Below are positions 1-64,000 of a stretch of 64,000 nt of DNA, piece after piece; within the stretch, counting starts at the first letter, position 1, and each line of letters begins with the position of its first letter. Made by a program: the position numbers and the translations under genes. The notes beneath the pieces are model-generated. The model saw only the letters and a list, made by a program, of their open reading frames with translations. It made no database searches and was not told the origin of the DNA. This stretch comes from Archangium primigenium (lineage in GTDB: Bacteria > Myxococcota > Myxococcia > Myxococcales > Myxococcaceae): the NCBI RefSeq assembly GCF_016904885.1, contig NZ_JADWYI010000001.1, forward strand, positions 3,162,001 through 3,226,000, in the 5' to 3' direction.

Positions 1-116
1 TGGACTACCTGGGCGCGCTGGACGGCCAGTTGATGGCGGTGCTGGACGCGGCCCACCTGGTGCCCCCGGACGTGTGGGCGCGGCTGGAGCAGCCCTCCGG
101 GAAGGCGAGCGCGTGA
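1..116 (+). CDS. CheW-like coupling protein, C-terminal end only
   Basis: Only the last 37 codons of this gene are in the window, read from base 3 and ending at TGA 114-116. The visible tail contains DYLGALDGQLMAVLD followed by AAHLV, which fits the end of a CheW domain (a glycine turn, then a short strand before the LLD-like end). The stop overlaps the GTG of the following cheR as GTGA, so it is the upstream gene of the same operon. In Wsp/ACF-type clusters a CheW precedes the TPR-containing CheR, which agrees with this reading. Because most of the protein is missing, the assignment rests on a short tail and on gene order. Confidence 0.6.
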   Translation, partial: DYLGALDGQLMAVLDAAHLVPPDVWARLEQPSGKASA

Positions 117-1513
117 CCCCGCCGATGACCCCCCTGGCCCGCTTCTCCGCCCTGGTGGAGCAGCGGCTGGGGCTGCACTTCGAGAAGGGGCAGTGGCGGG
201 AGCTGGAGCCGCTGCTCACCGAGCGCTCCGCGCGCAGCGGGGTGGAGGGCTACCTGGCCCTGCTGGACACCCCCGGGGCCCAGGCCGAGTGGAAGACGCT
301 CGCCGAGCGCCTCACGGTGAACGAGACGTACTTCCTGCGCCACCCGGCCCAGCTGGAGGCGCTGGTGTCGCAGGTGCTGCCCTCCTTCTCGCGCCAGACG
401 CCGCACCTGCGCGTCTTGTGCGCGGGGTGCTCCACGGGCGAGGAGCCCTACTCCGTGGCCCTGATGTCGCGCGAGCGGGGGCTGGTGGACCCCGCGCGCC
501 TGCGGGTGCTCGGCATCGACGTCAACCCGCGCGTGCTGTTGCATGCCCGGCGCGCCTGCTACTCGCCGTGGTCGCTGCGCTCGGTGCCGGAGCCCTCGCG
601 CGAGCGGTGGTTCCAGCGCTCCAAGGAGGGCTTCACCCTCAAGGAGCACCTGCGCGAGCAGGTGACGTTCGAGGAGCGCAACCTCCTGCAGGACGCTCCC
701 TCCTTCTGGGCGCCGGGCTCCTTCCACGCCATCCTCTGCCGCAACGTCATCATCTACTTCCCGCCCGAGGTGTCGCGGAAGATCATCGCCCGCATGGCGC
801 GGGCGCTCGTGCCCGGGGGCTACCTCTTCCTGGGGCCCAGCGAGACGATGCGGGGCCTGTCCGACGAGTTCGAGCTCCTGCGCTCGGGGGACGCGTTCTA
901 CTACCGGCTCAAGACGCCGGGCGCGGCCGCGGTGCCCGCTCCCATCGGCATGCCGGTGACGCCCTCGCAGGTGACGCTGCCGAGCCTGTCGGCGCCGCCC
1001 CCGCCCCCCGTCCCGGTGGACGGCCTGGAGGAGGTGCTGATGGCGCTGGAGGCCGAGCGCTACGAGGAGGCGTGGACGCGGCTCAACGCGCTGCCCGAGG
1101 GCTCGCGGCCCCAGGGGGAGCTGCTGCGCGCGGTGCTGCACCTGAACGCGGGGCGCTTCGCGGAGGCCGAGCGCGCGGGCCGGCAGCTCTTGTCGGTGGG
1201 CTCCACGGAGGCCTCGGCGCACTTCCTGCTGGGCGTGTGCCTGGAGCAGTCCGGAGACGATGCCGGGGCCCGGAGCCGGTACGCGGCGGCGGCACGCGTG
1301 GACCCCACCTTCGCCCTGGGCCACCTGCGTCAGGGCACCCTGGCGCGCCGGGCGGGGGACGTGGCCGAGGCGCGCGTGGCGCTGCGCATGGCGGTGTCGC
1401 TCCTGCCGCACGAGAAGCCCCTGATGTTGACGCTCTTTGGCGGCGGCTTCGGCCGGCACGGCCTGATGCAGCTGGGCCTGCGTGAGCTGCAGGCGTGTAT
1501 GGAGGTCCGATGA
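113..1513 (+). CDS. CheR-type methyltransferase with C-terminal TPR region
   Basis: The product would methylate receptor glutamates using S-adenosylmethionine in the cytoplasm. The SAM-binding motif CAGCSTGEEPYSVAL lies near residue 105 and the conserved NVIIYFP near residue 210. After about residue 275 a Pro-rich linker leads into a helical region with TPR-like repeats (LEAERYEEAW, LNAGRFAEAE, FLLGVCLEQSGDDAGARSRY). This is the WspC-like architecture rather than the plain CheR of flagellar systems. GTG 113 is chosen because it overlaps the upstream stop as GTGA and has GGGAAGG 8 bases upstream; ATG 125 is an alternative without a clear ribosome site. 466 aa. The next gene overlaps its stop as ATGA. 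Confidence 0.9.
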   Translation: MTPPMTPLARFSALVEQRLGLHFEKGQWRELEPLLTERSARSGVEGYLALLDTPGAQAEWKTLAERLTVNETYFLRHPAQLEALVSQVLPSFSRQTPHLRVLCAGCSTGEEPYSVALMSRERGLVDPARLRVLGIDVNPRVLLHARRACYSPWSLRSVPEPSRERWFQRSKEGFTLKEHLREQVTFEERNLLQDAPSFWAPGSFHAILCRNVIIYFPPEVSRKIIARMARALVPGGYLFLGPSETMRGLSDEFELLRSGDAFYYRLKTPGAAAVPAPIGMPVTPSQVTLPSLSAPPPPPVPVDGLEEVLMALEAERYEEAWTRLNALPEGSRPQGELLRAVLHLNAGRFAEAERAGRQLLSVGSTEASAHFLLGVCLEQSGDDAGARSRYAAAARVDPTFALGHLRQGTLARRAGDVAEARVALRMAVSLLPHEKPLMLTLFGGGFGRHGLMQLGLRELQACMEVR

Positions 1514-2028
1514 GCCCCCGGGTGCCCATGCGTTTGGATGAGCTGCGCGACAGCTTCGACTCGTCGTTTTCCCGGCCACCGCCCCTGCAGAAGGAGCCGG
1601 GCGAGGCCCTGTTGCGCCTGCGGGTGGGCGGCGCGCCGCTGGCGGTGCGGCTGGGCGACCTGTCCGGCCTGCACCTGATGCCCCGCGTGGTGCGGCTGCC
1701 CGGAGCGCCCGCGTCGCTGCTCGGACTCACGGGCCTGAGGGGCCAGCTGTTCGCGGTGCATGACCTGGCGGCGGCGCTGGGGCTGCGCTCGGAGGAGGCG
1801 CCGGGCTGGCTGCTGCTCGCGGGGGGCTTGCGGCGCGTGGGGCTGGCGGCCGCCGGCTTCGAGGGCCAATTGCGCGCCACGTCAGATCAATTGAGTACGG
1901 ATGGAGCGTCCGCGCCGCATCCCCTGCTCGCCACCCGGGTCCGGCTGCCGGACGGGGCGCTCCTGCCCCTCCTGGACGTGGAGTCCCTGGTGAGAACCCT
2001 GCTGGAGGAGGCCTCGCGCTCCACATGA
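1510..2028 (+). CDS. CheW-like coupling protein
   Basis: A 172-aa protein with one CheW domain: ALLRLRVGGAPLAVRLGDL, then GLTGLRGQLFAVHDLAAAL, which matches the first and second half of the SH3-like fold, and a closing LLPLLDVESLV. It would link the receptor to the hybrid CheA kinase encoded next. ATG 1510 is preceded by GGAGGT at 1501-1506 and overlaps the cheR stop as ATGA. Its 3' end overlaps cheA as ATGA. In ACF/Wsp-type systems a second CheW sits exactly here between CheR and CheA-REC. The N-terminal 25 residues are unusual and probably unstructured. Confidence 0.88.
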   Translation: MSPRVPMRLDELRDSFDSSFSRPPPLQKEPGEALLRLRVGGAPLAVRLGDLSGLHLMPRVVRLPGAPASLLGLTGLRGQLFAVHDLAAALGLRSEEAPGWLLLAGGLRRVGLAAAGFEGQLRATSDQLSTDGASAPHPLLATRVRLPDGALLPLLDVESLVRTLLEEASRST

Positions 2029-4130
2029 GTCTGGACAGCGATCCCCTGCTGTACTTCCGCATCGAGGCCCGTGAGCTGCTGGAGCAGCTCATGCAGGGCC
2101 TGTTGTCGCTGGAGGATGACGAGGGCAACGCGAACCGGGTGCCCGAGCTGTTCCGCTACGCCCACACCCTCAAGGGAGCGGCGCGTGTGGTGGGGCAGGC
2201 GCGCATGGCGGAGATGGCGCACGCGGTGGAGGACGCGCTCTCGCCCTACCGGGACAGCGGCGGCCACCTGCCCGCGGACAGCGTGCACGAGTTCCTGCGG
2301 CTGGTGGGGCAGATGGCCAACGTGCTGGACGCCCTGGAGGCGCCGCCGCCTTCCTCCGAGGACGCCGCCGACACGCTGCCCGCCATTCCCCTGGCCGAGG
2401 CGCCCACCTCCGAGGTGGTGCGCGTGGAGCTGGAGCGGCTGGACACGCTCTTGGATGGCCTGTCCGAGGCGGTGGTGCAGCTGGGCGGCCTGCGCGGGGT
2501 GGTGGAGGCCCTGTCCCAGGCGCAGCACGGCGCCGACGGGCTCGTCGAGCAGCTCACCTCGCCCATGGCTTCCAGCGGCTCGGCCGCGGAGCGCGCGCGG
2601 TGGCTCGGCCGGGTGCTGGGCGTGGCCGAGGGCGTGCGCTCCTCGCTGGTGAAGGCGGGCCGGCAGCTCGGCGGCGGACTGGGGCAGGTGGAGTCGGAGC
2701 TGGGGCGCCTGCGCGACGGCGCGCACACGCTCAGGCTCGTGCCCACCCAGACGCTCTTCGGGCCCCTGGAACTGGCGGCGCGCGACGTGGCCGCCTCGCT
2801 GGGCCGCCAGGTGGAGGTGCGCGCCGAGGGCGGTGACATCCAGATCGACGGGCACGTGCTGTCCGCAGTGCGCCAGGCGCTCTTGCACGTGGTGCGCAAC
2901 GCCGTGGACCACGGCCTGGAGAGCCCCGACGAGCGGCGGGCCCTGGGCAAGTCGCCCACGGGCATCTTCTCCGTGAAGGTGCGGCGGCGCGGGGGCCGGG
3001 TGTCCTTCCTGTGCGAGGACGACGGGCGGGGCGTGGACCTGGGCCGGGTGCGGCAGGTGGCCCTGGAGCGGGGCGTGGCCACGCTGGAGGAGGTGGAGAC
3101 GCTGGACGAGGAGGGCTGCCTGGAGCTGCTCTTCCGCCCGGGCTTCAGCACCGCGCGCGCCGTCACGGACGTGTCGGGCCGGGGCGTGGGCCTGGACGTG
3201 GTGCGCGACACGGTGCGCCGGCTCAAGGGCGAGGTGTTCATCACCTCCCGCCCGGGCCTGGGCACCTGCATCACCCTGGAGGTGCCGCTCACCCTGGCCT
3301 CGCTCGAGGTGCTGGGCGTGGAGGTGGGCACGCAGCGGCTGCTCCTGCCCCTGGAGTCCCTGGGCGCCGCGCTGCACCTGCCCGCGGACGCGGTGACGTG
3401 GACGGCGGGCCGGGGCAGCATCTCCCACGCGGGCGAGCTGCTCGCCTTCCTGCCGCTCGCGGAGGTGCTGGACGCGAGCGGCGGCGCCCACCGGCCGCGC
3501 GTCTGGTCGGTGCTGGTGGTGGACGGGGGCACGATGGGCCGCGCCGCGGTGGGCGTGGACAAGCTCCTGGGCATCAGCCGCCGGGTGAGCCGGCCCCTGC
3601 CGTCCTCGGTGCCCGCGCTGCCCCTGGTGACGGGGGCCAGCTTCGACGAGCAGGGCGTGCCCCTGTTGCTCCTGGACGCGGCGGGCCTGGTGCGGCGCAT
3701 CCAGGCGGGCTCCGCGGCGAGCCTCGCGCGGCCCAAGCCCACCCAGCGCCACCTCATCCTCGTGGTGGACGACTCGGTCACCACGCGCATGCTGGAGAAG
3801 AGCATCCTCGAGGCCGCGGGCTACCAGGTGGAGCTGGCCGCCTCGGGCGAGGAGGGCCTGGAGAAGATCCAGCGCGGCGGCCACTCGCTGCTCATCGTCG
3901 ACGTGGAGATGCCGGGCATGACGGGCCTGGACGTCACGCGCCACATCCGCGCCAACCCCGCGCTCAAGGGGCTGCCCATCCTCATGGTGTCCTCGCTCGC
4001 CACGGACGAGGACAAGCGCCGGGGCCGCGAGGCGGGTGTGTCCGCCTACATCGTCAAGGGCGAGTTCCACCAGCACGGCTTCCTCGACACGGTGGCCCGG
4101 CTGGCCGCCCAGGGCCGGAGGTCCGCGTGA
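2025..4130 (+). CDS. CheA-type hybrid histidine kinase with C-terminal receiver
   Basis: 701-aa cytoplasmic kinase. An Hpt domain is N-terminal with phosphoacceptor His47 in YAHTLKGAARV. There is no obvious P2 domain. The dimerisation and ATPase region includes VVRNAVDHGLE, DDGRGVDL and GRGVGLDVVRDTV, followed by PGLGTCITLEVPLT. A CheW-like regulatory domain spans about residues 425-560, and a receiver is at about 580-695 with LVVDDS and phosphoacceptor Asp in LLIVDVEMPGMTG. CheA-REC hybrids such as WspE or FrzE autophosphorylate on the Hpt His and can pass phosphate to their own receiver or to separate regulators, here CheB and the double receiver downstream. It overlaps both neighbours by 4 bp, so translation is probably coupled. 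Confidence 0.93.
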   Translation: MSLDSDPLLYFRIEARELLEQLMQGLLSLEDDEGNANRVPELFRYAHTLKGAARVVGQARMAEMAHAVEDALSPYRDSGGHLPADSVHEFLRLVGQMANVLDALEAPPPSSEDAADTLPAIPLAEAPTSEVVRVELERLDTLLDGLSEAVVQLGGLRGVVEALSQAQHGADGLVEQLTSPMASSGSAAERARWLGRVLGVAEGVRSSLVKAGRQLGGGLGQVESELGRLRDGAHTLRLVPTQTLFGPLELAARDVAASLGRQVEVRAEGGDIQIDGHVLSAVRQALLHVVRNAVDHGLESPDERRALGKSPTGIFSVKVRRRGGRVSFLCEDDGRGVDLGRVRQVALERGVATLEEVETLDEEGCLELLFRPGFSTARAVTDVSGRGVGLDVVRDTVRRLKGEVFITSRPGLGTCITLEVPLTLASLEVLGVEVGTQRLLLPLESLGAALHLPADAVTWTAGRGSISHAGELLAFLPLAEVLDASGGAHRPRVWSVLVVDGGTMGRAAVGVDKLLGISRRVSRPLPSSVPALPLVTGASFDEQGVPLLLLDAAGLVRRIQAGSAASLARPKPTQRHLILVVDDSVTTRMLEKSILEAAGYQVELAASGEEGLEKIQRGGHSLLIVDVEMPGMTGLDVTRHIRANPALKGLPILMVSSLATDEDKRRGREAGVSAYIVKGEFHQHGFLDTVARLAAQGRRSA

Positions 4131-5209
4131 AGCGGCTGCGCGTGCTCATCGTCGACGACTCGCTGACGGTGCGCCGTCGGCTGGCGGACGCCTTCACCGC
4201 GGAGGGCTCGTGCGAGGTGGTGGGCGAGGCCTCCGACGGTCAGATGGCCTTCGAGCAGTGCCAGCGGCTGCGGCCGGACGTGGTGACGATGGACCTGATG
4301 ATGCCCCGGGTGGACGGCCTGCGCGCCACGGAGCTCATCATGGGCCACTGCCCCACGCCCATCGTCGTGCTCTCCGCCACGGAGAACCGCGTCGAGGGCC
4401 TGCGCACCCTGGACGCCCTGGCCGCGGGCGCCGTGGACGCGGTGGACAAGCCCTCGGGGCTGCTGGACGCGCGCTGGATGGAGACCCTGCTGTCCCGCGT
4501 GCGGGTGGCCTCGCGCGTGCGGGTCATCACCCACGTGCGCGCCCGGCTCAAGACCGAGCGGCCCCGGCCCCCGTCGGCCCTGCCCATGCCCCTGCCCGCC
4601 GTGGCCCCGTCCTCCCACGCCCCCCGGCTGCTCGTGGTGGGCGCCTCCACGGGAGGCCCCGCCGCCATGCGCTACCTGCTCGGGGCGCTCCCCCCGGACT
4701 TCCCCCTGCCCATGCTGCTGGTGCTGCACACCACGGAGAACTTCGACACCGCCATGGCCGAGTGGCTGGAGGCCCAGAGCGGCCTGTCCGTGCGCAAGGC
4801 GGTGGACGGCGAGCCCCTGCCCCTGCCCGGTCGGCTGTGTGTGCGCATGGCACCGGGAAATCGGCACATGGTGGTCCGTTCGGGCCGGTTGTGGTTGGAG
4901 GACGGACCCGAGCGCCACTCCTGCCGGCCCTCGGTGGACTCGCTGTTCGAGTCGGTGGCTCGGGAAATGGGGGCGACGGCCATCGGTTGCCTGCTCACGG
5001 GCATGGGACGCGATGGAGCGGAGGGCCTGAGCGCGCTCAGACGCGCGGGAGCCCCCACGGTGGTGGAGGACGAGTCCACCTGCGTGGTATTCGGCATGCC
5101 CCGCGAGGCGATCCGCCTGGGCGCGGCACAACATGTGGTGGGGTTGACGGGGCTTCCGCTCCTGTTGACGGCGCTCGCTCGAGCGGGCGCCAGGGAAGGT
5201 ACGGCATGA
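4127..5209 (+). CDS. cheB: Chemotaxis response regulator protein-glutamate methylesterase CheB
   Basis: 360 aa. The N-terminal receiver (residues 1-120) has IVDDS and phosphoacceptor Asp56 in VVTMDLMMPRVDG. A linker rich in Pro and Arg follows. The methylesterase domain carries catalytic Ser174 in VVGASTGGPAAM, a histidine in LVLHTTENFDTAMAEWL, MAPGNRHM, and LLTGMGRDGAEGL with the catalytic Asp. The enzyme removes methyl groups from receptors and opposes CheR at the start of the operon. GTG 4127 overlaps the cheA stop as GTGA and has CCGGAGG just upstream. The WspF position in Wsp clusters is the same. The 3' end overlaps the next gene as ATGA. Confidence 0.94.
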   Translation: MKRLRVLIVDDSLTVRRRLADAFTAEGSCEVVGEASDGQMAFEQCQRLRPDVVTMDLMMPRVDGLRATELIMGHCPTPIVVLSATENRVEGLRTLDALAAGAVDAVDKPSGLLDARWMETLLSRVRVASRVRVITHVRARLKTERPRPPSALPMPLPAVAPSSHAPRLLVVGASTGGPAAMRYLLGALPPDFPLPMLLVLHTTENFDTAMAEWLEAQSGLSVRKAVDGEPLPLPGRLCVRMAPGNRHMVVRSGRLWLEDGPERHSCRPSVDSLFESVAREMGATAIGCLLTGMGRDGAEGLSALRRAGAPTVVEDESTCVVFGMPREAIRLGAAQHVVGLTGLPLLLTALARAGAREGTA

Positions 5210-6459
5210 AGGCACGTGTGCTCATCGTGGACGACAGCGCGACGGTGCGGGCGGACATGCGCGGCGTGTTGAGCGCCGCCGGGTTCGGCACGACCTTGAG
5301 CGAGAGCCTCGCCTCGGCCCGTAAGGCCCTGAGCGAGCATGACTTCGACCTGCTCATCCTGGACATGCTGTTGCCGGATGGCGACGGCGTGGAACTGCTG
5401 GAGGAACTGCGGCGCAACACGCGCACCGCGCACCTGCCGGTGCTGATGCTGTCCACCGAGGCCGCGGTGGTGCAGCGGCTCAAGGGCCTGGCCCACGGCG
5501 CCAACGACTACGTGGGCAAGCCCTACGACGCGGCCTACGTGGTGCGGCGCGCCCACGAGCTCACCCAGGTGCCCGAGGCGGATGGCACGCCACGGCTGGT
5601 GTCGGCCGGTCGGCGCCGCCGGGTGATGGTGGTGGACGGACGGCTGGACTTCCGGCACCGCGCCTCGGACGCGCTGCGCAAGGACGGCCACGACGTCATC
5701 ATCGCCGAGTCCGGCACGGACGCCATGCGCCTCCTGGAAGCCCAGCCGGTGGACTGCATCCTGCTGGACCTGGAGATGCCGGGCCTGGACGGGCCGGAGT
5801 GGGTGCGCGCGGTGCGCTCGCTGGACGGCACGGCGCAGGTGGCCGTGGTGGGCCTGACGGCGGGCTTCGACGCCAAGCTCATCTCCGAGGCGCTCGCGGT
5901 GAAGGTGGACGCCTTCTGCTCGAAGACGGAGGACATCGAGGTGCTGCGCGCCCAGGTGCGCACCGAGCTGCGGCGCCGGGCGGAGTCCGAGCAGTCCCAG
6001 GCGGGTGCCTCGGGACATGCCGCCTCGCACGGCCACCACGCGCCGCTGCACGGCCACCACGCGCCGCTGCATGGCCACCACGCGCCGCTGACGGGCCACC
6101 ACGCGCCGCTGACGGGCCACCACGCGCCGGCCACTCCGGCCCCGCATGTGGCCCCGGCGGCGCCCGCCGCCCCCGCCGCCCTTCCGGGCTCGCTCTTCGA
6201 CGCGGTGGTGGCGCGCTGTGGCTTGTCGCCCGTCATCGCCCCGTCCACCATGACGCGCGCGTGCCGCAAGGCCGGCGTGGAGCCGCAGATGCTCACGCCC
6301 GTGTCGCTGGCGCGGGCCCTGCCCACCATCCGCGACATGCTCTCCATCTTCCTGGACGCCCAGGAGCTGGAGCGCCGGGTGCACTCCATCCAGTTGCTGA
6401 CCCACGGCGAGTCGGCCGGGGGGAGCGCCGAGTCCCCCCGCCGGGCCCGGACGCCCTGA
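5206..6459 (+). CDS. Double-receiver response regulator with His-rich linker
   Basis: 417 aa and probably the output of the cluster. Receiver 1 (about 1-122) is canonical: LIVDDS, phosphoacceptor in LLILDMLLPDGDG, and Lys in VGKPYD. Receiver 2 (about 140-262) starts VMVVDGRLDF, so one residue of the acidic pair is replaced by Gly, but it keeps Asp in ILLDLEMPGLDG and a Lys in CSKT; its phosphorylation may be altered. A linker with five HGHHAPL-type heptads follows (see the repeat at 6028-6132), then Pro/Ala, then a roughly 90-residue C-terminal domain (from about DAVVARCGLSPVI) that I cannot name; it contains no recognisable GGDEF, EAL or helix-turn-helix motif. It overlaps cheB by 4 bp and ends the operon. 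Confidence 0.85.
   Translation: MKARVLIVDDSATVRADMRGVLSAAGFGTTLSESLASARKALSEHDFDLLILDMLLPDGDGVELLEELRRNTRTAHLPVLMLSTEAAVVQRLKGLAHGANDYVGKPYDAAYVVRRAHELTQVPEADGTPRLVSAGRRRRVMVVDGRLDFRHRASDALRKDGHDVIIAESGTDAMRLLEAQPVDCILLDLEMPGLDGPEWVRAVRSLDGTAQVAVVGLTAGFDAKLISEALAVKVDAFCSKTEDIEVLRAQVRTELRRRAESEQSQAGASGHAASHGHHAPLHGHHAPLHGHHAPLTGHHAPLTGHHAPATPAPHVAPAAPAAPAALPGSLFDAVVARCGLSPVIAPSTMTRACRKAGVEPQMLTPVSLARALPTIRDMLSIFLDAQELERRVHSIQLLTHGESAGGSAESPRRARTP
6028..6132 (+). repeat. Five in-frame 21-bp repeats encoding HGHHAPL heptads
   Basis: Five tandem copies of a 21-bp unit (cac/cat/acg ggc cac cac gcg ccg ctg/gcc) encode HGHHAPL HGHHAPL HGHHAPL TGHHAPL TGHHAPA. The copies differ by only a few bases, which suggests recent slippage-type expansion. 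Paired histidines every seven residues could bind metal, but that is inference. Confidence 0.95.
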
Positions 6460-6462
6460 GTC

Positions 6463-7431
6463 TCAGGGGGCCTGGACGCCGCCCGGCAGGGGGCGCCAGG
6501 CCCGGGCCCGCCACAGGCCCAGCCCGTAGGCGAGCGCCAGCAGCGCGAAGCACACGAGCCCCAGGGCGTTGTAGCGGTGCACGAGCTCCAGCTCGCTCCA
6601 GCCGAAGTCGTTCACCAGCCGGGTCGGGTCGCTCGTGCCCACGCCTTCGATCAGTCCGAAGGGGATGCGGTCGAGGTTCGTGCGGCAGGCCCACCAGTCG
6701 CGGAACGTCTCCACGAGCGACGCGCCGCCGATGACGGCCAGCCCCCAGTGCAGCTGTCCCCGGCGCAGCGCGGACTCGCGAGGGGCGTAGAGGCTCAGCA
6801 TCAGCAGGGCGCCGAAGACCATGCTGCCGCCATCTCCTCCGAAGGTGCGCAGGGGCCACGGGCTGCCGGTGCGCTGCAGCACGGAGCAGCAGAACTGGAG
6901 CGCGAGTCCGGCCAGGCCCAGGTTGCGCATCCAGTCCCGCCGGGTGAGCACGCCCCGGAGCACGAGCCCCGTGAGCGCGAACGTCATCAGGCCGATGAAG
7001 AAGGTCGAGCGTCCGCCCGTGTAGGTGACCCAGAGGCTCGGTGTGGCGGGGTGGCCACTGAACCAGGCGCAGACGGCATGGCCCAGCTCGTGGAGCAGCA
7101 TGCCGAACAAGGCGAAGACGAAGGAGTTCCCCAGGGCGGCGTGGAGCACCCACAGGCCCACGAGCAGGCCGGGCAGGGCGAACAGCCGCAGCCGCCACTC
7201 GGCCACGGCCGCCTCGTGCTCCAGGGACCGCGAGAGGTTCTTGGAGAGAGACTGCCCCGGGTCATACACGGGCAGCGCGGCGGCGGCCGGGGCCCCCACC
7301 GCCGCCGGAGGCGGGGCGGGGACGGGCCGGGGCTGGGCCTTCGCGTAGAGCACGCCGCACCGCGGGCACTCGGGCGCCAGGATGCGGGGCTCACCGCAGC
7401 GGGGACAGGCCTTGAGCGGAGAACTCTCCAT
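6463..7431 (-). CDS. Membrane zinc metalloprotease-like protein (HELGH) with zinc ribbon
   Basis: 322 aa. The N-terminus is a two-CxxC zinc ribbon (CPRCGEP and CPRCGVLY), followed by a Pro/Ala linker. From about residue 100 there are several hydrophobic segments; one contains LLHELGHAVCAWF, an HExxH motif within a membrane helix, as in M50/site-2 protease-like enzymes. A second conserved-looking stretch is TYTGGRSTFFIGLMTF. M50 enzymes also need an Asp in an NPDG-like motif near the C-terminus, which I do not see clearly, so activity is uncertain. It converges on the chemosensory operon with only 3 bases between stops, so the two transcripts may share termination. Confidence 0.7.
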   Translation of the reverse strand: MESSPLKACPRCGEPRILAPECPRCGVLYAKAQPRPVPAPPPAAVGAPAAAALPVYDPGQSLSKNLSRSLEHEAAVAEWRLRLFALPGLLVGLWVLHAALGNSFVFALFGMLLHELGHAVCAWFSGHPATPSLWVTYTGGRSTFFIGLMTFALTGLVLRGVLTRRDWMRNLGLAGLALQFCCSVLQRTGSPWPLRTFGGDGGSMVFGALLMLSLYAPRESALRRGQLHWGLAVIGGASLVETFRDWWACRTNLDRIPFGLIEGVGTSDPTRLVNDFGWSELELVHRYNALGLVCFALLALAYGLGLWRARAWRPLPGGVQAP

Positions 7432-7463
7432 GCGGAGAGTCTACACGCCCCCGGGCCCTCGCC

Positions 7464-7901
7464 TCAGTGCAGCGTCTTCTTGAGCAGCCGCACGCGCTCG
7501 TGGGTCTGCTTCTGGGCCGGCAGGAGCACCATGCGGCCGAACCGGCGGGCCTCGCCGTGCAGCTTGTCGATGTCCCGCTGGTAGTCGGAGAGCCCATGGT
7601 CCTCGCCTTGCTCGAGCGCCTGGACGGCGGCCTTCTCCCCCAGCACGTCCGCGCCCGCTTGCACGAGCTGCGCGAAGACGCCCCAGGGTCCCGAGCTGTC
7701 GGAGGGCGTGCCGCCGAGCTTCTCGATGCGATCGCGCAGGGAGGACACGCGCTGCTCGTGGTCCTGGAGGCAGCCCTGCAACTGGTCCCGGACGTTGTCG
7801 GTCTCCACGTGCCCGATGGCCTGCCGGTACGTCTCCACGGCGGACAGCTCACCGCGCAGGAAGGAGTTGAGCGTCTCGATGTCGGAGTTCACGTTCGCCA
7901 T
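7464..7901 (-). CDS. DUF2383-type ferritin-like stress protein
   Basis: 145 aa, soluble and mostly helical, beginning with about NSDIETLNSFLRGELSAVETYRQAI. This pattern, with Glu and His spaced along two helices (ELSAVETY, then CLQDHEQRVSSLRDRI), matches the DUF2383/PA2169 family, a ferritin-like four-helix group. The function is not established. It lies 32 bases upstream of the membrane metalloprotease on the same strand and may be cotranscribed with it. The 96-base stretch upstream (7902-7997) separates it from the next minus-strand gene and probably holds its promoter. Confidence 0.7.
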   Translation of the reverse strand: MANVNSDIETLNSFLRGELSAVETYRQAIGHVETDNVRDQLQGCLQDHEQRVSSLRDRIEKLGGTPSDSSGPWGVFAQLVQAGADVLGEKAAVQALEQGEDHGLSDYQRDIDKLHGEARRFGRMVLLPAQKQTHERVRLLKKTLH

Positions 7902-7997
7902 TGCGTCTGCTCCGGGTTGGGGTGGGGTGCTGCTTCCCCAAAGGTGGGGCCCACGCCCGGATGGACAAGGAGCGCTCGCTGGCCCGGCCGCCCGGCC

Positions 7998-8522
7998 TCA
8001 GTGCATGGCGGGGCCGATGAGCCACCGGGCCCGGGCGCGCGCCACCACCTCGCCGGACGTGTCGGTCAGGTCCGCCTGCACGTCGTACTCGCGCCGCTCG
8101 CCCTCCACGGTGAGCGGCGCGGTGCACTCGGCGGTGATGGGGCCCCGGGCCTTCTTCAGGTAGTCCATCTCCAGGTGGGTGATGATGCCGCGCATGTCCT
8201 CGCCCAGGGAGGACAGCACGGCCATGCCCGTGGCCACCTCGCCCAGGTTCATCAGCGCGATGGCGTGCACCGAGCGCAGGTGGTTGCGCACCGCGCGCCG
8301 GTCGCGCATGAGCACCCGCACGTAGCCCGTCTCCAGCACGAGCACCTCGGGACGGATGGTGCCGGAGTAGGGCGCGATGCGGCCGATGAGCTGCCCCATC
8401 AACACGCCACCGCCGGGCGCATGGCGCAGCACGCTCCACGCGCGGCGCAGGGTCTCGGACGAGGCGAGCTGAGACAGGGAACGGGTCAGATCGGAGAGCG
8501 AGAACATGGCCCCCGAGGACAT
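7998..8522 (-). CDS. Hotdog-fold thioesterase-like protein (DUF4442)
   Basis: 174 aa. The stretch RNHLRSVHAIALMNLGEVATGMAV is the signature of DUF4442/hotdog thioesterase-like proteins, and the Asn-His plus later Glu fit the usual active-site region. A second half with EYDVQADLTDTSGEVVARARARW forms the long beta strands of the hotdog sheet. Substrate unknown; a CoA thioester is the family expectation. A later start at codon 6 (ATG 8507) is possible. It follows the SDR gene on the same strand with 21 bases between, so the two may form a small lipid-related unit. Confidence 0.7.
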   Translation of the reverse strand: MSSGAMFSLSDLTRSLSQLASSETLRRAWSVLRHAPGGGVLMGQLIGRIAPYSGTIRPEVLVLETGYVRVLMRDRRAVRNHLRSVHAIALMNLGEVATGMAVLSSLGEDMRGIITHLEMDYLKKARGPITAECTAPLTVEGERREYDVQADLTDTSGEVVARARARWLIGPAMH

Positions 8523-8543
8523 ATCACCCCGGAGGCCCCGCTT

Positions 8544-9338
8544 TCAGCTGATGCTGTTGACGACCCCGCCATCCACCCGGAGCGCCGCGCCGGTGGTGGC
8601 CGAGGCCCCCGCGCCGCACAGGTAGACGGCGAGGTTCGCCACCTCCTCGGGCGTGGCGAAGCGCCGCAGCAGCGAGGTGGGCCGCGCGCTCTTGAAGAAG
8701 TCCGCCTCCGCCTGCTCCACCGTCACGCCCTGGGCGCGCGCCAGGCTCGCGAGGAAGTCCTGCACGCCCTCGGTGCGCGTGGGGCCCGGCAGCACCGCGT
8801 TCACCGTGACGCCCGTCTGGGCCAGCTCGATGGCCAGGCCCCGCGACACGCTCAACTGCGCCGTCTTCGTCATGCCGTAGTGGATCATCTCCTGGGGAAT
8901 CTGCAGCCCCGACTCGCTGGAGATGAAGAGGATGCGGCCCCAGGCGCGCTCGCGCATGCCGGGCGCGTAGTGCCGCGAGAAGCGCACGCCGCTGAGCACG
9001 TTGGCCTCGAAGAAGCGCATCCAGTCCGCGTCGGTGATCTCGAAGAAGGACTTGGGCTCGAAGATGCCCAGGTTGTTCACGAGGATGTCCACCGACGGCA
9101 CGCGCGAGAACAGCGTCTGCGCGCCCTCCGCGGTGGAGGCGTCCGCCGCCACGCCCTCCACCTGGGCGCCCGGTACCTCCGCACGCAGGCGCGCGAGCGT
9201 CTTCTCCACCGACTCCGCCTTGCGGCCATTCACGACGACGTGGGCCCCCTCGGCCGCGAGCCCCCGCGCGATGGCGAAGCCGATGCCCTGGGTGGAGCCC
9301 GTCACGAGGGCCCGACGGTTGCGCAGTTCAAGATTCAT
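8544..9338 (-). CDS. Short-chain dehydrogenase/reductase
   Basis: 264 aa, a classical SDR. The Rossmann dinucleotide motif TGSTQGIG is at residues 14-21, NNLG in strand beta-4 near residue 87, the catalytic Ser in ISSESG, and YGMTK supplies the YxxxK pair. The C-terminal TTGAALRVDGGVV is the usual SDR tail. NGRK after beta-2 suggests an NADP(H) preference. Substrate cannot be read from sequence. The gene is divergent from the fatty-acid hydroxylase at 9452, and its 3' neighbour is the hotdog protein; both fit lipid or secondary metabolism loosely. Confidence 0.88.
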   Translation of the reverse strand: MNLELRNRRALVTGSTQGIGFAIARGLAAEGAHVVVNGRKAESVEKTLARLRAEVPGAQVEGVAADASTAEGAQTLFSRVPSVDILVNNLGIFEPKSFFEITDADWMRFFEANVLSGVRFSRHYAPGMRERAWGRILFISSESGLQIPQEMIHYGMTKTAQLSVSRGLAIELAQTGVTVNAVLPGPTRTEGVQDFLASLARAQGVTVEQAEADFFKSARPTSLLRRFATPEEVANLAVYLCGAGASATTGAALRVDGGVVNSIS

Positions 9339-9451
9339 GGATGTATTTCCCCGGAAGACAGGTCAAGTGTGAAACCCGGGGCGAATGCGCCGCCCCGAAT
9401 CCTTTGTTCGGAGGCAAGGCGATAGGCTGTCGCCTGTCCCCCGGAGTGAGT

Positions 9452-10267
9452 ATGCCCTTGTTGCCTCACCGCTCGCCGGTCGATGTCGCGCTCGGCGTCA
9501 TCGTCCTCAACCTCGTGCGCTACGCGATCTTCGCCGTGCCGGCGTTCGTGCTGTTCCACCGCCGAGCGCCCCGGCGGTGGCTGTCGCGTCGGCTGGGCCC
9601 GGGGCCGGTGTCGCCCCGGCAGGCCCGGCGCGAGGTCGCCTACTCGCTGGTGTCGCTGACCATCTTCGGCCTGGTGGGCGTGCTCATGTACGGGCTCGCC
9701 CAGGCGGGGCTGTCGCGCTTCTACGTGGACGACCGCTACGGGCTGGGGTGGTTCCTCCTATCCATCCCGGTGATGCTGCTGCTTCACGACACGTACTTCT
9801 ATTGGACCCACCGCTTCATGCACTGGAAGCCGGTCTTCAAGCACGTGCACCGGGTGCACCACCTGTCGCACGATCCCTCCCCGCTCGCGGCCTATGCCTT
9901 CCATCCCCTGGAGGCGGTCATCGAAGCGGGCATCGGGCCGCTCATCATGCTGACGCTGCCCGTGCACCGGCACGCGTTCCTCATCTTCCTGACCATCCAA
10001 CTGGCCATGAACGTGCTGGGCCACCTCGGCTTCGAGTTGTTCCCGCGCGGTTTCATGCGCTCGTCGCTCGGCCGGTTCCTCAACACGACGACCCACCACC
10101 ACCAGCACCACCAGAAGACGAACTGGAACTTCGGGCTCTACTTCAACCTCTGGGACCGGCTGCTGGGCACCAACCACCCCCGCTACGAGGACACCTTCGA
10201 GGCGGTCACCACGGCCCCCGCCGCCGAGGAGCCCGAGGCGGTGGCCTGGACGGTCGAGACACGCTGA
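9452..10267 (+). CDS. Fatty acid hydroxylase / sterol desaturase family protein
   Basis: 271-aa membrane di-iron oxygenase. The three His clusters are present: HDTYFYWTHRFMH, HRVHHLSHDPS, and THHHQHHQKTNWNFG followed by LYFNLWDRLLGT. Hydrophobic segments lie before the first cluster and between clusters two and three. The family hydroxylates or desaturates sterols, fatty acids or related lipids using O2 and an electron donor; the substrate is unknown. ATG 9452 is chosen because CCGGAG stands 5-6 bases upstream; the open frame extends to 9341 but without a ribosome site, and GTG 9446 is less likely. Divergent from the SDR gene. Confidence 0.88.
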   Translation: MPLLPHRSPVDVALGVIVLNLVRYAIFAVPAFVLFHRRAPRRWLSRRLGPGPVSPRQARREVAYSLVSLTIFGLVGVLMYGLAQAGLSRFYVDDRYGLGWFLLSIPVMLLLHDTYFYWTHRFMHWKPVFKHVHRVHHLSHDPSPLAAYAFHPLEAVIEAGIGPLIMLTLPVHRHAFLIFLTIQLAMNVLGHLGFELFPRGFMRSSLGRFLNTTTHHHQHHQKTNWNFGLYFNLWDRLLGTNHPRYEDTFEAVTTAPAAEEPEAVAWTVETR

Positions 10268-10403
10268 GGCTCGGTCCCCTTCCTGCTCCACCGGCGTGCG
10301 TCCGCGAGAGGGGACGGGGTGCGTGTGGGGCGCCCCATGCTGAACATCTTTTCAGAGCCGGAGTGGACCTGTCCGGCTTCCACCCTCGGAAAGGATGTCG
10401 GCC

Positions 10404-10853
10404 ATGGCGACCACACGACAGGCGGAGACGGAAATCAGCGCGGGGCAGGAGCATCTGCGCCGCAACGGCATGATGGCGCACCTGTTGGATGCGCTGGAGG
10501 CCGGTGAGGACATCGGCCACTTCGGTCGGCTCGTGTTCACGATGGTGGCGCGGCACTTCGTGGACGAGGCGGAGCTCCAGGAGCTGCTCGTGCAGGACCC
10601 CGCGTTCGATGACGCCCAGGCGCTCGCGCTCATCGAGCAGGTGGCGGCGCGGGACTACAGCCCGCCCCGGCGCGAGAAGGTGCTCGAGTTCCAGGCGCGC
10701 CAGGACTTCCCCATCTGCCCCAACCCGGAGGATCCCGACGCGGGCAACGTCTACAAGGACCTCGAGTTCCCCGAGCATGTCTACGCGCACATCTCGGAGT
10801 ACCGGGAGCAGCAGGCCCATGCGCACGACGCGGAGGCGAACGCGGCGGGGTAG
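10404..10853 (+). CDS. Conserved-looking hypothetical protein
   Basis: 149 aa, soluble and acidic, with no motif I recognise. The N-terminal half is helical (GHFGRLVFTMVARHF, ELQELLVQDP, DDAQALALIEQVA) and the C-terminal half holds the polar segment FPICPNPEDPDAGNVYKDLEFPEHVY. ATG 10404 is preferred over ATG 10395, because GGAAAGG at 10388-10394 is at proper spacing for the former and abuts the latter. The 136 bases upstream (10268-10403) hold a GC-rich stretch with no clear promoter. It converges on the Cys-rich lipoprotein gene. Confidence 0.65.
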   Translation: MATTRQAETEISAGQEHLRRNGMMAHLLDALEAGEDIGHFGRLVFTMVARHFVDEAELQELLVQDPAFDDAQALALIEQVAARDYSPPRREKVLEFQARQDFPICPNPEDPDAGNVYKDLEFPEHVYAHISEYREQQAHAHDAEANAAG

Positions 10854-10885
10854 GCCCTTGCCCCCGCTGGTCGTTCAGGAGGGCG

Positions 10886-10905
10886 CGCCCCGTCCTCACG
10901 GGGCG
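10886..10905. terminator. Hairpin between convergent genes
   Basis: An 8-bp stem (CGCCCCGT / ACGGGGCG) closes a CCTC loop between the stop at 10853 and the convergent gene ending at 10896. The stem covers the stop codon of the minus-strand gene. There is no T-run, so it is only a probable bidirectional terminator. Confidence 0.5.
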
Positions 10906-11303
10906 GGCCTGCACCCGCAGCCGCAGTCGTTGAAGAAGGCCTCGGCGCCTCCGGGGCACTTGAACAGCACACCCCGGCAGGCCACGGGATCCCTCAGCAC
11001 GTAGTGGTAGCCGGGCTCGTTGCCGCACGCGGTGAGGGGCTCCTGCACCTCGGGGACGCAGACGCCGCTGCAATCGCGTCCGCCCTGCTGGGGATCGCAG
11101 CTGTCCGACGGATCGTCCTCACAGACATAGAAGCGAGGACAGGGGATGCCGCCGATGCCGCCGCAGAACTGACCCGCGTCCTCCTCCGCCGCCTGGACCC
11201 CCGCGCGCTGCTGGACCTCGCGCTCGTCGGTGGGCCCGCAGGCGCCCAACAACACCAGACCGCCCACGCCCAGGACACTCCAGATCATCCCTCGCACGCT
11301 CAT
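10896..11303 (-). CDS. Small Cys-rich putative lipoprotein
   Basis: 135 aa. The signal sequence ends in the lipobox LLGAC, so the mature protein would be lipid-anchored at Cys22. The mature part is rich in cysteine (FCGGIGGIPCPRFYVCEDD, CDPQQGGRDCSGVCV, then FKCPGG, DCGCGC), a pattern that suggests several disulfides. No enzymatic motif. The GGIxGxPCPxxYxCxDDPxDxCDP pattern recurs, to my knowledge, in myxobacterial exported proteins of unknown role. A 13-bp motif shared with another gene lies 63-75 bases upstream of its ATG (see 11366-11378). Confidence 0.65.
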   Translation of the reverse strand: MSVRGMIWSVLGVGGLVLLGACGPTDEREVQQRAGVQAAEEDAGQFCGGIGGIPCPRFYVCEDDPSDSCDPQQGGRDCSGVCVPEVQEPLTACGNEPGYHYVLRDPVACRGVLFKCPGGAEAFFNDCGCGCRPAP

Positions 11304-11365
11304 GGTGTTCCCCCTCGATGCCTGTCTGGGCGACCCTGGCCGCCCGCGAGAGAAATGGGATTGAT

Positions 11366-11378
11366 GGGAATAATCCGG
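11366..11378 (-). promoter_or_regulatory. 13-bp upstream motif shared with the gene at 17442
   Basis: The minus-strand sequence CCGGATTATTCCC lies 63-75 bases upstream of the ATG at 11303. An identical 13-mer lies 66-78 bases upstream of the minus-strand ATG at 17442. Its AT-rich core is unusual for this DNA. It could be a -10 type promoter element or a regulator site (GGATTATTCC is nearly palindromic). Confidence 0.4.
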
Positions 11379-11396
11379 TAGGGAAGCGCGGAATCG

Positions 11397-12206
11397 TCAC
11401 CGCTCCCTCGGCTGCCTGGTTTCCAGGGCGAGCCGGATGGCCTGCTCCACCGGGGAGCAGGCCGGGTCCTCACGCCGCGACACGAGGGGCGTGGCGGGCA
11501 GCAGGGGCGGCTGGGCCATGAAGCGGGGCCGCGTGCCGCGATGCGACTGGGCCGAGTGCACGAGGAAGGGGTGGCACAGGTACACCGTCCCCGCCTCACC
11601 CGTGGCCAGCACTTCGGGGCGTCCCGCCGAGTCCGCGAACCCCTGGGCGGCCAGCTCTCCCAGCGTCAGCCCCGCCTCGCCCGCGGGCGCCAGCGTCCGC
11701 GCGATGTCCAGATGCGAGCCCGCGCGGATGCGGGTCGGCGCGTCGTCGGGCCCCACGTCCGAGAACAGGAACAGCATCAGCAGCGCCCGGCCCCGGGAGT
11801 GGATGTTGGCGCGCCATTGCAGGAAGTCGGGATGCTCGGTGCCGAAGCTGACGTCGATGTGCCAGCCGGCATCGCCGGGGTCCTCGGGGGAGGGAAAGCG
11901 CACGGGGAAGGTGCCCAGGGCCTTGCACGGCAACCAGCGGCCCGGACCCACGAGCTGATCGAAGGCCGCGTGCAGCAGCGGGGTACTGGCGGCCCGGGCG
12001 AACGGCTCCTGCCCGTAGTGCCCGAGCCGGATGACGGGCTTCGTCCAGGTCGCGGGCGCCTGTGGATCGCATCGCGTGTCCCGCCAGAGCAGGGCCCGGC
12101 CCTCGTCCGCCCAGGCGCGGGGAAAGGCGTCGTCGAGCCGCACGAAGCCCTCGTGGATGAAGTGCTCGACCTGTGCGTCGGTGAGTCGACGGCGGATGTC
12201 GTCCAT
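11397..12206 (-). CDS. PhyH-type Fe(II)/2-oxoglutarate dioxygenase
   Basis: 269 aa, phytanoyl-CoA dioxygenase family. The N-terminus EHFIHEGFVRLDDAFPR is typical. The metal ligands are readable as HID in WHIDVSFGTEHPDF (HxD) and the distal His in HPFLVHSAQSHRG, followed by the Arg that binds 2-oxoglutarate (GTRPRFMAQP). The enzyme should hydroxylate a small molecule using Fe(II), O2 and 2-oxoglutarate; the substrate is unknown. No biosynthetic cluster surrounds it. It is 66 bases from the nuclease gene on the same strand and could share its transcript, though the functions do not obviously connect. Confidence 0.85.
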   Translation of the reverse strand: MDDIRRRLTDAQVEHFIHEGFVRLDDAFPRAWADEGRALLWRDTRCDPQAPATWTKPVIRLGHYGQEPFARAASTPLLHAAFDQLVGPGRWLPCKALGTFPVRFPSPEDPGDAGWHIDVSFGTEHPDFLQWRANIHSRGRALLMLFLFSDVGPDDAPTRIRAGSHLDIARTLAPAGEAGLTLGELAAQGFADSAGRPEVLATGEAGTVYLCHPFLVHSAQSHRGTRPRFMAQPPLLPATPLVSRREDPACSPVEQAIRLALETRQPRER

Positions 12207-12272
12207 GCGAGGCCCCCGGTTGTGGACAAGACAGACGCCGTCCTACCGAAAGCCTCTTCCCGGAGGCAAGCC

Positions 12273-13184
12273 CTAGGGCGCGGTGTCGACGCGCGTCTCG
12301 ATGACGTCCTGCACGCCCTGCGAGACGTCGGCCATGAAGTTCAGGCCGGTCTGCTGCTCGATGGCGCGCGCGGTGACGCGGTAGTCCTGCCAGTTGGCGC
12401 TGCGGGAGATCTTGCTGTCGCTGTTGGGCATCACCACGGCGATGACGCGCGTGCTGGTGGTGACGTTCGTCGGGCCCTGTCCCGGGCTGTTCATCACGGT
12501 GATGACCTTCCACGTGGACGTGGGCACGGCCACCCTGCCGTTGCCGATGGTGGACACGGTGCCCGAATAGAGGGGACCGGCCATGATGTACAGCTCCTTG
12601 CCCGACGCCACGAGCGAGCGCGAGTAGGACTCGAGCCGCTCCCAAGGGCCCTGATTGTTGTTGGGCGACTGGGGGATCATGTTGGTCAGATAGAAGGTGG
12701 TGGAGTTGTCCGGGGTCGTGAGCGTGCGGTCCCCGGACGGACACAGGTGGCCCCGGTCATAGCCCGAGCCCGAGTAGTCGGAGAGCGCGGCCTGGGGGAT
12801 GCTCGCGGGCAGGGTGTTGTCGCTGCGAAAGGTGTCCTGGCGCGAGGTGCTGCCCAGCCACGAGGTGTTGAGCTGCCACGCCGCCCAGTTCGGCGTCTTG
12901 CGCGAGCCGTTGTAGGAGATGACGTACGGGGACTTCACCGACAGATAGCGATCGGGACTGCTGGTGCTGGGGGTGGAGCTGTCCGGCAGCCCCAGCTTCA
13001 CGTGCACGCTGATGCTCGCGCCCGCGGCGAGCGAGGCCTCGCCCAGGTCCTCCGGCGCGATGCTGGCGTTCTCTCCTTCCGGGGGAAGGGACTCGAGCAG
13101 CTCGCCCTCCTCCAGGGGACCACACGCGACCAGTACGGACAGGAACGCAACCGCGGCACCACGCACGAAACGCTGGAGGAACAT
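12273..13184 (-). CDS. DNA/RNA non-specific endonuclease, lipoprotein form
   Basis: 303 aa. An N-terminal signal with lipobox VLVAC suggests a lipid-anchored, surface or periplasmic protein. The catalytic motif GYDRGHLCPSGDR is the DRGH signature of the NUC/EndA (beta-beta-alpha metal) nuclease family, followed by NMIPQSPNNNQGPWERLE with the conserved Asn and Glu that bind Mg. Such secreted nucleases degrade DNA and RNA without sequence preference. ATG 13184 is chosen because AGGA lies 5 bases upstream; ATG 13190 and an open frame to 13250 are alternatives. In a predatory bacterium a nutritional role is plausible (inference). Confidence 0.88.
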   Translation of the reverse strand: MFLQRFVRGAAVAFLSVLVACGPLEEGELLESLPPEGENASIAPEDLGEASLAAGASISVHVKLGLPDSSTPSTSSPDRYLSVKSPYVISYNGSRKTPNWAAWQLNTSWLGSTSRQDTFRSDNTLPASIPQAALSDYSGSGYDRGHLCPSGDRTLTTPDNSTTFYLTNMIPQSPNNNQGPWERLESYSRSLVASGKELYIMAGPLYSGTVSTIGNGRVAVPTSTWKVITVMNSPGQGPTNVTTSTRVIAVVMPNSDSKISRSANWQDYRVTARAIEQQTGLNFMADVSQGVQDVIETRVDTAP

Positions 13185-13301
13185 TCTCATCCTGGGAGAA
13201 AAACGCCGCCCATACCCGCCCGTCCGTGGGGAAGGGCGTTCTCGTAACATGAGAAAAATGGGCGCTCCAGAATCGGGCGCGTGAAAAGCCGGGGGCGCTC
13301 C

Positions 13302-13341
13302 GGCCCGAATCGTCCGGAGGACACTCCGGACGATTCGGGCC
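13302..13341 (-). terminator. Perfect 18-bp stem-loop after the lipoprotein gene
   Basis: An 18-bp perfect stem (13302-13319 with 13324-13341) and a 4-base loop stand 9 bases beyond the stop of the minus-strand gene at 13351. On that strand a short TTTT follows about 16 bases later. This is the strongest hairpin in the window and a likely terminator. Confidence 0.7.
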
Positions 13342-13350
13342 TCGGGGGCC

Positions 13351-14802
13351 TCAGGGGCCGCGGAGCACGCTCAGCCCGCGGTCGGTCAGCACGAGCAGCA
13401 TGCGGGGCGTCACCGTGGGCTCGTAGACGAGCTGGAGGACGCGCTGTCCGGACACCTCGCGCACCTGGGCGAGCGTGGTGCCATCCGCCTCCAGACGCCA
13501 GAGGCCGGCGCCATCCGTGCCGATGTAGAGCGCGCCGTCGTCCGTCGCCTTGAGCGCGAGGATCTTCTCCGAGGGCAGGCCTCCGAGCTTCGACCAGTTG
13601 CCCGCGGAGCGGGAGCGGGGCGTCATCGCCCAGACACCATACTCGGCGCTGCCCAGGTAGTAGCGCTGGCCCGTCGTCTGCTCGATGGCGCGCCAGAAGT
13701 CATCGGTCGCCTGATCGTTGAGGGCGTCGTTGAAGCCCTTGAAGCGCCAGGGCGTGGGGCCCTCCCAGGTGTACTCGCGGTCCCACTCCTCGAGCTTGTC
13801 GCTCGGGATGAGCGCGCCGAGCATCTGTTCGTTGGCCACGAGCACGTCGCCGTTGGGCGCGATGCCCAGGCCGTGCATCGGCGGGCACTGGAGCGACTCG
13901 TCCTTGGTGCCGTCCGGGCGGGTGGTGACGAGGTACCAGCCCGGGTGCCGGTGGCTGTTGTAGGTGAGCCCCTGGATGCGCGTCACCCCGTGGTTGGTGG
14001 TGATGTACAGGTCGCCGCGGTGTGCCCCGCGCGTCACGCGGGCGCAATTGAAGACACTGCGATCCTCCTCGTAGTGGAAGTCATTGGTGTTGTGGATGCC
14101 GAGCTGCCGGCCCTTGTTCGACGCGCCGGTGGTGCGCCAGAGGTGCTCCTCGAGCGCGACCGAGCCATCGGCCTGGAGCCGGACCGCGTCGAGGTCTCCC
14201 TTCTGGTACTCGGCGTAGCGCTCGGGGGTGTAATAGGGCTCGCCGGGGCCGGGGATGTAGGTGCGCTGGGAGATGCCCTCGGCCCGCCGCATCTCGGCGG
14301 CGCGGTAGCCCACGTACGCGCGCCCCGCCTCGCCGCCGCAGATGACGGTGGAGCCGACGGCGAGCGAGTCCCGGCCGAAGGGTTGGCTCGCCTGGCCGAT
14401 GCCCGAGGTCCACGTGGGGGCCTTGTCGCCCGGCCGCAGCACGCCGATGCGGGCGCCATCCAGCAGCCACAGGTTCATCCCCTCATCCAGGCCCACGCTC
14501 TGGGGCGTGCCCACGCCGAACGTCTGGCTGTAGTCGAGCACGGCCTCCAGGGGCCACGGTCCCGCCTGGGGCGGCTCCCCGGTCTCGGGCGCCGTGGCCG
14601 GGGGCTCCTCCGTGGGAGGTCGAGGGTTCGTGTTCTCCTCGGGGGGCACCGCGGGCGTCTCGGAGGGCACTTCGTTTCCCACCGGCGGGGGCGTCGTCGG
14701 ACCTCCGGTCGGCTCGTCTGTCCGGGACCCCTCACTACAACCCGCCGAGATCAAAGCCAGGACCACGACCCCCACGCCCACTCCGCCCGTGCGAATGCCC
14801 AT
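13351..14802 (-). CDS. Putative lipoprotein, probable beta-propeller
   Basis: 483 aa. The signal sequence ends in LISAGC, a lipobox. A Pro/Thr/Glu-rich low-complexity linker of about 60 residues follows, as is common in exported myxobacterial lipoproteins. The body has recurring short segments typical of propeller blades (LWLLDGARIGVLRPGD, GDLYITTNHGVTRIQG, GDVLVANEQ, GALYIGTDGAGLWRLEADG, MLLVLTDRGLSVLRG). The two-component-type ligand propellers use similar repeats (YIGTDGAGLWR), but no signalling domain is attached. ATG 14802 is chosen because GGAGGAG-type bases lie just upstream; the frame is open to 14883. Role unknown. A strong terminator follows. Confidence 0.7.
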   Translation of the reverse strand: MGIRTGGVGVGVVVLALISAGCSEGSRTDEPTGGPTTPPPVGNEVPSETPAVPPEENTNPRPPTEEPPATAPETGEPPQAGPWPLEAVLDYSQTFGVGTPQSVGLDEGMNLWLLDGARIGVLRPGDKAPTWTSGIGQASQPFGRDSLAVGSTVICGGEAGRAYVGYRAAEMRRAEGISQRTYIPGPGEPYYTPERYAEYQKGDLDAVRLQADGSVALEEHLWRTTGASNKGRQLGIHNTNDFHYEEDRSVFNCARVTRGAHRGDLYITTNHGVTRIQGLTYNSHRHPGWYLVTTRPDGTKDESLQCPPMHGLGIAPNGDVLVANEQMLGALIPSDKLEEWDREYTWEGPTPWRFKGFNDALNDQATDDFWRAIEQTTGQRYYLGSAEYGVWAMTPRSRSAGNWSKLGGLPSEKILALKATDDGALYIGTDGAGLWRLEADGTTLAQVREVSGQRVLQLVYEPTVTPRMLLVLTDRGLSVLRGP

Positions 14803-14957
14803 GTGCTCCTCCGGTTGACGGGGGAGCCCTTCGCAAGTCCCGGGCCCGGGCCCGCGGGTGTTCAGTTTCGCGCCAAGGGACACCGCCCGGGCTCGCCCCC
14901 GGGCGGAGGGGTGGGGGGGCGATGATTAGAGTCGGCCGCTCCAACGAGAGGAGCCTC

Positions 14958-15350
14958 ATGGCACTGCAGGCGGACTACAAGGATGTGCTCGACGTCGCGA
15001 AGACGGTGGGCGCCAAGGTCGAGTCCCGGGAAGAGAATGGCAAGCTCGTCGTCCAGGGCACGGTGGACCATGCCTGGGATCGCGATCGCATCTGGGATCA
15101 GATCAAGGCCAAGCACGCCAACTGGCAGAACGAGATCATGGTGATGCTGACCGTGACCCACGCGGAGCCCTATGGCGTCTACACCGTCAAGTCCGGGGAC
15201 ACGCTGAGCAAGCTCGCCAAGGAGATCTACGGCGATGCGAAGCTCTACCCGCGCATCTTCGAGATCAACAAGGACCAGCTCAAGAACCCGGATCAGATCA
15301 AGGTGGGCCAGGTGCTCAAGCTGCCCCCCAAGTCGATCGCCACCTCCTGA
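14958..15350 (+). CDS. LysM-domain protein resembling Kbp/YgaU
   Basis: 130 aa. Residues about 77-125 form a LysM domain: YGVYTVKSGDTLSKLAKEIYGDAKLYPRIFEINK, ending in IKVGQVLKLPP. The N-terminal part (YKDVLDVAKTVGAKVESREENGKLVVQGTV) is in the place of the BON-like domain of E. coli Kbp (YgaU), a small cytoplasmic K+-binding protein; no signal peptide is present, which agrees with Kbp rather than a cell-wall enzyme. ATG 14958 is favoured by GAGAGGA 6-8 bases upstream. Divergent from the lipoprotein at 14802. Confidence 0.82.
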   Translation: MALQADYKDVLDVAKTVGAKVESREENGKLVVQGTVDHAWDRDRIWDQIKAKHANWQNEIMVMLTVTHAEPYGVYTVKSGDTLSKLAKEIYGDAKLYPRIFEINKDQLKNPDQIKVGQVLKLPPKSIATS

Positions 15351-15368
15351 GCGTCACGCCGCTCCCGG

Positions 15369-15386
15369 GCCCTCCTCACGGAGGGC
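15369..15386. terminator. Hairpin between convergent genes
   Basis: A 7-bp perfect stem (GCCCTCC / GGAGGGC) with a TCAC loop, 18 bases after the LysM gene stop and 18 bases before the convergent gene at 15405. No T-run is seen, so this is a probable shared terminator. Confidence 0.5.
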
Positions 15387-15404
15387 TCGCCGGGGCGGAC
15401 GCGC

Positions 15405-15908
15405 TCAGTCGCGCTCCCACCGGAAGGTGAGCTTCTTGCCCTCGGTGGTGGCGCGGCCCAGCTCCATCGTGAACGCCTTGACGCCGACGTTGAAGGCGCC
15501 CGCCTTCCAGAGTTCCACCCGGTAGGAGTCCTGCATCTGGCCCGAGGCGTAGTCCACATACACCTCGCGGCGGCTGTCCTTGGTCTCGATCCGGGCGACC
15601 TGCACGGTCGAGCTGCCCGTGGTCGTGAAGATGTCGAGCGACTTCCACCAAGTGAGGTGGCTGGCCGCCTGCAGCACGAAGCGCGCCTTGGTCTTGTCGC
15701 CGTTGGGCAGGTCCTCGACCGTGTAGGACACGCGCCCGTGGCTGTTGTCGAAGAGCACCCCCTGGCCCTGCAACACGATCACCCCCTGCGCCACCTCGGC
15801 CACCTCCAGGGCCTCGGGCGCCAGCTCCTCGCCCTCCAGGGGACCCGTGTTGCAGCCAGACACCAGCAGGGGCACCGCGACGAACAGGGACGCAATCACT
15901 CGCTTCAT
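15405..15908 (-). CDS. Putative lipoprotein of unknown function
   Basis: 167 aa. MKRVIASLFVAVPLLVSGC is a classical lipoprotein signal with Cys19 as the anchor. The mature protein starts with an acidic segment (LEGEELAPEALEVAEVAQG), then shows alternating beta-type strands (VSYTVEDLPNGDKTKARFVL, RREVYVDYASGQMQDSYRVELW) with no known motif. It may be an outer-membrane or periplasmic beta-sandwich. A GAAATAATCC sequence on the minus strand about 63 bases upstream resembles the core of the 13-bp motif found before two other genes. Confidence 0.6.
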   Translation of the reverse strand: MKRVIASLFVAVPLLVSGCNTGPLEGEELAPEALEVAEVAQGVIVLQGQGVLFDNSHGRVSYTVEDLPNGDKTKARFVLQAASHLTWWKSLDIFTTTGSSTVQVARIETKDSRREVYVDYASGQMQDSYRVELWKAGAFNVGVKAFTMELGRATTEGKKLTFRWERD

Positions 15909-16053
15909 GGAAGGCCTCGCCAGGAACGCGGGGAAACGATGTGTTCCCCGTCTTTCTGGTTAAGCCTTGTAGGATTATTTCACCGGGAGTGCTTCTCTCC
16001 AGGCGCCAACGTGTTGCGCGAACACGCCAGCGGCCCGGGAGGGGAGGGCCGCC

Positions 16054-17442
16054 TCACGCCGCCTTCTTGTAGCCGTGCACGAGCGGGTGGCGGGGCTCGT
16101 GGCCGCGCAGCTGGCGCCACTCCTCGCGGGCGATGCCCAGGCCGCCGCCGGCCATGGCGCGCATCCACGAGCGGCCCGTCTCCTGGGAGATGAACTGCCG
16201 CATGCGGTGCGGATCCTGGAGCAGGGGCGTGAGCCGCGTGGGATCGTTGAAGTTCTCCACGAAGGCATTGGCTAGGCGCTGCTCGCCGCTGGTGTTGTCG
16301 AAGCGCCCGTCGCTGCCGTACTGGGCGATGAGCAGGTCGCGCCCGGCGGTGGGCATGGGCTCGATGAGCAGGTTGTTGAAGGTGGACGTGGCCTCGCCGT
16401 GCTCGCGCCAGTAGCGCTCGAAGGTGTCCGTCATCCACTGCGAGTCGAAGGCGCCGTCGCCGTGGGCGAGGATGCACTCGACGAGGTTGCGCGCCATCTT
16501 GTTGCCGTTGTTGGCGCCCTGGCCGCCGATGGGATCCAACGACATGGCGGTGTCCCCCAGCGGCATCACGTACCGGCCCGAGGGCAGCCGCGCCACGGGC
16601 TTGCGCACGGTGGGGGCGAAGCTGCCCACCAGCCACCCGTTGGGGTCGGACACCTGGGCGCCGCGCATCCACGCCTCGTCCCAGGGCATCAGGTCGCGCA
16701 CCACCTGCTTGCCCACCTCGAGCACCTGGGCGGCGCTCTTGGCCTCGCGGAAGCGATCCATGGGGCCGCCGGGCCGGGCCTCGAAGAGCAGGTTCCAGCT
16801 CGGGCCCGCGTCCTTGTGGAAGTAGGGCACCCAGAAGGCCTCGCCCGCGGGCGCCATCAGGTTGAGCTTCACCGGCAACAGCGGGATGCCATCGAAGCCC
16901 ATCTGCGGCCCCTTCACGCACACCATGGCGAGCTGTCGCTGGGCCGTGTGGTAGACGCTGCGCGTCGCGTCGCGCTCGAAGAGGTTGCACAGGTCCGCGC
17001 GGCCCGCCGCCACGATGGTGAGATCGTGCTCGGCGGAGATCTCGTCCAGCCGCCGGGGCGACACGGACTCGATGCGCACCTGGCCGCCGCGCGCCTCCAG
17101 CTCCTTCATCCACTGGTGGCTCTGCAGGCGCAGGTCGATGGCGACGAACGGCCGGCGCAGGCGCCCGGTGACGGTGAGCATCCGGTTGCCGAGCATCGGG
17201 CAGAAGGTGATGTGGAAGCCGTCTCCCCACGGCGCGTCATCCACCCAGGAGTTGAGGTCGAGCTCGTACTCGAACTGGAGCGCCAGGTCGAAGCGCGTCG
17301 CGGTCCCCGTGGGCCGGCTCTCGCGGAGCCATTGCTCGGGCGTGCGGTCCGAGTAGAGCGTGACGCGGTAGCCGGCCTTCACGAGCGCGTGCGCCGCCAG
17401 CAGACCCGCCTGCCCCGAACCGATGATCGCGATGTTGCGCAT
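16054..17442 (-). CDS. StyA-like FAD-dependent monooxygenase
   Basis: 462 aa. The N-terminus IAIIGSGQAGLLAAHALVKAGY is a GxGxxG FAD-binding Rossmann motif at residues 7-12. PLGDTAMSLDPIGGQGANNGNK near residue 310 is the second FAD-contact motif (GD...P..GQGANNG) of group E flavin monooxygenases such as styrene monooxygenase StyA. Middle motifs (FDLALQFEYELDLNSW, FPQ-less substrate domain) fit the StyA substrate-binding domain family. Group E enzymes need a separate flavin reductase (StyB); none is encoded nearby. ATG 17442 has GGAAGGA 8 bases upstream. The natural substrate is unknown; myxobacterial relatives are annotated only by similarity. Confidence 0.8.
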   Translation of the reverse strand: MRNIAIIGSGQAGLLAAHALVKAGYRVTLYSDRTPEQWLRESRPTGTATRFDLALQFEYELDLNSWVDDAPWGDGFHITFCPMLGNRMLTVTGRLRRPFVAIDLRLQSHQWMKELEARGGQVRIESVSPRRLDEISAEHDLTIVAAGRADLCNLFERDATRSVYHTAQRQLAMVCVKGPQMGFDGIPLLPVKLNLMAPAGEAFWVPYFHKDAGPSWNLLFEARPGGPMDRFREAKSAAQVLEVGKQVVRDLMPWDEAWMRGAQVSDPNGWLVGSFAPTVRKPVARLPSGRYVMPLGDTAMSLDPIGGQGANNGNKMARNLVECILAHGDGAFDSQWMTDTFERYWREHGEATSTFNNLLIEPMPTAGRDLLIAQYGSDGRFDNTSGEQRLANAFVENFNDPTRLTPLLQDPHRMRQFISQETGRSWMRAMAGGGLGIAREEWRQLRGHEPRHPLVHGYKKAA

Positions 17443-17507
17443 GGACGTTCCTTCCGCCCCAGGGGCGAGATGTTGGCCCCCGCGCACTGCAACGGCCGTG
17501 CCCGGTC

Positions 17508-17520
17508 GGGAATAATCCGG
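17508..17520 (-). promoter_or_regulatory. Second copy of the 13-bp shared upstream motif
   Basis: CCGGATTATTCCC on the minus strand, 66-78 bases upstream of the ATG at 17442, identical to the copy at 11366-11378. The rest of the 250-base gap 17443-17692 shows no gene. It contains AT-richer patches (for example around 17555-17575) that could hold other promoter elements. Confidence 0.4.
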
Positions 17521-17692
17521 GTTCTTCGGCTTCTCCCTGGGAAGAGGGGCTGTCTTCCCATACTTCAATCTTGATGCCTGGGGTATCCCTGACTCGTGCT
17601 CGCTCTCTTGCCTGCTTTGTGTCGGTGGCGTCGGAAATGACGCCCCGCGTTCACTCATTGGGTGGGAGCGGAATGACCCAGACGGGCCGCGT

Positions 17693-18334
17693 TCATTCCC
17701 GGGCGGGAAGGTGCTCGAGCAAGCCGGTGAGTGTGGGGCAGAGCAGGTCGGGCGAGACGGCGGCGAGCTGGGCCTCGTCGTGGGTGCCCCACAGAACGGC
17801 GCAGGTGCGCAGGCCGGCCGCCTTGCCGGCGAGGATGTCGTGGGTGGTATCGCCCACCATCCACAGGCCCTGGGTGCCCAGCGCGGCGAGCGCCCGGTGG
17901 ATGACGTCCGGGGCCGGCTTGTGCGGGAAGCCATCCGTGCCCTGGACGTGATCCAGCGCCGGGGCCAGACCCACGGCGTCCACGAAGCGCCGGGCCATGT
18001 CGGTGCGCTTGGTGGTGGCCACCGCCAGCGTGTAGCCCCGCGCGCGCAACTCCGCGAGCACCTCGACGACGCCCGGGAAGGGGCGCGAGCGGGTGGTGAA
18101 GTGGCGCGGGTAGTGCTCGCGGTAGAGCGCGCACAGCGCCGTCACGTGGTCGGGTGCGTACTGGGCGTACATGGCCTCCAGCGGGTGGCCGATGAGCGGG
18201 CGCACCTCGGCGACAGAGGGCACGGGCAGTCCCAACTGGCCAAAGCCGTACTGGAAACTGGTGATGATGTCCGGCAGCGAGTCCACCAGGGTGCCGTCGA
18301 GGTCGAAGACGAGGGTCGGGGCGGGAGGCGTCAT
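17693..18334 (-). CDS. HAD-superfamily phosphatase (phosphoglycolate phosphatase-like)
   Basis: 213 aa. Motif I is VFDLDGTLVDS with the nucleophilic Asp; motif II Thr in VATTKR; motif III Lys in GFPHKPAPDV; motif IV GDTTHDILAGKAAG. A helical cap (PDIITSFQYGFGQLGLPVPS..IGHPLEAMY) makes it a C1-capped enzyme of the Gph/PpaX group, which hydrolyses phosphoglycolate, pyrophosphate or similar small phosphates. The 213-aa length is normal. ATG 18334 is preceded by too few bases to the divergent gene at 18473 to leave more than a short promoter region. Confidence 0.88.
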   Translation of the reverse strand: MTPPAPTLVFDLDGTLVDSLPDIITSFQYGFGQLGLPVPSVAEVRPLIGHPLEAMYAQYAPDHVTALCALYREHYPRHFTTRSRPFPGVVEVLAELRARGYTLAVATTKRTDMARRFVDAVGLAPALDHVQGTDGFPHKPAPDVIHRALAALGTQGLWMVGDTTHDILAGKAAGLRTCAVLWGTHDEAQLAAVSPDLLCPTLTGLLEHLPARE

Positions 18335-18472
18335 GCGCGCCCTGCTACCAGAGCCGCGCGGGGGCGCCCACCGCCGCTCGCCTGTCTGCTCTGGGAGCGA
18401 GCCGGACATTGCGACCGCACTGTTCATTTTCTGTATGATGGTTCGGATGCGCGAAAGGATGGGCAGCGTCCG

Positions 18473-18904
18473 TTGATCACCATCGATGACACCTCGTGGC
18501 CGGTGCTGACGGTGTCGTTCACGGGGAAGAACTCCCCCCAGGAGTTCAACGCCTATCTGGCGCGGATGACGGAGTACCTGCGGCGCGGGGTGAGGCACGC
18601 CGTCATCCTCGACTCGAGGGACCTGGCCGCCACGCCCACGCTCGAGCAGCGTCAGCGTCAGGTGGACTGGATCCAGGCGAACACGCCCGCCCTGCGGCAG
18701 TGGTCGCTCGGCAACGCGTTCGTCATCACCTCGCCCTTCATCCGGCTGGCCATGAACATCATGTACCAGCTGCAGCCCCTGCCCACGCCCCACACGGTGG
18801 TGGGGGACATCAAGATGGCGCGCACCTGGGTGGACGGCCGCTTCCGGGCCGTGGGCCTGCCGCCGCCCCCGGAAGTTCCCGTGGGCAGGCGGGGGAGCGG
18901 CTGA
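18473..18904 (+). CDS. Small SpoIIAA/STAS-like protein of unknown role
   Basis: 143 aa starting at TTG 18473. The N-terminal pattern ITIDDTSWPVLTVSFTG, then EEFNAYL-type helix, HAVILDSRDLAATPT and a C-terminal ARTWVDGRF, resembles the SpoIIAA/STAS-like single-domain proteins that occur singly in many proteobacteria. No in-frame ATG or GTG lies nearby upstream, and similar proteins begin with MITIDD, so the TTG is the best start although its Shine-Dalgarno (AAGGAT about 13 bases upstream) is weak. Function unknown. Divergent from the HAD phosphatase; precedes ygiQ by 73 bases. Confidence 0.65.
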   Translation: MITIDDTSWPVLTVSFTGKNSPQEFNAYLARMTEYLRRGVRHAVILDSRDLAATPTLEQRQRQVDWIQANTPALRQWSLGNAFVITSPFIRLAMNIMYQLQPLPTPHTVVGDIKMARTWVDGRFRAVGLPPPPEVPVGRRGSG

Positions 18905-18977
18905 GGAAGCCTTTTCGGGCACGGGGCGTTTGCTTCCCGCCCGCCTGAGCGGTTAGGGGTGGGGAAGGACGCACCTC

Positions 18978-20900
18978 ATGGCCCTCCAGACCCCTCGCTA
19001 CGCCCATCCGTTCCTGCCCGTCACCCGCGCCGACATGAAGGCCCGGGGTTGGGAGCAACTCGACATCATCATCGTCACCGGCGATGCGTACGTCGACCAT
19101 CCCGCGTTCGGTCCCATCCTCATCGCGCGCTTCCTCGAGGGCCGGGGCTTCAAGGTCGGGGTCATCTCCCAGCCGGACTGGCACTCGGCCGAGCCCTTCA
19201 AGGCCCTGGGCAAGCCGCGCCTGTTCTTCGGGGTGGCCGCGGGCAACCTCGACTCGATGCTCAACCGGCTCACCGCGCAGAAGAAGAACCGCTCGGAGGA
19301 TCAGTACAGCCCGGGCGGGCGCACCAGCTGCCGGCCGGACCGCGCCTCCATCGTCTACGCGCAGCGCTGCCGCGAGGCCTTCCCGGACGTGCCCATCGTG
19401 CTCGGGGGCATCGAGGCGTCGCTGCGCCGCATCGCCCACTACGACTACTGGAGCGACAAGGTCCGGCGCGCCATCCTCTTCGACGCCAAGGCGGATCTGC
19501 TCGTCTTCGGCATGGGCGAGCGGCCCATCTGGGAGATCGCGGACCGGCTCCACCAGGGCGAGCGCGTCGAGGACCTCAAGGACGTGCGGGGCACGGCCTA
19601 CCTCATCAACGACGAGGCGATGAAGGTGCACGAGGCGGACCCGGCCCGGCGCGCCGCGGATCAGAAGACGGTGGTGCTGCCCTCGTACGAGCAGGTGGTG
19701 GCGGACAAGGAGGCCTTCGCGCGCATGTCGCGCGACTTCCAGCTGGAGACCAACCCCGGCAACGGGCGGCCCCTGGCGCAGCGCCACGGCAACCGCGCGG
19801 TGTACTTCAACCCGCCCGCCCGGCCCCTGGAGGATGGCGCCGGCAAGGGCGAGAGCACGTCGGTGTCCATGGACGAGCTCTACGACTTGAAGTTCAACCG
19901 GGTGCCCCACCCGATGTACGCGGAGAAGATCCCCGCCTACGAGACGGTGAAGCACTCGGTGGTGCTCATGCGCGGCTGCTTCGGCGGCTGCACCTTCTGC
20001 TCCATCACCGAGCACGAGGGGCGCGTCATCCAGAGCCGCAGCGCGGAGAGCGTGCTGCGCGAGGTGCGGGCCCTGCGGCGCATGGGCGACTTCCGCGGCA
20101 CCCTGACGGACCTGGGCGGGCCCACCGCCAACATGTACAAGCTCAAGTGCAAGAGCGAGGACATCGAGAAGCGCTGCCGCAAGCTGTCCTGCGTGCACCC
20201 CGGCGTGTGCGAGAACCTGGACACCGACCACGGGCCGCTCATCGACCTGATGAAGCAGGTGCGCAAGGAGGACGGCATCAAGCACGTCTTCATCGCCAGC
20301 GGCGTGCGCTACGACCTGGCCGAGCGCTCCCCCGAGTACGTGAAGGAACTGGCGGCGCACCACGTGGGCGGACAGCTGTCGGTGGCCCCCGAGCACGTGT
20401 CGCCCCGGGTGCTCGAGAAGATGAAGAAGCCGGGCATCGAGAGCTTCGAGCGCTTCCAGACGATGTTCGCCTGCGCGAGCGAGGAGGCCGGCAAGGAGCA
20501 GTACGACATCCCGTACTTCATCAGCGGGCACCCGGGCTCGGAGCTGTCGGACATGGTGGACCTGGCGCTGTGGCTCAAGCAGAACGGCAAGCGCCCGCGC
20601 CAGGTGCAGGACTTCATCCCCACGCCCATGTCCGTGGCCACGGCCATGTACTACTCGGGCTACGATCCGCTGAAGATGGAGCCCGTCTACACGGCGCGGG
20701 GCCTGCGCGAGAAGAAGCTGCAGAAGGCCCTGCTGCTCTACTGGAACCCCGAGCAGTGGCCGCTCGCGCGCGAGGCGCTGATCCAAGCGGGACGCGAGGA
20801 CCTGATCGGCCGGGGGCCGCACGCGCTGGTGCCGCCGGAGACGGGCGGGGAAGCGTCGCGCCGCAAGGCCGCCGAGGGCCGCGAGCGCCGCGCCCGCTAG
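18978..20900 (+). CDS. ygiQ: YgiQ-family radical SAM protein
   Basis: 640 aa. The radical SAM cluster motif is CFGGCTFC at about residue 334 ([19 protein letters not shown]), coordinating a 4Fe-4S cluster. The N-terminal half has the YgiQ landmarks [47 protein letters not shown] and FGMGERP. The C-terminal part contains the family's [18 protein letters not shown]. The function is not established; E. coli YgiQ and related proteins are predicted to act on small molecules or RNA. The ribosome site GGAAGGA is 9 bases upstream of ATG 18978. The length is slightly less than the E. coli protein. Confidence 0.92.
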
Positions 20901-20965
20901 GAGAGCGGGGGGGCGACCGCGAGGCACGTCTCGCGGCGGACCGTTGGACGCCGCACCTTGGTGGC

Positions 20966-21403
20966 ATGACGGACCTGTTCCAGCTCTTCGCCGTGTCCGC
21001 CGTGGTGATGGGGATCTCCCAGACCATCACCCGCGAGCGACTGTTCGCGCCCTTCCGGGAGTTCATGGGCAGCAAGGAGCACTGGCGCGGCTACCTGGTG
21101 TCCTGCGCCTACTGCACGTCCCACTACGTGGCCTTCGTGTTGGTGCCGCTCACGGGGACCTATCCCATCAAGGTCGTGGTGGGCGGCTGGGTGGGCGGTG
21201 TGCTGAGCTGGTTCTTCTCCTCCATCCTGCTCACCGTCATCGCCGCCTTCTTCCGGGTGCTCTTCTGGTTCGTGGATGAGACCCAGGGGCTGGTCCGGCG
21301 TCGGCAGCGCACGGAAGAGGAAGAGACCGCCACGCGCCGCTTATTGCGTCAGCAAGCCGAACGGCAGGTGTCCCCAGCCGAACGGGTGGAGTCCCCGCAC
21401 TGA
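20966..21403 (+). CDS. Small membrane protein (DUF1360-like)
   Basis: 145 aa. Three to four hydrophobic segments are visible: LFQLFAVSAVVMGISQTI, a segment before LVSCAYCTSHYVAFVLVPL, VVGGWVGGVLSWFFSSILL and TVIAAFFRVLFWFVD. The motif SCAYCTSHYVAF between helices matches the Cys-x2-Cys motif of the DUF1360 family (usually SCxWCxGxW). The last 40 residues are charged and cytoplasmic. It follows ygiQ by 66 bases on the same strand and may be cotranscribed. Function unknown. Confidence 0.65.
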   Translation: MTDLFQLFAVSAVVMGISQTITRERLFAPFREFMGSKEHWRGYLVSCAYCTSHYVAFVLVPLTGTYPIKVVVGGWVGGVLSWFFSSILLTVIAAFFRVLFWFVDETQGLVRRRQRTEEEETATRRLLRQQAERQVSPAERVESPH

Positions 21404-21421
21404 CGGCGTTATGCCCCCGGC

Positions 21422-21730
21422 ATGGGCTCGACCTCCAAGAACCTGGGCAGTCCGCTCGCCGTCGAAGTGGAGATCCGCGCGGAGAAGGCCTCCGCCATGC
21501 GCCGGGTGGCGCATCGCGTGGAGTCCCTCCTGGCGGAGTTGAGCAAGGTCGAGGTCGCCTCCCTGGGCACCCAGGGCGCCGAGCGGGCACGTCACGTGGC
21601 CCGGCATCAGGCGCTGCGCGCCGAGGCGGAGAAGCAGCGCTGGTACCTCATCGTCCAGCGAGAGGCGATGGGCCTGTACCGCCACGACGACATCGACGAG
21701 CTGTACCGCCTGCCGCCGCCGCTCCGGTAG
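21422..21730 (+). CDS. Hypothetical small soluble protein
   Basis: 102 aa, charged and mainly helical: EVEIRAEKASAMRRVAHRVESLLAEL is probably a coiled coil, followed by QALRAEAEKQRWYLIVQREAMG and a C-terminal LYRHDDIDELYRLPPPLR. No family recognised. The ATG at 21422 lies 19 bases after the previous stop, with a weak ribosome site. Codon use is similar to its neighbours. It may be a small regulatory or structural protein; existence is supported mainly by the continuous open frame and position. Confidence 0.5.
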   Translation: MGSTSKNLGSPLAVEVEIRAEKASAMRRVAHRVESLLAELSKVEVASLGTQGAERARHVARHQALRAEAEKQRWYLIVQREAMGLYRHDDIDELYRLPPPLR

Positions 21731-21834
21731 CCCGGCGGACGGGCGTCGGTGCGGGGGGGGGTCCCTGGCTTCCGGGGCGGGGCATGCCCAACCTTGCGGG
21801 AAGCGGTCATCTCGCGACCAGGAAGGGGTGGGGC

Positions 21835-22020
21835 ATGTCATCGGAGGTTTCAGCCCGGAGCACGACGCTCCGCATCGAGGACACGGAGCGCAAGAAGGTC
21901 CTGGGTCAGCCCGAGCCGATGAAGTCGGACCTGGTGGTGTTCGACCCGGCGGCGGACGAGACGGGCGACGCGGACACGGTGTCCGAGGACCCCGAGGCCG
22001 AGCCCGTGCCCCACCACTGA
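21835..22020 (+). CDS. Hypothetical 61-aa acidic protein
   Basis: Starts at ATG 21835 with GGAAGGGGTGGGG just upstream, a good ribosome site, while the frame is open back to 21784. The product (SSEVSARSTTLRIEDTERKK, then VLGQPEPMKSDLVVFDPAAD, then an acidic Asp/Glu tail ending in PHH) has no recognisable domain and no signal. Immediately downstream is the operator region of the glycine-rich protein gene. Confidence 0.5.
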   Translation: MSSEVSARSTTLRIEDTERKKVLGQPEPMKSDLVVFDPAADETGDADTVSEDPEAEPVPHH

Positions 22021-22035
22021 GCGGCTCCGCCAGGT

Positions 22036-22081
22036 GGTGAGTTCCGTCACCAGTCACAACGGTTGTCACCAGCGCGGGTGA
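22036..22081 (+). promoter_or_regulatory. Probable activator binding region shared with the M4 protease gene
   Basis: GGTGA-N6-TCACC (22036-22051) is an inverted repeat with CCG before the right half. TTGTCACCA (22063-22072 region) follows, and a further TCACC-N6-GGTGA pairing ends at 22081. The same GGTGA-N3-CCG-TYAYC pattern and TTGTCACCA appear at 36502-36540 with nearly identical spacing, and again at 36583-36598. The sites sit about 80-125 bp upstream of a -24/-12 element, as enhancers for sigma-54 activators do. Confidence 0.6.
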
Positions 22082-22158
22082 GGGCGGCGCCTCTGCTTGG
22101 CCCCCCGTGACGGGGCCAACTCCTTGATATTCCGAGCGCTTCGGACGGATGGGGACCG

Positions 22159-22174
22159 TGGCACACCTCGTGCT
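22159..22174 (+). promoter_or_regulatory. Sigma-54 type -24/-12 promoter
   Basis: TGGCACACCTCGTGCT: GG at 22160-22161 and GC at 22172-22173 have the exact 12-base spacing of the sigma-54 consensus TGGCAC-N5-TTGC (here GTGC). The first twelve bases of the surrounding CGTGGCACAC.TC.TGCTCT are repeated at the M4 protease promoter. The predicted start, about 12 bases on, gives a leader of about 44 bases to ATG 22229. Confidence 0.65.
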
Positions 22175-22228
22175 CTTGGGTAGGGGCACGTCGTCGCCTT
22201 CCTCCTCTCGCCGCCACCGAGGCCGCCC

Positions 22229-23320
22229 ATGTCCCTGCCCATCGCCGCCCGCCGTCCCCTGCTGCCCACCGCCCTCGCCGAGTCCCTCCCGAGCCAGGTG
22301 AACATGCCGATGGTGCGGAACCCGATGGCGCGGGGCCTGGGGACGCCGGCCATCCCCCTGCAGGATCCCCTGCGGCCGCCGTCCGCCACCGGGGGCTTCA
22401 GCGGCGGCCTCACCACCGTCACCGCGCCCAACCCCAACGTGTCCTTTGGCGGCTACTCCGGCGTGAGCACCTTCGAGCAGGGCCCCTTCCGCGGGCCGAG
22501 CGCGGAGATGGGCGGGAGTGGCCGGGCCCAGTGGGGCGCCACGGGCGGCGGCGGGCGCCTGGATGGCCACATGGGCGCGGGCGTGGGCGGGGTGAGCGTC
22601 CAGGGTGAGCTGCCCGGTGGCATCCAGGGCGAGGCGTACGCCGAGGGTCCGAGCATCAGCCTGGATGGGCACGCCGACGCCTCGGTGGGCGCCACCGGGT
22701 TGAACATCAGCCTGGGCCTGGACGTGGACGCCACGCTCGCCGAGGCGGGCGCGAGCGGCAAGAAGACGATCGACTTCGAGGTGGCGGGCGAGAAGTTCTC
22801 CGCGGAGCTGGACCTGGCGGCGATGGGCAAGATTGGCGCCGAGGGCCACATCAACCTGGACGTGAAGCTGGGCCTGACGGGCGCGTCCATCTCCGCTCGG
22901 GCCGAGGGCTTCGCGGGCGCCAGGGCGTCGCTGAGCGGCGGCGTGACGCTCAAGCACAACGACGACATGCTCGCCCAGGGGAAGATCACGGCGAGCGCCA
23001 CCGCGGGCGTGGGCGGCGATGCGCACGCGGACCTGTCGCTGGAAGGCGGCAAGGTGAAGTTCGACGTGGGCGCCGAGGCCACCACGGGCGTGGGCTTCGG
23101 GCTGGACGTGACCGGTCAGGTGGACGTGGGCGCCACGGCCAAGGCCGTGGGCGACGTGCTCAAGGTCAACGCCGAGAAGGTCGTGGAGGACGTGAAGGAA
23201 GGCGCCGGCAAGGTCGTCGAGGAGGTGAAGGAAGGCGCCGGCAAGGTCGTCGAGGAGGTGAAGGACGGCGCCGGCAAGGTCGTCGACAAGGTCGGGGACT
23301 TCTTCAAGGGCCTGTTCTGA
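22229..23320 (+). CDS. Glycine-rich repeat protein of unknown function
   Basis: 363 aa, no signal peptide. After a Pro-rich N-terminus, a Gly/Ala/Asp-rich body repeats short beta-like phrases (GLNISLGLDVDATL, INLDVKLGLTGASIS, GKITASATAGVGGDAHADL, VKFDVGAEATTGVGFGLDVTG). From about residue 309 the sequence ends in 11-residue repeats (KVVEEVKEGAG, three full copies and a partial fourth) that would form an amphipathic helix, like LEA-type proteins. Upstream are a sigma-54 promoter and activator sites shared with the M4 protease at 36762. It converges on the TPR gene. No catalytic motif is seen; a structural, surface or toxin-like role is possible (inference only). Confidence 0.75.
   Translation: MSLPIAARRPLLPTALAESLPSQVNMPMVRNPMARGLGTPAIPLQDPLRPPSATGGFSGGLTTVTAPNPNVSFGGYSGVSTFEQGPFRGPSAEMGGSGRAQWGATGGGGRLDGHMGAGVGGVSVQGELPGGIQGEAYAEGPSISLDGHADASVGATGLNISLGLDVDATLAEAGASGKKTIDFEVAGEKFSAELDLAAMGKIGAEGHINLDVKLGLTGASISARAEGFAGARASLSGGVTLKHNDDMLAQGKITASATAGVGGDAHADLSLEGGKVKFDVGAEATTGVGFGLDVTGQVDVGATAKAVGDVLKVNAEKVVEDVKEGAGKVVEEVKEGAGKVVEEVKDGAGKVVDKVGDFFKGLF
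23177..23293 (+). repeat. 33-bp in-frame tandem repeat
   Basis: Three full 33-bp units (23177-23275) and a partial fourth encode KVVE(E/D)VK(E/D)GAG. The units are nearly identical in DNA, so recent expansion or contraction is likely. The helix has charged and hydrophobic faces. Confidence 0.85.
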
Positions 23321-23335
23321 GCCACCCCGGGTGGC
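23321..23335. terminator. Short hairpin between convergent genes
   Basis: GCCACC-CCG-GGTGGC, a 6-bp perfect stem with a 3-base loop, directly after the stop at 23320 and 8 bases before the convergent TPR gene. No T-run is visible. Confidence 0.4.
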
Positions 23336-23342
23336 GTCGGCC

Positions 23343-23915
23343 TTACTTGCTCGCTCCACCCTGACGGGCGCGCACGTTCTCCAACTCCCGCTGGCAGGAG
23401 CCGAAGCCCGGATTCAGGTCGAGACACTTCTGGAACGCGGCCGCCGCCTCGTTCCACCGCTGGTGCATCACCAGGAGCTTGCTGCGCTCGTGCAAGGACT
23501 GGGCGGTCTCGGCGGCCGGGGCGGTGTCCTTGCGCACGGGGGCGGGCGCCGGCGCGGGCGTCGGAGCGGGCGCCACGCTCGGCGCGGGCGCCTTGCCCTC
23601 CGCCAACTGCATCACCTGGCGCGCCATGGGATCGTTCGGGGCGAGCCGGAGAAACTCTTGATAGGCCTTGATGCCCTCGGCGGTCTGGCCCTGGCTGACC
23701 TTCGCGGCGCCCAGCATCATGTGGCAGTGCGCGAAGGTCGGGTCCCGGGTGATGCACTTCTGGAACAGGGCCTCGGCGCCCCGGTCATCCTTCTTCTGCA
23801 GCAGGGCCACGCCTTGCTCGTACAAGGCTTGGACCTCGGGCGTGGCGGCGAGTGTCTCCGTGGCGGCGAGCAGCGGGAGCGCGAGACTCAGCAGGAACAT
23901 CGAGGGGCTTTTCAT
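23343..23915 (-). CDS. Exported TPR-repeat protein
   Basis: 190 aa. MKSPSMFLLSLALPLLAATETLAATP is a signal peptide. Two TPR blocks follow: residues about 27-95 (ALYEQGVALLQKKDDRGAEALFQKCI, AHCHMMLGAAKVSQGQTAEGIKAYQEFL) and, after a Pro/Ala linker, about 140-185 (ERSKLLVMHQRWNEAAAAFQKCLDLNPGFGSC). Such proteins act as adaptors in periplasmic or outer-membrane complexes; the partner is not evident. It ends close to the glycine-rich gene and starts 29 bases from the DUF3089 gene's stop, on the same strand. Confidence 0.75.
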   Translation of the reverse strand: MKSPSMFLLSLALPLLAATETLAATPEVQALYEQGVALLQKKDDRGAEALFQKCITRDPTFAHCHMMLGAAKVSQGQTAEGIKAYQEFLRLAPNDPMARQVMQLAEGKAPAPSVAPAPTPAPAPAPVRKDTAPAAETAQSLHERSKLLVMHQRWNEAAAAFQKCLDLNPGFGSCQRELENVRARQGGASK

Positions 23916-23943
23916 GTGGGCCGAGTCTAGTTGAACGGCGGGT

Positions 23944-25110
23944 TCACGGGAGGGGCTGGTGGGGCGCCTCGTCCTGGCGGAACGCCGTCACCCGGGCCCG
24001 CGCGTTCTCCCGGACATCCATGTAGAACAGGCTGTAGTCATACACATGGTACAGGTCCGGGCCGAGCAACAGCTCCCGGTACGCCTGGGGTCCCGGGCGG
24101 GTGATGACGAGCCATCCGTCCTCGCGGCACCGCGCCTCCACCAGCGCCCGATCGAGCCGAGGGGGCGCGCCCGCCGCCATCGCGAAGCGCACGCCTCCCA
24201 GGTGCTCCTCGCGCGCTCCGGGCGTCTCGTCCGCCCGCCAGGTGATGGGATTGGTGCAGACGAGGGCCTTGCCGACGATGGACTCCTTCTTCCCGTCTGG
24301 ATAGCGGTGCAGGTGCACGTGGAAGAGGCGCGTGTCCGCCGTGGGGCCGATGGCGTTCCAACTGATGACGCATCCGGTCTGCTCGGGTGAGGCGCAGAGC
24401 GGGAGGTCGGGCAGCGTCCGGGTGAAGACATCCGTCGGGATGGGCATGCCGACGAGATAGGCCGCGACCAGCTTCCGCCGCAGGGGCTTGCCCGTGATGA
24501 GCTCCTCCAGGAGCCGCAGGGCGTGCAGTGTTCCCTGGCTGTGGGCGGCGAGGAGGAAGGGACGGCCGTGGTTCTGGTGGCGCAGGTAGTGCTCGAAGGC
24601 GGCGCGCACGTCGCGGTAGGCCAGCGCCAACGCCTTGTCCGCTTCTTCCGGGGTCGCCTCCTGCGAACCGAGCGAGGCCTGACGGTAGCGGGGCGCGTAG
24701 ACGCGACAACAGGCGTTGAAGGCGCTGGCCTGGTTGCGGAGGACGTCGTGGTCGGTGATGTCCTTCGCCCGCGCGTCATCCAGTGGCGCGTTCCAGACCT
24801 TGTTGCTGAAGGACGTGGTGGGGTGGACGAAGAAGACGTCCACGGGGGCGGAGGCCTGCCCATCGCGTTCCTGGCCGGGTGCCACGTCGGCGTCGTCCGG
24901 GCGGTCGGGCAGGGCGGCCCAGCTCTCGGGCGAGCCGTAGTCGGGCGCCGGCGGCGGGCGGGTCTCGGCGAAGGGCGTCGCCGGGGGCGTGCCGGCCTGG
25001 AGGAACTGGAGGAGCGCCGAGAACTCCGGCCAGAGCACCACCATGGGCACGGTCACCAGCGCCACGAGCAGTCCGACGCCCCCGAGGGCCTTCCGCGAAC
25101 GACTCGTCAT
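23944..25110 (-). CDS. DUF3089-family alpha/beta hydrolase, membrane-anchored
   Basis: 388 aa. One N-terminal membrane segment (LGGVGLLVALVTVPMVVLW) anchors the protein. The catalytic core has VFFVHPTTSFSNKVWNAP, the nucleophile elbow AAHSQGTLHALRLL (Ser in HSQG) and YLVGMPIPTDVF, which are landmarks of DUF3089 proteins, a lipase-like hydrolase group. The substrate is unknown. ATG 25110 is the first with a hydrophobic segment directly after it; the longer frame to 26208 is antisense to the propeller gene. It is divergent from that gene with about 105 bases between. Confidence 0.82.
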   Translation of the reverse strand: MTSRSRKALGGVGLLVALVTVPMVVLWPEFSALLQFLQAGTPPATPFAETRPPPAPDYGSPESWAALPDRPDDADVAPGQERDGQASAPVDVFFVHPTTSFSNKVWNAPLDDARAKDITDHDVLRNQASAFNACCRVYAPRYRQASLGSQEATPEEADKALALAYRDVRAAFEHYLRHQNHGRPFLLAAHSQGTLHALRLLEELITGKPLRRKLVAAYLVGMPIPTDVFTRTLPDLPLCASPEQTGCVISWNAIGPTADTRLFHVHLHRYPDGKKESIVGKALVCTNPITWRADETPGAREEHLGGVRFAMAAGAPPRLDRALVEARCREDGWLVITRPGPQAYRELLLGPDLYHVYDYSLFYMDVRENARARVTAFRQDEAPHQPLP

Positions 25111-25215
25111 GGGGTCTCCATCCGCCACGAGGGTCCATGCCCACGATAGCCGCGCCACGTCCGCCGGGTCGAAAACCGTGGTGTAAAACAGTATTCCGTG
25201 TTTAAGAGGAATTCC

Positions 25216-26400
25216 ATGAGAGAGACCAAGCTGACTCGACGTGGATTCCTGAAGATGTCCGGCGTGGGGATGATGGCCGTGACCTTGCCGGATCGGCTGG
25301 GCCTCGAGCCGTATCCGCTCGCGGCGCCCTCGACGTACGACCTCTTCGTGGGCGGCTACACGTCCGCGGGCGGCGAGGGCATCACCCTGTGCCGTCTGTC
25401 CATGCAGACGGGCCTGCTGAGCAAGGTGGCGGTGACGCGCAACGTGTCCGAGCCGTCCTTCCTGGCGATGGATCGCAGGGGCCGCTACCTCTACGCCGTC
25501 AACGAGGTGGGCTCGTACCAGGGCACCTCCAGTGGGGCCGTGAGCGCCTTCGCCGTCAATCCCACGACCCGCGCCCTGACCCTCATCAACCAGCAGGCCT
25601 CCCGGGGAAGCTCGCCTTGCTTCGTGAGCGTGGACGCGAACGACGCGTACGTGATGGTCGCCAACTACGGCGGCGGCAACGTCTCCGTCTTTCCCGTCCA
25701 GGGCAATGGCGGCCTGGGCGCGTCCACGGACTTCAAGCAGTTCCAGGGCTCGGGTCCCCATCCCAACCAGAACGCGCCGCATGCCCATCAGCTCATGACG
25801 GACGCGACCAACCAGTACGCGCTCGCCGCGGACCTGGGCACGGACCGGATCATGGTCTACCGCTTCGATGGGACGCAGGGAAAGCTCACCGCCGCCTCGC
25901 CGGTGTCGTTCTCCACTCCGGCCGGCGCGGGCCCGCGCCACTTCGCCTTCCACCCGAGCGGCAAGTTCGTCTTCGTCATCAACGAGCTCAACTCCACGCT
26001 GCTCTCGCTCGCCTTCGATGCCACGCGGGGCACGCTGACGCAGGTGCAGGGCGTCTCCACGTTGCCCGCTGGCTCCACCGGCACCAGCTACTGCGCCGAG
26101 GTGCGGGTGAGCCCGGACGGCAAGTTCGTCTACGGCTCCAACCGGGGCCACAACAGCATCGTCGTCTTCGCCGTGGACTCGCTCGGCAAGCTGACGCTCG
26201 TGCAGCACGTGTCCACCCAGGGCAAGTGGCCCCGGGACTTCATCCTGGATCCGACGGGCACCTACCTGCTGGTGGCCAACCAGCAGAGCAACACCATCGT
26301 GTCCTTCAAGCGGGATGCGACGACGGGCAAGCTGACGGCGCTCGGGACGCTGGCCGTGACGGCCCCGACCTCGCTGCTGGTGGCGCCCCCGCCGGTCTGA
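25216..26400 (+). CDS. Tat-exported beta-propeller lactonase
   Basis: 394 aa. The N-terminus RETKLTRRGFLKMSG is a twin-arginine signal (RRGFLK), followed by a hydrophobic region, so the protein should be exported folded. The body is a seven-bladed lactonase/6-phosphogluconolactonase-like propeller (YDLFVGGYTSAGGEGITLC, then blades with ...SPDGKFVYGSNRGHNSIVVF and YLLVANQQSNTIVSF). Most exported members have unproven substrates. ATG 25216 has AAGAGGA 5-6 bases upstream; the GTG at 25198 is in the same frame but lies before that site. Confidence 0.85.
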   Translation: MRETKLTRRGFLKMSGVGMMAVTLPDRLGLEPYPLAAPSTYDLFVGGYTSAGGEGITLCRLSMQTGLLSKVAVTRNVSEPSFLAMDRRGRYLYAVNEVGSYQGTSSGAVSAFAVNPTTRALTLINQQASRGSSPCFVSVDANDAYVMVANYGGGNVSVFPVQGNGGLGASTDFKQFQGSGPHPNQNAPHAHQLMTDATNQYALAADLGTDRIMVYRFDGTQGKLTAASPVSFSTPAGAGPRHFAFHPSGKFVFVINELNSTLLSLAFDATRGTLTQVQGVSTLPAGSTGTSYCAEVRVSPDGKFVYGSNRGHNSIVVFAVDSLGKLTLVQHVSTQGKWPRDFILDPTGTYLLVANQQSNTIVSFKRDATTGKLTALGTLAVTAPTSLLVAPPPV

Positions 26401-26431
26401 CGCGCGCCTTCAGCGGCCCGCCCCGAGCGGC

Positions 26432-27538
26432 TCAGTAGACCGTGCCCTGCCAGGGAAAGAGATACGTCAGCGGCAGGTGGAGGCGCGCGGCCCACGAGGC
26501 CTCGTTGTGACCCGCGCCCTGGGCCACGTAGTAATAGAGATCCTGGCCCTGGACATGGCCATCCGCCGCGAGCGCATCGCGCATGCGGGTCGTCTCGGGC
26601 AGGCCGTCCGCGTTGGTGCCGGCGTCCAGGTAGACCTTCACCGCCACCTTCGTGGGGGCGGCCTCCACCTGCTGGGTGAGCGCCTGGTTGTTCCACCAGA
26701 AGGAGCTCGACAGCGCCGCGAGCTTGCCGAAGACGGCGGGGTTGCGCCGGCCGATGTAGAAGGACACGAGCCCCCCGAGCGACGAGCCGATGAGGGCGGT
26801 GTTCCGCGGGCCCGTGAGCGTGCGGAAGTTCTGGTCGACGTACGGCCGCACCGTGTCGATGAGGAAGCGCTCGTACGTGTCCGCGCCGCCGCCGCCGTAC
26901 TGAGCATCGCAGCAGGGGGTGTACTCGTAGAGGCGGTTGGCGGCGGCGTTGTAGACGCCCACGATGATGACCTCGTCCAGGGTGCCATTGCCGATGAGCG
27001 CGTTGGCCGTCTCGTCCATGCGCCACTCCACGCCCCCGAAGGCGCTGGAGGCATTGAACAGGTTCTGCCCGTCATGGGCGTAGAGCACGGGGTAGCGCTT
27101 GAGGGGGTTCTCCCCGTAGCTGGGCGGCAGGTACACGGCGAGCGTGCGCGAGTTGCCGAGCTGCGGCGAGTAGACGTTGGAGACGTACTGCATCCGCCCC
27201 GAGGCCGCGCCGAAGAAGGGGTAGAGGTCCACGGTGGCGCCCGCCGGGATGCGGTAGTTGGCGCCGGTGGACCAGGCGCTGTCGTTCACCAGTGGCTTGA
27301 GCTCCACGTCGCCCACGGTGTTGGACCAGGACAGCGTCCAGACGTTACCGGCGGTCCACGTGGCCGGGGTGCCGGTGTTCCAGGACAAAGGGGCCTTGGA
27401 GCCCCGGAGGGTGATGCGGTTGCCGTAGCCGACGTCGTAGTGGACGCGCACGGTGGTGGCGTGGGCCAGGGTGCTCATCAGGAAGAGGACGAGGGCCGCG
27501 AGCGGGCCCGACGCACTGCGCGAGGGAGTGGAGAACAT
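26432..27538 (-). CDS. Secreted esterase (Esterase_D/Fes-like) with N-terminal beta domain
   Basis: 368 aa. A signal peptide (LAALVLFLMSTLAHA) is followed by about 90 residues with a carbohydrate-binding or starch-binding style beta domain (VRVHYDVGYGNRITLRGSK, WNTGTPATWTAGNVWTLSW). The esterase domain begins near residue 120 (NSRTLAVYLPPSYGENP, YPVLYAHDGQNLF) and carries the nucleophile in ALIGSSLGGLVSFYIG, GxSxGG, with the C-terminal His in QGAGHNEASW. The family cleaves esters of acyl sugars, siderophores or feruloyl groups. Divergent from the DUF2911 gene. Confidence 0.85.
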   Translation of the reverse strand: MFSTPSRSASGPLAALVLFLMSTLAHATTVRVHYDVGYGNRITLRGSKAPLSWNTGTPATWTAGNVWTLSWSNTVGDVELKPLVNDSAWSTGANYRIPAGATVDLYPFFGAASGRMQYVSNVYSPQLGNSRTLAVYLPPSYGENPLKRYPVLYAHDGQNLFNASSAFGGVEWRMDETANALIGNGTLDEVIIVGVYNAAANRLYEYTPCCDAQYGGGGADTYERFLIDTVRPYVDQNFRTLTGPRNTALIGSSLGGLVSFYIGRRNPAVFGKLAALSSSFWWNNQALTQQVEAAPTKVAVKVYLDAGTNADGLPETTRMRDALAADGHVQGQDLYYYVAQGAGHNEASWAARLHLPLTYLFPWQGTVY

Positions 27539-27609
27539 GGCCCTACTCTTCCATGAGGCATAGACTGCTGTCCGCTCTCCTCCAGACGGAGGGAAAGGAC
27601 GACGTGAGG

Positions 27610-28461
27610 ATGATGAAGAAGTTTGTCGGGTGTGCCGCCGCCGTGGTCGTGACGCTCTGTTCGCCGCCCGCTCGGGCCCAGCTCGCGCTGCCCGCGCCGA
27701 GCCCGGCCGCCAAGGTGTCGCAGGTGGTCGGACTGACCGAGATCTCGCTCGACTACTCGAGCCCCGCGGTCAACGGGCGGAAGATCTGGGGCGCCCTCGT
27801 GCCCTGGAACCAGGTGTGGCGCACGGGCGCCAACATGGCCACGAAGATCACCTTCGCCCGTGACGTGACCTTCGGGGGCAAGCCCGTCCCGGCGGGCACC
27901 TACGCGCTCGTCTCCGTGCCCACGGAGCAGGGCTGGACGATGGTGCTGAACAAGGACCTGCGCCTGTTCGGCGGCGGCAAGGCCTATGACACCAAGGAGG
28001 ACGTCGTGCGTGTGCCCGCCACGGTGACGGAGATCCCCAACCGCGAGCGCCTGACGTTCCTCTTCTCCAACACCACGGCGGACCAGACGTCGCTGGACCT
28101 GGAGTGGGAGAAGACGCGCGTCTCGGTGCCCATCCAGGCGAACACCTCGGCCCAGGCCACGGAGAACATCAAGACCGCGGTCAACGACGCGTGGCGCTCG
28201 CTGGCCAACGCCGGCCGCTACGTGGCCGACACGTCCAAGGACTACCCCAAGGCGCTCGAGTACCTGGACGACTCGCTGGCCATCCAGTCGCACTGGCTCA
28301 ACAACTGGATCAAGGCCGACATCCTGGCGCGCTCGGGCAAGTACGCCGAGGCGCGCAAGTTCGCCCAGACGGCGTGGGACCTGGGTCAGAAGGACGAGGC
28401 GGGCTTCTTCTTCAAGGACGCGGTGGCCAAGGCGCTCGTGGACTGGAAGGGGAAGAAGTAA
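27610..28461 (+). CDS. DUF2911-family exported protein
   Basis: 283 aa. MMKKFVGCAAAVVVTLCSPPARAQ is a signal peptide. The DUF2911 core is clear: ISLDYSSPAVNGRKIWGALVPWNQVWRTGAN, TKITFARDVTFGGKPVPAGTYALVSVP, then WEKTRVSVPI. A helical tail with TPR-like repeats (YPKALEYLDDSLAIQSHWLNNWIKADIL) ends the protein, as is common in the family. No enzymatic activity is known. ATG 27610 is chosen with GGAAAGG 11 bases upstream. The last 50 bases overlap the 3' end of bshA on the other strand. Confidence 0.82.
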   Translation: MMKKFVGCAAAVVVTLCSPPARAQLALPAPSPAAKVSQVVGLTEISLDYSSPAVNGRKIWGALVPWNQVWRTGANMATKITFARDVTFGGKPVPAGTYALVSVPTEQGWTMVLNKDLRLFGGGKAYDTKEDVVRVPATVTEIPNRERLTFLFSNTTADQTSLDLEWEKTRVSVPIQANTSAQATENIKTAVNDAWRSLANAGRYVADTSKDYPKALEYLDDSLAIQSHWLNNWIKADILARSGKYAEARKFAQTAWDLGQKDEAGFFFKDAVAKALVDWKGKK

Positions 28462-29605
28462 GGCGGCGGTAGATGGCCTCGTAGCGGTCGATGGCCGGAC
28501 CGAGCTGGAAGCGCTCGAGGACCTGCTGGCGGGCGGCTCGTGAGAATCGCCCCCAGCGCTCGGGCTCCTCCACCAGGGACAGGACGTGGCGGGCCATGGC
28601 CTCCACGTCCCCCACCGGTGCCAGGTAGCCCCACGCCCCGTGCTTCACCTGCTCGGGGATGCCGCCGATGTCGCTGGCCACCACGGGGACGCCACAGCTC
28701 ATCGCCTCGAGCGCGGCGAGGCCGAAGCTCTCCTGCTCACTGGGCAGCAGGAAGACGTCGGACGCGGCGAGCAGCTCCACGAAGCTCTCCTGTTTGCCCA
28801 GGAAGGCCACGTGCGCTTCCAGTCCGAGCTCGCGCACCCGGCGTTCGGCGGGAGAGCGCTCCGGTCCGTCGCCAATCATGATCAGCCGACAGGGCCGCTG
28901 CTGATGGACCCGGGCGAAGATGGACACGACATCGTCGATGCGTTTGACCGGCCGGAAGTTGGAGACGTGCACCAGCACGGGCGTGTCTTCCAGCGCGTGG
29001 GGGAAGAGCGGGCGCAGGTGGGTCCGGTCGCGCAGGGGCGCGTAGCGCTGCGTGTCGACGAAGTTGGGGATGACCTCGATGGGCAGCGCCTCCGGGCTCA
29101 GGCCGAAGCCCTCCCAGGTGGCCCGCTGGAGGGACTCCGAGGGCGTGGTCACCGCGTCGCTGCGCAGCACGGAGAAGCGCGTGATGGGCAGGTAGGTGGG
29201 ATCGATGCCCACGAGCGTGGTGTCGGTGCCGTGCAGGGTCGTCACGATGCGCGGCGCCCGCTCCCCCAGCACCTCTCGCGCCATCCAGGCCGCGGTGGCG
29301 TGCGGCACGGCGTAGTGGACATGGAGGATGTCCAGGGACTCGTAGTTGGCGACCTCGATCATCTTGGAGGCCAGCGCGAGCGGGTACGTGCCCGAGTGGG
29401 CCAGCGCCGGGTAGTCGCTTTCCGTGACCTCGTGGAAGATGACCTTGCGCGTCATGCCATGGAGGCGCACGGGCAGGTCCCTCGCGATGAAGTGGACGCG
29501 GTGGCCGCGGTCGGCCAGGGCCAGGCCGATCTCGGTCGCGACCATGCCGCTGCCTCCGAAGGTGGGAAAGCAGGTGATGGCCAGGTTGAGACAGCGATCG
29601 CTCAT
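28412..29605 (-). CDS. bshA: BshA: N-acetyl-glucosaminyl malate synthase
   Basis: 397 aa. BshA is a GT4 glycosyltransferase that joins N-acetylglucosamine from UDP-GlcNAc to L-malate, the first step of bacillithiol synthesis. The N-terminus LAITCFPTFGGSGMVATEIG, the middle HVHYAVPHATAAWMAREVL, TTLHGTDTTLVGIDPTY, and the UDP-sugar site FLLPSEQESFGLAALEAMSCGVPVVASDIGGI are family landmarks. It follows bshB1 with a 4-bp overlap (ATGA) and is the last gene of the operon. The C-terminal 20 residues are Pro/Ser-rich, and its 3' end overlaps the convergent DUF2911 gene by 50 bases, which is unusual. Confidence 0.92.
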   Translation of the reverse strand: MSDRCLNLAITCFPTFGGSGMVATEIGLALADRGHRVHFIARDLPVRLHGMTRKVIFHEVTESDYPALAHSGTYPLALASKMIEVANYESLDILHVHYAVPHATAAWMAREVLGERAPRIVTTLHGTDTTLVGIDPTYLPITRFSVLRSDAVTTPSESLQRATWEGFGLSPEALPIEVIPNFVDTQRYAPLRDRTHLRPLFPHALEDTPVLVHVSNFRPVKRIDDVVSIFARVHQQRPCRLIMIGDGPERSPAERRVRELGLEAHVAFLGKQESFVELLAASDVFLLPSEQESFGLAALEAMSCGVPVVASDIGGIPEQVKHGAWGYLAPVGDVEAMARHVLSLVEEPERWGRFSRAARQQVLERFQLGPAIDRYEAIYRRLTSSPSSPRAPWPPRP

Positions 29606-30408
29606 GTCGGATCGGGGAAGAACAGGGGCCGGGCGAAGGCATTCCGACGAAAATGCTCCACCGGATCCTTCAGGCCCAGGGTCTCGCGCAGCACGTAGGG
29701 CTCGCCATGGGCCACGCCGATGCGCGCGCCGTAGAAACGATCCCGCGCCTCCAGCGAGGTGAGTGACAGGGGCGAGCCCACCAGCGTCTGCGGCCCCTCG
29801 ATGCGTGCCTCCACCTGGCTCGCGTAGCAGCGCACGGCCTGCATCTTGCGCGTGTGGACCGCCGTCACGTCGACCACGAAGGACGGCTCGGCCTGGTGGC
29901 GCATGGGGTAGTAGAGGACCTGCCTCGGCGTGAACGGCTCCCCGGGCGGCTCGGTCTCGAATTTGCGCACCGCGGCGAAGAACAGCGCCCGCGTCACCAG
30001 CGCGCTGGTGGCCTCGTGGTCCGGGTGCCGCTCGTGCCACCACGGCACGAGCACGAGCTCGGGCCGCAGGCGGCGCAGCACCTCGACCACACGCGCCACC
30101 GGGGCGGTGCGCGCGCGCTCGGGCTCGGGCGCCTCGAAGCCTCCCCAGGGGTGGATCCACCCGTCGGGCAGCTCCAGGTTCTCGCGCACGGTGAGCCCCA
30201 ACACGCGCGAGGCCGCCTCGGTCTCGGCGAGCCGGGTCTCGGGCCTGCCCCGCGAGCTCTTCTCGCCGCGCGTCAGGTCCACGATGCCGGTGCGGTGGCC
30301 CTGGCTCGCCAGGCTCGCGAGCAGTCCGCCGCAGAACAGCTCGACATCGTCCGGGTGGGGGCCGAAGGCGAGAACTTCCAGGCCGTGGACCGTGGCGATC
30401 GGGCTCAT
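29602..30408 (-). CDS. bshB1: BshB1: bacillithiol-pathway deacetylase (LmbE/PIG-L)
   Basis: 268 aa. The LmbE motif [15 protein letters not shown] (HPDD zinc site) and the later EHPDHEATS-like segment ([14 protein letters not shown], second His pair) mark a zinc-dependent N-acetyl deacetylase, which removes the acetyl group from GlcNAc-malate. [21 protein letters not shown] matches BshB1 rather than the general PIG-L proteins such as the one at 32118. It is in an operon with bshC upstream (4-bp overlap) and bshA downstream. Confidence 0.9.
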
Positions 30409-32033
30409 GTGCGCAGATCCTTCTGATCGCCGCAGAAGGGCTCGCAGGCCTCGAGCACCCGGCGGGTGAAGGCCCGGCCGCCCAGACGGCTCGCGTAGGA
30501 CGGCGGCCCGTGCACGCGCTCCTGAGGGGCGCCGTTGGGAAAGAGCAGGGCCTGGACGCGGGCGATGCGCTCGCGTGTCACCTCGTCGCGCTGGGCGAGG
30601 ACGCGGCCGTAGCGGGCCACGAGGCGGGAGATGCCCCGGCGGACCGTCTGGTCGGTGCGGGTGAGGGCCCGGGCGAAACCCGGCTCGAAGGAGGCGGTGC
30701 GCTCGCCCAGGCGCGCGAGCTCGGCGGCGAAGGTGCCCAACAACTGGGCCTCGACGGCCTCGGGGGGCGAGAGGGCCTCGCCGGAGTCGCGGGCGACGAG
30801 GCGGGCGAGCAGGGTGTCCGCCGGGACGCTCACCTCATCGGCCGAGAGCTGGAGCTTGCCGAGCAGGCGCAGCACGCTGTCATCGAGGACGCGGAAGCGG
30901 GCGCGGGGGATGACGAGCGGCGGGGGCAGGCCGAAGTGCGCGTACAGGGGCGCCATCTGCGCGAAGTAGGCGATCTCCCCGGGCCCGCCCACGTAGGCCG
31001 CCGTGGGCAGCAGGGTGTCCTGGAGGATGGGACGCAGCAGGGCGGAGGTCGTGAAGCGCGTGGGCTCGCGCTCGAGCCAGGCACGGAGCTGGGCCGTGGT
31101 CACGCGCGCACCCTCCGGGTGGCCCACCAGGCTCCAGGTGTCCGGCGTCTCGGTGGGGTCCAATCGGTAGCGCGCGCCCTCGGGTGCCTCGGGCGAGACG
31201 AAGCCCAGGGGCGAACCCGGACGGATGTGGACCTGCTCGGCGAAGCCCTGGTGGGTCAGCGCGTCGACCCACGCGGCGAGCTTCTGGGAGAGGGGCGCGG
31301 CGTCCTCGAGGGCCTTGCGGTGCACGGGCGCGCCGAGGGGCGCGAGGCGCGGATCCCTCGGATCGAGGAACACGAGCCCTTCGTCCGCGAAGAGGGTGGA
31401 GAGGACCTCGGCGAAGGCGTCCGCCAGCGTCGCCTCGGGGCGGTAGGCGCGCTCGAGCAGGCCCAGGAATTCGTCCGCATGCGCGAGGTCCCCCAGCTCG
31501 GCGCGCAGCGTGGCGAGGGCGCTGGTGACGCTCGCGCCGAGCGTGCGGTGGGCGACCGGGATTCGCGAGCGCGCCGCGTCGGGCACCTCGAGGGCCACCC
31601 GCACGAGCCTTCCCGTGGCGCCGGGCACGAAGGTGTGGTCGATCTCCGGCAGATCGTGGTCCTCGGTCTGCAACCAGAAGAGGGGGACACAGGGGCGTCC
31701 CGTCTCCTCGGCGAGCGCGCGGGCCGTGACGATCGCGGAGGCGGCCTTGTACACGGTGTAGAGCGGACCGAGGAACAGCCCCACCTGCTGCCCCGTCACG
31801 ACGACCGTGGTCCCGGGGCGGGCGAGCAGCTCCAGGTGACGCTCGCGGGCGGCGCTCGGTGCGAGTCGAGCGTTCTGGGCCACGAGCGCCGCGTGGAGCG
31901 CGGGAGAAACCGCGCGGGTGCTCGCCGTGTTCGCGGTGTCGACGCGGGCGGAGCGGTGCCGATACCACTCGGGCAGGAATTCGAGCGCGCGCGGATCACC
32001 GCGCAGCCAGGCTGATGAGAACGAAGAGGCCAC
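30405..32033 (-). CDS. bshC: BshC: putative cysteine-adding enzyme of bacillithiol synthesis
   Basis: 542 aa, near the usual BshC length of about 540. Motifs include [49 protein letters not shown] and [19 protein letters not shown] with a YVGGPGE loop typical of BshC. The protein adds cysteine to glucosaminyl-malate; its exact mechanism is not settled. First gene of the minus-strand operon: ATG 32033 is 84 bases from the divergent PIG-L start, so the promoters lie back to back. Distant cysE/cysK (61329-63142) could supply cysteine. BSH genes are best known in Bacillales; their presence in this GC-rich genome is notable. Confidence 0.9.
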
Positions 32034-32117
32034 GTGCGGGTGATAACAAGTCTGGTGGGTGAGGGCGACTCCAGTCCGCGTCCCCGGGGCGGAGGCTTCC
32101 TGTTAGGGTCCGCGCCG

Positions 32118-34604
32118 ATGCGCACCTGGGTGATTTTCGGAATGGCACTGGCCGTGAGTCTTGGAGGAGCGTCGGCGGCACTCGGACAGACGCCCCGGCA
32201 GCCGCACGCGGGAGAGATCGCCGCGGGCCTGCGGCGGCTCGGGGTGACGGGCAGCGTGCTCTATGTCGCGGCCCACCCCGACGACGAGAACACGCGGCTG
32301 CTGGCGTGGCTCGCGGGTGGACGCGGACTGCGCGCGGGCTACCTGTCGATGACGCGGGGCGACGGAGGACAGAACCTCATCGGCACCGAGCAGGACGAGC
32401 TGCTCGGGCTCATCCGCACCCACGAGCTGCTCGCGGCGCGCCGCGTCGATGGCGCAGAGCAGTTCTTCACCCGGGCGCGGGACTTTGGCTATTCCAAGAG
32501 CGCGGAGGAGACACTGCGCGTGTGGGGTCATGACGCGGTGCTCGCCGACGTCGTGCTCGCCATCCGTCGCTTCCGGCCGGATGTGATCGTGACGCGCTTC
32601 ACGACGAAGCCGCCCAACCACGGCCACCACACCGCGTCGGCGCTGCTGGCCGCCGAGGCCTTCACCGCCGCGGCGGACCCCTCCCGCTTTCCCGAGCAGC
32701 TCGGGACGCTCCAGCCGTGGAAGGCGGACCGGCTGCTCAACAACGTCTCCACCTGGAACCTCAAGCCGGACGCGGACATGTCCGCCTACCTCCAGGCGGA
32801 TGTGGGCGGGTACGATCCGCTCCTCGGGCGCTCGTGGGGCGAGGTCGCGGCGGAGAGCCGCAGCCAGCACAAGAGCCAGGGCTTCGGCGTGGCGGCCGAG
32901 CGCGGGCCCCTGATGGAGTACTTCGCGCCGCTCGACGGGACCCGCCCGAAGTCCGACCTTTTCGAGGGGCTGGAGCTCACGTGGCGGCGGTGGGGCGGCA
33001 CGGAGCCGGTGAGCCAGGCCATCGACGCGGCGGTGCGCGGCTTCGATGTGCGCGCCCCCCACCAGAGCCTCCCGGCGCTGCTGCGCGTGCACGAGGCGCT
33101 CTCGGCGCTGCCGGACGGCAACACGTGGAAGGCCCTCAAGTTGCGCGAGACCGAGACGCTCATGGCCGCGTGCGCGGGCCTGTTCCTGGAGGCCCGCGCG
33201 GCGGAGCCCACGGCCGTGCCGGGGGGACGGGTGAAGCTGGAGCTGACGGCGTTGAACCGCTCGCCCGCCGCGTTGAAGTGGGTGGGGGTGGTGCTTCCCG
33301 GTGGAGAGACCGTGGACGTGGGGGCGGCGCTGGCCGAGGGCAAGCCCTCCATGCGCTCGCAGCCGGTGGCGCTTCCCACGGAGGCACGCATCTCCACGCC
33401 GTACTGGTTGCGCGAGCCCGTGGCGGGCGGCCTCTACGCGCTGGCGGAGCGGGACCGCGCGCTCACCGGCCAGCCCGAGGGCGAGCCGGCCCTGGCGGTG
33501 ACCTTCGTCTACGAGCTCGGGGGCAAGCGCTTCTCCGTGGTGCGCCCGGTGGTGCATGTCTGGACGGATCCCGTGCGCGGCGAGCTGTCCCGCGCCTTCG
33601 AGGTGGTGCCGGCCGTGACGGCGACGCCGGAGCAGGCGGTCCTCATGTTCCCCAACGGCAAGCCGCGCGCCGTCCCCGTGGTGCTGGCGGCGGGACGCGC
33701 GGAGGTGTCGGGCACGGTCCGCTTCGAGGTGCCCGCGGGCTGGCGCGCCGAGCCCGCCTCACTGCCCTTTCAGCTCGCCGCGCGCGGGGACGAGCGCACG
33801 GTGCACGTCCAGCTCACGCCGCCCCCGGGCGCGGTCGAGCGGGCGCGGCTGCGGATCGTCGTCGACAGTGGAGGCCGCTCCGAGTCGTGGCGCGTGCGCA
33901 CCGTGACGCACGAGCACATTCCCCCGCTCGCGGTGCGCCAGCCCGCGGAGGCGACCCTGGTGCCCGTGGCGCTCGCCATGAAGGGGCGGCGGCTGGGCTA
34001 CATCCCCGGGCCGGGAGACCGCGTGGCCGAGAGCCTCGCGGCCGTGGGCTACGAGGTGACGGTGCTGCCCGAGGAGGTCCTGGCCGCGGAGAAGCTCGAG
34101 CGGTTCGACGCCGTCCTGGTCGGCGTGCGCGCCTTCAACGCCAACCCGCGCCTGGGCCTGCACCGCGAGAAGCTGCTGCGCTACGTGGAGGGGGGAGGGC
34201 GGCTGGTGGTCCAGTACAACACCAACAGCCGCGTGGGCCCGCTCACGACGTTCGTGGGCCCGTACCCCCTGGAGATCGGGCGCGAGCGCGTGACGGACGA
34301 GACGGCGGTGATGACCCCCGTGGCGTCCAAGGATCCGCTGCTGCTCGCGCCCAACCGGCTCGTGCCCGCGGACTACGAGGGCTGGGTCCAGGAGCGGGGG
34401 CTCTACTTCGCCACGAACTGGGACACGCACTACCGGCCCGTGTTCTCCCTGAATGATCCGGGCGAGGCGCCACTCCAGGGCGGCCTGCTGGTGGCCCGCC
34501 ATGGCAAGGGGACGTTCATCTACACGGGCCTCGCCTTCTTCCGTCAATTGCCCGCGGGCGTGCCCGGGGCCTACCGCCTGCTCGCGAATCTGCTCGCCCG
34601 ATGA
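32118..34604 (+). CDS. Large PIG-L/LmbE-type deacetylase, exported
   Basis: 828 aa. A signal peptide (MRTWVIFGMALAVSLGGASAALG) is followed by a PIG-L domain: VLYVAAHPDDENTRLLAWLAGG with the HPDD motif, RGDGGQN, then NHGHHTASALLA as a second His cluster. A central region of beta strands (residues about 400-620) and a C-terminal domain (GYEVTVLPEEVLAAEKLERFDAVLVGVRAFN, VEGGGRLVVQYNTNSRVG) resembling a ThuA/class I amidotransferase-like fold complete the protein. Substrate unknown; N-acetyl sugars are the family expectation. It is the first of three coupled genes with a 56-aa membrane protein and an SSS symporter. ATG 32118 is chosen; the frame is open to 32034. Confidence 0.82.
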   Translation: MRTWVIFGMALAVSLGGASAALGQTPRQPHAGEIAAGLRRLGVTGSVLYVAAHPDDENTRLLAWLAGGRGLRAGYLSMTRGDGGQNLIGTEQDELLGLIRTHELLAARRVDGAEQFFTRARDFGYSKSAEETLRVWGHDAVLADVVLAIRRFRPDVIVTRFTTKPPNHGHHTASALLAAEAFTAAADPSRFPEQLGTLQPWKADRLLNNVSTWNLKPDADMSAYLQADVGGYDPLLGRSWGEVAAESRSQHKSQGFGVAAERGPLMEYFAPLDGTRPKSDLFEGLELTWRRWGGTEPVSQAIDAAVRGFDVRAPHQSLPALLRVHEALSALPDGNTWKALKLRETETLMAACAGLFLEARAAEPTAVPGGRVKLELTALNRSPAALKWVGVVLPGGETVDVGAALAEGKPSMRSQPVALPTEARISTPYWLREPVAGGLYALAERDRALTGQPEGEPALAVTFVYELGGKRFSVVRPVVHVWTDPVRGELSRAFEVVPAVTATPEQAVLMFPNGKPRAVPVVLAAGRAEVSGTVRFEVPAGWRAEPASLPFQLAARGDERTVHVQLTPPPGAVERARLRIVVDSGGRSESWRVRTVTHEHIPPLAVRQPAEATLVPVALAMKGRRLGYIPGPGDRVAESLAAVGYEVTVLPEEVLAAEKLERFDAVLVGVRAFNANPRLGLHREKLLRYVEGGGRLVVQYNTNSRVGPLTTFVGPYPLEIGRERVTDETAVMTPVASKDPLLLAPNRLVPADYEGWVQERGLYFATNWDTHYRPVFSLNDPGEAPLQGGLLVARHGKGTFIYTGLAFFRQLPAGVPGAYRLLANLLAR

Positions 34605-34771
34605 CCGCCTCCGCACCTCCTCCTGAACCCGCTCGCGCGCCAGAGCCCCGGCCCGAGCTCCACGACGCGCCGCCGCTGCTCGGCTCCTGGCGCAACATCT
34701 ACCTCTTCGTGCTGGGCACCCTCGCCCTGCTCATCGCCCTGTTCTGGGCGCTCACCCGGGCCTACGCGTGA
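34601..34771 (+). CDS. 56-aa single-pass membrane protein between deacetylase and symporter
   Basis: Starts at ATG 34601, overlapping the deacetylase stop (ATGA), and ends at TGA 34769-34771, overlapping the GTG start of the symporter (GTGA). The product has a soluble Pro/Ala/Glu-rich half of about 28 residues and then one hydrophobic segment (NIYLFVLGTLALLIALFWAL) before a short tail. The size and coupling recall small accessory subunits that accompany transporters. No homology is recognised, so the role is inferred only from position. It is too short for routine ORF calling. Confidence 0.75.
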   Translation: MTASAPPPEPARAPEPRPELHDAPPLLGSWRNIYLFVLGTLALLIALFWALTRAYA

Positions 34772-36465
34772 CACCGCTCGACTGGTTGGTTGTTGTGGGG
34801 ACGACGGCATTCATCGTGGGCTGGGGCCTCTGGCGCACGCGCGGCGAGGCCCAGACGTCCGAGGCGTTCCTGCGCGGCGGGCGCGAGCTGGGCTGGCCCA
34901 CCATCGGCCTGTCCGTCATGGCCACGCAGGCGAGCGCCATCACGTTCCTCTCCGTCCCGGGCCAGGCCTACGAGGACGGGATGCGCTTCGTGCAGTTCTA
35001 CTTCGGCATGCCGATCGCGATGATCCTCATCAGCGCGGTCTTCGTGCCCATCTACTACCGGCTCAACGTCCTCACGGCGTACGAGTATTTGGAGTCGCGC
35101 TTCGACCTGAAGACGCGGCTGCTCGGCGCGCTGCTCTTCCTCATCCAGCGGGGGCTCGCCTCGGGCATCACCCTCTACGCGCCCGCGATCATTCTCTCGG
35201 CCATTCTCGGCTGGCCGTTGGAGCCCACCATCCTGGGCATGGGCGTACTGGTCATCCTCTACACGGTGACGGGCGGCGCCAAGGCCGTCAGCCAGACGCA
35301 GAAGCAGCAGATGGTGGTGATGCTGGGCGGCATGGTGGTGGCGGCGTTCGTCATCGTGTGGCGGCTGCCGGAGACGGTGTCCTTCGCGCGGGCGGTGGAC
35401 GTGGCGGGCGCGCTGGGCCGGATGAACGTGGTCAGCTTCGACCTGGATCTCCAGGACCGCTACAACTTCTGGTCCGGGCTCACGGGCGGGTTCTTCCTGG
35501 CCCTGTCGTACTTCGGCACGGACCAGTCCCAGGTGGGCCGCTACCTGTCGGGCCGCTCGGTCACGGAGAGCCGACTGGGCCTGTTGTTCAACGGCGTCCT
35601 GAAGATTCCCATGCAGTTCCTCATCCTCTTCGTGGGCCTGCTGGTCTTCGTCTTCTACCAGTTCACCGCGCCCCCACTGCTCTTCAACCAGCCGCTGCGC
35701 GCGCGCGTCCAGGCGTCGGAGCGGGCGGTGGAGTTCACCCGGCTCGAGGAGGTGTGGGCCCTCACCCAGGCGGACAAGCGCGTCGCGGCCGAGCGCTACG
35801 TGGCGGCGCGGGACGCGGGCGACGTGGCCGAGGAGGCGCGGGCGCGCGAGGCGCTCCAGGCCGCCGCCCGGGCCGCCGATTCGGTCCGCCAGAGCGCCAA
35901 GACCGTGGTCTCCCAGGCCTTGCCCGGCGCGGAGGCGAAGGACTCGGACTACATCTTCATCTCGTTCGTGAAGGACTGGATGCCCAGCGGCCTCGTCGGC
36001 CTGCTCATCACCGTCATCCTGGCGGCGGCCATGAGCTCCATCGCGAGCGAGCTCACTGCCCTGGGCACGACGACCACCGTCGACTTCTACCGGCGGGTGC
36101 TGCGGCGCGACGCGACCGACCGGCAGGTGCTGGTGGCCTCCAAGCTGTGCACCGTGTTCTGGGGCCTGGTGGCCATCGGCTTCGCCAGCTTCGCCTCGCT
36201 GCTCGACAACCTCATCCAGGCGGTCAACATCCTCGGCTCGCTCTTCTATGGGACCGTGCTGGGGCTGTTCCTCGTGGCCTTCTTCCTCAAGCACGTCCAG
36301 GGCCATGCCGTCTTCCTGGCCGCCGTCGTCTCGCAGGGACTGGTTCTTGCCTTGTTCGTGTTCTCGGGCATTGGCTACCTCTGGTTCAACGTCATCGGCT
36401 GTGCCCTGGTCATCGTGCTGGGTCTGCTCTTCCAGCCCGTCGTGTCCCGCGTCGCCCGGGCGTAG
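34768..36465 (+). CDS. Sodium/solute symporter (SSS family)
   Basis: 565 aa with about 13 hydrophobic segments. SSS landmarks: LVVVGTTAFIVGWG at the N-terminus, ATQASAITFLSVPGQAYEDG in the discontinuous helix, LTAYEYLESRF and GGAKAVSQTQKQQMVVM. An unusual charged insert of about 100 residues (residues about 308-395) lies between helices. It starts at GTG 34768 overlapping the 56-aa gene. The pairing with a PIG-L deacetylase suggests uptake of a product of that enzyme, perhaps a sugar or glycan fragment, but the substrate is not shown by sequence. Confidence 0.9.
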   Translation: MTPLDWLVVVGTTAFIVGWGLWRTRGEAQTSEAFLRGGRELGWPTIGLSVMATQASAITFLSVPGQAYEDGMRFVQFYFGMPIAMILISAVFVPIYYRLNVLTAYEYLESRFDLKTRLLGALLFLIQRGLASGITLYAPAIILSAILGWPLEPTILGMGVLVILYTVTGGAKAVSQTQKQQMVVMLGGMVVAAFVIVWRLPETVSFARAVDVAGALGRMNVVSFDLDLQDRYNFWSGLTGGFFLALSYFGTDQSQVGRYLSGRSVTESRLGLLFNGVLKIPMQFLILFVGLLVFVFYQFTAPPLLFNQPLRARVQASERAVEFTRLEEVWALTQADKRVAAERYVAARDAGDVAEEARAREALQAAARAADSVRQSAKTVVSQALPGAEAKDSDYIFISFVKDWMPSGLVGLLITVILAAAMSSIASELTALGTTTTVDFYRRVLRRDATDRQVLVASKLCTVFWGLVAIGFASFASLLDNLIQAVNILGSLFYGTVLGLFLVAFFLKHVQGHAVFLAAVVSQGLVLALFVFSGIGYLWFNVIGCALVIVLGLLFQPVVSRVARA

Positions 36466-36501
36466 TCCCGAGGCCCGGGGCCCGGGTGCCGCCTGACTCG
36501 C

Positions 36502-36598
36502 GGTGACGCCCGTCATCAGGCCCGAAGTGTTGTCACCACCCCTCCCGGGCCCCCTCCACCGAGGGGCTTCACCGCCCGTCGTGGTGACATCCGTTATC
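36502..36598 (+). promoter_or_regulatory. Activator binding region with three operator-like sites
   Basis: Site 1: GGTGA-cgcCCG-TCATC (36502-36517), then TTGTCACCA (36530-36538). Site 2: TCACC/GGTGA pairing around 36569-36587. Site 3: GGTGA-catCCG-TTATC (36583-36598). Together with 22036-22051 this gives three copies of GGTGA-N3-CCG-TYAYC in the window, all upstream of -24/-12 elements. The rest of 36466-36761 is GC-rich leader without other genes. Confidence 0.6.
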
Positions 36599-36672
36599 GG
36601 TCATCCGGCGCCCGGCGCGCTCCCCCTCAATGAAATCCAGGGGTTGTCGCGCTGAAGGTCTGACGCGGTGCG

Positions 36673-36688
36673 TGGCACACATCATGCT
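36673..36688 (+). promoter_or_regulatory. Sigma-54 type -24/-12 promoter
   Basis: TGGCACACATCATGCT: GG at 36674-36675 and GC at 36686-36687, 12 bases apart. The bases TGGCACAC and TGCTCT match the element at 22159. The predicted start about 12 bases on gives a leader of about 63 bases to ATG 36762. Confidence 0.65.
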
Positions 36689-36761
36689 CTACATGGCGCA
36701 CATCAACCACACAGGGCGACTCCCTCCCACCCTGGGTCGACCATCGAAAGAAGGCGCCGTC

Positions 36762-38588
36762 ATGATCATCTCCAACAAGCAGACCCCGGTCTCCGCTCCC
36801 GCCGTTGCCGCCACGCCCGCCGCCCCCCAGGCGCCGACCGCCGCGCCCACCGCCGCCGCCTCCAAGCCCGCCCAGGGCTTCTCCCAGGCCTCCACCTTCG
36901 CCACCGCCGCCGCCACGCCCGCGGTGAAGCTCTCGGCCGCCAGCGTCGCCTCGGCCGCCCGCACCTCCGGCCCGCTGGCCCTGGACAGCCAGCGCGCCCA
37001 GTCCGCCATCCAGAAGTCGGTGGACTTCCTCCAGGCCACCAGCCTCAGCCAGCGCGGCGTGGTCCCCAGCGCGCCGGTGGCCGCCTCGGTCAAGCCCAGC
37101 CAGGTCTTCTCCGATGCGCTGGGCATGACGCACGTGCGCCTGGACCGCCAGCACGAGGGCGTGAAGGTGTTCGGCGAGCAGGTCATCAGCCACCTGGACA
37201 AGGAAGGCAACGTGGCGGACGTGACGGGCGCGCTGTCCACCATTCCCACGGGCCTGGGCGCCTCGCCGGTGAAGCTCAGCGCGAAGGACGCGCTGGACGT
37301 GGCCCAGAAGGCCTTTGGCAAGGAGGCCTCGCGCGCTCCTTCCTCCGAGCGGGTGGTGGTGCAGGGTCAGGACGGCCAGTACCACGCCGCCTACCACGTG
37401 CAGCTCGACAAGCTCTCGGACTTCAAGGCCGGTGAGGGCCCGAGCCGCATGAACTACTTCGTGGACGCCAACAGCGGCGAGCTCCTGGAGAGCTTCGACC
37501 AGATCGGCGGCTTCGAGCACGAGGTGAAGCACGCCCAGGAGCACGCGGCCGAGGGTGGGGTCGAGGCGCCCGGCACCGACGTCCCGTCCAAGCCCCTGCC
37601 GCCCACGGCCCAGGGTGACGACCAGACGATGTACAGCGGCAAGGTGGACCTCTCCACCACGAAGAAGGCCGACGGCACCTACACCCTCGAGGACACCTCC
37701 CGCGGCGGTGGCGTGGTGACCTACGACGGCCAGAACAAGGCGCGCGCCAGCGGCCAGGTGCAGTTCACCGACAAGAACGACGCGTGGGGCGAGGTGACGG
37801 ACGACGCGCGCACCAAGGCGGCGGTGGACGCGCACTACGGCGCCGAGATGACGTACGACTTCCTCAAGGACGTGCTCGGCCGCAACTCCCTGGACGACAA
37901 GGGCGAGAAGCTCGTGTCCTACGTCCACGTGGACAAGAACCTCGTCAACGCCTTCTGGGACGGCGAGAAGATGAGCTACGGCGATGGCGACGGCAAGACG
38001 GCCGGTCCGCTCACCACGCTGGACATCGCGGGCCATGAAATCGCCCACGGCCTCACCGAGCGCACCGCGGGCCTCGTGTACCGGGGTGAGTCGGGCGGCC
38101 TGAACGAGGCCTTCAGCGACATCATGGGCACGGGCGTGGAGTGGTACGCGTCGCAGAAGAACCCGAACGTGAAGTTCGACTGGAGCATGGGCGAGGACGC
38201 CTGGAAGCCCGGAAACAAGACGGGCGAGGCGCTGCGCTACATGAACGACCCGACCCAGGACAACTACTCCATCGACAACTACAAGAACTACCCGAAGCAG
38301 CAGGAGGTCCACGGCTCCAGCGGCATCGCCAACAACGCCTTCTACCTGCTCACCGAGGGCGGCAAGAACCGCACGTCGGGCCTGGAAGTGAAGGACGGCC
38401 TCGGCATGGAGAAGAGCCTGAAGATCTTCGGCCGGGCGCTCACCACGTACATGACGCCCAACACCACCTTCTCCCAGGCGCGTGACGCCACCATCAAGGC
38501 GGCCACGGACCTGCACGGCGCCAACTCGGTGGAAGTGCAGAAGGTGAAGGACGCCTGGACCGCGGTGGGGGTCGAGTCCAAGAAGTAG
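36762..38588 (+). CDS. Thermolysin-like (M4) zinc metalloprotease
   Basis: 608 aa. The catalytic motif is HEIAH with His425 and His429, and the third zinc ligand Glu449 in GGLNEAFSD, 20 residues later as in thermolysin. A pro-domain with FTP-like features (residues about 100-250: VFSDALGMTHVRLDRQHEGVKVFGEQ) precedes it; the C-terminal part (NNAFYLLTEGGKNRTSGLEVKDGLG) supplies the substrate-side His region. There is no classical signal peptide; the N-terminus is Ala/Pro-rich, so export would use another route or cleavage. ATG 36762 has GAAAGAAGG upstream. The gene is controlled by a sigma-54-like promoter and shared operator. Confidence 0.92.
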   Translation: MIISNKQTPVSAPAVAATPAAPQAPTAAPTAAASKPAQGFSQASTFATAAATPAVKLSAASVASAARTSGPLALDSQRAQSAIQKSVDFLQATSLSQRGVVPSAPVAASVKPSQVFSDALGMTHVRLDRQHEGVKVFGEQVISHLDKEGNVADVTGALSTIPTGLGASPVKLSAKDALDVAQKAFGKEASRAPSSERVVVQGQDGQYHAAYHVQLDKLSDFKAGEGPSRMNYFVDANSGELLESFDQIGGFEHEVKHAQEHAAEGGVEAPGTDVPSKPLPPTAQGDDQTMYSGKVDLSTTKKADGTYTLEDTSRGGGVVTYDGQNKARASGQVQFTDKNDAWGEVTDDARTKAAVDAHYGAEMTYDFLKDVLGRNSLDDKGEKLVSYVHVDKNLVNAFWDGEKMSYGDGDGKTAGPLTTLDIAGHEIAHGLTERTAGLVYRGESGGLNEAFSDIMGTGVEWYASQKNPNVKFDWSMGEDAWKPGNKTGEALRYMNDPTQDNYSIDNYKNYPKQQEVHGSSGIANNAFYLLTEGGKNRTSGLEVKDGLGMEKSLKIFGRALTTYMTPNTTFSQARDATIKAATDLHGANSVEVQKVKDAWTAVGVESKK

Positions 38589-38603
38589 GCCCGACCGCGC
38601 GCC

Positions 38604-39344
38604 CTACCGCCTCGTGCGCGGTGGGGCGGTGGCGGGGTCCGCAAGGGGGGCGGTCAGCAGCCTGACGACGTGGTCGCGAAAGGTCTTCTTGATCAGCGCG
38701 GCGCGGTCGCCCGCGAAGTCGGGCCAGCCCAGGGTGTTCAGCGTCAGGTCCGCGCCCACTTGCAGGCTCGACAGCTGGCCGAGGACGAGGACGGCGTGCA
38801 GCCGGGTCTGCGTGTCCTCGGCCTTCGTGCCCAGCGCGCCCGCGACGAGCGCCGTGACGAGCTCCCGGAGGGGCGCGGAGAACTCCCGCTCGATCAGGTC
38901 GTAAGCGGGGCCCTGGTGGTGGGTCTGGCATCGGCCGAGGAAGCGGCGCCAGTTCTCGTCCTGGGCCCGGGGCATCATCAGGTCCGCCAGACGATCCATC
39001 AGCTCGCACACGGCCTCGATCATCGTCGCCCGCTGTCCGCTCTCGAGCGCTGCGCGGGCCTCCTGCAACACGGACGCGAAGTCGCCCATCAATCGCTCGA
39101 CGAGCGCTTGCCCGCAGGCCCGGTGGAGCCCCTCCTTGCTGTCGAAGTAGTACTGCAAGGCGGGCGGATTGACGCCGGCCTGGGCCGCGATGCGGCGGGT
39201 CGAGGCCCCCAGGTAGGTCTCCTCGGCGAACACCCCGAAGGCCGCCTCGATGATCTTCTCGCGCGTCTCCGCGCCCTTGGCGTAGCCGCCCTCGCTCGGC
39301 CGCCGTCGTGGCGCCGTCTCGCCCACTGCATGTCCACGCTTCAT
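38604..39344 (-). CDS. TetR-family regulator (CecR-like)
   Basis: 246 aa. The helix-turn-helix is at residues about 35-75: IIEAAFGVFAEETYLGASTRRIAAQAGVNPPALQYYFDSKEGLHRA. The C-terminal domain (ENWRRFLGRCQTHHQGPAYDLIEREFSAPLRELVTALV) resembles the CecR/DUF1956 ligand domain. ATG 39344 is used; TTG 39383 overlaps the upstream gene's stop as TTGA, which would also fit a coupled start. It follows another TetR gene; the ligand and targets are unknown. Confidence 0.82.
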   Translation of the reverse strand: MKRGHAVGETAPRRRPSEGGYAKGAETREKIIEAAFGVFAEETYLGASTRRIAAQAGVNPPALQYYFDSKEGLHRACGQALVERLMGDFASVLQEARAALESGQRATMIEAVCELMDRLADLMMPRAQDENWRRFLGRCQTHHQGPAYDLIEREFSAPLRELVTALVAGALGTKAEDTQTRLHAVLVLGQLSSLQVGADLTLNTLGWPDFAGDRAALIKKTFRDHVVRLLTAPLADPATAPPRTRR

Positions 39345-39379
39345 CGCCAGGTGCGTTCTCCCTGGCTTCCCATCATGCC

Positions 39380-40030
39380 TCAAGGGTTGCCGCGCGGCGC
39401 TCCCGCGCCTGTGAGGAAGAAGTCGCGGTAGGGCTCCAGCAGCGCGAGGAAGGGCCCGGGCATGTCCGTGTACCGGTCATGGACGAGGGCCGAGCGGAGC
39501 ATTCCGAGCAGCAAGGAAGGGTAGAGGGGCGCGAACGTGCTCTTGAGGACGCCCTCCGCCACGCCCCGCCGCACCAGCCGCTCCATGCGCGCGTAGACAT
39601 CGTCGAGCCCCGAGCCATGGGTCTCGTCGCCCGCGCGCCGGGGCGGCAGCAGCTCGCCCTGCACCAGGATGGAGAAGAAGCGCCGGTGCCGCTCCAGGTG
39701 GGTGAGCGTCGCGCGCAGGAAGTCCTCGAACTCCTCGTGCCAGGTCCTGCCCCGCGCGCTCTCGCTCACCTCGTCCAGCGCCTTCACCAGCCGGGCGCGG
39801 CGGCGGCTCATGAGCGCGGCGACGAGTTGCTCGCGGTCCTCGAAGTAGTTGTAGAGCGTGCCCACGGCCACGCCCGCCCGCTTCGAGATGTCCTCGATGC
39901 GCGTGCCCAGCACCCCCTGCTCGGCGAACATCTCCTCGGCGGCTTCCATGAGGGCCTGTTCCGTCTCCTCGCGCATCCGGCCGCGCAAGGGCTTCGCCCC
40001 CCCGGGCGAGCGTGGTGAGTGATTCCTCAT
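39380..40030 (-). CDS. TetR-family regulator
   Basis: 216 aa. The DNA-binding domain is IEDISKRAGVAVGTLYNYFEDREQLVAAL, a typical TetR helix-turn-helix. The C-terminal part is a helical ligand domain (RRFFSILVQGELLPPRR, VYARMERLVRRGVAEGVL). Immediately upstream is the perfect palindrome TGAGGATATCCTCA (40035-40048), which is probably its own operator. The gene and the CecR-like gene form a pair read in the same direction. Confidence 0.87.
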   Translation of the reverse strand: MRNHSPRSPGGAKPLRGRMREETEQALMEAAEEMFAEQGVLGTRIEDISKRAGVAVGTLYNYFEDREQLVAALMSRRRARLVKALDEVSESARGRTWHEEFEDFLRATLTHLERHRRFFSILVQGELLPPRRAGDETHGSGLDDVYARMERLVRRGVAEGVLKSTFAPLYPSLLLGMLRSALVHDRYTDMPGPFLALLEPYRDFFLTGAGAPRGNP

Positions 40031-40048
40031 TCGGTGAGGATATCCTCA
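40024..40048 (-). promoter_or_regulatory. Palindromic operator at the TetR start
   Basis: TGAGGATATCCTCA (40035-40048) is a perfect 14-bp palindrome 5 bases before the TetR ATG on the minus strand. A third TCCTCA half (40024-40029) pairs with TGAGGA (40035-40040) across 5 bases. Binding here would block translation initiation or transcription, a standard autoregulation arrangement for TetR proteins. Confidence 0.65.
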
Positions 40049-40281
40049 TGTCCGCGGCGCCGGAAGCACCCGGTCCGGCGCACGCCTCGCCGGGGTCGTG
40101 CGCCGGTGCGGTGGGGCGTGGGGCCTTGTCCTGTCCTGGGGGCCGTGCGCGCGCAGCCCCCCAGGTAGGTCGAGACGCCCAGGAGCATGACCCCGAGGGG
40201 TTCTCGGGGTCCGGCCTTCCACCCGCCCAGAAGGCCGAGCACCGCGCATCCGCTCAACAGCAAGACGTGTCGTTTCATCAC
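40027..40281 (-). CDS. Doubtful 84-aa open frame overlapping the TetR operator
   Basis: The frame encodes MMKRHVLLLSGCAVLGLLGG followed by an Arg/Pro-rich half. Its first half looks like a small membrane or lipoprotein segment, and its stop overlaps the TetR ATG as ATGA. However it runs through the TetR palindrome, has no good ribosome site, and its second half is low-complexity. It may be a chance frame. Confidence 0.3.
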   Translation of the reverse strand: MMKRHVLLLSGCAVLGLLGGWKAGPREPLGVMLLGVSTYLGGCARTAPRTGQGPTPHRTGARPRRGVRRTGCFRRRGHEDILTE

Positions 40282-40419
40282 ACAATCCCGCGTTCACTTG
40301 CGATGGTGTGTTCCATTCAAGCCCGCGTCACGATGCGTTGAGCGGGCGCGCACGAGAATTGGTCCGGGGGACCGCTGTGGATTGAGCGACACTGATGCGG
40401 ACGCGCACTCGCGGACGCC
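40282..40419. other. Intergenic region, no gene seen
   Basis: The gap 40049-40419 holds, besides the doubtful 84-aa frame, an AT-richer stretch (around 40281-40340) that may carry promoters for the minus-strand TetR genes. I found no RNA gene, repeat or terminator in it. Confidence 0.4.
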
Positions 40420-41838
40420 TCAGGGGCACATCCGCTCGACGGATTTGATCCGCATCGTTCCGTCGACGTTCGGATCGTTGGTCTGGTCGCCGAGGGCGAG
40501 CGTCCCGGTCGTCATGAAGTTGCTTCGCGTGAGCTTCGCGACGCCATCGACGCTCACCGTCGCCTTCTTCTCCACGTCCAGCGCGAACTCGTAGACATGG
40601 TACGCGCCGTCGGTGACTGGGAACGCCGTGGACTGCGTGTCATCCGCCCAGCCGATCGCCGCGCTGTCGAGGTAGATCATCTGTGAGCGGTCCGTGCTGT
40701 TGCCGTACGGGGGCGTGAAGCTCCCCAGGATGGCCGCGCCGCTGTCGAGCGTATTGTGCCTGTTCACCGACTCGACCTGCATCACCACGCGGAGCTTGGA
40801 CGGCGTCATGGGGTCGAACGCGTTGGCCCGCCAGATGAGCAGCTGTCCGCTGGTGCGCCCGCCGCTGTCCGTCGACGTCGAGAGACGGACGTAGTCCTCA
40901 CCATAAGTGAGCGTATACGGCGCGCCCGAAACCGTCGTCCAGCCTTGCGCCGTGATGTCGCGGCCTCCCACGAGCAGGGGAACGCTCTCTCGCGCCGTCC
41001 ACGCCGTCGTCGACGTCGCGGGCGTGCACACCTCGCAGGCATTCGCCGGATTCACCGCCCCCTCGGCATGGGTCACGCCGTCGATGAGGCACTGGGCGCT
41101 GCACGCACCGGACACGCAGATCTGTCCCGAGGCGCACGACGTCCCTTCCGCAAGGGGGGTCCACGCCGTCGTCGACGTCGCCGACGCGCACCGCTCACAG
41201 GCATTCGCCGGATTCACCGCCCCCTCGGCATGGGCCACGCCGTCGATGAGGCACTGGGCGCCGCACGCACCGGACACGCAGATCTGTCCCGAGGCGCACG
41301 ACGTCCCGTCCGCAAGGGGGGTCCACGCCGTCGTCGACGTCGCCGACGCGCACCGCTCACAGGCATTCGCCGCGTCCAGCGTCCCCTCGGCATGGGCCAC
41401 GCCGTCGATGAGGCACTGGGCGCCGCACGCACCGGACACGCAGATTCGTCCCGAGGCGCACGACGTCCCGTCCGCGAGGGGAGTCCACGCGGTCGCGGAC
41501 GTCGTCGGCGCGCACTGCTCACAGGCATTCGCCGCGTTCAGCGTCCCCTCGAGGATCCGCTGGCCGTCGATCTGGCACGTCGCGATGCAGGCGCCACTCG
41601 CACACGTCTCGCTCGCCACGCAGGCCTTGCCACAGCCTCCGCAGTGCGCCGGATTGTTCGCGGTGTTCACGCAGGCGTTTTCGCAGAGCGTGACGCCCAC
41701 GGTGTCGCACGTCACCGGCTCGGGGATGTCGGGAGGATCGACGGGGGCAGGGGAGCTGTCGCCGCAAGCAGCGAGCACGCCAGACACGACGAGGCAGGAG
41801 AGCGCGAGAGCGCGAAGAGAGGGCATGGTGCCCGCCAT
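40420..41838 (-). CDS. Cys-rich tandem-repeat lipoprotein
   Basis: 472 aa. A lipoprotein signal ends in VLAAC (Cys25). The first mature part has CENACVNTANNPAHCGGCGKAC, a repeat common in myxobacterial surface proteins. Then three full and one partial 54-residue units (CLIDGVAHAEG...ACERC...GTSCASGQICVSGACGAQ) each carry six to seven cysteines, probably disulfide-linked modules. The last 180 residues form a beta-rich domain resembling a concanavalin/LamG-like carbohydrate domain (LIWRANAFDPMTPSKLRVVM, VYEFALDVEKKATVSVDGVAKL). A surface adhesion or binding role is plausible. The ATG at 41838 follows GGGGAGG at 10 bases; ATG 41826 is an alternative. Confidence 0.78.
   Translation of the reverse strand: MAGTMPSLRALALSCLVVSGVLAACGDSSPAPVDPPDIPEPVTCDTVGVTLCENACVNTANNPAHCGGCGKACVASETCASGACIATCQIDGQRILEGTLNAANACEQCAPTTSATAWTPLADGTSCASGRICVSGACGAQCLIDGVAHAEGTLDAANACERCASATSTTAWTPLADGTSCASGQICVSGACGAQCLIDGVAHAEGAVNPANACERCASATSTTAWTPLAEGTSCASGQICVSGACSAQCLIDGVTHAEGAVNPANACEVCTPATSTTAWTARESVPLLVGGRDITAQGWTTVSGAPYTLTYGEDYVRLSTSTDSGGRTSGQLLIWRANAFDPMTPSKLRVVMQVESVNRHNTLDSGAAILGSFTPPYGNSTDRSQMIYLDSAAIGWADDTQSTAFPVTDGAYHVYEFALDVEKKATVSVDGVAKLTRSNFMTTGTLALGDQTNDPNVDGTMRIKSVERMCP
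40984..41577 (-). repeat. 162-bp in-frame tandem repeats (3 full, 1 partial)
   Basis: Units of 54 codons, with the phrase for LIDG recurring exactly 162 bases apart (41079, 41241, 41403 on the plus strand). Sequence between copies is nearly identical at DNA level, so copy number may vary between strains and short-read assemblies could collapse it. Confidence 0.9.
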
Positions 41839-41916
41839 CTTAGGGGCGCCTCCCCGTCCCGGGGCGTCACCGCGTTCCCACGAGAATCGTGCGCCCGCGC
41901 TGGACGGCCGGGTTGT

Positions 41917-42771
41917 TCAGGCGCGTCGGCGGTAGATGCGCTCCTGGGCATCCACCTCGTCGTAGTCGCGCTCCAGCACGGTGTGGCGGATCGTCTCGCC
42001 CCGCCCCAGGGCGAGCACGCCGAAGCGGCGCAGGGACTGGTGCAGCAGCCGGTGGACGTGCTCCTGCAGCGGGTTGCCGAAGTAGATGAGCACGTTGCGG
42101 CAGAGGATGACGTTGAACTCGTTGAACGTGCCGTCGCTCACCAGGTTGTGCTGGGCGAAGACGATGTTCTTGCGCAGCGAGTTCTTGAAGATCGCGTGAT
42201 CGTAGTTGGCCGTGTAGTAGTCGCTGAAGGAGCAGGTGCCGCCGGCGCGCTGGTAGTTGGACGTGTACTCGCGCATGTGCTCGAGCGGGAAGATGCCCGA
42301 CTTGGCGCGCTCCACCACGGCCACGTTCATGTCCGTGGCGTAGATGCGGCTGCGCTCGTACAGCCCCGCCTCCTGCAGGAGGATGGCGAGCGAGTACACC
42401 TCCTCGCCGGTGGAGCAGCCCGCGTGCCAGATGCGCACGAAGGGCGCGGAGAAGAGGTGGGGCACCACCTGATCGCGGAACGCCTGGAAGAAGCTCGGGT
42501 CGCGGAACATGGTGGTGGTGTTCACCGACAGGTGCTGCAGGAGCACGTCCATCATCTGGGAGTCGTGCAGCACCTTGCCCTGGAGCGCGGAGAGGGTCTC
42601 CAGCTTCAGGGCATGCACCATGTTCCACACCCGGCGTCGCAGGGACGTGCGGGCATAGCCCCGGAAGTCCAGGCCATAGCGCCGCAGGATTCCCTCGAGC
42701 AGCAGATCCAGCTCGATCTCCTCGAGGGACTCCTCGGCCTTCGCGCGCTCCAGTGCCCGTCCTTCCGTCAT
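41917..42771 (-). CDS. CheR-type methyltransferase (second copy)
   Basis: 284 aa with the N-terminal helical CheR domain (LLEGILRRYGLDFRGYARTSLRRRV) and the methyltransferase with SAM motif IWHAGCSTGEEVYSLAILL and FNVILCRNVLIYF. No TPR extension, unlike the first copy at 113-1513. It follows the giant hybrid kinase by 13 bases on the same strand, so it is part of that operon. No receptor or CheB is nearby; CheR linked to soluble hybrid kinases is a known but poorly understood arrangement that may modify the kinase system rather than a classical receptor. Confidence 0.88.
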   Translation of the reverse strand: MTEGRALERAKAEESLEEIELDLLLEGILRRYGLDFRGYARTSLRRRVWNMVHALKLETLSALQGKVLHDSQMMDVLLQHLSVNTTTMFRDPSFFQAFRDQVVPHLFSAPFVRIWHAGCSTGEEVYSLAILLQEAGLYERSRIYATDMNVAVVERAKSGIFPLEHMREYTSNYQRAGGTCSFSDYYTANYDHAIFKNSLRKNIVFAQHNLVSDGTFNEFNVILCRNVLIYFGNPLQEHVHRLLHQSLRRFGVLALGRGETIRHTVLERDYDEVDAQERIYRRRA

Positions 42772-42784
42772 CGTGTGCGCGAGG

Positions 42785-48664
<5,880 letters not shown>

Positions 48665-48704
48665 GGGGGGACTTCTCCTGGGGGGAGCGGGGGGCGCGAC
48701 GGCC

Positions 48705-50987
48705 TCAGGCGGCCGGGCAGAGCTTCTTCAAAACCTGGGACAAGTCGTCCGAGGATACGGGCTTGACGAGGTGGGCATCGAAACCGGCCGCGAGCGCTCG
48801 CTTGCGGTCCTCCGGGTGGCCATAACCCGTGAGGGCCACGAGCCGCGTTCCGGCGCCACCGGCCGAGGCGCGAACCCGCTCGGCGACCGTGTAGCCGTCC
48901 ATCTCGGGCAGGCCGATGTCCACGAGGGCCACCTGGGGCCGCAGGGACAGCACCAGCTCCACCGCGGCGCGGCCGTCGCCGGCTTCCTCCACGCGGTGGC
49001 CATGCAATTCCAGCAGGTCGCGCAGCGTCTCGCGGATGTCCGGGTTGTCCTCGACGAGCAGGATGTGCAGCGGCGCCAGCCGGGTCGGCGCGGAGGCGGC
49101 CGACTGCAGCAGGGTGGGCAGCGGGGCGGCGAGCCCGGTGGGCAGCGGCAGGCGCACGACGAACTCACTGCCCTGGGACAGGCCGTCGCTGTGGGCCGTC
49201 ACCTGGCCGCCGTGCATCTCCACGAGGCTGCGCACCAGGGTGAGCCCCAGGCCGAGGCCGCCCTGGGCCCGATCACTGCCGGGGTCCACCTGGACGAAGA
49301 GATCGAAGACGCGGCGGAGCATGTCCGGCCGCAGGCCCACGCCGGTGTCGCGCACGCTGATGGTGAGCTCGCGCTCGTCGCGGCGGGCGCTCAGGGCGAT
49401 CTGCCCGCCCGGGGGGGTGTACTTGGCCGCGTTGTGCAGCAGGTTGGCCACCACCTGCGTCATGCGCGTGGGGTCCACGTTGAGCAGCACGGGCTCGGGA
49501 GGCAGCGTGACGCTCAGGGCGTGGTGGCGCTGGGCGATGAGCGGCTCGCACGCCTGGATGGCCCCCTCCATCACGTCCGCGAGGGTGACGGGGACGGGCT
49601 TGATCTCCACCTTGCCCCGGGTGATGCGGCTCACGTCGAGCAGGTCATCCACCAGGCGCGTCATGTGGGTCACCTGGCGGTTGGCGCTCGCCAGGGCGCG
49701 CTGGAGCTTGTCGTCCTGCTGGGCGCGCAGCTCGAAGACCTCGAGGGCGGTGCGCACGGGCGCCAGGGGATTGCGCAGCTCGTGGGCGAGCATGGCGAGG
49801 AACTCGTCCTTGCGCCGGTCGGCCTCCCGCAGCGCGTGGATGAGCCGCTCGCGCTCGAGCGCCACGGCCACCTGATCGCACACGCCCTGCATGAGCGACA
49901 GCTCGCCCTCGGAGAAGGTCCGGGGCGAGCGGGTGCCGAAGGCGAGGGTGCCCAGCACGCGATCCTGGCCCCGGAGCGGGTAGCACACGAGCGCCGAGAG
50001 TCCGAGCTCGGGGGCCACGTCCGCGTCGAACGCCGAGTCCAGGGGCCGGCTGTCATCGAACACCCAGCGCTGGCTCTCGGCGGCCACCCGGCTCGCGATG
50101 CCCTCGCCCGGCGAGAGGTGGCGCAGCGTGGTCAGCTGCTCGTCGGAGAGGCCCGCGTGGGCCGCCAGCTCCATGTGCTGGGAGTCCTCATGGAAGAGGT
50201 AGCCCAGGCAGATCTCCAGGCCCAGGTGGCGGGCGATCTGCTGATGGACGCTGTCGAGGTGGCCTCGGCCGTCCGGATCCTTCAGCAGGCGGCTGGCGGT
50301 GTCCGCGAGCAGCCACAAGCGCGCGTTGCTCTCGTGCAGCGCCGCCTGGGCCTGTTCCTTCTCGCTCACCAGCTTCGCGAGCTCCTGGGCCCGCTGCTCC
50401 CGGGCCTCGGACACCTTGCGCTCGCGCTCCATCTCCTGCTGGAGGAGCGAATGCGCGTAGTGCGCGCGGGCCTCGGTGAGCTGCTGGGCGTAGGCGCGGC
50501 TCTCGGCCTGGCGCAGCAGCTCCTCCTGTCGGCGCACTTCCTCGCGCCGCCGGTGCAGCTCCAGGAACACGCCCACCTTCGTGCGGAGGATCTCCGGAAC
50601 GATGGGCTTGAACAGGTAGTCCACCGCGCCCAGCGCGTAGCCGCGCGTGACGTTCACCTCGCTGCGGTTGGAGGCGGTGATGTAGATGATGGGCACGTGC
50701 CGCGTGCGCTCGCGCATGCGGATGAGGGCCGCGGTCTCGTACCCGTCCATGCCCGGCATCTGCACGTCGAGCAGGATGAGCGCGAAGTCGCGCTCGAGCA
50801 GCAGGCGCAAGGCCTCGTCGCCGGAGGACGCGCACACGACGTCCGCTCCCAGGTCGGAGATCAGCCCTTCCAGGGCGCGGAGGTTGGCGGGCGTATCATC
50901 CACGGCCAACACCTCCACTCGCGTGGGCGTGTTGGAAGCAGGGGGCATCAGGGGTGCGCGGGGCGTGTGAGCCGTCGAGTCGGACAC
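48705..50987 (-). CDS. Hybrid histidine kinase: REC-GAF-HisKA-HATPase-REC
   Basis: 760 aa. N-terminal receiver with [15 protein letters not shown] and phosphoacceptor in [13 protein letters not shown], a coiled coil, a GAF domain ([13 protein letters not shown]...[32 protein letters not shown]), HisKA with [16 protein letters not shown], HATPase ([47 protein letters not shown]), and a C-terminal receiver ([25 protein letters not shown]). Start codon uncertain: GTG 50987 gives [12 protein letters not shown] 50948 gives MPPASNTP. It is 40 bases upstream of the giant kinase and probably the first gene of that operon. Confidence 0.9.
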
Positions 50988-51126
50988 ACCGCCGCTTTTA
51001 TCGCTTCTTGAGAGGGCAACCCAGAGCCAATCACCCCAGGGGCTCAGGTCCCTGTCACCTTGGCTGCCCGACGGGCATGCTGTGTTGACCGGGGGACACT
51101 CCAACGGTCCAGCCGAGGGCCTGGCT

Positions 51127-51516
51127 TCACGTCTCGTCCGAGTCTGGCTGCTCGGGGGGTTCGAGCAGGGTCTGCAGCGCCACGCGGAACAAGCGCAGGC
51201 GCGAGGGCGGCAGATCCCTCACGAGCGTGGTGAGCCGCCGGAGCGCGGGCGGCATCTCCGCGGCCTCCTCGGCGCGAGGGGTGTCCGGTGCGCCCGCCGT
51301 GAGGGCCAGGGACAGGAGCGTGTCGGCCGAGACCCCCAGCACCACGCACAACTCGCGCAGCTTGGGGACGCTGGGCAACATGTCGCCCCGCTCGATGCGT
51401 CCATAGACGGTGGGCACGAAGCCCACCGCGCGGGCCACCTGCTCCTGGGTGAGCTCCAGCCGGAGCCGGGCCGCTCGGAGTTGGACGCCCAGATTGGGTT
51501 GCGGCGTGTCATCCAT
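51127..51516 (-). CDS. XRE-family helix-turn-helix regulator
   Basis: 129 aa. Residues about 10-65 form an HTH_3/Cro-CI domain: LRAARLRLELTQEQVARAVGFVPTVYGRIERGDMLPSVPKLRELCVVLG. The C-terminal helix-rich tail (PALRRLTTLVRDLPPSRLRLFRVALQTLLEPP) may be for dimerisation. The promoter probably lies in 51517-51641, where GGAGG precedes the start. Target unknown. Confidence 0.82.
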   Translation of the reverse strand: MDDTPQPNLGVQLRAARLRLELTQEQVARAVGFVPTVYGRIERGDMLPSVPKLRELCVVLGVSADTLLSLALTAGAPDTPRAEEAAEMPPALRRLTTLVRDLPPSRLRLFRVALQTLLEPPEQPDSDET

Positions 51517-51641
51517 AGGGTTGCTCGCGCGACATGGCGACCTCCCTCGCCAAGTGGCCCGACCCTACCTGATGGGAGGAGTCACCGGGAGAAAACCTGA
51601 CGCATTCCAGCATCCACCCGGGTCCCTCCAACGGACGTCCC

Positions 51642-52106
51642 TCAACAGGCCCGGCCCCAGAACGACTGGAACTCCAGGGGCAGGGCCTCGGCGACCTGAT
51701 CCGCTTCGCCCTCGGACAGGTGGGCGCGCAGCGTGGCGAACACGGCCCGGGTGACACTCTCGGCGTGGTCCCGATCTCCCCCGATGTCCGCCGCCACGCG
51801 CTCGAGCAGCGCGTCCAGGGAGGGGGGCGCGGCGGCCATGCCCCGGCGCTCGGCACAGGCCCAGAGCGCCTCCTGCAGCCGCACGGGCAACCGGGCCCGC
51901 CATTCCTCCGAGGTCTCCCGCTTGAGGGGCGGCTCGAGCACACACACCACCGAGACGAACACGCGCCGTGCCTGCTCCCTCGGCAGGCCCGTGGCCGTCT
52001 CCAGTCCTTCCAGGAAGCGGGAATAGGACTGGTTGCAGCGCGACATCCGCCGTCGCTCGCGCAAGAGTTGGAGCTCCTCGTCCACCTTCTCGGGCATGTC
52101 CGCCAT
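51642..52106 (-). CDS. DUF2267-family protein
   Basis: 154 aa, soluble and helical. FLEGLETATGLPREQARRVFVSVVCVLEPPLKRETSEEWRARLPVRLQEAL and the second half with TRAVFATLRAHLSEGEADQVAEALPLEF are the two DUF2267 repeats, characteristic of this family of unknown function. ATG 52106 follows AGGAGG by 7 bases. No partner is evident. It lies between the XRE regulator and a DUF423 membrane protein, on the same strand. Confidence 0.75.
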   Translation of the reverse strand: MADMPEKVDEELQLLRERRRMSRCNQSYSRFLEGLETATGLPREQARRVFVSVVCVLEPPLKRETSEEWRARLPVRLQEALWACAERRGMAAAPPSLDALLERVAADIGGDRDHAESVTRAVFATLRAHLSEGEADQVAEALPLEFQSFWGRAC

Positions 52107-52180
52107 GGTCGGCCTCCTGCCTCCCAAGGTGGGGATGCCCCGGCGCGGATGCACCGGGGGTGGGCGCGCGTGCCGCTGGC

Positions 52181-52552
52181 TCAGTTCGCGTGCCGCCAGG
52201 CGGCGACGGCGAACAACAGCCACCCCAGCAGGAAGCCCAGGCCCCCCAGCGGGGTGATGGCGCCCAGCGCGCGCACGCCCGAGAGCGCCATCGCGTACAG
52301 GCTGCCCGAGAACAGGAGGATGCCCACCACCAGCGCCCATCCCGCCCCCGTCAGCAGGGGACTGGGACGCCACTGCCCGAGCAGACCGATCGCGATCATC
52401 CCCAGCGAGTGGTACATGTGGTAGCGCGCGGCGGTCTCGAAGATGGTCAGCAAGTCCGGAGTAAGTCTCGCGCGCAGCGCATGTGCACCGAATGCTCCCG
52501 CCGCCACGGACAGGAATGCGCTTGCCGCGCCGAGAATGAGCCACAGCCGCAT
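52181..52552 (-). CDS. DUF423 small membrane protein
   Basis: 123 aa with four hydrophobic helices. LILGAASAFLSVAAGAFGAHAL at the N-terminus, ETAARYHMYHSLGMIAIGLL, and AITPLGGLGFLLGWLLFAVAAW are DUF423/YgdD-family landmarks (AAGAFGAHALR; RYHMYHSLG). Function unknown; the family is widespread in bacteria. It is divergent from the SET gene, 80 bases away. Confidence 0.85.
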   Translation of the reverse strand: MRLWLILGAASAFLSVAAGAFGAHALRARLTPDLLTIFETAARYHMYHSLGMIAIGLLGQWRPSPLLTGAGWALVVGILLFSGSLYAMALSGVRALGAITPLGGLGFLLGWLLFAVAAWRHAN

Positions 52553-52632
52553 CGTCGAGCGCCTTTCTTTAGAAGTCCGACTGAGGCACCCTACCGCGCC
52601 TTTTCCAGCGCGTCTCTACTTCCTTCCCTCCG

Positions 52633-53307
52633 ATGCCCGCTTCTTCCAAGACTCCCTCCCGCAAGTCCTCCCCTTCCACCTCCCAGCCCTTCGAGCTGCG
52701 CCCCTCGTCCATCCAGGGGCAGGGCGCCTTCGCCCTCCGGCCGATCAAGGAGGGCGAGCGCATCATCGAGTACCTCGGTGAGCGCATCACCCAGGACCAG
52801 GCCGACGAGCGCTACGACGATGGCGCCATGTCCCGCCACCACACCTTCCTCTTCAGCGTGGACGAGGACACGGTGATCGACGCGGCCCGCAACGGCAACG
52901 ATGCGCGCTTCATCAACCACTCGTGTGCTCCCAACTGCCAGGCCTTCCTCGAGGAGGACCGCATCTTCATCTACGCCCTGCGCGACCTGGCGCCCGGCGA
53001 GGAGCTCGTCTACGACTACGGCTACGAGCGCACCGAGGGCATGGGGCCCGACGAAGAAGCGCTCTACGTGTGCCGCTGCGGCGCGCCGGAGTGCCGGGGC
53101 ACCATCCTGGCGCCGGTGAAGAAGGACGCGTCCGCCCGCAAGGCCACCCAGAAGAAGAAGCGCTCCTCCACGAAGAAGAAGTCCTCATCCGCCACGAAGT
53201 CGAAGACGGGCGCGAAGAAGGCCTCGAAGACGGGCGTGAAGCAGGCGTCGAAGAAGGCTTCGAAGCAGGCCTCGAAGACGAGCCCGAAGCGCGGCGCGCG
53301 CGGCTGA
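52633..53307 (+). CDS. SET-domain methyltransferase with Lys-rich histone H1-like tail
   Basis: 224 aa. The SET core (residues about 20-145) has QGQGAFALRPIKEGERIIEY, RFINHSCAPNCQAF (Asn95, His96, Cys98; SAM-contact NHSC motif), and GEELVYDYGYE with the catalytic Tyr. A post-SET zinc motif follows in CRCGAPECRG. The last 65 residues are about half Lys with Ser/Ala/Thr (KKASKTG-like), resembling histone H1 C-terminal tails, and could bind DNA or nucleoid. A lysine methyltransferase acting on a bacterial nucleoid protein, or on its own tail, is a reasonable hypothesis. No obvious operon partner; the S9 gene follows by 82 bases. Confidence 0.9.
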   Translation: MPASSKTPSRKSSPSTSQPFELRPSSIQGQGAFALRPIKEGERIIEYLGERITQDQADERYDDGAMSRHHTFLFSVDEDTVIDAARNGNDARFINHSCAPNCQAFLEEDRIFIYALRDLAPGEELVYDYGYERTEGMGPDEEALYVCRCGAPECRGTILAPVKKDASARKATQKKKRSSTKKKSSSATKSKTGAKKASKTGVKQASKKASKQASKTSPKRGARG

Positions 53308-53389
53308 GCGGGAGCACGGGCGGCGGGGCTGGCTTGACGCCGGGTATGGGGCCGGGATGCTTCCGGCCTCGCGCGGTGGACACTGGGGA

Positions 53390-55486
<2,097 letters not shown>

Positions 55487-55577
55487 TCCCGCTTCGCCGC
55501 TCCCAGGGCAGGCGAGGGAGCACTCCCTCACCGCTGTCCGAGCGGCATTGCGATGTAGGACATTGGTCACCACCTTT

Positions 55578-55601
55578 GCTCCTGTCTTCGGAGACAGGAG
55601 C
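55578..55601 (+). promoter_or_regulatory. Hairpin sequestering the RND permease ribosome site
   Basis: GCTCCTGTCT (55578-55587) pairs perfectly with AGACAGGAGC (55592-55601) across a 4-base loop. The downstream arm contains AGGAG (55596-55600), the ribosome site of the GTG at 55610. Two further small inverted repeats lie just before (GAGGGAG-CA-CTCCCTC at 55514-55529, CCGCT-N5-AGCGG at 55531-55545). The hairpin could be a terminator for the S9 gene, a translation switch, or both. Confidence 0.55.
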
Positions 55602-55609
55602 GGCCCCGC

Positions 55610-58600
55610 GTGTGGATTGTCCGATTGGCCCTGCGGCGCCCCTACACGGTCGCGACGCTCTGTCTCGTCATCTTCCTGCTGGGCACGCTCTGTGTGACGC
55701 GGATGCGCACGGACGTGCTGCCCACCATCGATCTGCCGGTGGTGTCGGTGGTGTGGAACTACCCGGGCCTGTCCGCGGAGGACATGGAGCGCCGGGTCGT
55801 CTTCATCACCGAGCGCTCCCTGTCCACGAGCGTGGAGGGCGTCGAGCGCATCGAGTCCCAGTCCATCGCGGGCATCGGCATCGTCAAGGTGTACTTCCAG
55901 CCGGGCTATGACATCGGCGCGGCCATCGCGCAGATCAACGCCTCGTGCAACTCCATCACCCGGGGCCTGCCGCCCGGCATCACGCCGCCCACGCTGCTGC
56001 GCTTCAATGCCTCGAACGTGCCGGTGGCGCAGCTCACGCTGTCGGGCGCGTCCGAGCAGGCCCTCTACGACGCGGGGCAGAACTTCCTGCGCGTGCGGCT
56101 GTTCACCGTGCCCGGCCTGCAGACGCCCGCGCCCTTCGGTGGCCGACAGCGCCAGGTGATGGTGGACATCGATCCGCGCAAGCTCGCGGCCGCGAAGCTG
56201 TCCCCCCAGGACGTCGTCACGGCCATCCAGGAGTCCAACGTCATCCTCCCCGCGGGCACCGCGCGCATCGGGACGACCGAGTTCGGCGTGGCCCTCAACG
56301 GCAGCCCCGCCCGCATCGAGGACTTCAACGACATTCCCTTGAAGGTGGAAGGGGGGCGCACGGTGCTGCTGGGCAGCGTGGCACACGTGCATGACGGCTA
56401 CGCGAACCAGACCAACATCGTGCGCGTGGACGGGCAGCGCGCCACCTATCTGGCCATCCTCAAGAAGAGCGATGCCTCCACGCTCGCGGTGGTGGAGTCC
56501 GCGCGTGAGCTGTTGCCCACGCTCAAGGGCCTCGCGCCCGAGGGCACGGAGCTGCGGCTGGACTTCGATCAATCCGTCTTCGTGCGCGCCGCCATCCACA
56601 GCGTGCTCACCGAGGCGCTCATCGCCGCCGGGCTCGTGTCGTTGATGATCCTGTTCTTCCTGGGCAGCTGGCGCAGCACCCTGGTCGTGGCGACGTCCAT
56701 CCCGGTCGCCATCCTCGTGGGCATCATCGGCCTGTTCCTCACCGGGCAGACCCTCAACGTCATGACGCTGGGCGGGCTCGCGCTCGCCATCGGCATGCTC
56801 GTGGACGACGCCACCGTGGAGGTGGAGAACATCCACCGCAACCGGGGCGAGGGCAAAGGGCTCACCCAGGCCATCCTGGACGGCGCGCGGCAGGTGGCGC
56901 TCCCCGCGCTCGCGGCCACGGCCACGCTCTGCATCGTCTTCTTCCCGGTGGTGCTGCTCACGGGCCCCGCCCGCTTCCTCTTCGTGCCCCTGGCGCTCGC
57001 GGTGGTGTTTCCGCTCGCGGCCTCCTACCTGCTGTCGCGCACGCTCGTCCCGGCGCTCGCGCGCAAGCTCATGCGCGGGGAGGAACACGGCGCTTCCGCC
57101 CGTCCCCGGCGGGGGTGGCGCGGCCGGCTGGAGAATGGGGCCCGGCGCTTCAACCACTGGCGCGACACGCGCTTCGAGCGCTTCCAGAAGGGCTACGCGG
57201 CGGCCCTGTCCACGGCGCTCGCGCACCGGGGCTGGGTGCTGGGCACGTTCGGCGCGCTCTCCGTCATCGCCGCGGCCCTGATGGTGTTCGTGGTGGGCAT
57301 GGACTTCTTCCCCTCGGTGGACAGCGGCCAGATGCGGTTGCACGTGCGGGCGCCCGTGGGCACCCGCCTGGAGGAGACCGAGCGCCGCGTGGCCGAGGTG
57401 GAGCTGGCCCTGCGGGACATCATCCCCGCGGAGGAATTGGCCCTCATCACCGACACCATCGGCGTGCCCACCTCGTACAACCTCGCCTACGTCCAGAGCG
57501 ACAACGTGGCCAGCAACGACGCCGAGGTGCGGGTCGAGCTCGCGCCCGGCCACACCCACGTGTCGCACTACCTGCGGCGGCTGCGCGAGGAGCTGCCCCG
57601 GCGCTTTCCGGACCTCCAGTTCTACTTCCTGGACGCGGACATCGTGAGCCAGGTGCTTAACTTCGGCCTGTCCTCGCCCATCGACATCCAGGTGAAGGGC
57701 CGCGACTCGGACAAGGCCCTGGAGATCGCGCAGCAGGTGGCCGAGCGCGTCAAACGCATCCCAGGCGCGGTCGATGTGCGCATCAATCAGGCGTACGACC
57801 GGCCCACGCTCTTCCTGGAGGTGGACCGGCAGCGGGCCCTGGCGCTCGACGTCACCGAGCGCGACGTGGCCAACAGCCTGCTCACCTCGCTCTCCTCCAG
57901 CCTGCTCACCGCGCCGAGCAACTGGGTCAACCCCGAGACGAGCGTGAACTACAGCGTCGTCGTCCAGACGCCCCTGGAGCAGGTGTCGAGCGTGGACGCG
58001 CTCCTGGCCACGCCGGTGAGTCCCGCGGCCGGACTCTCCCCGGCCACGGGCACCACACCCGGCGCGGACACGGCGCCGTATCTCGGGGCGCTCGCCCAGT
58101 TGCGCACCACGACGCAGCGGGCCTCCATCCGCCACGAGACGGCCCAGCCCGTGGTGAACGTGCAGTGCGCCGTGCAGGACCGCGACCTGGGCTCCGTGGC
58201 GCGGGACATCCAGCGCGCCGTGGACGGCATCGAGTTGCCCGAGCGCATGGAGATCGAGATCCGCGGGCAGAGCGAGAGCATGTTCACCTCGTTCGGCAGT
58301 CTCGGCCTCGGGCTGGTGCTGGCCATCCTCCTGGTCTACTTCCTGCTCGTCATCCTCTTCCAGTCGTGGGTGGACCCGCTCGTCATCCTCACGGCGGTGC
58401 CCGGCGCGCTCATCGGCATCCTGTGGATGCTCTCCATCACCGGCACCTCGCTCAACGTGGAGTCCTTCATGGGCACCATCATGGCGGTGGGCATCGCCGT
58501 GAGTAACAGCATCCTGCTCGTGAGCTTCGCCAACCAGACGCGCCAGGAAGACGAGGGTCGGGACCTGTCCGCGCGGGAGGCCGTCCAGCACGCGGCGCAC

Positions 58601-58915
58601 ACGCGGCTGCGGCCGGTGTTGATGACCGCCCTGGCGATGATCCTCGGCATGCTGCCCATGGCCCTGGGGCTGGGGGAGGGTGGCGAGCAGAACGCCCCCC
58701 TGGGCCGCGCGGTGATTGGCGGCCTGCTGGTGGCCACCTGCGTGACGCTCTTCGTGGTGCCCGTCGTGTACTCGCTCCTGCGCAAGAAGGCGCCCACCAC
58801 CCTCTCGCTGGACGAGGAGCTGGAGCGCGAGGCTCACGCGGACGAAGACGATGCCCCGCACGGTCCGGGGCCCTACCGCTCGCCGCCTTCCGCGGACCAC
58901 CCGCTGCATTCCTGA
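55610..58915 (+). CDS. RND efflux transporter permease (HAE-type)
   Basis: 1101 aa with the RND layout: an N-terminal helix, two large periplasmic loops and 12 helices. TM4 contains GMLVDDATVEVEN with the two Asp of proton relay. Other landmarks: LPTIDLPVVSVVWNYPGLSAEDMERRV, and PLVILTAVPGALIG. In the TM10 segment IAVSNSILLVSFANQ, the position aligned with AcrB Lys940 is Ser, a difference seen in a subgroup of RND pumps, so proton coupling may differ. It precedes the adaptor gene by 8 bases. No outer-membrane channel gene is nearby. Confidence 0.92.
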   Translation: MWIVRLALRRPYTVATLCLVIFLLGTLCVTRMRTDVLPTIDLPVVSVVWNYPGLSAEDMERRVVFITERSLSTSVEGVERIESQSIAGIGIVKVYFQPGYDIGAAIAQINASCNSITRGLPPGITPPTLLRFNASNVPVAQLTLSGASEQALYDAGQNFLRVRLFTVPGLQTPAPFGGRQRQVMVDIDPRKLAAAKLSPQDVVTAIQESNVILPAGTARIGTTEFGVALNGSPARIEDFNDIPLKVEGGRTVLLGSVAHVHDGYANQTNIVRVDGQRATYLAILKKSDASTLAVVESARELLPTLKGLAPEGTELRLDFDQSVFVRAAIHSVLTEALIAAGLVSLMILFFLGSWRSTLVVATSIPVAILVGIIGLFLTGQTLNVMTLGGLALAIGMLVDDATVEVENIHRNRGEGKGLTQAILDGARQVALPALAATATLCIVFFPVVLLTGPARFLFVPLALAVVFPLAASYLLSRTLVPALARKLMRGEEHGASARPRRGWRGRLENGARRFNHWRDTRFERFQKGYAAALSTALAHRGWVLGTFGALSVIAAALMVFVVGMDFFPSVDSGQMRLHVRAPVGTRLEETERRVAEVELALRDIIPAEELALITDTIGVPTSYNLAYVQSDNVASNDAEVRVELAPGHTHVSHYLRRLREELPRRFPDLQFYFLDADIVSQVLNFGLSSPIDIQVKGRDSDKALEIAQQVAERVKRIPGAVDVRINQAYDRPTLFLEVDRQRALALDVTERDVANSLLTSLSSSLLTAPSNWVNPETSVNYSVVVQTPLEQVSSVDALLATPVSPAAGLSPATGTTPGADTAPYLGALAQLRTTTQRASIRHETAQPVVNVQCAVQDRDLGSVARDIQRAVDGIELPERMEIEIRGQSESMFTSFGSLGLGLVLAILLVYFLLVILFQSWVDPLVILTAVPGALIGILWMLSITGTSLNVESFMGTIMAVGIAVSNSILLVSFANQTRQEDEGRDLSAREAVQHAAHTRLRPVLMTALAMILGMLPMALGLGEGGEQNAPLGRAVIGGLLVATCVTLFVVPVVYSLLRKKAPTTLSLDEELEREAHADEDDAPHGPGPYRSPPSADHPLHS

Positions 58916-58923
58916 GTCCATCC

Positions 58924-60153
58924 ATGCGTTCGACACCCAAGAAGAAGCTGCTGTGGATCCTGGGCGCCCTGGTGGGCGTGGCCGCCGTGGGACTGGCGCT
59001 GCTCATCTTCACCCGTCACCGCACGGAGAAGGACCAGCGCGACCGGCTGGAGCAGGCCGCCCAACTCGGGCCCCGGGTGTACGTGGCCCAGGTGGAGAAG
59101 GCCGACGGCGCCCGGACCGTGACGCTGCCCGGCGACGTGCGCGCCTACAACCAAGCCGCCATCTACGCCAAGACGCAAGGCTACGTGCGCGAGGTGAAGG
59201 TGGACAAGGGCGACCGGGTGAAGGCGGGACAGGTGCTCGCCATCATCGAGTCCCCCGAGACGGATCAACAGGTCGCCGTGGCCCGGAGCGACCTCGCCGT
59301 CAAGCGCCGCACCGCCGTGCGCACCCGGGCGCTGGCCGAGTCGGGCATCGTGTCCCAGCAGGACGTGGACCTGGCCGAGGCGGACCTCGAGCAGGCGGGC
59401 GCCAACCTCAAGCGGCTGCGCTCGCTCCAGGAGTACCAGGTGCTGCGCGCGCCCTTCGACGGCGTGGTGACGGCGCGCAACCTGGATCCCGGCGCGCTCA
59501 TCCCCGACTCCTCCACGGGCACGCCGCTGGTGGAGGTCGCGGACCCGGACACGCTGCGCGTCATCGTCTACGCGGGCCAGGACGTGGCCTCCTTCCTGAC
59601 GCCGGGCACCGAGGCGGAGATCGTCCAGGACGAGCACCCCGATCGGGTCATCCGCACGCAGGTGACACGCCTGTCGGATGCGTTCGATCCGCGCACGCGC
59701 ACCATGCTGGCGGAGATCCAGCTCGACAACCGCGAGCGCACGCTCGTGCCCGGCGTCTTCGTGCACGTGACGCTTCACGTGAAGGCGCCCGCGCAGGCCT
59801 CCGTACCCATCGAGGCCATCCTCGTCCGGGGCGCCAAGACGATGGTGGCGCTCGTGCAGGACAAGCAGGTGAAGCTCACCCCGGTGGTGCCCGGGCTCAA
59901 CGATGGCAAGACCGTGCGGCTCAAGACGCCCCTGGACGAGGGGGCGCTCGTGGCGCTCGACCTGCCCGTCGAGCTGGGGGATGGGGCGCGCATCCAACCC
60001 GAGCGGCGACAGAAGCGGGACGACACCGCCCAGGCCCAGGGCGGGAGTGGGGACGCGGGCAAGGGCGAGCCGCCCGACAAGCAACTCGGGCGTCAGCAGG
60101 CCCAGCGCGCCGAGAGCGAGAAGGGGGGCGAAGCCGACACGCGGAAGAAGTGA
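58924..60153 (+). CDS. RND efflux periplasmic adaptor (membrane fusion protein)
   Basis: 409 aa. One N-terminal membrane segment (LLWILGALVGVAAVGLALLIF) anchors it. The lipoyl-like half motifs YVREVKVDKGDRVKAGQVLAII and YQVLRAPFDGVVTARNLDPGAL, an alpha-hairpin between them, and the beta-barrel with TLVPGVFVHVTLHV are standard. The C-terminal 60 residues are Gln/Lys/Asp-rich and unstructured. It follows the permease by 8 bases; the order permease-then-adaptor is the reverse of acrAB. Together they would export an unknown compound through a TolC-like channel encoded elsewhere. Confidence 0.88.
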   Translation: MRSTPKKKLLWILGALVGVAAVGLALLIFTRHRTEKDQRDRLEQAAQLGPRVYVAQVEKADGARTVTLPGDVRAYNQAAIYAKTQGYVREVKVDKGDRVKAGQVLAIIESPETDQQVAVARSDLAVKRRTAVRTRALAESGIVSQQDVDLAEADLEQAGANLKRLRSLQEYQVLRAPFDGVVTARNLDPGALIPDSSTGTPLVEVADPDTLRVIVYAGQDVASFLTPGTEAEIVQDEHPDRVIRTQVTRLSDAFDPRTRTMLAEIQLDNRERTLVPGVFVHVTLHVKAPAQASVPIEAILVRGAKTMVALVQDKQVKLTPVVPGLNDGKTVRLKTPLDEGALVALDLPVELGDGARIQPERRQKRDDTAQAQGGSGDAGKGEPPDKQLGRQQAQRAESEKGGEADTRKK

Positions 60154-60173
60154 GTCGGGGTAGGGTGCGCGGC

Positions 60174-61325
60174 ATGGCCCCGTTCACCGACCTCGATGCC
60201 TACCGTTCCGAGTTCCCCGTGGTGGAGGAGCAGCTCTACTTCAACCACGCGGGGGTGGCGCCCACGAGTCGGCGCGCCGTCGCCGCGATCCAGGAGTGGT
60301 CGGAGGATCTGCTGCGGCACGGGGTGCGCAACGAGCGGCACTGGGAGGCCCGGGCCGAGCGCGTGCGGGCGGCGGCCGCCCGGCTCATTGGCGCCGAGGC
60401 CGGGGAGATCACCTTCGTGCGCAACACGGGCCATGGGCTCGGGGTGGTGGCCGAGGGACTCGACTGGCGGCCCGGGGACGAGGTCGCCGTCGCCGCGTCC
60501 ATCGAGTACCCCTCCAACGTCTACCCCTGGCAGCACCTGCGCGACCGGGGCGTGAGCGTGCGGGAGATCGTCCCGCGCGAGGGCGGTGTCACCCCCGAGG
60601 CGGTGGCGGCGGCCCTCACGCCGCGCACCCGGCTCGTCTCGGTGAGCTCCGTGCAGTTCGCGTCCGGGCATCGCACGGACCTGGACGCCCTCGGCGCCCT
60701 GTGTGAGCGCGCGGGGGTGCTCTTCTGCGTGGACGGCATCCAGAGCGTGGGCTGCATCCCCGTGGACGTGAAGAAGAGCCGGGTCCACTTCCTGAGCGCG
60801 GACAGCCACAAGTGGATGCTCGGCGTGTCCGGCATCGGCTTTCTCTACGTGGCCCAGGACGTGCTGCCGCGCGTGCGGCCGGTGCTCGTGGGGTGGCGCT
60901 CCACCACGGACCTGTGGAACTTCAACACGCCGCGTTTCGAGCTCAAGCCGGACGCCACGAAGTTCGAGGAGGGCAGCCACGCCTTCACCGGCATCTACGC
61001 GCTCGGCGCCGCGCTGGAGCTGCTGCTGGAGGTGGGCATGGACCGCGTCTCGGAGCGCATCCGCGCGCTGCTGGAGCACGCGGACACGCGGCTGCGCGAC
61101 CTGGGCTGCGACACGGGCCCCTCGCCGGAGCACCGCGCCGGCAGCCTCACCTTCCTGCCGCCCGGCGGCGACGCGGACATCAAGGCGCTCGCGACGCACC
61201 TGAAGGACAATCAGGTGAACTTCTCGGTCCGCCGGGGGCGCATCCGCGTGTCGCCCCACTTCTACAACCAGCCGGCCGAACTGGACCGGCTGGTGGCGTT
61301 GGTGCGCGGCTTCTCCGGCCGCTGA
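60174..61325 (+). CDS. Class V aminotransferase (PLP-dependent)
   Basis: 383 aa. N-terminal EEQLYFNHAGVAPTSRRAV is the start of the AAT-class V fold; the PLP Lys is in SADSHKWMLGVSGIGFLY (SxHKW), with FCVDGIQSVG as the Asp-containing strand and VRNTGHGLGVV for the phosphate. The family includes cysteine desulfurases, selenocysteine lyases, and isopenicillin epimerase-like enzymes; the SHKW motif and length fit the last group, but no Cys for desulfuration is conspicuous at the usual place. Function not decided. It lies 3 bases from the convergent cysK stop. Confidence 0.82.
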   Translation: MAPFTDLDAYRSEFPVVEEQLYFNHAGVAPTSRRAVAAIQEWSEDLLRHGVRNERHWEARAERVRAAAARLIGAEAGEITFVRNTGHGLGVVAEGLDWRPGDEVAVAASIEYPSNVYPWQHLRDRGVSVREIVPREGGVTPEAVAAALTPRTRLVSVSSVQFASGHRTDLDALGALCERAGVLFCVDGIQSVGCIPVDVKKSRVHFLSADSHKWMLGVSGIGFLYVAQDVLPRVRPVLVGWRSTTDLWNFNTPRFELKPDATKFEEGSHAFTGIYALGAALELLLEVGMDRVSERIRALLEHADTRLRDLGCDTGPSPEHRAGSLTFLPPGGDADIKALATHLKDNQVNFSVRRGRIRVSPHFYNQPAELDRLVALVRGFSGR

Positions 61326-61328
61326 GGC

Positions 61329-62249
<921 letters not shown>

Positions 62250-62284
62250 CGGTCCTCTCGGGAGTTGTCTGCCATGGCAGAGAG

Positions 62285-62304
62285 ACATCTGCTTTATCAG
62301 ATGT
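62285..62304 (-). promoter_or_regulatory. Inverted repeat between cysE and cysK
   Basis: ACATCTG-CTTTAT-CAGATGT, a 7-bp perfect inverted repeat with a 6-base spacer, overlaps the cysE stop (62297-62299) and lies upstream of cysK. CTGCCATGGCAG (62269-62280 region) is another palindrome nearby. It might be a regulator site for sulfur control, or a weak hairpin; no regulator gene is in the window. Confidence 0.4.
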
Positions 62305-63142
62305 GATACTCCAACTCGTCGAATTCCGCACCCCCTTGTCGGGGACGGACCTCACTGCGGCGGGTCACCAATGACTCGGGCGGGATGCTGTGGGTGATGA
62401 AGGCGTTGCCGGCGATGACGCTGCCGCGGCCCACCACGGTGGCGCCTCCGAGGATGGTGGCGTTGGCGTAGATGACGACGTTGTCCTCGATGGTGGGGTG
62501 GCGCTTCTTGTCCGCGAGGCTCTTCTCCACCTGGAGTGCGCCCAGGGTCACACCCTGGTAGATGTTCACGCCCTCGCCGATGTGGGTCGTCTCGCCGATG
62601 ACGACGCCGGTGCCGTGATCGATGACGAAGCGCCGGCCGATGGTGGCCCCCGGGTGGATGTCCACGCCCGTGCGCTCGTGGGCCAGTTCCGTGAGCAGTC
62701 GGGGCAGCAGGGGGAAGCCGAGCCGCTGCAGGGCATGCGCCACGCGGTAGATGGCGATGGCGTAGAAGCCCGGGTAGGTGAGGATGACCTCGTCCACGCT
62801 GCGCGCGGCGGGGTCCGCCTGGAAGATGGCGTCCGCGTCCTGGCGCAGCCAGTCGTAGATGTCCGCCAGCTCCTGCATGAAGCGCTGGGGCACGTCGTCC
62901 GTGGGGGCGGGGTAGCGGGGCGCGAGCGTCTGGAGGACGCGCGTGAGCGTGGCCTCCAGCACCGCGACCTCGGAGCGCACCCCCACGGCGCTGCAGTCCA
63001 GGCGCTGGGAGAAGTGGGGGAAGAGCAGCGCCAGGACCTTCTCGGCGAAGTCGGGCGCCATGGCGCGCACGTTCGGAGAGAAGCAGTGCTGCTGGCGCGC
63101 CTGGATGAGGGTGTGGATGAGCCGACCGTTGGGTTCGTCCAT
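62297..63142 (-). CDS. cysE: Serine O-acetyltransferase
   Basis: 281 aa. The C-terminal half is a left-handed beta-helix with hexapeptide repeats ([69 protein letters not shown]). [10 protein letters not shown] contains the catalytic Asp/His of CysE. It acetylates serine with acetyl-CoA, the step before CysK. The N-terminal extension is longer than the short Bacillus type, closer to proteobacterial proteins. It is the first gene of the cysE-cysK pair. Confidence 0.92.
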
Positions 63143-63161
63143 GGGCCGGCGAGACTAACCG

Positions 63162-63878
63162 CTAGTAGCGGCCTCCGCCCAGAGCGCTGACGGCGGCCGA
63201 GAGCACCCGGTCCTCCACGCCCCAGACGGCCTTGTTCATTCCCTTGACACCCGCGCCGCGCATGTAGTCGGTGAAGTCGTGCAGGGCGGTGGAGCGCTGC
63301 ATGCGCTCGGTCTTGGCCGCGTAGAGCAGGGGGGTGTTCGGCGCGCCCGTCATGCCCAGGTCCGGGCAGGCCTCGGACAGCTTCTGGGGATCGATGCCCG
63401 TCGCGGCCGACATCATGGCCACGGTGAACTTGTGCACGGGCAGCTCGCGCGCGTTGGGAATCTTCTTGAGCACCTTGGCGCGCGTGTCCGGACCGGAGTC
63501 GAGCTGCTCGAGCGTGACCTTGGACATGGCCATGATCTGCTCGTTCGTCACGTGCTTGTTGTCGAGGATGGCGCGGCGGAAGAGGCTCTCGGGCGTGTCC
63601 CCCTTGATCTTGATGTCACACGTCTTGAGCCGCTCGAGCATCGTGTTGATGGTGCGGCCCACCTCGGAGTCCGCCGAACCACGCCACGTGCCCTGGGGGG
63701 CCTGGGCGGCCTTGACGGTGCCGGTGGCCTCGAAGCCGCTCTTGAGCGTGTGGCCCAGGGCCTGGGCGGCGCTGGTGGCCTGCGCGCTGGCGGGCCGCGC
63801 GGCCGTCTGGGGCGCGGCGGCGGGCGTGGCCGGCGTGGCGGGAGTGAGGGGGGCGGGGCGGCGACCGATCGGGTCCAT
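63162..63878 (-). CDS. Hypothetical protein with Ala/Pro-rich N-terminus
   Basis: 238 aa. Residues 1-45 are rich in Pro/Ala/Thr without a signal peptide (DPIGRRPAPLTPATPATPAAA), like the N-terminus of the M4 protease at 36762. The rest is helical and charged (SEVGRTINTMLERLKTCDIK, ESLFRRAILDNKHVTNEQIMAMSKVTLEQL, KTERMQRSTALHDFTDYMRGAGVKGMNKAVWGVEDRV). No domain is recognised. The ATG has GGAGAACC upstream. It is 19 bases upstream of cysE on the same strand; whether it shares transcription with cysE is unclear. Confidence 0.6.
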   Translation of the reverse strand: MDPIGRRPAPLTPATPATPAAAPQTAARPASAQATSAAQALGHTLKSGFEATGTVKAAQAPQGTWRGSADSEVGRTINTMLERLKTCDIKIKGDTPESLFRRAILDNKHVTNEQIMAMSKVTLEQLDSGPDTRAKVLKKIPNARELPVHKFTVAMMSAATGIDPQKLSEACPDLGMTGAPNTPLLYAAKTERMQRSTALHDFTDYMRGAGVKGMNKAVWGVEDRVLSAAVSALGGGRY

Positions 63879-63966
63879 GGGGTTCTCCGGCGTCGGCTCG
63901 GGGGGAGCCTGGGTCCGGCCCTATTATCCACACATCGGGTGGAAAAGTTGCGGCCCACCGCTCCCC

Positions 63967-63993
63967 GGGACGGCCGGGCGCACCGGCCGTCCC
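63967..63993. terminator. 11-bp stem-loop near the window end
   Basis: GGGACGGCCGG (63967-63977), loop GCGCA, CCGGCCGTCCC (63983-63993): a perfect stem between the start of the hypothetical gene at 63878 and the window edge. It may terminate a gene beyond the window. No T-run visible. Confidence 0.5.
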
Positions 63994-64000
63994 GTGAGCA

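What the first reader, a model, noticed from the sequence alone, without database searches (positions are those of the whole stretch)
22036..22174. Sigma-54 promoter with upstream operator before a glycine-rich repeat protein, matched at another locus
TGGCAC...TGC spacing at 22159-22174 fits -24/-12 geometry exactly (GG and GC 12 bases apart). About 120 bases upstream is GGTGA-N6-TCACC followed by TTGTCACCA. The same two parts, in the same order and with spacing differing by about one base, occur upstream of the M4 protease at 36502-36688, 14 kb away. Shared architecture over more than 100 bases between non-homologous genes is hard to explain except by common regulation. The activator and the role of the glycine-rich protein are unknown.
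Basis: partly seen in the sequence, partly recalled or inferred. Interest (0 to 1): 0.78.

Follow-up and report, generated by a model that had tools for sequence, protein, structure and literature searches.

The report
Myxobacterial sigma-54 regulon of exported-type enzymes
The promoter pattern is real: in this myxobacterium and its relatives one DNA switch, probably worked by an activator with a phosphothreonine-binding domain, stands before many genes for secreted-looking proteins that lack the usual export signal, possibly tools for killing or digesting prey.

Summary
Confirmed and extended. The operator is the palindrome GGTGAC-N4-GTCACC, mostly in 2-3 copies. It lies 89-171 bp upstream of TGGCAY-N6-TGC (-24/-12) promoters at 15 places in the 9.49-Mb genome, both window loci included. 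The full composite occurs 73 times in 37 of 195 Myxococcota genomes; reversed and shifted-spacing controls give 0. The probable activator is an FHA-domain enhancer-binding protein: its gene lies beside operators here and in relatives, at least 13 of 73 composites lie within 5 kb of a homologue, and all 37 composite genomes are among the 61 with a close homologue. The 44 targets examined fall into 17 families (M4 proteases, lytic transglycosylases, thaumatin-like, transglutaminase-like, unknowns). 43 lack a signal-peptide-like segment, N-termini are Ser/Thr/Pro-rich, and 21 carry a D[SG]F motif against 2 of 191 background proteins. Non-Sec export, perhaps by the needleless T3SS*/Kil predation machine, is inference. 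Against: homologues of the glycine-rich protein elsewhere lack the composite. No transcript, binding or secretion data.

The parts
22036..22051 (+). operator GGTGAGTTCCGTCACC (1 mismatch to GGTGAC-N4-GTCACC), upstream of the glycine-rich gene
22055..22070 (+). second, degenerate operator (good right half GTCACC only), 19 bp from the first
   Evidence: two-turn spacing as in other members
22117..22129 (-). IHF-like site TATCAAGGAGTTG, exact match to WATCAANNNNTTR
22159..22173 (+). sigma-54 -24/-12 promoter TGGCACACCTCGTGC; transcript start expected about 22184-22186 (inferred)
22229..23320 (+). glycine-rich protein, 363 aa, no signal-peptide-like segment; predicted antiparallel beta strands plus C-terminal helices (low confidence)
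36502..36517 (+). operator GGTGACGCCCGTCATC (1 mismatch) at -171 from the M4 promoter
36522..36537 (+). degenerate operator (right half GTCACC), 20 bp from the first
36634..36646 (+). IHF-like site AATCCAGGGGTTG (1 mismatch)
36673..36687 (+). sigma-54 promoter TGGCACACATCATGC
36762..38588 (+). M4 metalloprotease, 608 aa, FTP + PepSY propeptide, no signal-peptide-like segment; start reassigned by me to an ATG downstream of the promoter

Best explanation
Both window promoters belong to one sigma-54 regulon. A FHA-domain enhancer-binding protein (bEBP; gene at about G000:C1:650821-652203, outside the window), probably switched on through a neighbouring Ser/Thr kinase, binds mostly 2-3 GGTGAC-N4-GTCACC palindromes, often about 20 bp apart, 89-171 bp upstream of the promoter. 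An IHF-like protein bends the DNA about 40 bp (in some relatives about 29 bp) upstream of the -24 element, and the bEBP drives open-complex formation by sigma-54 polymerase at TGGCAY-N6-TGC. The regulon produces enzymes and unknown proteins without Sec signal peptides but with Ser/Thr/Pro-rich N-termini, probably exported. Shown in sequence: the parts, their spacing and conservation, bEBP linkage and co-occurrence, target N-termini. Inferred: binding, IHF use, kinase-to-FHA signalling, export and role.
For: Composite sites: 15 promoters in the own genome; 73 places in 37 of 195 genomes, 0 in the reversed control and 0 of 195 at N225-255. IHF-like sites at <=1 mismatch in 10 of 15 own and 16 of 29 relatives' promoters; shuffle means 0.12. 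bEBP: of 47 PF00158 hits only the one at 651 kb lies within 5 kb of a perfect operator (positions). It or a homologue lies close to composite-bearing targets in several genera. At least 13 of 73 composites lie within 5 kb of a >=69%-identical bEBP (my comparison of the listings; well under 1 expected by rough estimate). Such bEBPs are in 61 of 96 family genomes; the 37 composite genomes are all among these 61, none among the other 35. FHA, Sigma54_activat and HTH_8 domains, with a Pkinase+PEGA gene just upstream. The region GIDRVYLRKL is kept in most operator-linked homologues, while the own 73% paralogue reads GIDRMYLYKL and has no composite in 12 kb. Targets.
Against: No transcript, binding or mutant data. 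Co-occurrence probably rests on one clade, so it is not many independent events. 24 of the 61 genomes with a close homologue have no strict composite, 20 of them among the 27 of genus g19. None of 29 loci with glycine-rich homologues in other genomes has the composite (3 of the 29 are cut off upstream), so membership of that gene looks lineage-specific. One relative target (L081) has a classical signal peptide. Among operator-linked bEBPs L170, and L172 with a weak site, read ARLYVRKL, and L156 and L178 read DRVYLKKL. Several paralogous bEBPs could share the operator.
Confidence: 0.8

Rival explanations
1. The operator is bound by another protein (for example a CRP/FNR-family regulator, whose recalled site TGTGA-N6-TCACA is similar in shape) that modulates sigma-54 promoters driven by an unidentified bEBP.
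For: GGTGA-N6-TCACC resembles a CRP-type site (recalled). 47 Sigma54_activat hits in the genome leave many candidate bEBPs.
Against: Tandem copies about two turns apart, 89-171 bp upstream, suit a bEBP; the FHA-bEBP gene is repeatedly linked to the sites. The outer base is G in 34 of 35 aligned operators, not T.
Confidence: 0.1
2. One of the close paralogues (69-77% identical FHA-bEBPs), or several together, binds the operator instead of the linked gene alone.
For: Many family genomes carry two or more such paralogues; most listed homologues keep the DRVYLRKL region, and a second, 72-74% type sits next to operators in records named Corallococcus (L157, L159) and in the unnamed L082, L085, L095.
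Against: The own-genome 73% paralogue differs in the recognition region and has no composite within 12 kb.
Confidence: 0.2
3. Chance similarity: the operator is a codon-biased word and the promoters are random matches.
For: Single operators at <=1 mismatch are common (182 sites) and the -24/-12 pattern alone is at chance.
Against: Composite 73 against 0 reversed and 0 at shifted spacing; an independent IHF-like element; coherent targets.
Confidence: 0.01

Closest known systems
FHA-domain enhancer-binding proteins of Myxococcus xanthus (Jelsbak, Givskov and Kaiser 2005; seen only as a citation in PMC6971385 and PMC12288465; the paper is not held)
   Same: By its title: bEBPs with an FHA domain and the sigma-54 regulon. 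The protein here has FHA, sigma-54 activation and Fis-type HTH domains.
   Different: Linked in that title to fruiting-body development; here a defined operator and targets of exported type. Whether this orthologue was in that study was not checked.
Nla28 regulon of M. xanthus (PMC9765219, passages)
   Same: bEBP with repeated sites upstream of sigma-54 promoters, found partly by genome scan.
   Different: Half-site CT(C/G)CG(C/G)AG in direct repeat; a different operator and developmental targets.
NtrC/NifA-type sigma-54 promoters with enhancer and IHF site (recalled)
   Same: Upstream enhancer, IHF bend between enhancer and promoter, -24/-12 element.
   Different: Different operator; FHA input domain instead of a receiver or GAF domain.
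Needleless T3SS*/Kil predation machinery of M. xanthus (PMC12075869 and PMC10433427, passages)
   Same: A contact killing and lysis system whose effectors are called unknown (Kil, PMC10433427) or are only postulated (T3SS*, PMC12075869); regulon targets lack Sec signals and include wall- and protein-degrading domains.
   Different: No operator in the fetched T3SS stretches except one 1-mismatch site; T3SS SctV is in 94 of 96 family genomes, far wider than the regulon.

Membership tests
sigma-54-dependent promoter | -24 GG and -12 GC with fixed spacing (TGGCAC-N5-TTGC type) | tested here: met
   TGGCA and TGC invariant in 15 own promoters, largely by construction: most were found with the pattern TGGCAY-N6-TGC.
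sigma-54-dependent promoter | transcription requires RpoN and starts about 12 bases after the -12 GC | not testable with these tools
   No RNA or mutant data.
bEBP-controlled enhancer | repeated dyad-symmetric sites about 80-170 bp upstream, often with an IHF site between (recalled) | tested here: met
   operators; IHF-like sites.
bEBP-controlled enhancer | the named bEBP binds the sites | not testable with these tools
   Linkage and co-occurrence only.
FHA-domain bEBP | FHA + Sigma54_activat (GAFTG) + Fis-type HTH | tested here: met
   PF00498 5.2e-15, PF00158 3.6e-63, PF02954 1.5e-5; the N-terminal domain scores better still with the FHA-like Yop-YscD_cpl, 5.4e-27; GETGTGKE and GAFTG motifs.
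CRP-family binding site | TGTGA-N6-TCACA (recalled) | tested here: not met
   First position G in 34 of 35 operators; compared with the recalled consensus only.
M4 peptidase | Peptidase_M4 and M4_C domains with FTP/PepSY propeptide | tested here: met
   window:36762-38585.
type III secretion effector | no Sec signal peptide, Ser/Thr/Pro-rich N-terminus (recalled) | tested here: met
   crude hydrophobicity test; necessary but far from sufficient.
type III secretion effector | T3SS-dependent secretion | not testable with these tools
   No secretion data.

The most novel reading that the evidence does not exclude
The regulon is the missing effector arsenal of a contact-dependent predation machine (needleless T3SS*/Kil or another non-Sec exporter). 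Its proteins carry a Ser/Thr/Pro-rich start, in about half of them followed by a D[S/G]F motif, fused to varied lytic domains (M4 protease, SLT transglycosylase, thaumatin-like, transglutaminase-like), and are switched on together by a Ser/Thr kinase - FHA-bEBP - sigma-54 relay.
Probability: 0.3. Interest if true: 0.87.

Novelty: new member of a known kind. Interest (0 to 1): 0.68.

Why it matters
In the passages read, the effectors behind contact-dependent prey killing and lysis by Myxococcus are called unknown (PMC10433427) or are only postulated (PMC12075869). This regulon supplies a defined, conserved candidate list, a candidate master activator and a promoter signature that can be tested by knocking out one gene. 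If the targets prove to be cytoplasmic or unrelated to prey, it is still a well-delimited sigma-54 regulon with an operator that I did not find described.

Tried and rejected
Exact long pattern GGTGANNNNNNTCACCNNTTGTCACCA: 0 hits in the own genome. Candidate placements dropped before the count of 15: the minus-strand one in L011/L012/L028, and those in L019, L035, L042, L045 and L049, each with a two-mismatch promoter match; of these, the perfect operators at 1035320 (L042) and 5356411 (L045) were looked at more closely, together with a perfect operator at 6497715, and none had a convincing promoter and target. All 12 promoters were kept. The perfect tandem pair at 652771/652791, upstream of a gene in the bEBP locus, has only a weak -24/-12-like element about 150 bp downstream (TGGATTACCTTTTGCA, by eye) and was not counted. 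The full composite search itself finds only 2 of the 15 own promoters, because it asks for a perfect operator followed within 65-95 bp by the promoter.

T3SS clusters as regulon members: one 1-mismatch operator in about 74 kb around the two SctV genes; rejected. Co-occurrence of T3SS with the regulon: not informative. Structures: the bEBP-locus 'MSVRL' protein (mean pLDDT 62) and the glycine-rich protein (mean pLDDT 57) gave no Foldseek match at E<=0.001 (weak rows for the latter include many outer-membrane barrels); VIA-align rows for the former (best Z 7.0) are within the range that the tool calls common. NCBIfam on the MSVRL family: nothing meaningful.

Paper searches for prior description. 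'Myxococcus' + 'GTCACC' (24 papers, 20 rows seen) and + 'GGTGAC' (29 papers, 15 rows seen) were judged from the listings only; no title pointed to this operator. Subscription papers and preprints are largely absent, so prior description cannot be excluded.

Caveats on statistics: the relatives' targets are 29 of the 71 non-own composite places (those for which made loci, one per genome; the own duplicate L100 was dropped); many are orthologues of one another. Seven further loci of genus g19 were looked at but not counted. In one search I trimmed 6 own and a few relative proteins to a downstream Met, which favours Ser-rich starts; background starts are first ATGs, some surely wrong; the background genes come from the fetched flanks, the T3SS stretches and the window. 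The D[SG]F motif was chosen after seeing the same targets. An earlier count said 14 of 73 composites near the bEBP; my recount is 13, a lower bound because the list is cut.

Full report
OBSERVATION. The two composite sites are present as described, with small corrections. The -24/-12 pattern alone is at chance, so the claim depends on the operator and on its position. The exact operator pattern occurs 25 times in the genome against 0 for its reversal; 12 of those 25 lie in the upstream regions discussed here (11 belong to counted promoters, plus 652791).

WHAT THE OPERATOR IS. Comparing sites shows a palindrome, GGTGAC-N4-GTCACC, often flanked by T and A (T 27 of 35, A 26 of 35). Fourteen perfect copies exist in the genome; nine belong to counted promoters. 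In a scan of the fetched loci, operators near a sigma-54 promoter sit 89-171 bp upstream, mostly in two or three copies, often about 20 bp apart. A scan by composite pattern found 12 promoters (14 hits, control 2); three more come from operators outside that pattern, one of them the window's M4 gene. Total 15 promoters.

CONSERVATION AND CONTROLS. GGTGACN4GTCACC-N65-95-TGGCAYN6TGC occurs at 73 places in 37 of 195 Myxococcota genomes, all in five genera of the window's own family; the reversed pattern occurs nowhere. Single operators are inflated, probably by codon use (182 against 12 at <=1 mismatch), so I added a control that keeps both words and changes only the distance: N225-255 gives 0 of 195.

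THE THIRD ELEMENT. Between operator and promoter many members carry WATCAANNNNTTR, the recalled IHF consensus: <=1 mismatch in 10 of 15 own promoters (5 exact) and 16 of 29 relatives' promoters (2 exact), against shuffle means of 0.12 in each set (maxima 2 and 1). Starts of the good matches lie 38-44 bp upstream of the -24 element in the own genome, and near 39-40 or 28-29 bp in the relatives (one at 49), about one helical turn apart. This is the enhancer-bend-promoter layout of sigma-54 systems (recalled), found without having been used in the search. Five own promoters have no match at <=1 mismatch.

THE ACTIVATOR. The genome has 47 Sigma54_activat hits; only the one at 651 kb lies within 5 kb of perfect operators, of which it has five. 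It is an FHA-bEBP, with a kinase-PEGA gene immediately upstream. Homologues at >=69% identity occur in 61 of 96 family genomes (genera g1, g3, g6, g7, g8, g19); all 37 composite-bearing genomes are among these 61, none among the remaining 35, whose best matches are far weaker (E 1e-150 or worse, 57-58% identity at most where listed). At least 13 of 73 composites lie within 5 kb of such a homologue. In fetched loci of g1, g3, g6, g7 and g19 the bEBP has a kinase-like gene (by motif, Pfam-tested only in the own genome) next to it and targets with composite sites, some relaxed, within a few kb. By record titles, homologues at 67-77% identity are in Corallococcus, Myxococcus, Pyxidicoccus and Hyalangium. 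Against a simple one-regulator view: close paralogues exist, some operator-linked ones have another recognition region, and 24 of the 61 genomes show no strict composite.

THE TARGETS. The 15 own and 29 relative targets (29 of 71 non-own places) fall into 17 sequence families. Domains recognised: M4 protease with propeptide, SLT transglycosylase, Asp f 4-like, thaumatin, transglutaminase core; most other families had no significant Pfam match among those scanned. None of 15 own and 1 of 29 relative targets has a signal-peptide-like hydrophobic segment, against 30% of 191 background genes; median Ser+Thr+Pro in residues 2-30 is 0.34 and 0.41 against 0.21. D[SG]F[DEGSQ] in residues 21-130 occurs in 21 of 44 targets (4 of 15 own, 17 of 29 relatives) and 2 of 191 background proteins. 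M4 proteases with propeptides and transglycosylases act outside the cytoplasm (established knowledge), so a non-Sec export route is the likeliest reading. The window's glycine-rich protein has one own-genome paralogue, also under a composite promoter, but none of 29 loci with homologues elsewhere has the composite, so its place in the regulon looks local.

MECHANISM. Kinase signal, FHA binding, bEBP assembly on tandem palindromes, IHF bend, sigma-54 open complex, coordinated production of exported-type proteins. Sequence supports the DNA parts strongly and the bEBP assignment well; the signalling and export steps are inference.

RELATION TO WHAT IS KNOWN. It works like other sigma-54/bEBP regulons, and its activator meets the sequence definition of an FHA-bEBP. 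The operator differs from that of Nla28 (PMC9765219, passages). A 2023 review calls the putative Kil effectors unknown and the 2025 Kil/T3SS* paper only postulates T3SS* effectors (passages); linking this regulon to them is my hypothesis, with no direct evidence.

Noticed in passing
window 42785-48664 (-), repeats 45798-48214: Hybrid histidine kinase of 1959 aa with about nine tandem HAMP domains (276-bp DNA repeat, 8.8 copies), GAF, HisKA and three receiver domains.
   Followed up: partly
L050:4993-7317 (G000:C1 653.0-655.3 kb); L267-L270: A conserved protein family of unknown fold (start MSVRL..., mostly with a D/E-G-M-D/E motif) lies near the FHA-bEBP in several genera; alignment A1, model of low confidence.
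   Followed up: partly
L229-L257: Glycine-rich homologues in other genera lack sigma-54 composites; upstream of two of the three printed ones (L233, L250) are GGAAAC-containing stretches that may be another promoter type.
   Followed up: no
L108, L109, L057 (G000:C1 5364 and 6236-6239 kb): Three paralogous regulon proteins with repeats (KPDVKPSTPK-like; in two of them long GAPMMDPYAAAGGLPPEL arrays); two are adjacent, each under its own composite promoter.
   Followed up: no
L032-L035, G000:C1 3342628-3380425 (-): TGGCTCACCTCGTGC occurs four times within 38 kb on one strand, perhaps a repeated coding sequence.
   Followed up: no
L050:2822-4201: The N-terminal domain of the FHA-bEBP scores higher with Pfam's Yop-YscD_cpl (T3SS SctD cytoplasmic domain, FHA-like) than with FHA itself; no functional link to T3SS is shown.
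   Followed up: no
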